NCBI GenBank assembly: GCA_022865345.1
Contig: JALHSU010000097.1
Span: 1-37,145, forward strand
DNA length: 37,145 bases
Source of the DNA: Candidatus Zixiibacteriota bacterium
GTDB lineage: Bacteria; Zixibacteria; MSB-5A5; RBG-16-43-9
Reading direction: 5' to 3'
The notes below the pieces were generated by a model that was given only the letters and a program-made list of their open reading frames with translations, did no database searches and had not been told where the DNA came from. Both the position numbers and the translations under genes were made by a program. Shown here one piece after another: positions 1 through 37,145 of this stretch; position 1 is the stretch's first letter, and the number at the start of each line of letters is the position of its first letter.

Positions 1-189
1 AGCTGATGCGGCTTTGGCTTCGTGGATGAATCTTTCTTTCTCCTCAAACTCAGAGGTCAGGTGAGGTGGCAAAAACTTTAAAGCTACCAGGCGATCCAAT
101 TTTATGTCCTGGGCTTTGTAGACCACACCCATCCCACCCTCGCCAAGCTTTTCAAGGATCTTGTAATGAGAAATTATTTTACCAATCAT
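1..189 (-). CDS. Ser/Thr protein kinase, N-terminal fragment (runs off window)
   Basis: Only the first 63 codons are inside the window; the frame is open to the left edge. They encode the start of a PknB-type kinase with the glycine-rich loop GEGGMG and the VALKFL strand that carries the ATP-binding lysine. By hand alignment 60 of 63 residues match the complete kinase just upstream; the differences are at residues 5, 48 and 49. The start ATG (187-189) lies only 4 nt after the stop codon of that kinase, so the two genes are almost certainly cotranscribed tandem paralogues. What lies C-terminal to the kinase domain cannot be known from this window. Confidence 0.85.
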
Positions 190-193
190 CTTT

Positions 194-2791
194 TTATTTT
201 GTTTTTCCTTTAATCAACTCTTCAAAAGCTGGATAACCAGCTAAATTCTTATACCAGGGGTGTAATTTTATGTAAGCAGTAGTTAGAATATTGTTCTTTA
301 CGTAGAAATCCAGCATACGAACTGCCTCTTGCTTTTGTCCTGTGAGTGAATAAACGAAACTGAGTTGCCAAGTCGAAGCGTACCACTCCACTTTTAGCAG
401 TGATTCACCCAGGCTCTGCTTCACTCTATTCGCTTGCTCCATGGCTTTTTTTGACTCGCCTCTTAACGCATAGGCCAAGGCAATTCTTAACCGACTGTAA
501 TATTCATTGGGAAGACCTTGAAATTCTTTGATTAAGGGTAGATTGAACTGAATGCCGGAATCCAAATATATTTCCGCTTGCTTTTTGTTTCCTTTCATAA
601 GCTCTAAGGAACCTAATTCCACAAACCAGTCCTCACCAGGACTTTGTTTGCGGTATTCATCCAGATAAAAGAGGGAGCTGTCGGCCTCTCCAGATATCCC
701 AAAAATATAACTCAAGGTAGCTAGCGCACTAGAATATTGAGGGTTAATATCCAGAGACTTGTAAGCCATTTTTTTCGCCTGCTCCAATTCACCCCTACCC
801 AAGTAGTAAGTACTCATGGTAGAGTATATCCGGTAATTGGTGGGTTGAATCTCTAAGCCTTTGTTAAAATATTCCTCTACCTTTTCGTTCTTCCCTAACC
901 TGGAGTATAACATGATAAAAGCTCCGAATAAAGTAGTCTCAGTGGGCTTCGTTTCTAGAGTTTTCATCAATGCACTCTCAGCTTTGGGGTATTGACCAGT
1001 ATAAGTGTACCACGCTCCCAGGAGTTTCCAGCCTTCTCCGTAGTTCGGATTAGCCTTGACTGCTTCTTCAGCCTCCTGGATGGCTTTTTCCCTTTTCCCC
1101 TCTGTCCAATATAGTCGGGAAAGGGAGCGATGAGCCTCGGCTAAATCAGGGTCCAAGGCAAGTGCCTTGGAACTGGAACCTCGAGCTTTCTCTAACCAAG
1201 ATTTCTTGCGGTCAATATCCATCATTACATAACTAGAATAACAATCAGATAATCCTGCATAGGCCAAAGCAAAATTGGAATCAGCTTCTAAAGCTTTCTG
1301 AAACATTTTGGTTGATAGTTCAAGCCCTTCTTTAGTTGTACTTCCTCCACTGAAATAATATTCACGTCCCTGCAAGTAATAGTTATAAGCCTGTACATTC
1401 AGGGTGGGTTTCTTTTCAATCCTTTCTACTTCAACTGGAGCAAGGGCAACTTTTAGTGCCTGAGCAACTGCCTTGGCCACATCTGCCTGTATAGCAAATA
1501 GATCCTCCATCTGTCTATCATAGCTAGCCGCCCAAACATGGAATCCATCACTGGCTTTAATCAACTGACAAGTAATTCTGACCTTATCTCTGTATTTTTG
1601 GACTGAACCCTCCATTATATACTTAACTCTTAACTTATCAGCTACTTCCTTAAGATTAATTGGCTTATTTTTGAATTGTTCAATGTCACTTCGGGAAGCG
1701 ATCAGTAAGCCCGCGATTTGGGATAGCTGGGTAATAATATCTTCAGTCATCCCAGACGCAAAATAGTCATCTTCTTTATTTTCAGAGAGATTCCGCAAAT
1801 ACAGTACTGCTATGGAAGGTTTGCCAGCCGTAGTTGGTTCTTTTTGTCTGAGAAATACTAAGTAAACTACAATCAGAATTAAAATCGCCATTAATCCTAC
1901 CATCAAGGGAAAAGCTCTTTTTTTGACTGGCTTGGGAAAATCAGTGGGCTTAGGTGTTACTCCTGTTTTGAGATAATCCAGATTCTTTCTCTCTCTTCTC
2001 AAATCTGCCAGAAGATCATCTATGTGCTGGTACCTCTCATCTTTTTCTTTTGCCAATGCCTTGTAAACCATATCCTCTAATTTAGCTGAAACCTGATTGT
2101 TGAAACGGGCTATCGGCTGTGGCTCTTCATTAATTATTGAGTAGATAACAGCGGCTTGATGCTCTCCTGCAAAAGGCAATTTTCCGGTCAAAAGCTCATA
2201 CAAAACAACTCCAAAGGAGAAAATATCGCTCCTCGAATCCACTTCCTCACCTTGAGCCTGCTCTGGTGACATATAGGCAAGAGTCCCTAAGGTCGAACGA
2301 GTCTTGGTAAGCTTGGTGGCTCCCTTTAACTTCGCCAGACCAAAGTCCATTATCTTTACTTGCCCCCGGGGAGTAAGCATTATGTTGTCAGATTTGATGT
2401 CTCTATGCACAATCCCTTTCTCATGAGCTAAAGCCAAGCCTTCGCACAACTGAATCCCGATATCCAAAACCTTCTTTATGGTGAGCGTTTCCTTGTCAAT
2501 TATATGTTTTAAAGTATTTCCCTCGCAATATTCCATAACTATAAACATCTGCCCTTCAAACTCGTCGATTTCATGAATAGTGGTGATATTGGTATGACTT
2601 AAAGCTGATGCGGCTTTGGCTTCGTGGATAAATCTTTCCTTCTCCACAGGCTCAGAGGTTAGATGAGGAGGTAAAAACTTTAAAGCTACCAGGCGATCCA
2701 ATTTTATGTCCTGGGCTTTATACACCACTCCCATCCCACCCTCACCTAACTTCTCGAGGATTTTATAATGTGAAATTGTTTTGCCTATCAT
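194..2791 (-). CDS. Transmembrane Ser/Thr kinase with TolB-like and TPR domains
   Basis: 865 residues. The cytoplasmic PknB/Hanks-type kinase domain spans about residues 9-265: loop GEGGMG near 17-21, lysine in VALKFL near 38, catalytic HRD at 129-131 in [11 protein letters not shown] at 149-151, and MSPEQAQG after the activation loop. All key residues are present, so an active kinase is expected. A basic linker leads to one membrane helix (about 294-314, [15 protein letters not shown]). An extracytoplasmic TolB-N/adenylate-cyclase-associated module follows (about 325-450, with [11 protein letters not shown] and the EGSVQK motif), then TPR units to the C-terminus. This architecture is common in FCB, Acidobacteria and related genomes and is usually read as a sensor or scaffold kinase; its ligand and substrates are unknown. 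The N-terminus [16 protein letters not shown] matches the family start. It is followed 4 nt later by a near-identical paralogue. Confidence 0.93.
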
Positions 2792-2815
2792 AACCTGTTA
2801 CACCTGGTTATCGAA

Positions 2816-2923
2816 CTCATCCCTCATTCCCTTCTCCCCGCCTTTGGCGGGATCTTCGACTTACAAAGAGAAGGGAGGTGAAAGTCACTCTCTTTTCAAG
2901 AGAGGGATTCAGGGTGAGTCCCG
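2816..2923. repeat. Compound palindromic repeat
   Basis: The element contains nested inverted arms: CCCTTCTC (2829-2836) with GAGAAGGG (2868-2875), an inner CCGCC-TTT-GGCGG hairpin (2838-2850), and CTCTCTT-TTC-AAGAGAG (2888-2904). It belongs by style to the CCCTCTCC/GGAGAGGG family seen at 3103-3138 and 21741-21763. Confidence 0.7.
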
Positions 2924-2927
2924 ACCG

Positions 2928-2948
2928 TGAAATTATTTTACCCAGCAT
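2928..2948 (-). pseudogene. Vestigial 5' end of a third kinase paralogue
   Basis: On the minus strand an ATG at 2946-2948, preceded by a GGGAG ribosome-binding-like sequence, opens MLGKIIS. This matches the first seven codons of the two neighbouring kinases (MIGKIIS and MIGKTIS) at protein level and closely in DNA. After these seven codons the similarity stops exactly where a palindromic repeat begins (2816-2927). The frame differs from that of the intact kinase at 2791. The simplest reading is a kinase start cut off by repeat insertion or recombination, leaving the downstream paralogue with a new leader. The fragment is short, so chance is not excluded, although family, strand and position all agree. 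Confidence 0.5.
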
Positions 2949-3102
2949 AGCTCCCGCCGATAAAAATTAGGCTGTGGCTTTAATAAATTGAGAAATAACT
3001 CAATAGTCAACTAAAAAAAGCAATGGGGGTACTCATTTGACACCCTAAAAATCCGCAAAAAACGCAGAGACAGAACAATATTCCGTATTTACAAACGAAC
3101 TT

Positions 3103-3138
3103 CACCCTTACCCTCCCTTTGAGGAGAGGGAGAGGGTG
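3103..3138. repeat. Palindromic repeat of the CCCTCTCC/GGAGAGGG family
   Basis: Inverted arms CACCCT (3103-3108) and AGGGTG (3133-3138) enclose CCCTCCC opposite GAGGG. A close relative lies at 21741-21763, so this is a dispersed repeat rather than a gene-specific terminator. Confidence 0.65.
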
Positions 3139-3313
3139 GGGTCAATTTCAAGAGAAAACAAAAAATAACTTTCATTTGCCAAAAACCCGGATTAAACTTA
3201 TATTTGAAAAGTTTACAGAGCCGACTCAATTGCGTTGGTTGAACTACCTTTTTGACTTAGAACTGACTAGTTATCCTTATATAGATTAAATCCAATTCTG
3301 AAAGAATGAGCCA

Positions 3314-5800
3314 ATGCTTAAATTCGCCCAGATAGCTTTTCCTTTCTCTTTAAGGAAGACTTTCACCTACAGCATACCTGATAATCTAAGGGAGAGAATA
3401 AAACCCGGTCAAAGGGCATTGGTTCCCTTTGGCAGGGAAAGGAAACTGGGATTTATTGTCAGCCTTTGCCCCATTTCGGAAGTGAAGAATACCAGGGAGC
3501 TTTTGGATCTTATCGATGATGAGCCGATCATTTTACCTGAAATCCTGGAGCTCACCAGATGGGTTTCAGAATACTATTATGCCCCCTGGGGGGGATGTCT
3601 TAGAGCCGCCATTCCTCCAGAGCTGCAGGTACACAGTCTGCTCTGGGTTCACAAGAAAGAGTCTCCCCTTCTGGATTATGAAGATACCAGAACAAAGTTT
3701 TCCTCCATTGAGAAGAAAATCTTAAACGCACTTGAGGAGAAAAAACCTCAGAAAATAACTTTTTTGGAGAAAAAAATCGGCACCAGAGGTTTGTATTCTA
3801 CCTTGCATTCGTTAGAACAAAAAGGGAAGGTCGAATTATTTTATGAGTTGAGCAAGTCTAAATCCAGCATAAAGTATGAGAAGATGGTCTCTTTAAAGGG
3901 GAAATCTCCGGAAGAGATTAAGTTGCTCGAAACCTATATCGAGACCAGCCGGAAAAAATCTTCAAAGGAAGCTTTATTACTCCAGCTGTTGATAGAGGAG
4001 AACAGAGAATTTTCCTTAAGGGAGATAAACCAAAGGATCAACCGGGCATCTCAGATTCTGAATGGATTAGAAAAAAAAAGGCTGGTCAAAACCTTCTATA
4101 AAGAAAAACTAAGAGAGCCCCTCTGGGGGATGAATGTGGAGCCGGCTCAGGAATTTTCTTTAACCCGGGAACAAAAAGAGGTTCTGGAGAGCTTGGGCCA
4201 GGGGCTAACCGAGGAGAAATATCAACCCTTTTTGCTGTACGGGGTAACCGGAAGCGGAAAGACACATGTGTATATAGAAATCATCAAGAAAGTTCTGGGA
4301 AAAGGAAAGACAGCTTTAGTCTTGGTCCCGGAGATTTCCTTAACTCCTCAGATCATTTCCCGTTTCAAATCCGTTTTTGGAGAACAAGTGGGGCCTTTTC
4401 ATTCCAGCCTTTCTCCGGGTGAAAGGTTTGATGCCTGGAGAGGGATTAAATCCGGAAAAATTAAAGTGGTTGTGGGGACCAGATCAGCCATCTTCTCCCC
4501 TCTTTCTAATCTGGGGATAATAGTGGTGGATGAGGAACACGATTCTTCTTACAAACAGAAAGAACCCGACCCAAAATATAATGCCAGGGACTTAGCTTTG
4601 GTCAGGGGAAAAATGAATAAAGCTCTGGTGATTTTAGGCTCAGCCACACCCAGTTTAGAAAGCTTTTACAATGTGGAAAAGGGTAAGTATATTCTCCTGC
4701 AGTTGACACAGAGAGTAGACCAGATCCCGCTTCCTGAAGTCGAGATATCTGACCTGAGAGAGGAGAGGAAAAAGGGTAACTATTCGATATTTTCCTCTGA
4801 GCTTTCTTCTCAGATGAAAAAAAAGATCGAAAAGGGCGAGCAGGTGATTCTCTTTTTAAACCGCAGGGGTTTTTCCAATTTCGTCAAATGTCAGGAGTGC
4901 GGTTACGTTTTCCGCTGCCCGAACTGTGACATAACCCTGAATTTTCACCGTACCGATTTCTCTTTGCGCTGTCACTACTGCAACTACATAGTCCAGGCGA
5001 GTGACCTCTGCCCTCAATGTAACGGAAGTAGATTTGCATACAAAGGAATGGGAACCCAGCGCGTGGAGGAAGAGATAAAAAAGCTTTTCCCTGGAACCCC
5101 TGTCCGCCGTATGGATCAGGACACCACTTACGCAAAGGATTCCCATTACGAAATCCTCAAAGGGTTTGCTTCAGGAGATTTCAACCTGCTTCTGGGAACT
5201 CAAATGGTAACCAAAGGTCTTGATTTTCCGGATGTGACCTTAGTCGGAGTGATTTTAGCTGATACCTCTTTAGATTTTCCGGATTTCAGAGCAAGGGAGA
5301 AAACCTTCCAGCTTTTGACTCAGGTGGCAGGAAGAGCCGGCAGGGGAAAATTAGGAGGGGAAGTCATCTTGCAAACTTATTATCCTGAGGACTGGGCAAT
5401 CAAGCTCTCTGCTAAGCAAAATTTTCAGGAGTTTTATAAAAAAGAGATAGAAGAAAGAAAGGAGCTTTTTTACCCGCCCTTTAGCCGGCTGGTTTTAATC
5501 AGATTTCAGGGAAAAGAAGAAGTGAAAGTCCAGAAGGCAGCGGAATCTTTTGGTAGTAAGTTGTCGGACAGACTAAAGGCTATAGGCTATAGTCTAAAAT
5601 CAAAGTCTATCCAGATTCTTGGCCCCACATCGTCACCTCTTCCCAAGATAAAAAATGATTACCGCTTTCAGATTTTGATAAAGACCAAAGAGGTTCGAAC
5701 AATGACTCAGACGATTAACTCTATTTTCGAAAAAGGCGCTGAAAAAAGATATTCCGGAGTCAAAATCTCAATTGACATCGATCCTCTGGATATAATGTAA
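3314..5800 (+). CDS. priA: Primosomal protein N', replication restart helicase PriA
   Basis: 828 residues, a little longer than the usual 730-800. PriA is a superfamily 2 3'-to-5' DNA helicase that recognises stalled forks and reloads the replisome. The N-terminal DNA-binding region begins FAQIAFPFSLRKTFTYSIP. The helicase core has Walker A GVTGSGKTHVY near residue 310 and Walker B VDEEHDSSYKQ near 405. A zinc-binding insert with eight cysteines (CQECGYVFRCPNCD, then CHYCN and CPQCNG, about 525-570) separates the helicase lobes, and the second lobe ends in the QVAGRAGRG motif. All hallmark motifs are intact. The gene stands alone, with a large gap upstream and a repeat-rich gap downstream, so it is probably monocistronic. 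The ATG at 3314 matches the family start, though its ribosome-binding site is weak. Confidence 0.97.
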   Translation: MLKFAQIAFPFSLRKTFTYSIPDNLRERIKPGQRALVPFGRERKLGFIVSLCPISEVKNTRELLDLIDDEPIILPEILELTRWVSEYYYAPWGGCLRAAIPPELQVHSLLWVHKKESPLLDYEDTRTKFSSIEKKILNALEEKKPQKITFLEKKIGTRGLYSTLHSLEQKGKVELFYELSKSKSSIKYEKMVSLKGKSPEEIKLLETYIETSRKKSSKEALLLQLLIEENREFSLREINQRINRASQILNGLEKKRLVKTFYKEKLREPLWGMNVEPAQEFSLTREQKEVLESLGQGLTEEKYQPFLLYGVTGSGKTHVYIEIIKKVLGKGKTALVLVPEISLTPQIISRFKSVFGEQVGPFHSSLSPGERFDAWRGIKSGKIKVVVGTRSAIFSPLSNLGIIVVDEEHDSSYKQKEPDPKYNARDLALVRGKMNKALVILGSATPSLESFYNVEKGKYILLQLTQRVDQIPLPEVEISDLREERKKGNYSIFSSELSSQMKKKIEKGEQVILFLNRRGFSNFVKCQECGYVFRCPNCDITLNFHRTDFSLRCHYCNYIVQASDLCPQCNGSRFAYKGMGTQRVEEEIKKLFPGTPVRRMDQDTTYAKDSHYEILKGFASGDFNLLLGTQMVTKGLDFPDVTLVGVILADTSLDFPDFRAREKTFQLLTQVAGRAGRGKLGGEVILQTYYPEDWAIKLSAKQNFQEFYKKEIEERKELFYPPFSRLVLIRFQGKEEVKVQKAAESFGSKLSDRLKAIGYSLKSKSIQILGPTSSPLPKIKNDYRFQILIKTKEVRTMTQTINSIFEKGAEKRYSGVKISIDIDPLDIM

Positions 5801-5826
5801 AATAATTGTCAAGATTCGAATTGCTT

Positions 5827-5847
5827 GGCAGGGGTTGTACCCCTGCC
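5827..5847. repeat. Palindrome after priA
   Basis: Perfect arms GGCAGGGG (5827-5834) and CCCCTGCC (5840-5847) flank a TTGTA loop. It could act as a terminator for priA, but no T-tract follows and similar GC-rich palindromes recur throughout the window. Confidence 0.6.
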
Positions 5848-5915
5848 CATAGAAAAAACTTTTGCGGACAACCCCGTGGTGGGCAGGACTAACTAAATTA
5901 TTACCAGGTTTCACT

Positions 5916-6006
5916 ACTTGGATTCAATCTGCCCGCAACGTATCGTAGGGGCGTCCTGACAGGTCGCCTTACTTCGTCACTTGGATTAAATCTACCTGCA
6001 ACGTAT
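5916..6006. repeat. 28-bp direct repeat pair
   Basis: Copies at 5916-5943 and 5979-6006 agree at 25 of 28 positions (both begin ACTTGGATT and end GCAACGTAT). They are offset by 63 bp, with a different palindromic fragment between them. Confidence 0.7.
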
Positions 6007-6024
6007 AAAGATGATGTAGATCTG

Positions 6025-6145
6025 TCCTTGACAAAGAATTTATAATTGTTCGTTCGTAGCCACTTTAGTGGCGTAAAACTCTAACCTGACTAAAGTCAGT
6101 TAGAACTTGAATAGATTTCTCCTTGACAAAGATTTTATATCTGTT
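6025..6145. repeat. 26-bp direct repeat pair containing TTGACA
   Basis: Copies at 6025-6050 and 6120-6145 agree at 23 of 26 positions; both start TCCTTGACAAAGA and end TGTT. They are offset by 95 bp. The second copy lies about 30 bp upstream of the HD-domain gene, so a regulatory role is possible but unproven. Confidence 0.65.
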
Positions 6146-6174
6146 AAGTTAAAAGTTTCAAGGGAGTTGAGATT

Positions 6175-6834
6175 ATGATAACTATCGAAGATTTAAAGCA
6201 GAATGAAAAAGTTCAAACTCTGATCGCCAAGGCGGATAAGGTCTTGGGCGAAATCGGGTACACTGAGCATGGCCAGAGGCATGCCAGTTTATCAGCTAAC
6301 ATCTCCTATAACATTATGATTCGCCTGAAGAAACCCGAAAAAGATGCTCAGTTGGCCGCAATTGCCGCCTATCTGCACGACATTGGAAATGTAATCAACC
6401 GGGATTATCATGCCCAGACCGGAGCGCTTCTGGCTTATCAAGTACTTTTAGATATGGGCATGCCTGTATCTGATGTGATGGACGTTGTAGCAGCCATTGG
6501 CAATCATGATGAAAAGGATGGTCAGCCGGTAAGCGATATCTGTGCAGCGGCTATCTTGGCTGACAAATCGGACGTGCACAGCTCGCGGGTGAGAAACTTG
6601 GAGATGATCAAGCAGGATATTCATGACCGGGTAAATTATGCAGCTAAAAGCTCTTTTTTGCGAGTAGACGAGGAGAAAAAAACTATCTCTCTGGAGATAA
6701 AAATCGACACCTCCATCTCCCAGGTGATGGAGTATTTTGAGATCTTCTTGTCGCGGATGATGGTCTGTCGCCGAGCTGCAGAATATCTGAAGATGAGATT
6801 TGAACTGGAGATAAACGGACAGAGATTGCTCTAA
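6175..6834 (+). CDS. HD-domain metal-dependent phosphohydrolase
   Basis: 219 residues. The HD superfamily metal-binding signature is visible: an early histidine in EHGQRHASLSANIS, HDIG in AAYLHDIGNVINRDYHAQTG, and IGNHDE further on. Such proteins hydrolyse phosphate esters of nucleotides or cyclic nucleotides. The HDIG form also occurs in cyclic-di-GMP phosphodiesterases, but the HD-GYP signature is not evident. No partner domain is fused, so the substrate cannot be named. The start is well supported by AAGGGAG about 8 nt upstream of the ATG. Flanking gaps are filled with repeats, so it is probably a single-gene unit. Confidence 0.85.
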   Translation: MITIEDLKQNEKVQTLIAKADKVLGEIGYTEHGQRHASLSANISYNIMIRLKKPEKDAQLAAIAAYLHDIGNVINRDYHAQTGALLAYQVLLDMGMPVSDVMDVVAAIGNHDEKDGQPVSDICAAAILADKSDVHSSRVRNLEMIKQDIHDRVNYAAKSSFLRVDEEKKTISLEIKIDTSISQVMEYFEIFLSRMMVCRRAAEYLKMRFELEINGQRLL

Positions 6835-6995
6835 AAGGAAACGTTGGAGTGTAAAGCTTTAGCTTTACCTCTTGGTATAGTATTTAGAAAGTTCTCTAAA
6901 AGAACTTAAATTTACGGGGCTAGGAGCCCCGGCTACGGGTGTGCACCCTTGATCTTTCGTAGGGCGGACACCCCGTCCGCAAATAGGAACAAAAT
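6835..6995. repeat. Cluster of short palindromes upstream of purM
   Basis: Three different GC-rich palindromes lie side by side: GGGGCT-AGG-AGCCCC (6916-6930), GGGTGTGCACCC (6937-6948) and GCGGAC-ACCCC-GTCCGC (6964-6980). The last ends 15 nt before the purM start. Relatives of the first two styles occur at 18636-18705 and 30905-30930. Confidence 0.65.
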
Positions 6996-8036
6996 ATGAA
7001 AAAGAAAATCAGTTACAAGACCTCCGGCGTGGACATAGTCCGGGCTGATTTAGCCAAGAAAAGGATAAAAAACTTGGTCCGAACGACTTTCAGCAAAAAT
7101 GTTCTTACCGACATCGGCAGTTTCGGAGGATTCTATGCTCTGATTAAAAAAGATTATCATGACCCGGTCCTGGTTTCAAGCGCGGACGGCGTGGGAACGA
7201 AACTTAAGATCGCCTTCCAGATGAACAAGCACGATACGGTGGGAGAGGATTTAGTTAATCATTGTGTTAATGATATTCTGGTTCACGGTGCCAGGCCCCT
7301 GTTCTTTTTGGATTATATCGCAACTGGTAAACTTTACCCGACAGTTATAGAACAGATTGTCAAGGGGCTGGTTCGGGGCTGTTCAAAAAATAATTGTTCC
7401 CTGATAGGCGGTGAAACCGCGGAGATGCCGGATTTCTATGAACCGGAAGAATATGATTTAGCCGGGTTTATCGTCGGGATAATCGAAAAGAAAAAAATAA
7501 TCGACGGCTCAAAAATATCACCCGGGGACCTCCTTTTGGGCTTAGGCTCGAATGGACTGCACACTAATGGCTACTCTTTAGCGCGCAAAGTCTTATTTAG
7601 TGTCAAAGGATATAAAGCCGGTGACTACGTAAAAAAACTTAAGAATCAATTGGGAAAAGAGCTTTTGAAAATCCACCGGTCCTATGCCAAGCCGATTTTC
7701 AAAGTCCTGAAAAAACATCGAATCAAGGGTATGGCACATATCACCGGCGGAGGGATTCCAGGCAATCTCATAAGGATATTGCCAGAGGGATGCCAGGCAA
7801 GGATAGATGTTTCATCCTGGAGAATACCACGGATTTTTGATTTCATCCAGAAAGCAGGCAACATAGAATCTGAAGAGATGTTCAAGGTTTTCAATATGGG
7901 CATTGGCCTGATTTTAGTCGTACCAAAAGGGGATGCTGAAAAGATAAAAAGGAAGTTACAGATATATGGAGAAAAGGTTTTCCTCATAGGCGAGATAGTT
8001 TCAGGGGAAAAGGGAGTCAGGTTAATTAATCTCTAA
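6996..8036 (+). CDS. purM: Phosphoribosylformylglycinamidine cyclo-ligase (AIR synthetase)
   Basis: 346 residues, the normal family length. PurM uses ATP to close the imidazole ring of FGAM, giving AIR in step five of de novo purine synthesis in the cytoplasm. Recognisable blocks are YKTSGVDIVRADLAKKRI at the N-terminus, SSADGVGTKLKIA (phosphate and nucleotide binding), NDILVHGARPLFFLDYIATG, GGETAEMPDFY, GLGSNGLHTNGYSLARKV and HITGGGIPGNLIRILP. The ATG follows AGGAA at a suitable spacing. gpmI begins 10 nt after the stop, so the two are likely cotranscribed although they serve different pathways. No other pur gene is in the window. Confidence 0.97.
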   Translation: MKKKISYKTSGVDIVRADLAKKRIKNLVRTTFSKNVLTDIGSFGGFYALIKKDYHDPVLVSSADGVGTKLKIAFQMNKHDTVGEDLVNHCVNDILVHGARPLFFLDYIATGKLYPTVIEQIVKGLVRGCSKNNCSLIGGETAEMPDFYEPEEYDLAGFIVGIIEKKKIIDGSKISPGDLLLGLGSNGLHTNGYSLARKVLFSVKGYKAGDYVKKLKNQLGKELLKIHRSYAKPIFKVLKKHRIKGMAHITGGGIPGNLIRILPEGCQARIDVSSWRIPRIFDFIQKAGNIESEEMFKVFNMGIGLILVVPKGDAEKIKRKLQIYGEKVFLIGEIVSGEKGVRLINL

Positions 8037-8046
8037 AGGTTAAAAG

Positions 8047-9573
8047 ATGATTTTACTCCTGGTCATGGATGGTTTTGGGATAAATGAAAAAAAAGAAGGG
8101 AATGCCATTGCCCTGGCAAAAAAGCCGAATTTAGATCGGCTGCTTGTTGATTATCCTCACACGGTTTTAGGAGCATCAGGTCTGGATGTAGGTCTGCCTG
8201 AGGGACAGATGGGGAATAGCGAGGTGGGACATCTTAACTTTGGAGCAGGAAGAATCGTCTATCAGGAAATAACCAGGATAGATAAAGCCATCCAAGATGG
8301 CTCTTTTTTTAAGAACAAAGTTCTGCTTGAGGCGATGAATAAAGCTAAAGAGAACAATTCTGCTCTGCATCTGATGGGATTGGTATCAGACGGAGGAGTG
8401 CATAGTTCCTTGAATCACCTTTATGCCTTATTGAGATTAGCTAAGGATAAAGGGGTCAGAGAACTATACGTGCACGCTTTTATGGATGGACGAGATACTT
8501 CACCAACTGCAGGAAAAGAATATATAAAACGACTTTTAGAAAAATTCAGAGAATATAAGGTTGGCACTCTGTCAACTGTAGTGGGTAGATATTATGCAAT
8601 GGACCGGGACAAAAGATGGGAAAGAGTTGAAAAGGCATACCGGGCAATGGTCTACGGAGAGGGGAAATTGACCTCTGATCCGGTCAAAGCGGTAGAGGAA
8701 TCTTACCAAGAAGAGGTAACTGATGAATTTATCAAACCTATTGTCGTCTCTGAATCAGGTAACCCTCTTTCCGGAAGGATAAAAGAAAAAGACGTAGGGA
8801 TATTTTTCAATTTTAGAGCAGACAGAGCACGGGAGCTTTCATACGTTTTGTCAGAAAAGGATTTTAAGGAATTTGATAGAGGGAATAACCTGACTATTCA
8901 TCTGGTTAATCTGACCCAGTATGACGAAAAACTCCAAACCCCTGTCGCTTTTCCACCAGGCAAGCTCAAAAATATCCTGCCTGGGGTTTTGTCAAAGCGA
9001 GGTCTGAAACAATTACGTATTGCTGAGACAGAGAAATATGCACATGTAACCTTCTTCTTCAATGGAGGAGAAGAAAAACCGTTTGAAGGCGAGGATAGAA
9101 TCCTGGTTCACTCTCCTAAAGTACCAACTTATGATTTAAAACCGGAGATGAGCGCCTATGAGGTAACAGATAAAGTTGTCCAGGCAATCGAGTCAAAAAA
9201 ATATGATTTCATCCTTTTGAACTATGCCAATCCGGATATGGTTGGACATACCGGGATCCTGGAAGCAGCCATAAAGGCAGTAGAAGCAGTTGACACCTGC
9301 GTTGGAAGGGTTGTAGATGCTGTTAGGAATGTAGGTAGCACAGCAATGGTCACCGCAGACCACGGAAATGCGGAGATGATGGTGGATTATAACAACGGCG
9401 AGCCTTTCACTGCCCACACCACAGATTTGGTCCCGTTTATTTTAGTTAAAAATGGTTTCAACGGAAAATTAAGACCCAGAGGCATTTTAGCAGACGTAGC
9501 TCCCACGATTTTGTATTTAATGGGAATAGATAAACCTACAGAGATGGATGGGGTAAATTTGATTTTGTTGTAA
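8047..9573 (+). CDS. gpmI: 2,3-bisphosphoglycerate-independent phosphoglycerate mutase
   Basis: 508 residues, typical of the iPGM family. It interconverts 3- and 2-phosphoglycerate in glycolysis and gluconeogenesis using two metal ions and a phosphoserine intermediate. The start LLVMDGFGINEKKEGNAIA holds the first metal-binding aspartate, GQMGNSEVGHLNFGAGR holds the catalytic serine, FMDGRDTSP and GRYYAMDRDKRW bind phosphosugar, and NYANPDMVGHTG and TADHGNAE supply further metal ligands. All are intact. It starts 10 nt after purM with AAAGG upstream. A RAYT-associated palindrome begins 5 nt after the stop. Confidence 0.97.
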   Translation: MILLLVMDGFGINEKKEGNAIALAKKPNLDRLLVDYPHTVLGASGLDVGLPEGQMGNSEVGHLNFGAGRIVYQEITRIDKAIQDGSFFKNKVLLEAMNKAKENNSALHLMGLVSDGGVHSSLNHLYALLRLAKDKGVRELYVHAFMDGRDTSPTAGKEYIKRLLEKFREYKVGTLSTVVGRYYAMDRDKRWERVEKAYRAMVYGEGKLTSDPVKAVEESYQEEVTDEFIKPIVVSESGNPLSGRIKEKDVGIFFNFRADRARELSYVLSEKDFKEFDRGNNLTIHLVNLTQYDEKLQTPVAFPPGKLKNILPGVLSKRGLKQLRIAETEKYAHVTFFFNGGEEKPFEGEDRILVHSPKVPTYDLKPEMSAYEVTDKVVQAIESKKYDFILLNYANPDMVGHTGILEAAIKAVEAVDTCVGRVVDAVRNVGSTAMVTADHGNAEMMVDYNNGEPFTAHTTDLVPFILVKNGFNGKLRPRGILADVAPTILYLMGIDKPTEMDGVNLILL

Positions 9574-9577
9574 TTTT

Positions 9578-9604
9578 GTAGAGACGCATAGCATGCGTCT
9601 CTAT
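9578..9604. repeat. REP palindrome, copy 1
   Basis: Arms AGAGACGCAT (9580-9589) and ATGCGTCTCT (9593-9602) flank AGC. The same stem occurs inside and just after the RAYT gene downstream (10726-10752 and 10989-11011), where the loop is TCG. Confidence 0.85.
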
Positions 9605-9691
9605 TCCAAAAGTAAAGAATTTTTTTGAGTTATTGGATATTTCCCAAGTTAGATCGAGTAACATATTAAGAGATGGTGGAGAAGAGTTTAC

Positions 9692-10384
9692 ATGATAAAT
9701 TTTAAACTAATAGGAATCAAATTAGGTGAAGGACTAAAATATGACACTTCGATTAATGAAATCAACAGAATAGCAACAGCCATTTTTGATTTTCCAATCT
9801 CGTCTCATCCACACGGAAGTATCACATCCTCACGTTCTCAATTAATTTTTGATTGGGTAATGACTTTGGCTGAACGGCATATCGCTGACGAAAGAAAATT
9901 TCAGTTACTCCAGGAGTTTATTAATGTTTTAACTCCAGAAAATAGTCCTTTAAGAAATCTGATAAAAGAAACTACAGGAATTTATAAATTTGATTTTTGG
10001 AGTATAATTCATAAGGATATTGTTAGTGCTGCAAAAAACAAATTCGAAGATGGTTATTATGCTGACGCCGTAGAGTCAACTCTCAAGGAAATTAATATTC
10101 GTGTTAAGAAAATAGTTCAAGATAAGATTGGGCAAGAGTTTGATGGTGCATCTCTCATGAATAGAGCATTTTCTCTGGAACATCCAATAATAATCTTAGA
10201 TGACCTCTCATCTGAAACTGGTAAAAACATACAAAAAGGATATATGCAAATTTTCGCTGGAGCAATGACGGGAATTAGAAATCCTAAGGCACATGAGAAT
10301 ATAGTTATTGATAAAGAAAGAGCAATGCACTTTCTCTTTTTGACAAGTCTCTTAATGCAAATATTAGATGAATCAAATTACTAA
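9692..10384 (+). CDS. TIGR02391/Ymh-family protein, HEPN-like
   Basis: 230 residues. The C-terminal half resembles the Hypoth_Ymh (TIGR02391) family: a helical DAVESTLKEINIRVKKIV block, then FAGAMTGIRNPKAHEN. The RNPKAH segment (R196 to H201) fits the R-x4-6-H motif of HEPN ribonuclease domains. Family members are often found in accessory, plasmid, phage or defence contexts, but few have been characterised, so the RNase role is inferred from the motif. The start ATG has GGAGAAG upstream. The gene is AT-richer than gpmI and sits beside a RAYT locus, which suits accessory DNA. No antitoxin-like partner (MNT, HTH) is adjacent. Confidence 0.65.
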   Translation: MINFKLIGIKLGEGLKYDTSINEINRIATAIFDFPISSHPHGSITSSRSQLIFDWVMTLAERHIADERKFQLLQEFINVLTPENSPLRNLIKETTGIYKFDFWSIIHKDIVSAAKNKFEDGYYADAVESTLKEINIRVKKIVQDKIGQEFDGASLMNRAFSLEHPIIILDDLSSETGKNIQKGYMQIFAGAMTGIRNPKAHENIVIDKERAMHFLFLTSLLMQILDESNY

Positions 10385-10434
10385 AATTTGAGTTTGGTCT
10401 GGGAGCAGCATATCAAGTCAAATCTCATAGAAGA

Positions 10435-10985
10435 GTGAAGAAAAGGATGACACTCTATAAAAACCAATACCGCATCGAATCCACCCGCTTAAAAGAGTGG
10501 GTTTACTCCCGTTACGGCTATTATTTCGTAACCATCTGCACAAAAGACAAGCAGTATTTTTTCGGTGACATTGTAGCAGATAAAATGCAATTGTCAGAGA
10601 TAGGGAAAATAGTTGCTGGCGAATGGGGAAAAACAGATAGTATTAGGGATTACGCAAAATTGGATGAATGCGTGATAATGCTCAATCATTTGCACGGGAT
10701 AGTTATAATTCAGAATGAAAACAACGTAGAGACGCATTCGATGCGTCTCTACGAAAAGATAATTTATCAAATATCATTCGTGGATTCAAATCTGCCACGG
10801 TCAAAAAAGCTCACCAAAAAGGTTTTACGAATTTTGCCTGGCAATCCAGATTTTATGACCACATTATCCGCAATGAAAAAGAGCTACATGACATTCGGCA
10901 ATATATTGTTTATAATTCCTTAAAATGGCAATTTGATGAGGAGAATCAAAATAATATAAAGAAACAAACCGATAACAAAAAATAA
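10435..10985 (+). pseudogene. Frameshifted REP-associated tyrosine transposase (RAYT, Y1/IS200-like)
   Basis: The first half reads MTLYKNQYRIESTRLKEW and GYYFVTICTKDKQYFFG, then LNHLHGIVII, where HLH is the HUH metal-binding motif of Y1 transposases. After the REP palindrome inside the gene (10726-10752) the expected continuation is found one frame over: DNLSNIIRGFKSATVKK, then WQSRFYDHIIRNEKELHD and IRQYIVYNSLKWQFDEEN, ending at a stop at 10983-10985. That part holds the tyrosine of FYDHIIR, expected to be the nucleophile. Without the shift, translation stops at 10923 in unrelated sequence. One extra base (or two lost) near 10750-10756 explains it. RAYTs mobilise or maintain REP palindromes. 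The start may be GTG at 10435 or ATG at 10447. Confidence 0.85.
10726..10752. repeat. REP palindrome, copy 2, inside the RAYT gene
   Basis: Perfect arms GTAGAGACGCAT and ATGCGTCTCTAC flank TCG. In the upstream frame it encodes VETHSMRLY. The frame break of the RAYT gene falls at its right edge. Confidence 0.9.
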
Positions 10986-10988
10986 TTC

Positions 10989-11011
10989 AGAGACGCATTC
11001 GATGCGTCTCT
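10989..11011. repeat. REP palindrome, copy 3, after the RAYT gene
   Basis: Arms AGAGACGCAT and ATGCGTCTCT flank TCG, the same loop as copy 2. It begins 4 nt after the restored RAYT stop codon and ends 21 nt before the lnt ATG. Confidence 0.9.
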
Positions 11012-11032
11012 ACAAAGTTCCCAAAGCCATTG

Positions 11033-12523
11033 ATGACTTATAAAAAAACAATCCTTTTCATTTTTATATCATCCTTTCTTTTCTCTTTATCCTTTCCCCC
11101 TTTCCCTGCCGGTTTTTTTGCTTATTTTGCTCTGGTTTTTTTGTTTTTCGCTTTAGAGGATAAAGGTGGCTGGGAATCTTTTAAATTAGGTTACATCTGG
11201 GGACTGGTCACCAATGTATTGCTTTTATACTGGATCACCTGGGCTACCCTGCCGGGGATCCTGGGAGCTATCTTGATTTTATCTCTGTATACTGCTTTTC
11301 TTTTTCTTTTTTACTCCTGGGTTCAAAAAACGCTCAAGGAAAAAGCTGTCTTTTTTATGCCTTTTCTCTGGATAATGCTGGAATATGGCAGGTCCCTTTT
11401 TGAGATTGGCTTTCCCTGGCTTAATTTATCCTATACCCAGACCTATTACCTGAGCTTGATCCAGTATGTATCTATTATAGGAAATTATGGCGTATCCTTC
11501 TGGATCGTCTGGGTAAATGTTCTCGTATACCTGGGAGTCAAAAACTTTGCCTCCAGCAGAAAAGTATTAACTTATGCGGCTTTAATTCTCCTTCTGTTCT
11601 TAGCGCCGTTTGTGTATGGCAACAAAGTCTTGAATCAAAAAACAGACGCCAGACAGGTTGATATCGCCTTAGTTCAGGGGAATATCCCCCAGGATGTCAA
11701 GTGGGATTACAAGCTCCTGGATTATAACTTTCAGGTTTTCACAGATCTTACCAGAAAGATACCTGAAAAAGTCGACCTTATCTTATGGCCTGAAACTGCC
11801 GCTCCCTGCTATCTGCGGGCTGAGCCTAAATATTTTTCACTAATCAAATCCTTGTCTGATTCTCTTCAGACTCCCCTGGTTTTGGGCACTAACGACTATT
11901 CAGTGCTGGGTCAGGGGAATTATCTTTACTACAATTCTGCTTTTTACTTTGACCCTTATCAGAACAATTTTGCGGCATATAATAAAATCCATCTTGTGCC
12001 TTTTTCAGAATGGGTCCCTTATCCGAAAGTCTTAGGCTGGCTTTACAAGATAAAATTCGGGCTTTCAGATTATACTCCGGGAAAAGATTATATACTTTTC
12101 GAAAATCCCAAAGGTAAATTCCCGGCTTTGATCTGCTTTGAGGCGGTTTTCCCGGATCTGGTTAGAAAATTCGTCTTAAAGGGAGCAGACTTTGTAGTGA
12201 ACATAACCAATGACGGCTGGTGGGGAAAAACAGCCGGACCTTATCAGCATGCCCAGATAAACGTGTTCCGGGCAATTGAGAATCGGATAAGTATTGCCCG
12301 GTGTGCCAACACCGGGGTTTCGATGTTTGTGGACCCGTATGGAAGAATAACCCAGAAGACAAAAATCTACGTCCAGGATGTTTTGACCGGTAAGATTCCG
12401 CTGAGAAATGAGCTGACCTTTTATACCCGATATGGCGACTGGTTTGCTAAGGGAGTCTCTCTGCTTTCTATTCTGATCTTAGCGTATAGTCTTTTATGGA
12501 AGGTCGTAGGTGATAGGAAGTAG
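11033..12523 (+). CDS. lnt: Apolipoprotein N-acyltransferase
   Basis: About 496 residues. Lnt transfers the third acyl chain to the N-terminal cysteine of lipoproteins in the inner membrane, the last maturation step before Lol export. Several membrane helices fill the first 200 residues (for example TILFIFISSFLFSLSF and KVLTYAALILLLFLAPF). The nitrilase-like periplasmic domain follows with the Glu-Lys-Cys triad in context: LWPETAAP (E near 253), YNKIHLVPFSEW (K near 318) and LICFEAVFPD (C near 368). One more helix closes the protein. The frame also offers a TTG at 11030; the ATG at 11033 is preferred. A secreted propeller protein follows 35 nt downstream. lolD and a lolC/E gene lie at the other end of the window. 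Confidence 0.95.
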   Translation: MTYKKTILFIFISSFLFSLSFPPFPAGFFAYFALVFLFFALEDKGGWESFKLGYIWGLVTNVLLLYWITWATLPGILGAILILSLYTAFLFLFYSWVQKTLKEKAVFFMPFLWIMLEYGRSLFEIGFPWLNLSYTQTYYLSLIQYVSIIGNYGVSFWIVWVNVLVYLGVKNFASSRKVLTYAALILLLFLAPFVYGNKVLNQKTDARQVDIALVQGNIPQDVKWDYKLLDYNFQVFTDLTRKIPEKVDLILWPETAAPCYLRAEPKYFSLIKSLSDSLQTPLVLGTNDYSVLGQGNYLYYNSAFYFDPYQNNFAAYNKIHLVPFSEWVPYPKVLGWLYKIKFGLSDYTPGKDYILFENPKGKFPALICFEAVFPDLVRKFVLKGADFVVNITNDGWWGKTAGPYQHAQINVFRAIENRISIARCANTGVSMFVDPYGRITQKTKIYVQDVLTGKIPLRNELTFYTRYGDWFAKGVSLLSILILAYSLLWKVVGDRK

Positions 12524-12558
12524 GTTGTAGACAGCAAACAGGAGACAGGGACGAAAAA

Positions 12559-14766
12559 ATGAGACGATTGATTTTTTCCTTTTTCTGGATTTTAATCTTA
12601 TCCAATCCGCTCTTTTCCGCAGTTGGGGACTGGGCTACTTATACTAATATGAACTATTCAAAGCAGATCCTTCTAAAAGATGGTTATCTGTGGGTGGCAA
12701 CAACTGGAGGATTGGTAAAGTTTAATCTCTCAGATGAGACTTACAGGAAAATAACCAATGTAGAAGGTCTGGGAGGAAATTATCTTTATTCTTTAGCAGT
12801 TGACACTGCTGGAACGTTCTGGTTCGGCGCAAAGAACGGAACCTTGACCAAATATAATCCCCAGGGTGATTTTTTCAGGGTATATGATTTCCTGGACCGG
12901 GACGGCTCAAGGCTCTGGATAAAATATATCGCTCCAGACGAAGATAAGCTCTGGGTAGGGCTGAATAAAGGGGTAAGCCTTTTTCAAATTTACAAAAACG
13001 ATGGGGAGATCAAGGAAACATACAGGCATTTCGGGAACTTAGCCCAGGAAATTGAGGTCAACTCAGTTGTCCTCACACCCACTAAAGTCTGGGTCGGCAC
13101 AGTTAAAGGGGTTGCCTTTGCCCCTAAAAATGACCCGAATCTTTTAGATTACTCTCACTGGTATTCCTTTGTATCTGGCCAGAAAGGGCTTACCAACGAC
13201 ACAGTCAATACTGTTTTGAGTGTGGATGAAGAGATTTATATCGGCACAAATAAAGGGGTTTTTGAATTTAACAGCACAGACTCGAATTGGTCCCTTTCCG
13301 GTTTAAATAACCTGATTGTGCATGACTTAAAATATAGCTCTGGAAAAATCTATGCAGGCACAAATTCCGGACTTTTTGTCAACGAAAACAGCATCTGGTC
13401 TCAGGTAAGCACCTCAGGATTGACAAACGGAAATCTAAACGCAGTGGCAATCGAGACCTCAGGAAATATCTGGGCAGGAACTGAAGGTGGAGGAATCTCG
13501 GTTTATGCCAATTCTTACTGGACAAACTTCAAAATAGATGGGCCTCCAGGGAATATTTTTAACAAAATTGCAATAGAGGAGGGAGGGAAAATATGGTGTT
13601 CTAACTGGACTGGAGGTTGTTCCTCCTTTGATGGGACAGACTGGAAAGAATTTCAGGATACCATTTATTCCCTTTTTGGTCGCAGACCCATAATGGCGAC
13701 TGTGTCCTTAGATTTTGAAAGCAATATCTGGTTTGGTTCCTGGGGAGATGGCCTTTATAAGTTAGATCCGCAGGGAAATTGGTCTATGTATGATTCCAGT
13801 AATAGCGAGCTAAGACCATATGCAGGACATCCCTTTAATACAGTAGTAAGTGATGTGGTGATAGATGGGGCGGGAGTCAAATGGATGGCCAACTGGGAGG
13901 GGGTGGAAGGGAGATGTGTTGTGGCACTGCAAAATAATCAGTGGACACCTTACCTTTCTTCAGATGGAATAAAGTCTAATCTTATAAACTCTCTTTATGC
14001 TGAAGGAGGACGTCTCTGGATCTGCCACCGGGATGTCGGCTTGGGTTTTCTGGATTATAAAGGTACACCCGGGAATAAAAGCGATGACTCCATCCATTAT
14101 TATGATGACATAGAGGGACATCTCTCAGGAAAGGATGTTAGAGCTGCCAGGTTTGATCTCAAGGGAAAACTGTGGGCAGGAACCAATGCAGGATTAGACT
14201 GCTGGGACCCGGAATTAAGCTACACCCCTTATTTTAGAGGCGTGCAGCTTCCTGAGCCATTAGGACCTCAAGTCAACTGGATAACAGTAGATGAGATGAA
14301 TAACAAATGGATCGGAACGATAAATGGCGTGGGCGTGATTAATGACCAGGATTCGTTTATTTACGTTTTCACCACGACCAACAGTAAATTGGTGGATGAC
14401 CTGGTCTGGTTTATCAATGTAGACAATAGCAGAGGCAAAGCCTGGATCGGAACCGAGAATGGACTTTCGTCTTTTCAATATAAAGTCCCGGCAGAGAATT
14501 TGTGTCAGGTTCATCCATATCCCAACCCGGTGGTTTTGCGGAACGGAGATGAAAAGGTTACCTTCGATGTCCCTCTGGAGACTAAGGTGAGGATATATAC
14601 TGTAGCTGGAGACTGGGTAGCAGAGGCTAAATCCGGCGGGATTGGAAAAGAATGGGATTTAAGGAATAGATCCGGTAATCTGGTTGCCTCAGGAATCTAC
14701 CTTTTCCTTTTATTTGACAACCAGCGTGGCACCTGTGCCGGGAAGATCGTGGTCATTCGTGAATAA
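12559..14766 (+). CDS. Secreted two-component-regulator-type beta-propeller with sorting-like C-terminus
   Basis: 735 residues. A signal peptide is visible (MRRLIFSFFWILILSNPLFS, cleavage probably after FSA). The body is a run of propeller blades with the recurrent motif W-x-G-T-x-x-G-L/V: WVATTGGLVKF, WFGAKNGTLTKY, WVGTVKGVAF, WAGTEGGGISVY, WAGTNAGLDCW, WIGTENGLSSF. The last 85 residues form an FlgD-Ig/sorting-like domain: VHPYPNPVV, VRIYTVAGDWV and NLVASGIYLFLL. Similar repeats form sensor domains of hybrid two-component systems, but no kinase follows here, so this is an exported protein of unknown ligand. It lies between lnt and a FemAB-like gene, with only 6 nt to the latter. Confidence 0.88.
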   Translation: MRRLIFSFFWILILSNPLFSAVGDWATYTNMNYSKQILLKDGYLWVATTGGLVKFNLSDETYRKITNVEGLGGNYLYSLAVDTAGTFWFGAKNGTLTKYNPQGDFFRVYDFLDRDGSRLWIKYIAPDEDKLWVGLNKGVSLFQIYKNDGEIKETYRHFGNLAQEIEVNSVVLTPTKVWVGTVKGVAFAPKNDPNLLDYSHWYSFVSGQKGLTNDTVNTVLSVDEEIYIGTNKGVFEFNSTDSNWSLSGLNNLIVHDLKYSSGKIYAGTNSGLFVNENSIWSQVSTSGLTNGNLNAVAIETSGNIWAGTEGGGISVYANSYWTNFKIDGPPGNIFNKIAIEEGGKIWCSNWTGGCSSFDGTDWKEFQDTIYSLFGRRPIMATVSLDFESNIWFGSWGDGLYKLDPQGNWSMYDSSNSELRPYAGHPFNTVVSDVVIDGAGVKWMANWEGVEGRCVVALQNNQWTPYLSSDGIKSNLINSLYAEGGRLWICHRDVGLGFLDYKGTPGNKSDDSIHYYDDIEGHLSGKDVRAARFDLKGKLWAGTNAGLDCWDPELSYTPYFRGVQLPEPLGPQVNWITVDEMNNKWIGTINGVGVINDQDSFIYVFTTTNSKLVDDLVWFINVDNSRGKAWIGTENGLSSFQYKVPAENLCQVHPYPNPVVLRNGDEKVTFDVPLETKVRIYTVAGDWVAEAKSGGIGKEWDLRNRSGNLVASGIYLFLLFDNQRGTCAGKIVVIRE

Positions 14767-14772
14767 AAAGGT

Positions 14773-15750
14773 ATGGGGTTAGAGCTTCTCTATTTAGCAG
14801 ATCTGGACGAGCAAAAATGGGAAGAGCTTCTTTTTAACTCTCCTTTAAGCACCTTTTATCATAAGTCCAACTGGGCTAAACTCTGGTTTTCCAGTTTTGT
14901 TTATTTCACGCCTCTTTTTTTAGTTTATTCAGGCGAAAATGGAGAATACAAGGCAGGCTTCCCTTTTATCCTCTCTGATAAGTACAGGTTGAAAAGGGTC
15001 TATTCGATGCCGTTTGGCACCTATGGCGGAATGATTCTCTCTAAAGAGCTTTCGTCAGAGGAAGCCGAAGAGCTATACAGAAAAATCGATGAGGAGTTAA
15101 GGAAACTCAAACTGGCAAGTGTGGAGGTGATAGATTTTTTCGGCCAGCAAAAGAATCTTATCCAGTACGGTTATAATGCTGTGAAAGCTTATACCCATCT
15201 TCTGGATTTATCAAAATATATGGATGACCCGGTTCATAAGACCAAAAGGGGTGCAATCCAGGCAGAAAAAAAAGGTGTGAAGGTGGAGCCTCTCTCCTCA
15301 GTCGAGAAAATCAGAGATTGTTACAACCTGGTTCTGGAAAGAGACAAACGGCACGGGTTAAAAAGATCGAAATTCCCGCTCGGCTTGTACGAAAATATCT
15401 GGAATATTTTGAAATCCGGACAGGAGCTCCGATGGAGCGTGGCAACAGTCGACGAACAGACCATAGCCTTTCAGATAAATTTCCTTTTCAGGGATACTAT
15501 TTATTATTGGGAGGGTGCCTCCCTTTCTGAAGCTTTGAACCTGAGACCCAATGATGCTTTGTTCTCCGATACTATCCAGTGGGGGATTGCTCAGGGTTAT
15601 AGATACCTAAATTTAGGGGGTTCTCCGGAAAAAGCAGAAGGACTGGTAAGATTCAAAGAAGCCTGGGGAGGAGAAAGAAAAGATTACCTGATTTATTCAA
15701 AGAAGAAATTCTGGTATAAAACTGCTGAGAAGCTGAGACGACTTTTGTAG
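14773..15750 (+). CDS. FemAB/GNAT-like aminoacyl- or acyltransferase
   Basis: 325 residues, resembling the FemAB-related GNAT proteins (BioF2-like, Acetyltransf_6) often found in polysaccharide clusters. Visible blocks are FYHKSNWAKLWFSS, FPFILSDKYRLKRVYSMPFG, a DPVHKTKRGAIQAEKKGV segment, FQINFLFRDTIYYWEGAS, and YLNLGGSPEKAEGLVRFKEA with the usual aromatic-rich end. Such enzymes add amino acids or acyl groups to peptidoglycan or surface-glycan precursors; the substrate here is unknown. It follows the propeller gene by 6 nt and precedes glycosyltransferases. Its stop codon TAG is the second to fourth base of a GTAGGGACAG palindromic repeat, so the C-terminus has been set by the repeat. Confidence 0.8.
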   Translation: MGLELLYLADLDEQKWEELLFNSPLSTFYHKSNWAKLWFSSFVYFTPLFLVYSGENGEYKAGFPFILSDKYRLKRVYSMPFGTYGGMILSKELSSEEAEELYRKIDEELRKLKLASVEVIDFFGQQKNLIQYGYNAVKAYTHLLDLSKYMDDPVHKTKRGAIQAEKKGVKVEPLSSVEKIRDCYNLVLERDKRHGLKRSKFPLGLYENIWNILKSGQELRWSVATVDEQTIAFQINFLFRDTIYYWEGASLSEALNLRPNDALFSDTIQWGIAQGYRYLNLGGSPEKAEGLVRFKEAWGGERKDYLIYSKKKFWYKTAEKLRRLL

Positions 15751-15781
15751 GGACAGAATCCGCCTGAGGTGGATTCTGTCC
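15747..15781. repeat. Palindromic repeat that supplies the FemAB-like stop codon
   Basis: Perfect 11-bp arms GGACAGAATCC (15751-15761) and GGATTCTGTCC (15771-15781) flank GCCTGAGGT. A relative with the same loop lies at 21694-21733 and a compact one at 23143-23173. The GTAG at its left end includes the TAG stop. Confidence 0.85.
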
Positions 15782-15807
15782 ATTTGTCTTTACCTAAACG
15801 AACCTAA

Positions 15808-15899
15808 TGTCATTGCGAGTCCCCGTAGGGGACGAAGCAATCCTTCCACTTTCAACGAACAGATTGCTTCGTCGGTCAAATGACCTCCTCGCAATGACA
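15808..15899. repeat. 92-bp nested inverted repeat (MITE-like)
   Basis: Outer arms TGTCATTGCGAG (15808-15819) and CTCGCAATGACA (15888-15899) are perfect. Inner arms GACGAAGCAATC (15831-15842) and GATTGCTTCGTC (15862-15873) are perfect, and TCCCCGTAGGGGA forms a small hairpin between outer and inner left arms. There is no coding capacity. It ends 14 nt before the next gene. Confidence 0.85.
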
Positions 15900-15913
15900 A
15901 TAAGAGACTAAAG

Positions 15914-16990
15914 ATGAAACTTCTATTCCTTTCAGACGCCAGAAGCTATCATACCAAAAGATGGGTGAACTACTTCGCTGACAAAGGGTATGAATGCTAT
16001 CTTGCATCTCTGGAGAAAAGCCAAGGAACCAGAGCCTCTGAGATTTTCATTTCGCCAAAAACCGAATTCTCTTTCCTTAAATATATTTTTGCCCTTTCGG
16101 AGATAAAGAATTTGATTCAAAATATCAATCCCGATCTGGTCAACGCCCATTTCGTGCCAAACTATGGTCTATTAGGAGCATTATCTAAAAGGAAACCCTT
16201 AGTGGTCTCAACCTGGGGTTCAGACATATTGATCTCACCGAAAAAATCACCTTTTCACAGACTGAGAGCAAAATATGTTCTGTCTAAAGCTGACCTGGTG
16301 ACCTGTGATGGAATAAATTTATCAAAGGGACTTCTGGAATTGGGGGTCCCTGAAGAAAAAATAGTTTTAGCTCCGATGGGAGTTGAACGTAGGCTATTAA
16401 AAGAACGCTCAAGCAATGGTCAATTAAAAGACAAAGCAGAAATAATATTCCTAAGCACAAGAAGCCTTGAGCCAGTCTATGACTTAAAAACCCTGATTGA
16501 AGCTATGCCTTTGATTATTGAAAAAACCAATAAAAAAGCCAGGTTCTGGGTAACCGGGCTGGGCAGTCAGGAACAGGAGCTAAGAAAACTTGCTTCAAAA
16601 CTAAAGGTCGAAAAAAACGTGGAATTCAAGGTATACCTGAACAGAGAGGAGCTGGAAGAGCTTTTTCAGAAAGCGGACTTATATATCTCAACCTCCTTGT
16701 CTGACAGCACCTCAGTTTCTTTGTTAGAGGCAATGGCATCAGGACTTCTGCCAGTGGTAACAGACATCCCCGGCAATCGGGAGTGGATAGAAGATGGAAA
16801 AAACGGTTTCCTCTTCACACCAGGAAATTATCAGGCTTTAGCCGAAAAAGTAATCTGGATAATAAATAATTTTAAAGAAACGGAAAAACTCCGCGCGGAA
16901 AATCAGAAAATCATTCGGGAAAAAGCCTTATGGGAAGAGAATATGGCTTTTGTAGAACTCAGATTTCTGGAGTTACCTAGGAGAGGCTGA
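15914..16990 (+). CDS. GT4-family glycosyltransferase
   Basis: 358 residues with a GT-B fold organisation. The N-terminal lobe begins MKLLFLSDARSYHTKRWVNYF and includes NAHFVPNYGLLGAL and VSTWGSDIL. The C-terminal nucleotide-sugar lobe has IFLSTRSLEPVYDLKTLIEAM, FWVTGLGSQEQELR and the GT4 signature SVSLLEAMASGLLPVVTDIPGNREWI, where the conserved E-x7-E type spacing is kept. Enzymes of this family transfer sugars from NDP- or polyprenyl-linked donors, here probably to lipopolysaccharide or exopolysaccharide. Sugar specificity cannot be read from sequence. It is the first of three clustered glycosyltransferases on this strand. Confidence 0.9.
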   Translation: MKLLFLSDARSYHTKRWVNYFADKGYECYLASLEKSQGTRASEIFISPKTEFSFLKYIFALSEIKNLIQNINPDLVNAHFVPNYGLLGALSKRKPLVVSTWGSDILISPKKSPFHRLRAKYVLSKADLVTCDGINLSKGLLELGVPEEKIVLAPMGVERRLLKERSSNGQLKDKAEIIFLSTRSLEPVYDLKTLIEAMPLIIEKTNKKARFWVTGLGSQEQELRKLASKLKVEKNVEFKVYLNREELEELFQKADLYISTSLSDSTSVSLLEAMASGLLPVVTDIPGNREWIEDGKNGFLFTPGNYQALAEKVIWIINNFKETEKLRAENQKIIREKALWEENMAFVELRFLELPRRG

Positions 16991-17006
16991 CAGTCTATTT
17001 TCCCCC

Positions 17007-17038
17007 TTGAGCTTTTGAGCGTTTGGACTTTTGAGCAT
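17007..17038. repeat. Four tandem 8-bp units (TTGAGCxT type)
   Basis: Units TTGAGCTT, TTGAGCGT, TTGGACTT and TTGAGCAT follow one another without a gap in the spacer between the two GT4 genes. A related array is at 36036-36067. Confidence 0.75.
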
Positions 17039-17046
17039 TTTTTACT

Positions 17047-18462
17047 ATGAGCCAAGACCTCGACAATAAGAAAAAAGTTCTTATAATAGCCTATTACTTT
17101 CCCCCTTTAGGAATGGGCGGGGTACAGAGGGTTTCTAAATTCGTCAAGTATCTCCCTTCTTTCGGCTGGGAGCCCGTGATTTTGACGGTAAAGGATATTG
17201 ATTATTTCTCCCGCGACGATTCGCTTTTAAAAGAATTGCCCGAAAGTGCAAAGATTTACAGAACCGGCTCCTTTGACCCTTTGAGGTTAAGCTACCTTAT
17301 CAAAAAAATATTCAGAACAAAAACCAGCGACCCTGAAAGGGTCGCACTACGAAATTCACAAAAAGAAAAAACCGAGAGATTCTTCCCCCGCAAGAAGCGG
17401 GGTCAGAATGACAGGTTCTTTTTTTCATCCTCGCGTAGCAGAGGCTTTAAGCCTCTGCTAAAGTTTGCAGACCTGTTTCTGTTCCCAGACAACAAAATAG
17501 GCTGGCTACCGTTTGCTTTGATAAAAGGAATCAGAATATGCAAAAAAGAAAAGATAAATCTTTTGTTTTCCACCTCTCCTCCTTTGACCTGCCACCTGGT
17601 AGCTTTTTTCCTGAAAAAGTTGACCGGCATAAGATGGGTCGCAGATTATCGTGACTCATATATTAGCTACCAGAATGCAAAAAGACCCTTTTCTCTGAAG
17701 TACCTGTTGTTGAAAAGTCTGCAAAAATCATTCTTAAGACGAACAGATGGAGTCGTCAGCGTAAACCAGACCATTGCACAGCATCTCAAAGAAACCTATC
17801 CTCCCGTAGGGAAAATTGAGGTAATCACCAACGGATATGACCAGGAGGATTTTGAAGTTGAAGTCAAAAAAAACAAAAATATTTTCAGGATAATCTATTT
17901 TGGCACTTTCAGCCTTGATTGTCCTGCAGAGCCTTTCCTGAAAGCTTTGAGTAATCTTTTGCATCAGGGGAAAATAAGCCAGGACAAGATTAGATTTATT
18001 CACGCTGGCATCTCAATCGGCATGAATATCGAGAAAACGATAGAGGAGTATGGATTAAAAGAGGTCACAGAGTTGAAAGGCTATCTGTCACATATAGAGG
18101 GGATTGAAAAACTACTCGAATCTGATCTGGCTTTACTGACTATAAGCCAATCTGTTCCAGTCATAAGCACCGGCAAAATATATGAATATTTTGGTGCTCA
18201 AAAGTCAGTTCTGGCAATTGCCCCTCAGGATGGAGAGGCTGCTAAGTTGATGCAGTCTCTTGGCGCAGGGAAAGTAGTATCTCCTGAAAATATCCCGGAG
18301 ATAGAAGATGCTATCCTGTCCTTCTATCGAGAATTTGAAGCTGGAAGGTTTCTTTTCAAAGCAACTCCTGATATGACAGAAAAGTATGAGAGAAAATATT
18401 TGACCTCAAGACTGGCTTGTCTCTTTGACGATATATTGAAAAGAGAATGGATTGTGATTTAG
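17047..18462 (+). CDS. GT4-family glycosyltransferase with palindromes embedded in frame
   Basis: 471 residues. The N-terminal lobe has KVLIIAYYFPPLGMGGVQRV, a common start in this family, then WVADYRDSYISYQNAKR; the C-terminal lobe has IIYFGTFSLDCPAEPFL and STGKIYEYFGAQKSVLAIAP. It probably adds a sugar to a surface glycan. Between residues about 94 and 138 lies an unusual Arg/Lys/Ser-rich insert (from SDPERVALRN to SSSRSRGFKPLLK) whose DNA is three separate palindromic repeats (17327-17345, 17376-17415, 17436-17460). The reading frame is kept throughout, so the protein may tolerate the insert as a surface loop. The start ATG has no clear ribosome-binding site; a tandem 8-bp repeat fills the spacer upstream. 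Confidence 0.87.
   Translation: MSQDLDNKKKVLIIAYYFPPLGMGGVQRVSKFVKYLPSFGWEPVILTVKDIDYFSRDDSLLKELPESAKIYRTGSFDPLRLSYLIKKIFRTKTSDPERVALRNSQKEKTERFFPRKKRGQNDRFFFSSSRSRGFKPLLKFADLFLFPDNKIGWLPFALIKGIRICKKEKINLLFSTSPPLTCHLVAFFLKKLTGIRWVADYRDSYISYQNAKRPFSLKYLLLKSLQKSFLRRTDGVVSVNQTIAQHLKETYPPVGKIEVITNGYDQEDFEVEVKKNKNIFRIIYFGTFSLDCPAEPFLKALSNLLHQGKISQDKIRFIHAGISIGMNIEKTIEEYGLKEVTELKGYLSHIEGIEKLLESDLALLTISQSVPVISTGKIYEYFGAQKSVLAIAPQDGEAAKLMQSLGAGKVVSPENIPEIEDAILSFYREFEAGRFLFKATPDMTEKYERKYLTSRLACLFDDILKREWIVI
17327..17345. repeat. Palindrome A inside the GT4 coding sequence
   Basis: Perfect 7-bp arms GCGACCC (17327-17333) and GGGTCGC (17339-17345) flank TGAAA. It encodes about residues 94-100 of the glycosyltransferase. 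Confidence 0.85.
17376..17415. repeat. Half-copy of the TGTCATTCTG element inside the GT4 coding sequence
   Basis: The sequence runs from GAGATTCTTC to CAGAATGACAGG, with an inner hairpin CCCCGC-AAGAA-GCGGGG. Its two ends match the right half of the complete 72-bp element at 18522-18593. It encodes part of TERFFPRKKRGQNDR in frame. Confidence 0.85.
17436..17460. repeat. Palindrome C inside the GT4 coding sequence
   Basis: Arms TAGCAGAGGC (17436-17445) and GCCTCTGCTA (17451-17460) flank TTTAA. It encodes SRGFKPLL in frame. Confidence 0.85.
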
Positions 18463-18521
18463 ATTAATCGTATGCAACCAAAGTGGCTTGGAATTGGGTA
18501 CTTGAATAGAAGACATCTTCA

Positions 18522-18593
18522 TGTCATTCTGAGGGAACGAAGTGACCGAAGAATCTCGAGATTCTTCGTCCCCTACGGGGACCCAGAATGACA
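18522..18593. repeat. 72-bp MITE-like element, complete copy
   Basis: Outer arms TGTCATTCTG (18522-18531) and CAGAATGACA (18584-18593) are perfect. A 20-bp perfect palindrome centred between 18557 and 18558 (GAAGAATCTC then GAGATTCTTC) sits inside, with TCCCCTACGGGGA near the right arm. A left half-copy lies at 21438-21480 and a right half-copy inside the GT4 gene at 17376-17415. Confidence 0.88.
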
Positions 18594-18635
18594 GGTACCG
18601 AGCCTCGAAGGCTTGACTACGCGGATTTAACCTTG

Positions 18636-18705
18636 CGGGGCTGGGAGCCCCGCCTACGAGAGCAAGAGCCACCTATTCTTCGTAGGTCGGGCACCCTTGC
18701 CCGAC
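18636..18705. repeat. Two GC-rich palindromes upstream of the GT2 gene
   Basis: GGGGCT-GGG-AGCCCC (18637-18651) is followed by GTCGGGCA-CCCT-TGCCCGAC (18686-18705). Both styles recur elsewhere: the first at 6916-6930, the second in weaker form near 30905-30930. Confidence 0.7.
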
Positions 18706-18748
18706 AGTACCTCTTCAGTCGGGTCAAAGAGAAATGGAAAAGGAATTT

Positions 18749-19624
18749 ATGCCGTCACTCTCAATAATAATCATAACCTGGAACAGCGAAGAGTTTATCG
18801 AGAAATGCCTGAAGTCTGTATTTGATACAAGAGGCTCGACAGACTTAGAGGTGATAGTGATTGATAATGCCTCTCAGGACACGACTACGAAAATAATTGA
18901 GAAATTCAAGCCTGAGGTCAGGCTGATTTGCAATCAGGCAAATCTGGGCTATGCCAAAGCCAATAATCAGGGAATCGAGGTTTCCAAAGGTGATTATATT
19001 CTACTTTTGAATCCGGATGTTGAATTGCAAGAAAATTGCTTGAAACTTATGCTCGATTTCCTGGAAAATCATAAGGATATAGATGGTTTAGCACCTCAGC
19101 TTTTGAATCCGGATGGAAGCATTCAGCCATCCTGCAGGGAGTTCCCTGATTTCTCCATACTCCTCTGGGAACTTACAGGTTTAAGTTTACTTTTCCCCAA
19201 AAGCAAAAACTTCGGCGGATGGAGAAAGGGATATTTCGATTTTCAATCTCCCAGAGAAGTTGACCAGCCAATGGGCTCCTGCCTTTTTTTGCGTCGAAAA
19301 GTTATTCAGAAAATAGGTGCTTTTGATGAACAGTTTCCCATCTTTTTTAATGATGTGGATTTATGTTACAGGATAAAAAAAAGCGGAGGAAAACTGTATT
19401 TCCTGCCTGAGGCAAAAGCTTTACATTATAAGGGAGGCTCAACCCGGCAGGCTAAGCCGGAGATGATCCTATCCTCTCATCTGAGTTTTTTTCGATTCCT
19501 CTCCAAATACAAAAATGGAGCCCTGAATCGCATTTTGCTCTATCTTTCTGGAATCCTACTTCTTGTGACGGCTCTTCTCAGGATTATCTTTTATGCTTTG
19601 AGAAAGGTTTTTTCAAAAAGTTAA
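18749..19624 (+). CDS. GT2-family glycosyltransferase (rhamnosyltransferase-like)
   Basis: About 291 residues from the preferred ATG at 18749, which has AAGGA five nt upstream and gives the classic start MPSLSIIIITWNS; an in-frame ATG at 18734 would add five residues. GT-A fold motifs are clear: VIVIDNASQD, NLGYAKANNQGI, LLLNPDVEL (DxD-like nucleotide-sugar site) and FFNDVDLCYRIKKSGG. This pattern is seen in WbbL-like enzymes that add rhamnose or similar sugars to O-antigen or cell-wall glycan. A hydrophobic segment near the end (LLYLSGILLLVTALLRIIF) probably anchors it to the membrane. Its last 41 nt overlap the convergent radical SAM gene. Confidence 0.9.
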   Translation: MPSLSIIIITWNSEEFIEKCLKSVFDTRGSTDLEVIVIDNASQDTTTKIIEKFKPEVRLICNQANLGYAKANNQGIEVSKGDYILLLNPDVELQENCLKLMLDFLENHKDIDGLAPQLLNPDGSIQPSCREFPDFSILLWELTGLSLLFPKSKNFGGWRKGYFDFQSPREVDQPMGSCLFLRRKVIQKIGAFDEQFPIFFNDVDLCYRIKKSGGKLYFLPEAKALHYKGGSTRQAKPEMILSSHLSFFRFLSKYKNGALNRILLYLSGILLLVTALLRIIFYALRKVFSKS

Positions 19625-21338
19625 GTAATGTCAGGAAATAAAAAGCATATCTTATGCCCAATCTCTGTAGTCTGCCATGAAAAAAGCGCAGGGGCCATTC
19701 TAATTCGTTCTTGTCACAAAGGGTGGAATCCCGGGTTAAATCGATTTTGCTTTTAAGCTCTTCCAACTCACTTCCTTCCAGGCTTCTCCCCTGTTCGACC
19801 ATCTGGTCGATTTTCTTCATTACATCAACTGCCGTTTTTATGCGAGCCTCTATCTCCCTGTAGGTTTTCTCATCCATCAGGTTATGCTTATACTTAACAA
19901 AATTCATTTTTGATGCCGCCTCATAGGTGCTGTAAACAATCTGCTCCCGGCTCATCCATTTGGTCTGGTAATTGAGCATATATCTCCAGCTCGGGCTTTC
20001 CAGGGCTTTTCTGTGCTCCTCCAGGGAACGGAATAAAAAGGTATACCCGTATTTTTCAGGATTTTCAAAAACCAGACTTCCCGGATCCACAAAAGGAGCT
20101 AAGGGAGAGATGTAAGGATATAATCTTTTTTGAGAATTGTACTTTCCTAAAAGATAATCACAGTAATCGATTGTTCCCATAACAGAATCATAGGTCTGCT
20201 GAGGTAGCCCTATCATAAAGAAAAGGTCGAATTTCCTGCATCCTGCCTTAAGGGAATTCTCAATCAGCTTCTCCAGTGCGGTATTATCGTAGTTTCTCTG
20301 AAAGGAGGACCTGACCAGAGGGTCATGCGATTCTGCTGAGATCTGGATATTGAAATTGGGGATGGCTTGGGCTAACTTGTATATGAACTTTTCAGGAGGC
20401 GTATCGAAAAACTCAACCACCACCTGGTTTTTTATCTTTGCCTTTTTCATAAGGTCTAAAGTCCGGTAAGCATAGACTTCACCCGCTTGAAACAGGTCAC
20501 CCAAAAGAAAGATAGGACCCTTGAAGAAAAAGGCGATCTTCTTCATATCTTTTACGACGAGTTCCGGAGCGCGAAAAGCCGGCTTTTCTCTCAGGCAGAA
20601 ATTAGAATAAGCAAAAGATGAACCCCCGCAGGAGGTGCAGTTCTGGGTACACCCCTTGCAGGTGAAGATGGCAGTTATCGGGTATCTTCCCCAGCCGTAA
20701 AAGGGGAAATATCCTAAGAGGTCTTTATCTCGCAAGACTGACTTGAACAGGTGAGGGTAATCCAACCCATCCCCATCTAAGTTTTCAGGAACAAAGCTCA
20801 GGGGGTTAATTTTTACCTCATTGTTATTATCCTTATAGGTAAGATTTGGTATTGAAGCTAACTCGCCTTTTCCTTTTAATGCTTGCATCAGCCTGTAAAG
20901 CGGCTCCTCTGCTGAATCGCCCCGGATGACAAAATCCACCTGGGGATAAAGGATAAGCTCCTTGTGAAAATAAGAAGAAGAAAGCCCTCCGAAGATAACT
21001 TTGGCTTGGGGATGATATTTTTTCACTAACTTAGCCACTTCCAGCCCGCCTTGAGAATGGGGCAGCCAGTGCAGGTCTATTCCAAAAGCCAAAGCTTTTA
21101 AGTTTTTTATCTCGGATTCAGCATCATACTCTGGACTCGAAAGCATTTTGACTGCCAAATTTATAATCCTGACCTTCAATCCTCTCTTGGTGAGATATGA
21201 AGACAAGGACACAAAACCCAAAGGGTACATATCGAAAATCGGAGTGGAAGGAATAACGTCGCTTATCGGCCCGAACATAATCGAGCGCTTGCGGAAATCA
21301 TATAAACTCGGCGGATGCAGTAAGATCAAATCGTACAT
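19584..21338 (-). CDS. B12-binding-domain radical SAM protein
   Basis: About 584 residues. The N-terminal part (LILLHPPSLYDF, then GFVSLSSYLTKRGLKVRIIN and AKVIFGGLSSSYFHKEL) has the cobalamin-binding-like Rossmann layout that precedes many radical SAM enzymes. The cluster motif CTQNCTSCGG (C-x3-C-x2-C) binds the [4Fe-4S] used to cleave SAM. Downstream blocks FNIQISAESHDPLVRSSFQR and LFFMIGLPQQTYDSV are typical of the TIM-barrel core. The reaction cannot be assigned; relatives include methyltransferases and cyclases. The ATG at 21336-21338 is chosen because GGAGAGG lies just upstream; the upstream TTG falls within that ribosome-binding sequence. It converges on and overlaps the GT2 gene by 41 nt. 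Confidence 0.85.
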   Translation of the reverse strand: MYDLILLHPPSLYDFRKRSIMFGPISDVIPSTPIFDMYPLGFVSLSSYLTKRGLKVRIINLAVKMLSSPEYDAESEIKNLKALAFGIDLHWLPHSQGGLEVAKLVKKYHPQAKVIFGGLSSSYFHKELILYPQVDFVIRGDSAEEPLYRLMQALKGKGELASIPNLTYKDNNNEVKINPLSFVPENLDGDGLDYPHLFKSVLRDKDLLGYFPFYGWGRYPITAIFTCKGCTQNCTSCGGSSFAYSNFCLREKPAFRAPELVVKDMKKIAFFFKGPIFLLGDLFQAGEVYAYRTLDLMKKAKIKNQVVVEFFDTPPEKFIYKLAQAIPNFNIQISAESHDPLVRSSFQRNYDNTALEKLIENSLKAGCRKFDLFFMIGLPQQTYDSVMGTIDYCDYLLGKYNSQKRLYPYISPLAPFVDPGSLVFENPEKYGYTFLFRSLEEHRKALESPSWRYMLNYQTKWMSREQIVYSTYEAASKMNFVKYKHNLMDEKTYREIEARIKTAVDVMKKIDQMVEQGRSLEGSELEELKSKIDLTRDSTLCDKNELEWPLRFFHGRLQRLGIRYAFYFLTLLNFLKKPFSKHKR

Positions 21339-21776
21339 AATCCTCTCCAAAACTAAAGACCAAACACTAAATTTAGCTTCAGACTCGAAAAAATCAAGGG
21401 TTTTATTGGTTGGAGATCAGCTATTGGCAATTCTTCTGGTCATTCTGAGGGAGTCCAAATGGACGACCGAAGAATCTGACTATGGCATGCATAATCCGAG
21501 ACGATGCAAAAATCGTAGAGGCGGGTTTCAAACCTGCCCCTGCAGTTCTCCCGGTAGGACAGGTTTTCAATCCTACGGTGGCTACGCCAGACGTAGTCTC
21601 CGTTTCAGGACCTGTCCAGGACAGACAGGAATGTCTGTCCTACCACGCTCTGGGGTTTCGCAGAGCGATCCCTTTCTGGGTTGCCAAAACAATGTAGGGA
21701 CATAATCCGCCTGAGGTAGATTCTGTCCCTACGATTAATCCCCTCTCCTTTCTAAGGAGAGGGAAAGGGTGAGGTT
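21339..21776. repeat. 438-bp cluster of dispersed palindromic repeats
   Basis: The region is almost entirely repeats. It holds a left half-copy of the TGTCATTCTG element (21438-21480), AGGACAGACA-GGAA-TGTCTGTCCT (21618-21641), the GTAGGGACA...TGTCCCTACG element (21694-21733), and CCCTCTCCTT-TCT-AAGGAGAGGG (21741-21763). A plus-strand open frame across it is an artefact. Both flanking genes are on the minus strand; the last palindrome sits just past the stop of the sorting-domain gene and may end its transcript. Confidence 0.8.
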
Positions 21777-22931
21777 CTATCTTAACAAAACCATCTTCTT
21801 GGTATCAGTATAGTCCTTAGCTTTCAATTGATAAAAATAAATCCCGCTTGCCACTTCTTCGCCCGAATCATCTTTCCCATTCCAATTGATATTATAATTC
21901 CCCGGTAATTTTTCTTCATCCACCAAGGTTTTCACCAACTGCCCCAAAATATTATAGATTTTCAGAGTGGTGTGGAGGGGTCTGCCAAACTCTAAACTCC
22001 CAACTTTAAACTGTATTTTTGTGGTAGGGTTAAATGGATTGGGATAGTTCTGTTCCAGAGAAAAATTCTTGGGAATAGAATTTTCAACTATGGACTCCTT
22101 CACATCGGTTTTATAATCGAGAAGTTCATATTTGTCATAGGCTTCAATATAACCTATTATTTCACCCTGCTCATTAGTGGCTATAGCCCTTGCGTATAAA
22201 CTATCTTTAACTATGCCATTTTCCGAAATCCATTGGTAAAATTCCATATCCCACCCGTGCCAAGTAACTTTAATCTTTAAAGTGAGAAAACTACCTGCTG
22301 GAACAACTACAAAACTTTCTTCTATCACCTGTCTTTCATCTAACCAGGGATTAGTAGTTGCAATCCAGGACCGACCAACTGATAGAGGAAAAACGAATAC
22401 TTTTATAGGTGGATCCCAAAATCCCGTGTCAAGTTCTAATCTGCCAAAGGGGAAATTTCTGATTTGAAAAAGGTAATGTCTTAGTTCATCCATTGAGCTG
22501 AAGAATTGTTTTCCTAATTTGAAGTTCGTGTTTCGTGTACGTTTCCCCGGCGATTGTACTGAAGTTAGATAGGCAATTCCCAGAAATGCAGTATCAGGGT
22601 GAGCATCCCAGACGACTGTCGGAAAGGTATCTCCACTTTCAAAGAGAAGTGAATAGAGTCGATAACACTCCCAACCCTTTACAGTATCAATGTCTTGAAA
22701 TTCTTCATGCAGGCTGTCAAGAGTAAGATATTCCGTGGTATCTTTGTATAAGGTATCATAAACAACCGAGTAGAATGTTCTGCGATATTCCCTAGAGTTA
22801 CCTACCTGAGCCGGGAAGCGTTCAATTATAAGGGTATTCTCATCAGCTACGGCTGAGTTGCTAATGCCCCAGCCGATGAAGTAACAGAGAATTGATATCG
22901 AAATTAGTAAAAGACTTTTTAAAAGTTGCAT
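21777..22931 (-). CDS. Secreted protein with C-terminal sorting (FlgD-Ig/type-IX-like) domain
   Basis: 384 residues. The signal peptide is at the start (MQLLKSLLLISISILCYFIGWG). The central 250 residues are beta-rich and not recognised. The C-terminal 100 residues are a textbook sorting domain: FSLEQNYPNPFNPTTKIQF, LKIYNILGQLVKTLVDE, PGNYNINWNGKDDSGEEVAS and GIYFYQLKAKD...KKMVLLR. In Bacteroidetes this domain directs type IX export; in other candidate phyla the route is less certain. A short linker (VGSLEFGRPLHTT) interrupts the usual spacing between the NYPNPFNP and LKIYN blocks. The start is firm: AAAGGAGGAAAG precedes the ATG, and a promoter-like pair lies upstream. Confidence 0.88.
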   Translation of the reverse strand: MQLLKSLLLISISILCYFIGWGISNSAVADENTLIIERFPAQVGNSREYRRTFYSVVYDTLYKDTTEYLTLDSLHEEFQDIDTVKGWECYRLYSLLFESGDTFPTVVWDAHPDTAFLGIAYLTSVQSPGKRTRNTNFKLGKQFFSSMDELRHYLFQIRNFPFGRLELDTGFWDPPIKVFVFPLSVGRSWIATTNPWLDERQVIEESFVVVPAGSFLTLKIKVTWHGWDMEFYQWISENGIVKDSLYARAIATNEQGEIIGYIEAYDKYELLDYKTDVKESIVENSIPKNFSLEQNYPNPFNPTTKIQFKVGSLEFGRPLHTTLKIYNILGQLVKTLVDEEKLPGNYNINWNGKDDSGEEVASGIYFYQLKAKDYTDTKKMVLLR

Positions 22932-23009
22932 CTTTCCTCCTTTTTATGCTTATAAAAAATTCGCAGACATGAACATATACCTTCTTATTGTCTTTTTGAT
23001 TATCCATAA

Positions 23010-23039
23010 ATATAATAATCAAAACTCAAGAATTGTCAA
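23010..23039 (-). promoter_or_regulatory. Putative sigma-70 promoter for the sorting-domain gene
   Basis: On the minus strand TTGACA (23034-23039) is followed after 18 bp by TTATAT (23010-23015), or after 17 bp by ATTATA. The start codon is about 80 nt downstream. The -35 box is a perfect consensus match. Confidence 0.5.
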
Positions 23040-23142
23040 GTAGTTTTGAAATCAAATGACTGATGTCGAATGGCGAATATCAGATAAAAAAAGGGAAACG
23101 AAATTTGGTATACCCACCTTGCCCTCAACAAAAAACCTTTTT

Positions 23143-23173
23143 CGTAGGGACAGAACACTGTTCTGTCCCTACG
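23143..23173. repeat. 31-bp near-perfect palindrome
   Basis: Arms CGTAGGGACAGAACA and TGTTCTGTCCCTACG are fully complementary around a single C. It belongs to the GTAGGGACAG family (15747-15781, 21694-21733) and lies between the divergent promoters of the sorting-domain gene and the sdh operon. Confidence 0.88.
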
Positions 23174-23193
23174 GTTCTTTTTTTATTTTTTTA

Positions 23194-23221
23194 TTGACTT
23201 TTTATATGGAAAAAATATAAA
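23194..23221 (+). promoter_or_regulatory. Sigma-70-type promoter of the sdh operon
   Basis: TTGACT (23194-23199) and TATAAA (23216-23221) are separated by 16 bp. Transcription would start near 23228, giving a leader of about 45 nt before the first sdh start codon. Confidence 0.6.
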
Positions 23222-23231
23222 TTGAAACAAT

Positions 23232-23249
23232 TTGTGACAAAAATAACAA
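23232..23249. promoter_or_regulatory. Candidate Rex (NADH/NAD+ sensor) operator
   Basis: TTGTGA (23232-23237), six bases, then TAACAA (23244-23249). This has the layout and near-consensus of the 18-bp Rex inverted repeat TTGTKA-N6-TMACAA. It lies just downstream of the predicted transcription start of the sdh operon, where a bound repressor would block transcription. No rex gene is in the window, so regulator identity is inferred. Confidence 0.4.
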
Positions 23250-23272
23250 ACTTTTAAAAAAGGAGTTCCTCT

Positions 23273-23635
23273 ATGGATGAAAGGGTAAGCTCAGGTGGGG
23301 CTTATGGCTGGTTCCTGCAGAGGATCACCGGTCTGTTCCTGGCTTTCTTCCTGATCATGCATCTGAAGGTTCTGCATCTTACCTCCCAGTGGCATCTGGA
23401 TTTCACGGTGATCACTGACCGGCTGCATTCCAGCGGCTGGTGGGGCATTTTTTACATATTTTTTATACCGATTGCGGTTTTCCATGGCTTCAATGGAGCC
23501 TGGGGGGTAATTGAAGATTACAGGCCTGCTAAAGGCTCGGGCAAAGGTGTAAAAGCCTTGCTCTGGGTAGTGGGTATCATCCTGTGCATCTTTGGGTACT
23601 TTGCAGTCAACGAACTTTTGAGAAAAGGAGCCTGA
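23273..23635 (+). CDS. sdhD: Succinate dehydrogenase membrane anchor subunit (SdhD-like)
   Basis: 120 residues with three predicted membrane helices: GLFLAFFLIMHLKVLHL, WGIFYIFFIPIAVFHGF and LLWVVGIILCIFGYFAV. GWFLQRITG and the HGFNGAWGVIEDY motif resemble SdhD anchors; the histidines are candidate haem b ligands. The subunit helps anchor the dehydrogenase and form the quinone site. AGGAG lies 7 nt before the ATG. It is the first gene of a four-gene operon and ends 1 nt before the next start. SdhC and SdhD are hard to tell apart, so the symbol may be swapped with the next gene. Confidence 0.82.
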   Translation: MDERVSSGGAYGWFLQRITGLFLAFFLIMHLKVLHLTSQWHLDFTVITDRLHSSGWWGIFYIFFIPIAVFHGFNGAWGVIEDYRPAKGSGKGVKALLWVVGIILCIFGYFAVNELLRKGA

Positions 23636-23636
23636 T

Positions 23637-24041
23637 ATGTATAACAAGAAACCCGGAATCATAGGACATTATTTCCATGAGATCAACCGGAACCCTAATA
23701 CCGGAACCTGGTCCTGGTTTTTGCACCGGATAGCTGGAGTGGTCTTATTTTTATATCTTTTCCCTCATTTCCTGGTTACCGGCTCATATTTTCTGACCGG
23801 CTCAACTGAAAAGTTCGACGCCTGGACAAAGGCAGTGCAGACACCCCTGTTCCATTTCCTGGAGATATTACTGATCTCAGCAGTGGCTTTTCATCTTTTG
23901 AACGGGTTGAGCATAACCATTGCGGATTTTTTCCTTATGACCCGAAAGCATAAAGCTATTCAGTGGGTATCCATAATCATCTTCATTGCGGTTATGGTTT
24001 TGACTGTGGTTATGTTCGTTCCCAGGGTTCTGGCAAAATAG
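23637..24041 (+). CDS. sdhC: Succinate dehydrogenase cytochrome b subunit (SdhC-like)
   Basis: 134 residues with three membrane helices (IAGVVLFLYLFPHFLVTGSYFL, FLEILLISAVAFHLLNGL, WVSIIIFIAVMVLTVVMFV). WSWFLHRIAGV and HLLNGLSITIADF match the SdhC pattern of quinone-site residues and haem-ligating histidine. It makes the membrane part of complex II with the preceding subunit. The start lies 1 nt after the previous stop, indicating translational coupling. A ribosome-binding AAAAGGAGAA for sdhA follows immediately after the stop. Confidence 0.85.
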   Translation: MYNKKPGIIGHYFHEINRNPNTGTWSWFLHRIAGVVLFLYLFPHFLVTGSYFLTGSTEKFDAWTKAVQTPLFHFLEILLISAVAFHLLNGLSITIADFFLMTRKHKAIQWVSIIIFIAVMVLTVVMFVPRVLAK

Positions 24042-24056
24042 AAAAGGAGAATAATA

Positions 24057-25757
24057 ATGATATTTCACGAAATATTGATAGTTGGAGGGGGGTTAGCCGG
24101 GATGAGAGCCGCAATCGAAGTTGCCAAGAAGGTCAAGGACGTGGCTATTGTCTCCAGGGTTCATCCGATGAGGTCACATTCAGGTGAGGCTCAGGGAGGG
24201 ATCAATGCGGCTTTAGCCAACGTGGAAGCTGGCAAGGATGATAATATTGACAAGCATGCCTTTGATACGGTCAAAGGGAGCGATTTTCTGGCTGACCAGG
24301 ATGCTTCCGAGTATCTGACCTATCAGGGACCTGAGACTATCTTTGAGATGGAGCACTGGGGATGTCCTTTCAGTAGAACCCCGGAAGGAAAGATAGCTCA
24401 GAGACCTTTTGGTGGCGCTGGTTATCCACGAACCTGTTATGCGACTGACAAGACCGGTTTATATCTTTTGCAAACTTTATTTGAACAGGCAATAAAGGCA
24501 AACATCAAAGTTTACGAGGAATGGGTCGTATTTGCCTTAGGTTCTGAAAACGGCACCTGTTATGGGGTCATCGCGTATGACCCGAATTCGGGAGAATTAG
24601 TCCCTATGGGTGCTAATGCGGTTATTTTCGGAACCGGAGGAATCGGAAGAATCTATGTTAACACTACTAATGCTTTGACCAATACCGGGCTGGCAATGGG
24701 TGCGCCTTTCTGGGCTGGTGTCCCTTTAAAAGATATGGAATTTGTCCAATTTCATCCCACCAGTTTAGCCCGCTCACATATTCTGATGACCGAAGGTTGC
24801 AGAGGCGAAGGTGGTTATCTGCTCAACAACAAGGGCGAAAGGTTCATGAAAAACTATGTCTCGGAAAAGGTGATGGAGTTAGGTCCAAGGGACATAGTTG
24901 CCAGATCAATCCAGACTGAGATCAACGAGGGCAGGGGATTCCCTGACGGCTCGATTCATCTGGATTTAAGGCACTTGGGTGCAGCTAAGATTATGGAAAG
25001 GCTTCCTGGAATAAGGGATATCTGCTTGAGCTTTATCGGAATAGACCCGATCTATGAGCCGATACCGATAACCCCTGGGACCCACTACAGCATGGGAGGA
25101 GTAGATACGGATATCGATGGTGCAACCAGAATGAAAGGGTTATATGCGGCTGGGGAATGCGCTTGTGTCAGCATGCATGGTGCTAACCGCCTGGGCGGAA
25201 ATTCACTGCTGGATACTATAGTTTACGGTGCCAGAGCTGGGAAAAAGGCTTCAGAATACGTGAAGGATAAGGAAAAAGGTCCAAAGACAAAAACCCTGGA
25301 AGAGGCTTTGAAAAAAGAGGAAAGCAAGATCGCCCAGTGGAAAAAAGGGACCGGTGAAGGGAACCCCTACAAGATAAAAAATGAGCTCTCTGAGGTGATG
25401 GTGGAAGGTTTTGGTATCTTCAGAAATGAGCAGGCAATGGCTAAGGGATTGGGCAAGATCAAAGAGTTGAAGGAAAAATCAAGAAAGCTCAGGCCCGCGT
25501 TTAACGGAAAAAGGTATAACTACGATATCATCGGGTTTTATGACATGAAGGGAAATTTAGACGTGGCTGAGGCGATTGCCACTGGCGCTTTGGCCCGCAA
25601 AGAGAGCCGGGGCTCCCATTTCAGAATCGATTTCAAGACCAGGGATGACCAGAACTGGCTCAAGCATACTTTAGCCTATTTCACCGAGACCGGGCCCAGA
25701 TTGGATTATTCCCCGGTCAAGATAACCAAGTATAAACCAGAAGAGAGGAAATACTAA
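24057..25757 (+). CDS. sdhA: Succinate dehydrogenase flavoprotein subunit
   Basis: 566 residues. It oxidises succinate to fumarate with covalently bound FAD on the cytoplasmic side. Key sites are the FAD dinucleotide fold GGGLAGMRAAIEVAKK, the HSGEAQGGINAAL segment with the histidine used for FAD attachment, FVQFHPTSL, the TEGCRGEGGYL loop, TPGTHYSMGGVDTD with substrate-binding residues, and HGANRLGGNSLLDT. All are intact. Fumarate reductase shares these motifs, but an anchor pair with haem histidines and the nearby fumarase favour a TCA role; reverse operation cannot be excluded. AGGAG lies upstream, and sdhB starts 1 nt after the stop. Confidence 0.95.
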   Translation: MIFHEILIVGGGLAGMRAAIEVAKKVKDVAIVSRVHPMRSHSGEAQGGINAALANVEAGKDDNIDKHAFDTVKGSDFLADQDASEYLTYQGPETIFEMEHWGCPFSRTPEGKIAQRPFGGAGYPRTCYATDKTGLYLLQTLFEQAIKANIKVYEEWVVFALGSENGTCYGVIAYDPNSGELVPMGANAVIFGTGGIGRIYVNTTNALTNTGLAMGAPFWAGVPLKDMEFVQFHPTSLARSHILMTEGCRGEGGYLLNNKGERFMKNYVSEKVMELGPRDIVARSIQTEINEGRGFPDGSIHLDLRHLGAAKIMERLPGIRDICLSFIGIDPIYEPIPITPGTHYSMGGVDTDIDGATRMKGLYAAGECACVSMHGANRLGGNSLLDTIVYGARAGKKASEYVKDKEKGPKTKTLEEALKKEESKIAQWKKGTGEGNPYKIKNELSEVMVEGFGIFRNEQAMAKGLGKIKELKEKSRKLRPAFNGKRYNYDIIGFYDMKGNLDVAEAIATGALARKESRGSHFRIDFKTRDDQNWLKHTLAYFTETGPRLDYSPVKITKYKPEERKY

Positions 25758-25758
25758 T

Positions 25759-26454
25759 ATGGTAGAATTCAATATCTTCAGGTATGACCCGGATAAAGGC
25801 GGTGAGCCTTATTTTCAGAAATACCAGTTTGAGCCGGAAAAAGGGATGACCATCCTGGAGGGTCTTATCTATATAAACGAAAATCTTGACCCGTCAGTGG
25901 CTTATCGCGCCTCCTGCCGAGAGGCAGTCTGCGGCTCCTGTGCGATGCATATAAATGATATGTATCGCTTAGCGTGCAAGACTCAGATCTCGGTGATGGG
26001 CTCCAAGATTACTTTAAGGCCATTGTCCCATCTCCCGATTCTGAAAGACTTAGTTGTGGATTTGAATCCTTTTTTTGATCACTTCAAAGAGATCAAGCCA
26101 TATTTTATTCCTAAGGAGACTCCGCCCCAGAAGGAGTATATCCAGACCATTGCGCAGAGGAAAAAGATCGATGCCTGGCTGGATTGTATCTTATGCGGTG
26201 CCTGTTATGGCTCCTGCCCTGTCGCGGGGAAGGACGAAAACTATTTGGGACCTCATGCCCTGCTTAAGGCCTTGAGATTTGTGGACGATTCCAGGGACGG
26301 TGGCGCAAAAGAAAGGATTGCCATAGTTGCCAGGGACAACGGAATCTTCAGATGCCATACGGTGTTCAACTGTCAGAAGGTCTGCCCCAAGGATTTAGAC
26401 CCAAGCGGCGCCATCGCCAGGTTGAAGATGAAGACCGTGTTTAAAAAGTATTAA
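25759..26454 (+). CDS. sdhB: Succinate dehydrogenase iron-sulfur subunit
   Basis: 231 residues. It carries electrons from FAD to quinone through three clusters. The N-terminal ferredoxin fold binds [2Fe-2S] through CREAVCGSC and the later cysteine in RLACK. The C-terminal domain binds [4Fe-4S] through CILCGACYGSCP and [3Fe-4S] through CHTVFNCQKVCPKDLDP. All expected cysteines are present. It is the last gene of the operon; two strong hairpins follow (26474-26497 and 26524-26543). Confidence 0.95.
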   Translation: MVEFNIFRYDPDKGGEPYFQKYQFEPEKGMTILEGLIYINENLDPSVAYRASCREAVCGSCAMHINDMYRLACKTQISVMGSKITLRPLSHLPILKDLVVDLNPFFDHFKEIKPYFIPKETPPQKEYIQTIAQRKKIDAWLDCILCGACYGSCPVAGKDENYLGPHALLKALRFVDDSRDGGAKERIAIVARDNGIFRCHTVFNCQKVCPKDLDPSGAIARLKMKTVFKKY

Positions 26455-26473
26455 AGAAGATTCGTTCCTGTGG

Positions 26474-26543
26474 CCGTTGGGTCCCCCGACCCAACGGTCA
26501 ATTATAGACTGTTACCGATAACCCCGCCTTGAGGGCAAGGCGG
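26474..26543 (+). terminator. Two hairpins after the sdh operon, possible terminators
   Basis: CCGTTGGGTC-CCCC-GACCCAACGG (26474-26497) and CCGCCTTG-AGGG-CAAGGCGG (26524-26543) are both perfect. Neither has a long T-tract, so they may equally be members of the dispersed palindrome set that happen to follow sdhB. Confidence 0.4.
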
Positions 26544-26576
26544 TTATACCGATAAGAATTGAAGAGGAATTTGAAG

Positions 26577-26912
26577 ATGGCCGACCTGACCATAGAGATC
26601 CGGGCCCGCGGGCCAAACGAGACGCAGTACATCAACTTGGGCAACCAGCTTAAGGACGAGCTTGCGAAACAAGGCATTACGGTTCAGGTACCTATTCTCT
26701 TCTCTGAACCACTCACGACCACCGTGCTCGTCGCGATCGGAGCCGGAATTAGCGTACACATCCTGTCCAAGGTGATCGATCGTCTCCTTGGTCTCCGGGC
26801 GAAGGAAACAGGAAATAAGACGGAGATATCAGTGCATGTCGAGATCAGGAACAAAACCTACCTTCTTCCCGAAGATCAAGACAGATTGTTGGAGGAATAC
26901 TCTGAGGAATAA
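26577..26912 (+). CDS. Small single-pass membrane protein, resembles EACC1-type effector-associated proteins
   Basis: 111 residues from the ATG at 26577, which has AGAGGAA upstream; upstream TTG starts are less likely. A beta-rich N-terminus (MADLTIEIRARGP) leads to a hydrophobic helix (TTTVLVAIGAGISVHILSKVI), a basic patch, then strand KTEISVHVEIRNKTYLL and an acidic helix. This order resembles the effector-associated constant component EACC1, a small protein found next to conflict-system effectors. The likeness is by overall pattern only and no effector gene is adjacent, so treat it as a lead. The gene is visibly GC-richer than its neighbours, suggesting transfer. Confidence 0.6.
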   Translation: MADLTIEIRARGPNETQYINLGNQLKDELAKQGITVQVPILFSEPLTTTVLVAIGAGISVHILSKVIDRLLGLRAKETGNKTEISVHVEIRNKTYLLPEDQDRLLEEYSEE

Positions 26913-26937
26913 ACCTTCAACCGCTGGCTTCAGAGTT

Positions 26938-26970
26938 AGTAGGTTAGGAGCACAGAACTCCTGACCTACT
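26938..26970. repeat. Palindromic repeat flanking the GT14-like gene, left copy
   Basis: Arms AGTAGGTTAGGAG (26938-26950) and CTCCTGACCTACT (26958-26970) pair with one wobble. A second copy at 28091-28125 closes the other side of the GT14-like gene. Confidence 0.85.
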
Positions 26971-27047
26971 GATGCTGTTCCTACAAAAAATGGGAATACT
27001 CACATTGCCCACAAGGTGGGGATTACCTGTTTCTACATTTTCCTATA

Positions 27048-27071
27048 CATCGGCATTAGGAAATGCCGATG
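27048..27071. repeat. Palindrome CATCGGCATT/AATGCCGATG
   Basis: Perfect 10-bp arms flank AGGA. It is part of the stem-loop array upstream of the GT14-like gene. Confidence 0.85.
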
Positions 27072-27086
27072 CCAACAGACTAAAGA

Positions 27087-27112
27087 GCTTCGGCAATTCC
27101 TATTGCTGAAGC
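27087..27112. repeat. Palindrome GCTTCGGCAA/TTGCTGAAGC
   Basis: 10-bp arms with a single G-U pair flank TTCCTA. It lies 22 bp before the compound element at 27135. Confidence 0.8.
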
Positions 27113-27134
27113 ATCAAAAGAGATACAACTTATA

Positions 27135-27236
27135 GTATCTTCTCAATAACTGGGGGGACAGTTGCCCGTAGCCTCGGTTTTCACGAGTGAAAGAGGCTGT
27201 GCAGAGTTAGTTTCCCGCGAATTATTGAGAAGATAC
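27135..27236 (+). ncRNA. Candidate structured RNA or MITE, 102 nt with closing stem and two hairpins
   Basis: Perfect 15-nt terminal arms GTATCTTCTCAATAA (27135-27149) and TTATTGAGAAGATAC (27222-27236) would close a multibranch structure. Inside are AACTG-GGGGGA-CAGTT (27148-27163, sharing two bases with the closing stem) and a bulged hairpin: GCCTC, bulge GGT, TTTCA, loop CGAG, TGAAA, GAGGC (27171-27197). It ends 24 nt before the GT14-like start codon, a position suited to a cis-regulatory leader. A non-autonomous insertion is the main alternative; no target-site duplication is evident. It matches no known riboswitch I can name. Confidence 0.4.
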
Positions 27237-27260
27237 AGATCATAGGAGATTGTTAAGGAC

Positions 27261-28118
27261 ATGATCGCATACTTCATCTTGGTGCATCGGTATCCCGGCC
27301 AGTTCAAAAGACTCTTTAGGGCAATTTTCCATCCCGCCAACTACTACTTGGTACATGTGGACAAGAGGTCAGGCCTTGGATTACAGACGGAGATACAAGA
27401 TTTCTTGTCAAGCTTTGCCAACAACGCATCCTTGCTGAAAAGCCAAAGCATTCTTTGGGGGGGATACAGCATGGTAGATGCTGAATTGCGAGGCATCGAG
27501 GAGTTATTGAAGATCAGCTCGGAATGGGAATTTTTCATAAACCTTAGCGCACAGGATTTCCCCCTCAAGTCGCAGACGCACATCCAAGACTTCCTTAGCC
27601 GCAATATAGGAAAGGATTTCATCAAGGTGGCTAACCAGAGAAAGATACGCCCTGATACACTATCTCGAATCGAGAACTACTGTATCGAGTTTAGCAAGAG
27701 GATACTACGCACTCCTATCAAGCGACCGTATCTTCGAGGCGTGACTCCTTATATCGGAAATCAGTGGATGATCTTGAGCCGGAAGTTCTGTGAATATATG
27801 TGCTACAGCCCTGAGGTCAAAAGGTTCAAGAGATTCTATCGGCACACCTTTATACCTGATGAAGGATTCTTTCAGACGGTAATAATGAATACTAACTACG
27901 AGGCAACTATCGTGAACGACGATAAAAGGACAATTGTGTGGGTGCCGGCAGGTACAATAAAGTTACGTCCGAGAGACTTCACATCCAAAGACTCCGAATT
28001 CTTGCTGGCAAGTCAAGGCTTGTTTGCCCGCAAATTCGACGGAACCGTTGATGCAGGAATCTTGAGTATATTAGAGTCGAATCTACGTAGTAGTAGGTCA
28101 GGAGCACGGGGCTTCTGA
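27261..28118 (+). CDS. GT14-like glycosyltransferase (core-2/I-branching family)
   Basis: 285 residues. MIAYFILVHRYPGQFKRLFRAI and YYLVHVDKRSG open the protein as in branching beta-1,6-N-acetylglucosaminyltransferases and xylosyltransferases (Branch family). Further blocks are WGGYSMVDAELRGIEELL, FFINLSAQDFPLKSQTHI, GNQWMILSRKFCEYM and FIPDEGFFQTVIMNT. In bacteria such enzymes decorate surface polysaccharides. The last residues (SRSGARGF and the stop) are encoded inside a palindromic repeat (28091-28125), so the natural C-terminus was probably replaced. The start has AAGGAC upstream, and a structured element lies before that. It is apart from the other glycosyltransferases. Confidence 0.82.
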   Translation: MIAYFILVHRYPGQFKRLFRAIFHPANYYLVHVDKRSGLGLQTEIQDFLSSFANNASLLKSQSILWGGYSMVDAELRGIEELLKISSEWEFFINLSAQDFPLKSQTHIQDFLSRNIGKDFIKVANQRKIRPDTLSRIENYCIEFSKRILRTPIKRPYLRGVTPYIGNQWMILSRKFCEYMCYSPEVKRFKRFYRHTFIPDEGFFQTVIMNTNYEATIVNDDKRTIVWVPAGTIKLRPRDFTSKDSEFLLASQGLFARKFDGTVDAGILSILESNLRSSRSGARGF

Positions 28119-28125
28119 CCTACTA
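28091..28125. repeat. Palindromic repeat, right copy, containing the GT14-like stop codon
   Basis: Perfect arms TAGTAGGTCAG (28091-28101) and CTGACCTACTA (28115-28125). The TGA stop of the glycosyltransferase (28116-28118) lies within the right arm. Confidence 0.9.
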
Positions 28126-28174
28126 TTTTGTATTTCAGCTAATTGTTACGAGTTACCCGCAACAAGTTTTATCC

Positions 28175-28732
28175 CTAAGCTCTCTGGTATTTTTTTACTC
28201 CTTCCTGATAAAGGTTACCTCCGTGACAATCCTGAACCACGATTGCGGGAAAATCTTTTACCTTGTACTTGCGAATCGCCTCAGCCCCTAACTCTTCCCA
28301 GGCAACCAGATCATTGGAAATGACAGATTTGGCAATCAGAGCTGCAGCACCGCCTACTGCGGCAAAATAGACCCCTTTATATTTTTTCAGAGCCTCTGAT
28401 ACAGCAGCCCCCATCTCTCCCTTGCCGATCATCCCTTTTGAGCCGGCCTGGAGAATTCTGGGAGCATATTTGTTCATCCTGCCAGAGGTTGTTGGTCCGG
28501 CAGAGCCGATGACCTTACCTGGCCGGGCAGGGGAAGGTCCGACATAGTAAATCAATTGTCCTTTGAGATCGAAGGGCAACTTCTCGCCCCGGTCTAACAT
28601 CTCCACCATTCTCTTATGAGCAGCATCCCTGGCTGTATACAGTTCACCGGTGATCAAAACATTATCTCCCGCATTTAAACTCTCGACCACCTGGTCAGTC
28701 AGAGGGGTAGTGATTCTTTTAGGTTCCGGCAT
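28175..28732 (-). CDS. Fumarate hydratase class I, beta subunit
   Basis: 185 residues, equivalent to the C-terminal domain of class I fumarases and of L(+)-tartrate dehydratase beta. Landmarks are ITTPLTDQVVESLNAGDNVL, TGELYTARDAAHKRM, YYVGPSPARPGKVIGSAGPTT, GRMNKYAPRILQAG, MIGKGEM and AAVGGAAALIAKS. With the alpha subunit upstream it hydrates fumarate to malate. Separate subunits are typical of thermophilic, archaeal and many anaerobic lineages, whereas E. coli FumA is fused. A GGAGGT ribosome-binding site precedes the ATG. It is 31 nt downstream of the alpha gene. Confidence 0.93.
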   Translation of the reverse strand: MPEPKRITTPLTDQVVESLNAGDNVLITGELYTARDAAHKRMVEMLDRGEKLPFDLKGQLIYYVGPSPARPGKVIGSAGPTTSGRMNKYAPRILQAGSKGMIGKGEMGAAVSEALKKYKGVYFAAVGGAAALIAKSVISNDLVAWEELGAEAIRKYKVKDFPAIVVQDCHGGNLYQEGVKKYQRA

Positions 28733-28763
28733 TTTTTACCTCCAGTTTTTATCATTTTATTTT

Positions 28764-29606
28764 TTAGATAACAGCCTCTTTATGTCTTGCTGCATGACAC
28801 TGGATATTGACCGCGGCTGGGAAAGAGGCTATGTGGCAGGGATAGGTCTCTACGTGAACGTCCAGAGCAGTCACTCTCCCCCCAAAACCCTGAGGGCCTA
28901 TCCCTAACTTGTTTACCTTCTCCAGTAATTCCTCTTCTAATTTGGCATAAAAAGGATTCGGATTCCTTTCACCCACTTCCCTCAATAGGGCTCTTTTAGC
29001 CATCTCAGCGCATTTCTCGAAGGTCCCGCCGATTCCCACTCCGACGATTATCGGCGGGCAGGGATTGGAGCCTGATCTTCTGACCATATCGATGACGAAC
29101 TCCTTTACCCCCTCTACACCATCCGAGGGTTTCATCATCTTGACTTCGGACATATTCTCGCTTCCGCCGCCCTTGGGAGCAACTGTTATCTTCAGCTTAT
29201 CACCCTTGACCACGTTCATATGTATGACCGCAGGGGTGTTATCTCCGGTGTTCTTTCTTTCAATGGGGTCTCCTAAAATGGATTTCCTCAAATATCCTTC
29301 CTTATATCCCTGCCTGACCCCTTCATTGATTGCGTCAAACAGGTTACCATCCTTGACAAATACCTGATCCCCCATATCCACGAAGACCACTGCAAACCCG
29401 GTATCCTGGCACAAGGGGAATTCCCCCTGCTTGGCTATCTGCACGTTCTCTATAATCTGGTTTAAAGTCTCCTTTGAAGTCGGGGACTCCTCTTTCTGGT
29501 ATGCTTCCTTCAAAGCCTTCTCCACATCTTCGCCTAAATTGTAGTTGGCATCAATGCAGAGATCTTTAACCTTACTTATGATGTCCTTTACTGAGATCTC
29601 TCTCAT
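28764..29606 (-). CDS. Fumarate hydratase class I, alpha subunit
   Basis: 280 residues. This subunit holds the oxygen-sensitive [4Fe-4S] cluster that binds substrate; the cysteine contexts are FPLCQDTGFAVVF, SNPCPPIIVGVGIGG and NIQCHAARHKE. The phosphate- and substrate-binding block KGGGSENMSEVKMMKPSDG is intact. Tartrate dehydratase alpha is the main alternative, but the succinate dehydrogenase operon about 2 kb away favours fumarase. AGGAGG lies upstream of the ATG at 29606. The ElbB-like gene upstream on the same strand ends 29 nt before it, so the three may form one transcript. Confidence 0.93.
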   Translation of the reverse strand: MREISVKDIISKVKDLCIDANYNLGEDVEKALKEAYQKEESPTSKETLNQIIENVQIAKQGEFPLCQDTGFAVVFVDMGDQVFVKDGNLFDAINEGVRQGYKEGYLRKSILGDPIERKNTGDNTPAVIHMNVVKGDKLKITVAPKGGGSENMSEVKMMKPSDGVEGVKEFVIDMVRRSGSNPCPPIIVGVGIGGTFEKCAEMAKRALLREVGERNPNPFYAKLEEELLEKVNKLGIGPQGFGGRVTALDVHVETYPCHIASFPAAVNIQCHAARHKEAVI

Positions 29607-29635
29607 AAATCCTCCTTTTCCGCCTGAGGCGGGGA

Positions 29636-30298
29636 CTATTTGGTTAACTCTAATATCCCATCGATTAAATTATTCAAACCTTCGCCAAGGTCAGTAATGT
29701 TTGCCTTTATCTGGGAGCCAGGCGTAGTTACCAGCCGGTTCTCAGAATCTATTATCGCTTCAGAAGCCTTGGTTATCACGTGATTGACCCCCATTTTCTC
29801 AAGCTGGCTGGATAGTTCCGGGTCGTTACCTGAAGTTAAGGTCAGGGGAGAATCAACTAGGTCCTTCAAACAGGAAGCGAGCACCACAGAAGCCACTCCA
29901 CATGCGGCAATCGGCTTTTTACGCCGGTAAATCTCCCGGATGAATTTTTTCAATTCTGGATCGACTTTTAAGATTGGATTTTTCTCCTCCGATTGGGTAA
30001 AATTCTTCAGTATCCCTTCACCGCCTGTCAGTATCAAGGCAGAAAGGGTATCCGAGCCGGTTTCTTTTAGCTCTTTCAGATTTCCACGAACCAGCATAGC
30101 AGTCTTTGAAAAGAAGTCTTGATGGGGCAAAGAGGTCTTCTCACTGCTTGAGTTTTTCTGGGAATTAATGGGCGGAGAAGAAAAGAAAACAGTTTTTATC
30201 TTTCTTTGTTCCAGAAAATAATACAGCAGCACCGCCTCCCAGATGTCAGTGCCATCCTGATAGCCGCAGCCGCTCAAAAAGATGCCGATCGGTTTCAT
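29636..30298 (-). CDS. ElbB/DJ-1-like class I glutamine-amidotransferase-fold protein
   Basis: About 220 residues from ATG 30298. The N-terminus MKPIGIFLSGCGYQDGTDIWEA resembles ElbB (isoprenoid biosynthesis protein with glyoxalase activity) and the DJ-1/PfpI fold; LILTGGEG and KKPIAACGVASVVLA supply the expected nucleophile-elbow cysteine. Other ElbB blocks are weak, so only the superfamily is secure. A longer frame up to 30367 starts in a palindromic repeat (30358-30378) and is unlikely to be native. The chosen ATG lacks a clear ribosome-binding site, so the start is uncertain. It precedes the fumarase genes in the same direction. Confidence 0.68.
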   Translation of the reverse strand: MKPIGIFLSGCGYQDGTDIWEAVLLYYFLEQRKIKTVFFSSPPINSQKNSSSEKTSLPHQDFFSKTAMLVRGNLKELKETGSDTLSALILTGGEGILKNFTQSEEKNPILKVDPELKKFIREIYRRKKPIAACGVASVVLASCLKDLVDSPLTLTSGNDPELSSQLEKMGVNHVITKASEAIIDSENRLVTTPGSQIKANITDLGEGLNNLIDGILELTK

Positions 30299-30357
30299 CG
30301 AAGGAAAAGTTAAAATTTTAAAGAGCAGTTTTTTCTCTGGTAACCCGGACTCTATAC

Positions 30358-30482
30358 GGGCGACCACGCGGGTCGCCCCTACGTGATGCTCTCTGTTGGT
30401 CTCCTGACCAACAGAAACCTGTTTTTTCTGTAAGGCAAACCTTTAGGTTTGCGTCTTTTCTTTGCTCCGCCTTCAGCGGAGC
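30358..30482. repeat. Array of four unrelated palindromes
   Basis: GGGCGACC/GGTCGCCC (30358-30378), TGTTGGTC-TCCT-GACCAACA (30394-30413), GCAAACC-TTTA-GGTTTGC (30435-30452) and GCTCCGC-CTTCA-GCGGAGC (30464-30482). They have different stem sequences but the same size and lie 15-22 bp apart between rpmA and the ElbB-like gene. Confidence 0.85.
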
Positions 30483-30537
30483 CCTACGAAATATAAACCA
30501 AACCTTGTGAAATATTTATCAAGAAAGGACAAAAATT

Positions 30538-30789
30538 TTAAGCGTAAACGCTAACTGTTTTCCTCTCCCTTCCCTTATTCTCGAATTTAACCAGCCCTGT
30601 AATCCTGGCAAAAAGAGTATCATCCTTACCCATACCCACATTTAGTCCCGGATGGATTTTAGTCCCTCTCTGCCGGACTAAAATAGAGCCAGCCAAGACC
30701 TTTTCTCCAGAGAATTTTTTAACACCTAATCTCTGACCATGTGAATCCCTTCCGTTTCTGGAACTACCTACACCTTTCTTATGCGCCAT
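30538..30789 (-). CDS. rpmA: 50S ribosomal protein L27
   Basis: 83 residues, full length. L27 sits near the peptidyl-transferase centre, where its N-terminal tail contacts tRNA. The start [26 protein letters not shown] and the [17 protein letters not shown] block are diagnostic. No Firmicutes-type cleavable N-terminal extension is present. AAGGAGG precedes the ATG. The usual partner rplU (L21) is not upstream; that space holds repeats and then the end of clpC on the same strand. Its promoter must lie within the 268-bp gap. Confidence 0.97.
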
Positions 30790-30983
30790 TACAAAAACCT
30801 CCTTCTTAAGCTAAAAGAACTCAATAACATCTGTGCATAACCCGTTTTGCAGGGCTGTCCCGCATACTGCGGGATGCCTATGTAAGCACAGCGAATTAGT
30901 CTCTCGTAGGTCTGGCACCCATGCCCGACCAAAATGCTCTACTTTTTCAGAGACCTTAAAAATTCAAAACATATCAAAATTTA

Positions 30984-31014
30984 AACCCAATTCTCTAATA
31001 CGGAGACTTGGGTT
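30984..31014 (-). terminator. Probable clpC terminator hairpin
   Basis: Read on the minus strand, AACCCAA and TTGGGTT (31008-31014 with 30984-30990) pair, extended by TCTC/GAGA inside. The run TTTAAATTTT follows the stem. It lies 44 nt past the clpC stop, so termination there is reasonable; a leader hairpin of rpmA is the alternative. Confidence 0.45.
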
Positions 31015-31057
31015 CAAAAGTTAATAAACTTTTCCCTTTTTGGCAAGGGAAATCTGG

Positions 31058-33517
31058 TTAAGATTTCAGAGATTTCCTGATCTCCCCTTCTTCCCTGACT
31101 TTCATACTGAAGCTGAGACTATCATCTCCTCCCCGGTCTACAGCCACCTGACAGTCTCTCTTGAACTGCCCTTTCAGGATTTCTTCAGCCAGCGGATCTT
31201 CTAAATATTTCTGAATTGCCCGCTTTAAGGGTCTGGCTCCAAAGGTTGGATTATAACCTTTTTCCGCTAAGAACACTTTAGCTTTATCAGTCAGCTCAAA
31301 GGAAATACTCTTTTCAGACAGGCGCTTTGACACGTCCTTAAGAAGTATCTCAATTATCTGCATTATCTCTTCCATACCCAAGGGCTTGAAGATAATCACC
31401 TCATCGATCCGGTTTAAAAGCTCGGGGTTGAAAGTCCTCTTGAGCTCATCGGTGATCTTATGTTTCATCTGTTCGAAACTGGAGACTAAATCATCCTTCT
31501 GAAATCCCATGGCTTTCCCGGATTTTATCTCCCTGGTCCCCATATTGGAGGTCATAATAATCACGGTGTTCTTGAAATCAACCCTTCTGCCGAAGCTGTC
31601 AGTTAAAGCCCCATCGTCTAACATCTGTAAAAGTATGTTGAAAACCTCTGGATGGGCTTTTTCGATCTCGTCTAAGAGCACGACCGAATATGGCTTTCTT
31701 CTTACCTTTTCAGTAAGCTGTCCGCCCTCCTCATAACCCACATATCCCGGAGGCGCACCTATCAAACGGGAGATTGAGAATTTCTCCATATATTCAGACA
31801 TATCTATCCGGACTAAAGACTCCTCATCCTCGAACAGGAATGCAGCTAAGCATCGAGCCAGCTCAGTTTTTCCTACTCCGGTCGGACCTAAGAAGATGAA
31901 GGAACCAATGGGTCTTCTGGGGTCTCCCAATCCTGCTCTTGACCGGCGAATGGCCTTAGTAATGGCAGCAACTGCCTCATCCTGCCCAACCAGACGTTTC
32001 TTGATCTCCTCTTCCATCCGCAAGAGCTTCTTTGATTCTTTCTCCTCTAATCTGAAAACCGGGATGCCGGTCATCTTTGAGACCACCTGGGCAATATACT
32101 CAGCTGTTAAAATGACCACCTCTTTGCTTTTCTCCTCTTCCCATTTTCTTTTGAGCGATTCGAGCTCTTCCTTTTTGAACTTCAGCTCATCCCTTAGTTG
32201 GGCAGCCCTCTCAAACTCCTGATTTTTGACTGCCAAGTCCTTGTCCTTCTGGAGTTGCAAAATCCCCTGCTCTAATTCTCCGAACTCCGGGGGCTTGGTA
32301 TAAGTGGAAAGATGAGCTCGCGACCCTGCCTCGTCGATAACATCCAGGGCTTTATCCGGCTGAAACTTGCCGGATATGTACCTATCAGAAAGCTTGACCG
32401 CAGCCTCAATTGCCTCATCATTTATCTTTATCTTATGATGCTCTTCATACTTCTGCCTTAACCCCTGCAGGATTTTGATGGTATCCTGGGTGCTTGGTGG
32501 ATCAACCATCACTATCTGGAACCTTCTTTCCAAGGCACCATCTTTCTCGATATATTTTCGGTATTCGTTGAGAGTGGTTGCTCCGATGCACTGGATCTCA
32601 CCCCGGGATAAGGTTGGCTTGAATATGTTGGAAGCATCTAAAGACCCCTCAGCTCCACCTGCTCCCACGATGGTGTGAAGCTCATCGATGAAGATGATGA
32701 CGTCTTTGGAGTTGATGATCTCGTTCATCACCGCTTTCATCCGCTCCTCAAACTGGCCCCTGTATTTCGTTCCGGCGACTAAAGAAGCCATATCCAGGGT
32801 CACAATCCTTTTATTCTCTAAGGTTTGAGGTACTTTTCCTTCTACGATTTTCTCGGCTAAACCTTCAGCAATTGCGGTCTTACCGACTCCTGGCTCCCCG
32901 ATTAAAACCGGATTATTCTTCTTTCTCCGAGAAAGTATCTGGGAGACCCTTTCGATTTCGTTTTCCCTCCCGATTATCGGGTCTAATTTCCCCTTACGAG
33001 CAAATTCTGTCAAGTCTCTTCCAAAATGGTCCAAAGCCGGGGTCTTGCTCTTTTTCCTTTTCCTTCCGTAGGAGGAAGGTTTCCCCTGCTGGATATTTTT
33101 TAGTTCTTCATAAGCTTCTTTGTAATCGATATCATACATCGATAGAACCTGAGCCGCTACACCTTCCTCATCCCTCAAAAGTGCTAAAAGGATGTGCTCG
33201 GTATCTATCTCTTTGGCTTTCAAAGCCCTGGCTTCTTGGCTTGAAACCTCTAAGGTCTTCTTAGCTCTTGCAGTCAAAGGAAGTTGGCCCATAGTCAAAG
33301 TCCCGCCTGAAGGTTGCACCACATCCTCTATCGACTGCTTGAGTTCTGATAAATCTATCCCTATGTTGGTAAGGATTTCAATAGCTCTCCCCTCCCCTAA
33401 CCTTGTCAAGCCTAAGAGGAGATGTTCGGTTCCAATATAATCATGTCTGAGCCTGGAGGCTTCGTCTCTGGCGTACTCGATTACCTTCCTGGCTTTTTCT
33501 GAGAACATCTCGTTCAT
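31058..33517 (-). CDS. clpC: ATP-dependent Clp protease ATPase subunit ClpC
   Basis: 819 residues. ClpC is an AAA+ unfoldase that feeds proteins to ClpP. The N-domain has two Clp-N repeats ([28 protein letters not shown]). D1 has Walker [16 protein letters not shown] and Walker [21 protein letters not shown]. The middle region carries the short UVR-type coiled coil ([16 protein letters not shown]), typical of ClpC rather than ClpB. D2 has [15 protein letters not shown] and [16 protein letters not shown]. In Firmicutes, McsB-made phosphoarginine marks ClpCP substrates; mcsB lies 74 bp upstream here, so the same link is likely. GGAGAT precedes the ATG. Confidence 0.96.
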
Positions 33518-33591
33518 AAATTATCTCCGTCTATTTTAGATACGTCATCTATATTCAATTTAAGAGAACGAACGGAAAAGTCAAATCATTT

Positions 33592-34644
33592 TCAAGTCGT
33601 TCCCTTTAATTTTTCTCTGATCAGCTCTGCCCGTTGAATGTCCCTCTGGTTTGGATCCATTTCCCGGTTAAAATACTTCTGCAGGTGAGCTGGAAAAGAG
33701 ATGAGCAGAATCTGATTTATGGTGCTTAAAGAAACTTCAGAAATGGTTCCCATCCCCAACCCCAGTCTTATGGCAGATAAAAGATTGGTCACCTCGGTTG
33801 AGGTTATCACCCGGGCATTCTGTAAAATACCATAAGCCCTCCAGATCTTATCTTCGATCTGCTCTCTGGCATCCCGGAACAAGGTACTTCGGGCATTGTT
33901 TTCATATTCAATGATCTGTAAAGTGACTTTCTCCAGGCTTTCGATTAAATCCTCTTCAGATTTTCCTAAAGTCGTCTGGTTGGAGATCTGAAACAGGTTA
34001 CCTAAAACGTCTGATCCTTCTCCATAAAACCCCCTTACAGTTAAACCTAATTTGGTCACCTGGGAGATGACGTTTTCTATCTCCTTGGTCAAAACCAGTC
34101 CTGGAAGATGGATTAAGACCGAAGCTCTCATCCCGGTTCCTACGTTGGTCGGACAAGAAGTTAAATAGCCAAAATCAGGGTCGAAATCGAATTCCAGAGA
34201 ACTGGATAATTCGTTGTCAACCTTATCTGCCAGCTCAAATGCGCTTTTTATCTCCAGCCCGGACTTGAGGGCTTGAATCCGGAGGTGGTCCTCCTCGTTT
34301 ATCATCAGGCTGATCTTTTCTTCTTCACCGATATACAGGGCTTTGGAACCTCCGTCCTTCATAAACTCCGGGCTTACCAAATGTCTTTCTATGAGAAAAT
34401 CTTTATCTAAAGGAGAAAGCTCAGAAGAGGAATAGAATTGTCCGGACCCAAACCTGGAGTTCTTTTGTAAGGCACCCTGAACATAAGAGATGACCTTCTC
34501 CCTTTCATCTGACCGGGCAACTGAGGGAAAAGAAATTGTAGAGATATTGCGGGCTAATCTTACCCGGCTGGACAAAACTATCTCCGAATTTTCTCCTTCA
34601 CCGCTTAGCCAAGCTGCAGGTTTTTTTACCAAATCGTCGAACAT
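33592..34644 (-). CDS. mcsB: Protein arginine kinase McsB
   Basis: 350 residues, full family length. McsB phosphorylates arginine residues of proteins; the mark is read by ClpC. It shares the phosphagen kinase fold: SEIVLSSRVRLARNISTISFP near residue 20, NEEDHLRIQALKSG, and YLTSCPTNVGTGMRASVLIHLPG with the active-site cysteine. The nucleotide-binding arginines appear in SSRVRLARN and GTGMRASV. The start lies 2 nt after the mcsA stop, implying coupling and the usual McsA-McsB complex. Confidence 0.96.
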   Translation of the reverse strand: MFDDLVKKPAAWLSGEGENSEIVLSSRVRLARNISTISFPSVARSDEREKVISYVQGALQKNSRFGSGQFYSSSELSPLDKDFLIERHLVSPEFMKDGGSKALYIGEEEKISLMINEEDHLRIQALKSGLEIKSAFELADKVDNELSSSLEFDFDPDFGYLTSCPTNVGTGMRASVLIHLPGLVLTKEIENVISQVTKLGLTVRGFYGEGSDVLGNLFQISNQTTLGKSEEDLIESLEKVTLQIIEYENNARSTLFRDAREQIEDKIWRAYGILQNARVITSTEVTNLLSAIRLGLGMGTISEVSLSTINQILLISFPAHLQKYFNREMDPNQRDIQRAELIREKLKGTT

Positions 34645-34646
34645 TT

Positions 34647-35168
34647 CTACTTTTTCTCCTGTAGATTTTTTATCTTATCCCGGATCGATGCAGCCATTTC
34701 GAAGTCCTCTTCATCTATGGCTTTTTTCAGTTCCTCCTGAAGCTTTCTTTCCTCTTTCAGGTATTCCATCTGCACTCCGGGCAGGTTGGGTATTTTGCCC
34801 CGATGACGATCTGAGCCATGGATTTTCCTCAGAAGGTCTTTAAGCTGGGTTCGGAAAGTCTTATAACAGCTTCCGCATCCTAATCTTCCGCGCTGGGCAA
34901 ATTGAGAGAGAGTCATCCCGCAGTTAGGGCATTTGGGTTCTTTCTCTGTCCTGGGGACACCTTTTTTACCCGCACTTGAACCAGATGGCCCGGGTAATAT
35001 CATGCCGGACAGAAACTCAGCTAAAGGAAAAGGAACCCCTGCAAAAGGACTGCTAAAACCCCTTTTCTCCGCACATTTCTGACACAGGTTCAAGGTCATC
35101 TTCTGATTATCGATGATCTGGGTTATCTGAATAGTAGCTTCTTTCTTCTTGCAATCATCGCAAAGCAT
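34647..35168 (-). CDS. mcsA: McsA, zinc-binding activator of McsB (UVR motif)
   Basis: 173 residues. McsA binds and activates McsB. Two zinc-binding sections are visible: MLCDDCKKKEATIQITQ with CQKCAEKRGF, then CPNCGMTLSQFAQRGRLGCGSCYKTF. The C-terminal helix YLKEERKLQEELKKAIDEE and FEMAASIRDKIKNL is the UVR (UvrB/UvrC) motif. AAGAGGAAG precedes the ATG. It begins 19 nt after lolD, so lolD-mcsA-mcsB-clpC may form one transcript; ctsR, which leads this cluster in Firmicutes, is absent here. Confidence 0.93.
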   Translation of the reverse strand: MLCDDCKKKEATIQITQIIDNQKMTLNLCQKCAEKRGFSSPFAGVPFPLAEFLSGMILPGPSGSSAGKKGVPRTEKEPKCPNCGMTLSQFAQRGRLGCGSCYKTFRTQLKDLLRKIHGSDRHRGKIPNLPGVQMEYLKEERKLQEELKKAIDEEDFEMAASIRDKIKNLQEKK

Positions 35169-35187
35169 TTCTTCCTCTTAACGCACT

Positions 35188-35880
35188 TTAGAGTTTTGTC
35201 TGCTCGAGTTGCCCATCTTTCAATTTAAATATACGATTGGCTCTTTGAGCTAATTCAAGGTTATGCGTTGCCAGCACGAAAGTCTGGTTTCTGCTGCGGT
35301 TTAGCTCAAGGATCAGATTATGCAGGCTTTCGGCTGTATTCCGGTCTAAATTACCTGAAGGCTCATCCGCAATCACTATCTTGGGGTCGTTGATCAAGGC
35401 TCTGGCAACTGCTACCCTTTGCTGTTCACCCCCGGACAACTCTCCGGGCTTATGATCTTTCCTATCTTTAAGACCGACTTCATCAAGTAACTCCATTGCT
35501 TTGTTCTCGATACTCTTTATTCCTTCCCCAGCAATAAGTTTAGGCATCATAACGTTTTCTAAAGCTGAGAACTCAGGCATAAGGTGATGGAACTGGAAAA
35601 CAAATCCCACGGTTCTGTTCCTCAGATGAGCTAACTCTTTATCGTTCAATGAGAAAACCTCTACAGTGTCAAGATTGACTGAACCTTTGTCTGGTCGATC
35701 TAAAACCCCTAAAATGTGTAACAGGGTGCTTTTTCCTGATCCTGAAGGACCGATTAACGCAACTATCTCTCCCTGATAGATTTCCAGGTCCACACCCTTT
35801 AATACGTCCAGAATAACCGTACCTGTTTGGAAACTCCGAAAAACCCCCTTAGCCTCTAAGACCGCATCTTTACCTGTCAA
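35188..35880 (-). CDS. lolD: Lipoprotein-releasing ABC transporter ATP-binding protein
   Basis: 230 residues. The ABC ATPase has Walker A GPSGSGKSTLLHILG, Q-loop FVFQFHHLMPEFSALENVMMP, signature LSGGEQQRVAVARAL, Walker B KIVIADEPSGNLD and the H-loop ATHN. The LMPEFSALENVMMP region is typical of LolD. With its LolC/E partner it extracts mature lipoproteins from the inner membrane and hands them to LolA. MacB-type ATPases are closely related, but the neighbouring permease and the lnt gene support lipoprotein export. A 191-bp gap separates it from the permease. Confidence 0.9.
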   Translation of the reverse strand: MTGKDAVLEAKGVFRSFQTGTVILDVLKGVDLEIYQGEIVALIGPSGSGKSTLLHILGVLDRPDKGSVNLDTVEVFSLNDKELAHLRNRTVGFVFQFHHLMPEFSALENVMMPKLIAGEGIKSIENKAMELLDEVGLKDRKDHKPGELSGGEQQRVAVARALINDPKIVIADEPSGNLDRNTAESLHNLILELNRSRNQTFVLATHNLELAQRANRIFKLKDGQLEQTKL

Positions 35881-36071
35881 TTCTTATTCCCTATATATCT
35901 ATTTTCGCCAGTTTTCTGAATATATTTAATTTATTTATAGAGTGCATAAGTGTCTGCTCGCCGAGGATGTTATCATCCTCGACATCTTCCTCCCTTGTGG
36001 ATGATAACAGCCACAAGGAGCTTGGATTTTTTCCCTTGAACTCTTGAACCTTTGAACCCTTAAACCTTTTT
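35881..36071. other. 191-bp gap between lolD and the lolC/E permease, with repeats
   Basis: It contains GAGGATG-TTAT-CATCCTC, the pair CTTGTGG/CCACAAG around ATGATAACAG, and a tandem 8-bp array at 36036-36067. A short minus-strand open frame here has no family features. The gap is large for an operon of this type, so an insertion is likely. Confidence 0.6.
36036..36067. repeat. Four tandem 8-bp units (TTGAACxx type)
   Basis: Units TTGAACTC, TTGAACCT, TTGAACCC and TTAAACCT are contiguous and end 5 nt before the permease stop codon. They are similar in length, number and core to the array at 17007-17038. Confidence 0.8.
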
Positions 36072-37145
36072 TTATTCATATCTAATCGCCTCAACCGGCA
36101 ACATCTGCGAAGCTCTGTAAGCCGGATAAATCGTCGCTAAAAAGGTTATGCCTACTGCAGCTAAAGCCACTATCAGAAAATCGAAAAGCCGCATATCTAT
36201 CGGCAGGGTCGAGATGAAATATATCTCCGGCGGCAGCGAGATCGGTTTGAAAGTCTTTTGAATCCAGCACAAAAGAAACCCCAGAACACATCCCAGAATT
36301 GTGCCAACGACCCCCGAGACCAGCCCTTCGAACAGGAAGATCCTCATGATCGAGGCTGAGGTTGCTCCCATCGATTTCAAAATGCCGATCTCTTTTCTTT
36401 TCTCTATTACGATCATTATCAGAGTGCTGATGATATTAAATGCAGCCACAGCTACAATCAGGCTTAAGACTATGAACATAGCATATTTTTCCAGAGCCAT
36501 CCAGGAGAAAAGATTTTTGTGCAGGTGCATCCAATCAGTTGCATAAAAGCTCGGACCCAATTTTGAATCAAACTCTTTTGCCACCTTTTCCGCTTTATAG
36601 AAGTTGGAGATTTTTACCTGCAGTCCGGTCACTGAGCTTCCCGAACTCAAAATTTTCTGTGCAGACCCGAGGGAAACATAAGCCAGGTTGGAATCATATT
36701 CATACATTCCGGTCTCAAAAATCCCCACCACTTTGAACTTGGTTGCCTTAGGAGAAAGGAAACCTGCAGAAACGGTTTCCCGGTTTATGGAAAAAAGTAT
36801 GACCTCATCCCCGATCTTCACCCTTAACCTATCAGCTAAGGTTCCACCCAACACGATGCCAGGTAACTCGCCTTCTTTCTCTTTTAAATCAAAAGACCCG
36901 GCAATTAAGTCATTCTCGATCTCAGTAACGTTTCTTTCCTGTTCCGGGTCAATGCCCCGGATGACAATCCCGTCCGAGCTTTCCTTTGAAGCTATGGCAG
37001 CTTTAAAGTAGATGAAAGGTGCTACTCCCATAACCTGTGGATTCGATTTGATTGAAGGCACAAGCTTCTGGTAGTCTTGAATCCCCTCTTCTTCAGAAGA
37101 AAGCACAGTCACATGCGCAGTGGTACCGATAATGCGAGAGCGGAC
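36072..37145 (-). CDS. LolC/LolE-type lipoprotein-releasing permease, C-terminal part
   Basis: Partial: 358 residues are visible and the frame continues past the right edge (its first codons read VRSRIIGTTAHV). A periplasmic MacB-PCD-like domain includes GVAPFIYFKAAIASKESSDGIVIRGIDPE and VVLGGTLADRLRVKIGDEVIL. Three membrane helices follow in the FtsX domain: MFIVLSLIVAVAAFNIISTLIMIV, then GVVGTILGCVLGFLLCW and FLIVALAAVGITFLATIYPAY, ending in the typical RASQMLPVEAIRYE. KRKEIGILKSMGA is the coupling helix region. It pairs with the LolD ATPase downstream. Since the N-terminus is missing, LolC and LolE cannot be told apart. Confidence 0.9.
   Translation of the reverse strand, partial: VRSRIIGTTAHVTVLSSEEEGIQDYQKLVPSIKSNPQVMGVAPFIYFKAAIASKESSDGIVIRGIDPEQERNVTEIENDLIAGSFDLKEKEGELPGIVLGGTLADRLRVKIGDEVILFSINRETVSAGFLSPKATKFKVVGIFETGMYEYDSNLAYVSLGSAQKILSSGSSVTGLQVKISNFYKAEKVAKEFDSKLGPSFYATDWMHLHKNLFSWMALEKYAMFIVLSLIVAVAAFNIISTLIMIVIEKRKEIGILKSMGATSASIMRIFLFEGLVSGVVGTILGCVLGFLLCWIQKTFKPISLPPEIYFISTLPIDMRLFDFLIVALAAVGITFLATIYPAYRASQMLPVEAIRYE

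Follow-up and report, generated by a model that had tools for sequence, protein, structure and literature searches.

The window analyzed here, the whole 37,145-nt stretch of DNA from a draft MAG of a Candidatus Zixiibacteriota bacterium (2.86 Mb in 275 contigs, 96.64% complete), carries a compact block between a phosphoglycerate mutase gene (pgm, 8047-9573) and an apolipoprotein N-acyltransferase gene (lnt, 11030-12523). In order, the block comprises a left REP, a gene of the Hypoth_ymh family, a gene for a REP-associated tyrosine transposase (RAYT/TnpA-REP) split between two frames that meet at a REP, and a right REP (Table 1). Its G+C content is 0.32-0.37, compared with 0.41-0.44 outside. 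The two outer REPs point inward, with the GTAG foot on the forward strand at the left end and CTAC at the right end, which is the standard REPtron layout, and the internal REP has both feet. The locus is a REPtron of an uncultured bacterium, with a group 4 / subclass 2.4-like RAYT, an HUH-Y1 nuclease of single-strand DNA, lying between two inward REPs of its own family. Rfam gave no match at gathering score in 9000-11600.

Table 1. Position, strand and details of the features that make up the REPtron block in the window.
Feature	Position	Strand	Details
Left outer REP	9578-9602	+	GTAG foot 9578-9581; 10-bp stem 9580-9602; 3-nt loop AGC
Hypoth_ymh/TIGR02391 family gene, 230 aa	9692-10384	+	Profile matches
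RAYT N-terminal half (HUH part)	10435-10923	+	HLH 10687-10695; out of frame past the internal REP
Internal double-foot REP	10725-10753		GTAG 10726-10729; CTAC 10749-10752; 13-bp arms; 3-nt loop TCG
RAYT C-terminal half (DNLSNIIRGFKS...FYDHIIRNE...)	10758-10985	+	C-half HMM match; stop 10983-10985; frame differs from N half
Right outer REP, inverted	10989-11013	-	Stem 10989-11011; CTAC (GTAG on the - strand) 11010-11013

The palindrome AGAGACGCAT-NNN-ATGCGTCTCT is found before, within and after the RAYT gene. An earlier note on this DNA was right in this respect: three exact copies of the 10-bp stem flank or interrupt the gene, the internal one at 10728-10750 (the range first given was 10726-10752), where the arms extend to a perfect 13 bp. 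These are the sole sites of the stem in the window, and the six half-sites (up to one mismatch allowed, all exact) compare with a shuffle mean of 1.65; none of 100 shuffles reached six. All three copies fold more stably than their own shuffles, with z-scores of -7.7 (internal), -7.7 (left) and -5.6 (right). A count of the stem over the whole genome, proposed in the same note as a check, bears the repeat out, with 71 copies at up to three mismatches and none for the reversed control. When exact arms and loops of 1-8 nt are required, there are 68 copies in this genome (G000), 33 in G001, 47 in the sister species (G002) and 15 in G003; a 21-base pattern with at most one mismatch yields 59, 30, 47 and 13 copies in the same genomes and 0 in the remaining 142 of the 146 searched. 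Among these 146 genomes, the REP is confined to its family of genomes G000-G003. We also considered CGTC-tagged repeats around a second-type Y1 transposase gene of the window's own genome (L017); their stems also carry GTAG feet, so we claim no new repeat. A palindrome of the L017 type occurs 29 times in forward and 16 times in reverse orientation in the genome (reversed control, 2 and 1).

No single frame reads through the whole RAYT gene. The N half with HLH is in the frame of 10435, with homology beginning at the ATG at 10447, and the FYDHIIRNE half is in the frame of 10437, so that one continuous catalytic frame is absent. As first described, the two parts meet at the internal REP copy, whose position is that of the linker between the HUH and Y halves. 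The NF047646 model (REP_Tyr_transpos) matches the broken ORF weakly (3e-4); matches of this ORF to Cas12c and Tiam_CC_Ex are weak as well, and we put them down to chance.

The same locus order (pgm, REPs, ymh, RAYT, REP, lnt) is present in the sister species, where the RAYT frame is open over 196 codons (190 from the ATG). The sister protein matches NF047646 at 4.7e-19 (68.7 bits, under the curated cut-off of 80) and gives a profile match to the E. coli TnpA-REP 4er8 at 6.1e-8; 4er8 is likewise the best solved match to its predicted structure (Foldseek E 7.1e-8, TM 0.52 by query length). Residues 93-116 of that model, the linker encoded by the REPs, are the sole internal segment to fall under pLDDT 50; most of the remaining predicted TnpA-REP fold is confident. 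The profiles and the model place the sister protein in the RAYT / TnpA-REP family, with a predicted HUH-Y1 transposase fold. It has a feature described for subclass 2.4, a REP in frame between the HUH and Y motifs; the window gene keeps the place of the REP and loses the frame. In the sister, the linker contains an inverted pair of REPs whose starts are 43 bp apart and which a 21-nt spacer separates, with GTAG to the left of the first and CTAC to the right of the second, where the window has a single REP with both feet. The alignment of the two genes has a single 43-nt gap in the linker, the window being the shorter, and the right flank is almost identical; 43 is not divisible by three, which puts the Y half out of frame. 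The loop of the window's internal REP (TCG) differs from those of both sister copies.

RAYT matches occur in at least 65 of the 146 relatives searched. Among the matches listed, we took the automatically selected loci plus 77 further places, leaving out the weakest, and obtained 110 N-half matches, of which 102 are then followed by a C half; from these we kept 94 distinct genes whose N end is complete. A linker palindrome (perfect, arms of at least 8 nt, loop of 2-8 nt) is present in 68 of these 94 genes, taken among the matches listed, compared with 1/94 for an equal-length stretch of the N half, 1/94 for the C half and about 0.5/94 for shuffled linkers. A second named set across phyla gave 46 of 63 genes (controls, 2/63 and 3/63); the sister gene belongs to both sets. 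The two halves share one frame in 91/94 and 59/63 genes, which is not the same as being intact, as six same-frame N/C pairs of the first survey and two of the 63-gene set contain stops. With the sets combined at a slightly looser cut, 116 of 160 distinct genes have a palindrome in the same linker: 43 have a single double-foot REP, 11 a pair consisting of a left-foot and a right-foot copy, and 62 other arrangements, the remaining 44 having no linker palindrome. The 8-nt arm recurs in the gene's own flanks in 42 of the 68 genes, compared with 20% in the flanks of other genes, in what is a crude test. Sixteen distinct RAYT-like genes have linkers of at most 30 nt, and for these a GTAG-footed palindrome lies within 500 nt outside the gene in 14 and in the linker in none.

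In these relatives, then, an internal REP, single or paired, is normal, and its translation supplies a floppy linker joining the HUH and Y halves. It had been implied that the palindrome itself broke the window gene, which is wrong, as relatives carry the linker REP in frame. As one finding that would refute its reading, the earlier note had named intact relatives whose normal frame takes in the palindrome: such relatives do account for the palindrome, and they do not account for the frameshift. RAYTs related to that of the window are found also in records of Nitrospirae, Cyanobacteria, Geobacter, Chloroflexi and Moranbacteria (L153-L165, L169), and many of their internal REPs start with (GTA)GAGAC and have differing inner stems, so that the outer stem stays and the inner stem varies.

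Beyond the frame, the window gene has lost conserved residues. Window and sister differ at 15 N-half residues and, over the portion of the C half that was compared, at 8; the window departs at D19 (D in 27 of 28 relatives) and at W75, P79 and P172 (28 of 28 each), all four of which the sister keeps. The clearest departure of the sister is at position 55, where it has L and 26 of 28 relatives have I. Substitutions at invariant or near-invariant positions on the window branch are decay, which took place either before or after the frameshift. Pairwise dN/dS between window and sister is 0.18 for the N half and 0.08 for the C half of the RAYT, compared with 0.056 and 0.093 for neighboring housekeeping genes and 0.15 for ymh; these low values imply that the gene was long under selection and that the break is recent. 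Judged from its sequence, the protein of the window RAYT is very probably non-functional. Recent inactivation, one of the two readings first offered for this gene, is therefore well supported by the intact sister gene, the 43-nt difference in the internal REP region and the loss of conserved residues on the window branch only.

We also fetched 16 loci around RAYT or Y1_Tnp matches in the window's own genome (L016-L031). The stem half GAGACGCAT is present only in L021 and L022, both of which are the window gene, and of the other RAYT matches found in the assembly none lies within 1.5 kb of the stem. The REP family has probably been left without an intact cognate RAYT, and it is possible that an intact cognate lies outside the assembled part of this 96.64% complete genome.

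The best explanation, and one that we hold with considerable confidence, is that the window carries a REPtron RAYT whose linker REP region is 43 nt shorter and out of frame, making it a recent pseudogene. Most likely the pseudogene arose when a central deletion joined two internal REPs. The ancestor would have had an inverted REP pair in the linker, as in the sister, and the two left arms may have slipped or recombined to give the deletion, or the RAYT itself may have cut the DNA. Recombination between the left arms would remove 43 nt and throw the gene out of frame, matching the window, whereas the same event between the right arms would take out 42 nt and leave the frame as it was, a difference that arises because the two loops differ by one nucleotide.

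The direction of this change, from a pair to a single double-foot REP, is one that we infer. Of the nearest outgroups, L154 and L161 carry a lone internal REP, in frame and with a loop of 4 nt, and L155, L156 and L157 carry two. The pseudogene could thus have come about in the opposite order, a single internal REP being ancestral, a small change of loop length (3 nt in the window) breaking the frame and the sister later gaining a second REP. We think this order unlikely, since the sister's second unit shares the 3-nt loop type of the window REP and an almost identical right flank, so that a deletion needs one step and one substitution, whereas a gain in the sister would also need to bring in the 21-nt spacer.

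An error of assembly or sequencing, by which a true in-frame arrangement of internal REPs was collapsed by the assembler, would do away with the frameshift altogether. The genome is a draft MAG, and two of its contigs (C129 and C127, at L027 and L028) stop 5 nt past a RAYT gene's second internal palindrome, which shows that REPs disturb, and probably fragment, this assembly. The internal copy has its own loop, TCG, unlike both sister copies, and four substitutions at invariant or near-invariant residues would go unexplained by a collapse; we consider such an error improbable. Recent pseudogenization by a shortened linker REP region could also be given a function, in that the gene might use its internal inverted pair to turn itself off, its center being excised by the RAYT or by replication slippage at the REPs. 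A loss of 43 nt would put the gene out of frame and off, and a loss of 42 nt would leave it in frame and still on; if this were true, the spread of REPs would limit itself by breaking its own enzyme. We give this idea little credence, and the decay seen in the window argues that the change here is no reversible switch. We see instead the ordinary fate of a known kind of gene, which has lost its frame and is decaying.

Recoding at a stable hairpin, the other reading first proposed, is not supported, as the halves share one frame in nearly all of the relatives surveyed and the copy in the window shows decay. To join the RAYT halves, programmed -1 frameshifting or slippage would act across a junction where both are open and a stable hairpin stands. 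A AAA AAG is a strong slippery sequence in bacteria, and a scan of 10700-10925 found it, as the only X XXY YYZ heptamer, at 10803-10809, phased so that a -1 shift would lead from the frame of the N half into that of the C half. We regard this mechanism as most improbable: the hairpin precedes the heptamer by about 50 nt instead of following it, residues 119-133 (sister numbering) would be bypassed by a shift at 10803, among them K129, which is invariant in the 29-sequence alignment, related genes with linker palindromes keep one frame, and other invariant residues are lost as well. The same run of A encodes lysines in the normal frame of the intact sister.

Frame breaks are also found elsewhere. 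The 158 genes that have both halves show seven frame changes between the halves (two with incomplete domain ends), two within the N half and none within the C half, with linkers making up 14,061 of the 78,045 nt surveyed. When all seven were read by eye, L197 and L204 moved from the palindrome into the C and N domains. The break lies at the palindrome in the window gene (L021), L030 and L178 and adjacent to it in L097, while L208 reads ambiguously, and four or five of the nine breaks are at or near an internal REP. In-frame stops have no linker bias (five in N halves, seven in C halves and one in linkers). The internal REP as a hotspot of frame breaks is suggestive, and the cases are too few for a claim. 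A second RAYT of the window's own genome, L030 (G000:C182:3-424), likewise loses its frame where its internal palindrome lies; set beside L097, it seems to carry a truncated second unit in its internal REP pair. At another locus (L040, G020:C32, 1504-2345, reverse strand) there are two tandem RAYT genes, the upstream one consisting of an N half with a stop, with no C half of its own detected and with two palindromes beside its end.

The second gene of the block matches Pfam PF09509 (2.6e-27) and TIGR02391 (1.6e-20), and PADLOC models match its C-terminal part (PD-Lambda-3_B, 1.4e-13; Aga_HEPN, 1.2e-10). By these profile matches, the C-terminal part of the predicted protein resembles HEPN-type domains of defense proteins. 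Matches to ymh were found in 6 of the 146 genomes searched, the window's own included, and the own genome has a second match (G000:C25) that is partial, 58% identical and contains a stop.

The block varies among the related genomes. In G001, pgm and lnt adjoin with no REP between them, and in G003 (L144, C218) a solo double-foot REP with one arm mismatch stands at the pgm/lnt junction in place of the whole REP-ymh-RAYT-REP block; it could be the scar of a deletion between the outer REPs, or an independent insertion. The sister also contains a piece of about 375 bp (L032, G002:C96, 257-656), bounded by REPs and holding a nucleotidyltransferase gene, that is missing from the window. The left flank and loop of the window's left REP match the sister's REP1, and its right flank matches REP2. 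Either a deletion in the window or an insertion in the sister could account for this difference, and the differences across the neighborhood fit REPs acting as recombination boundaries, on the evidence of one locus. The small nucleotidyltransferase matches Pfam NTP_transf_2 and PADLOC PDC-S09. It is followed by a few codons, cut off at a REP, which we take to be an apparent HEPN partner.

Window and sister differ at 19 of 720 positions in 9576-10295 and 2 of 137 in 10713-10849, compared with some 10-25% in neighboring bins. Stretches elsewhere are equally quiet (3/180 in 4430-4609; 4/300 in 15041-15340), and we attach no special meaning to the two tracts; exchange between the two species there is possible.

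Most of what the locus contains is known from other systems. Subclass 2.4 of TnpA-REP (Quentin et al., 2018), which the mapping in PMC6006769 equates with RAYT group 4 of Bertels et al. (2017), carries intragenic REPs, in general located between HuH and Y and preserving the frame, as described in the part of PMC6006769 used here; the survey of relatives above agrees with this. The window RAYT and its relatives share with it an HUH-Y1 protein, a variable linker between HUH and Y, a REP in that linker (in frame in relatives), double-foot REPs and flanking REPs. The difference is that the window frame is broken at the internal REP, where the insertions described in those passages keep the frame; for its tree, the paper says, sequences lacking conserved HuH and Y motifs were left out. 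The REPtron or RAYT units of Nunvar et al. (2010; PMC2817692) are alike in having a RAYT between two inverted REPs that recur genome-wide, and unlike those units, as far as the consulted part of that paper describes them, the window has a second gene, of the ymh family, between its outer REPs, and an internal REP. Among the pseudogenized RAYTs of Pseudomonas and Stenotrophomonas (Nunvar et al., 2013; PMC3686654) there are likewise frameshifted RAYTs whose cognate REPs persist, with lesions that, in the portions of that study drawn on here, are not tied to an internal REP.

The closest precedent is a one-line remark in section 13 of PMC6006769, that a double-foot REP comes from a central deletion of an inverted REP dimer. 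The sister has the inverted dimer and the window the double-foot monomer, at the same position; what goes beyond the remark, as it stands in that section, is a pair of sister species with the change inside a gene and with a consequence for its frame, the direction of the change being the part that we reconstruct. In the open-licence literature we found no report of a frame-breaking deletion of an internal REP in a RAYT. The advance is a modest one, as the gene and the architecture were already known: a sister-pair example of the change from inverted REP dimer to double-foot REP, previously only proposed. It indicates that such a change inside a RAYT gene can cost the reading frame, and it links two questions, the reason for which group 4 RAYTs retain a REP within the coding region and the way in which RAYTs vanish while REPs remain, both of which become testable with strain collections.

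Follow-up and report, generated by a model that had tools for sequence, protein, structure and literature searches.

In-frame palindromic repeats of different families layered in one loop of a Zixibacteria glycosyltransferase gene

Palindromic repeats inside genes

The presence of GTAG REPs in frame inside genes, including several per ORF, has been known since 2013: Di Nocera et al. 2013 (PMC3733652) described GTAG and CGTC REPs which are mostly intergenic overall and lie in frame in some genes, reported ORFs with two REPs at close or distant sites, and suggested that flexible linkers tolerate them. REPs were also described in frame within the transposase genes of TnpA-REP subclass 2.4 (Quentin et al. 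2018, PMC6006769). The Rickettsia palindromic elements (RPEs) are longer, about 150 nt (PMC10969869), and the RPE of R. conorii ends in CGTC (PMC3733652).

We analysed a window of 37,145 nucleotides from Candidatus Zixiibacteriota bacterium (contig JALHSU010000097.1), in which the gene of a GT4-type glycosyltransferase carries three palindromic units, called here E1, E2 and E3. As with the GTAG REPs of Di Nocera and collaborators, we deal with short GTAG-ended palindromes, mostly intergenic and sometimes in frame; the differences are that the GT4 loop layers different repeat families, that an orthologue lacks the later two, and that the host belongs to Zixibacteria, a phylum for which a word search of PMC3733652 finds no mention. 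The likeness to TnpA-REP subclass 2.4 concerns in-frame REPs in a variable protein loop, which the RAYT ORFs of this genome and its relatives also show, whereas the GT4 host is an unrelated enzyme and not the transposase. The original prediction compared the insert with the RPEs, and the comparison is good for behaviour but not for kind. Palindromic repeats are indeed placed in frame in a gene, to which they add a peptide segment, and this gene is probably functional, judging from its open frame, the existence of an empty site and dN/dS values of 0.15-0.18. Their sizes (28, 38 and 26 nt) are far from the 100-150 nt of RPEs, and the CGTC tag is absent: E1 and E3 end in GTAG and E2 in GAGATTCTTC / TCAGAATGACA.

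The three units and their families

The host ORF (17047..18462, plus strand) runs uninterrupted for 471 codons and its product matches Pfam Glyco_transf_4 (E=8.4e-11). E1 is a GTAG-tagged REP unit of 28 nt on the minus strand (17327..17354), coding for residues 94-103 (SDPERVALRN); it reads GCGACCCTGAAAGGGTCGC then ACTACGAAA, with a 19-bp palindrome at 17327-17345 and a GTAG which is the complement of CTAC at 17347-17350. E2 (17376..17413, plus strand, 38 nt, residues 110-123) is a single half of a BIME/MITE-like element with the layout GAGATTCTTC-CCCCGC-AAGAA-GCGGGG-TCAGAATGACA, where CCCCGC-AAGAA-GCGGGG is a hairpin. E3 (17435..17460, plus strand, 26 nt, residues 130-138) has the sequence GTAGCAGAGGCTTTAAGCCTCTGCTA, an exact 25-bp palindrome at 17436-17460 with GTAG at 17435-17438. 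These exact matches confirmed the three palindromes that had been predicted at this place in the GT4 gene and the preservation of the reading frame, which is open across all of them; the half-element, given earlier as 40 bp, is present and measures 38 nt. The predicted Arg/Lys/Ser-rich stretch of about 45 residues was found as well: residues 94-138, which correspond to the three units and the bases between them, contain 19 such residues out of 45. E1 and E2 are each open in four of their six frames, and E3 in three of six. The RNA of the insert folds much more strongly than its shuffles (z = -5.8). A search for known RNAs in the insert gave only a match to the L20 leader, on the other strand (E=0.009), which with 27.5 bits for a cut-off of 58.7 we attribute to chance.

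The genome (2.86 Mb) contains 52 copies of E1 at one mismatch or less, and none of its reversed control. The repeat is restricted to the family, being present in four members: this genome, two members of its genus (32 and 31 copies) and one of another genus (5 copies); at the same threshold it is absent from the 94 other relatives searched. Among 50 copies sampled in 0.78 Mb of stretches, many of them chosen for E1 matches so that E1 densities are biased upwards, 48 are intergenic and the other two are those of the GT4 gene and of a 105-aa ORF; none of 30 further loci, from this genome and relatives, has E1 well inside a gene. Neighbouring copies present the full unit TTTCGTAG[T/C]GCGACCC-TTTCA-GGGTCGC, the layout of a GTAG-tagged REP, and often adjoin other palindromes, such as GTAGCGCGAGGC. 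E2-type halves number 14 in the 0.78 Mb sample, 11 of them intergenic; one lies at residue 27 of a 1121-aa ORF, likely upstream of the true start. An inverted dimer of such halves, the MITE of the original prediction, occupies the intergenic region downstream of GT4 (18522..18593; inverted repeats I5 and I6), while the GT4 gene has one half only and not the two inverted halves of the BIME/MITE-like dimer. E3 is near-unique: the genome has one other copy, with 3 mismatches, GTAG-tagged and intergenic. Both E1 and E3 are palindromes of 20-40 nt with GTAG at one end, which E2 lacks; the high copy number and mostly intergenic location of GTAG-tagged REPs are found for E1 and not for E3 with its two copies. 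In the sample, the density of multi-copy repeat islands is 2.73 per kb outside ORFs and 0.095 per kb inside, a difference of about 29 times, the ORFs being called by a simple length rule rather than by a gene finder and some of them being spurious. Most other repeats inside ORFs of the sample belong to RAYTs or short ORFs, or are found where an ORF begins or ends. The matches of E1 and E2 to dispersed families bear out the idea that mobile palindromes entered a coding sequence in frame.

Four further repeats were noticed. A single-copy 25-bp palindrome lies in frame in the linker of a CopA-like P-type ATPase (L113:7678-7702). In the window, the end of a Core-2/I-branching glycosyltransferase ORF (27261-28118), its last residues and stop codon, comes from a REP-like inverted repeat (28084-28132), and a GTAG palindrome (15746-15781) gives the TAG stop of an acetyltransferase/FemAB-like ORF (14773-15750). 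A direct repeat of 189 bp, 88% identical (1-189 and 2603-2791), spans a stretch at the edge of the window and another that includes the start of a protein-kinase ORF.

Order of insertion and state of the enzyme

The closest orthologue, from Zixibacteria RBG_16_43_9 (L061), is 78% identical over residues 1-426. In it, E1 occupies the same codons (GCGATCCTAAAAGGGTCGCGCTACGAAATTC) and E2 and E3 are missing; where these two sit, it is shorter by 25 residues (75 bp by alignment). The E1 stretch keeps 25 of 28 bases between the two genes, and the left flank 33 of 57. In a homologue of another genus of the same family (L062, 59%), a split and decayed E1 stands at the same offset, as GTGACCCTGA, 21 extra nt and AGGGGGCACACTGCGAAT; it matches 22 of 28 bases around the split, and none of 300 shuffles did as well. 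The search for an E1 remnant in four outgroup homologues gave scores at background, and the window protein exceeds more distant orthologues by 31-32 residues. Because E1 is common to RBG_16_43_9 and, in decayed form, to L062, and because RBG_16_43_9 is without E2 and E3, E1 is old, with an entry before the two genera of the family split, and E2 and E3 came later. The latter are recent and confined to the lineage of the window; their loss in both RBG_16_43_9 and L062 would be a less simple alternative. The three units were therefore not inserted in a single event, and of residues 94-138, which close homologues were expected to miss, RBG_16_43_9 lacks 25 and keeps those of E1. Palindromes landed in the GT4 loop at least twice and most likely three times, if E2 and E3, which belong to different families, arrived as separate events, as we infer. 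No target-site signature was recovered from the linker flanks, because these are too diverged.

On both sides of the insert, the gene is under purifying selection between species: the dN/dS of the window gene versus that of RBG_16_43_9 is 0.146 upstream (residues 1-88) and 0.180 downstream (139-425), in a two-species comparison which is no proof of selection since the arrival of E2 and E3. The polarised downstream changes are 17 amino-acid and 18 synonymous on the window branch, and 10 and 9, respectively, on the other branch; since the synonymous changes rise with the amino-acid changes, there is no clear relaxation on the window branch. The AlphaFold model has a confident GT-B fold, with a mean pLDDT of 83 and MshA/BshA as best PDB matches, and its pLDDT falls below 50 at residues 90-102 and 109-135, which take in most of the insert. 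Among homologues, the same linker is about 18 to 68 aa long. This variable length and the low pLDDT fit a tolerant loop, predicted to be flexible, in a protein which presumably is made and active. We also looked for recurrent REP insertion in the same loop in other families, and found no REP-like palindrome in the GT4 linker of homologues outside the family.

Origin and meaning of the insert

Several RAYT (REP-associated tyrosine transposase) loci exist in the genome, as goes with GTAG-tagged REPs, so a mobiliser for GTAG REPs is available. A check of 12-mer flanks, covering the REPs inside RAYT ORFs, identified no RAYT flanked by E1, and for this reason the mobilisation of E1 by RAYTs is presumed. 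The window itself has a frameshifted RAYT (10435..10923, plus strand), a relative of the candidate REP mobilisers with paralogues in the genome, which holds a REP in its loop (10725-10753); its frameshift comes from the loss, between two copies of a REP, of 43 nt that are present in the intact G002 gene. An in-frame palindrome with arms of at least 8 is present in the loop of 24 of 25 RAYT ORFs from Zixibacteria relatives (L174-L203, L076, L077 and related loci), 8-25 residues after the HUH motif and with many different sequences. REPs inside RAYT genes are not a new finding, having been published for TnpA-REP subclass 2.4 (PMC6006769).

The scenario we favour is the following: E1, one of the GTAG-tagged REPs, whose movement is attributed to RAYTs, would have inserted in the GT4 loop before the two genera split, and later, in this lineage only, the E2 half-element and the second GTAG palindrome, E3, would have entered the same loop, E1 and E3 being putatively moved by RAYTs. 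Their survival in frame would reflect a filter, through which a needed gene sheds inserts that break its frame, whereas open, in-frame ones are tolerated, the latter because the loop is flexible and by nature varies in length. Neutral tolerance of RAYT-mobilised REPs in a permissive linker is the most likely mechanism, and we are highly confident in this explanation as a whole, jointly with the view that residues 94-138 come for the most part from the translation of repeat DNA. The peptide added by the repeats is most likely functionless in itself.

Selection for the basic peptide, whose REP-derived residues (e.g., RFFPRKKRG) would form a new membrane- or partner-binding loop, could account for the abundance of Arg, Lys and Ser and for E1 codons better kept in two species than their left flank. 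We nevertheless consider it very improbable: the E1 copies differ at positions which also vary among copies of the family, the E1 of L062 has decayed and is split by 21 nt, the loop is predicted to be disordered, E2 and E3 occur in one genome only, and the basic composition comes from the repeat sequence itself. A related proposal is that of a repeat trap, in which the first REP lengthened the loop and raised its tolerance, later REPs piled up, and the basic segment is now useful, for example for membrane contact; its chances seem to us equally slight. It could also be that the GT4 gene is a decaying pseudogene, by chance still open across the inserts, as E2 and E3 are recent, the gene is known from its sequence, and in the RAYT gene of the window a REP-associated frameshift did lead to decay. 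With 471 open codons, low dN/dS on either side of the insert, and amino-acid and synonymous changes rising together on the window branch, such a state of the gene has very little probability. Still less credit can be given to a local origin of the palindromes by slippage or template switching, with no insertion of mobile repeats: for E1 and E2 it is refuted by their close matches, flanking tags included, to dispersed families, and what speaks for it is E3, whose one relative with 3 mismatches only weakly suggests mobility.

What distinguishes this locus among in-frame REP insertions in genes is the unusually clear layering of different repeat families in one loop, together with a relative providing the empty site. 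It adds Zixibacteria to the bacteria with REPs inserted in frame and constitutes a datable case, in which one insertion is family-wide, later ones are confined to a lineage and a close relative serves as empty site. Two fates are found in one window, the frame being kept in the GT4 gene and lost in the RAYT, and the GT4 case may be used for studying how mobile DNA adds disordered segments to proteins.
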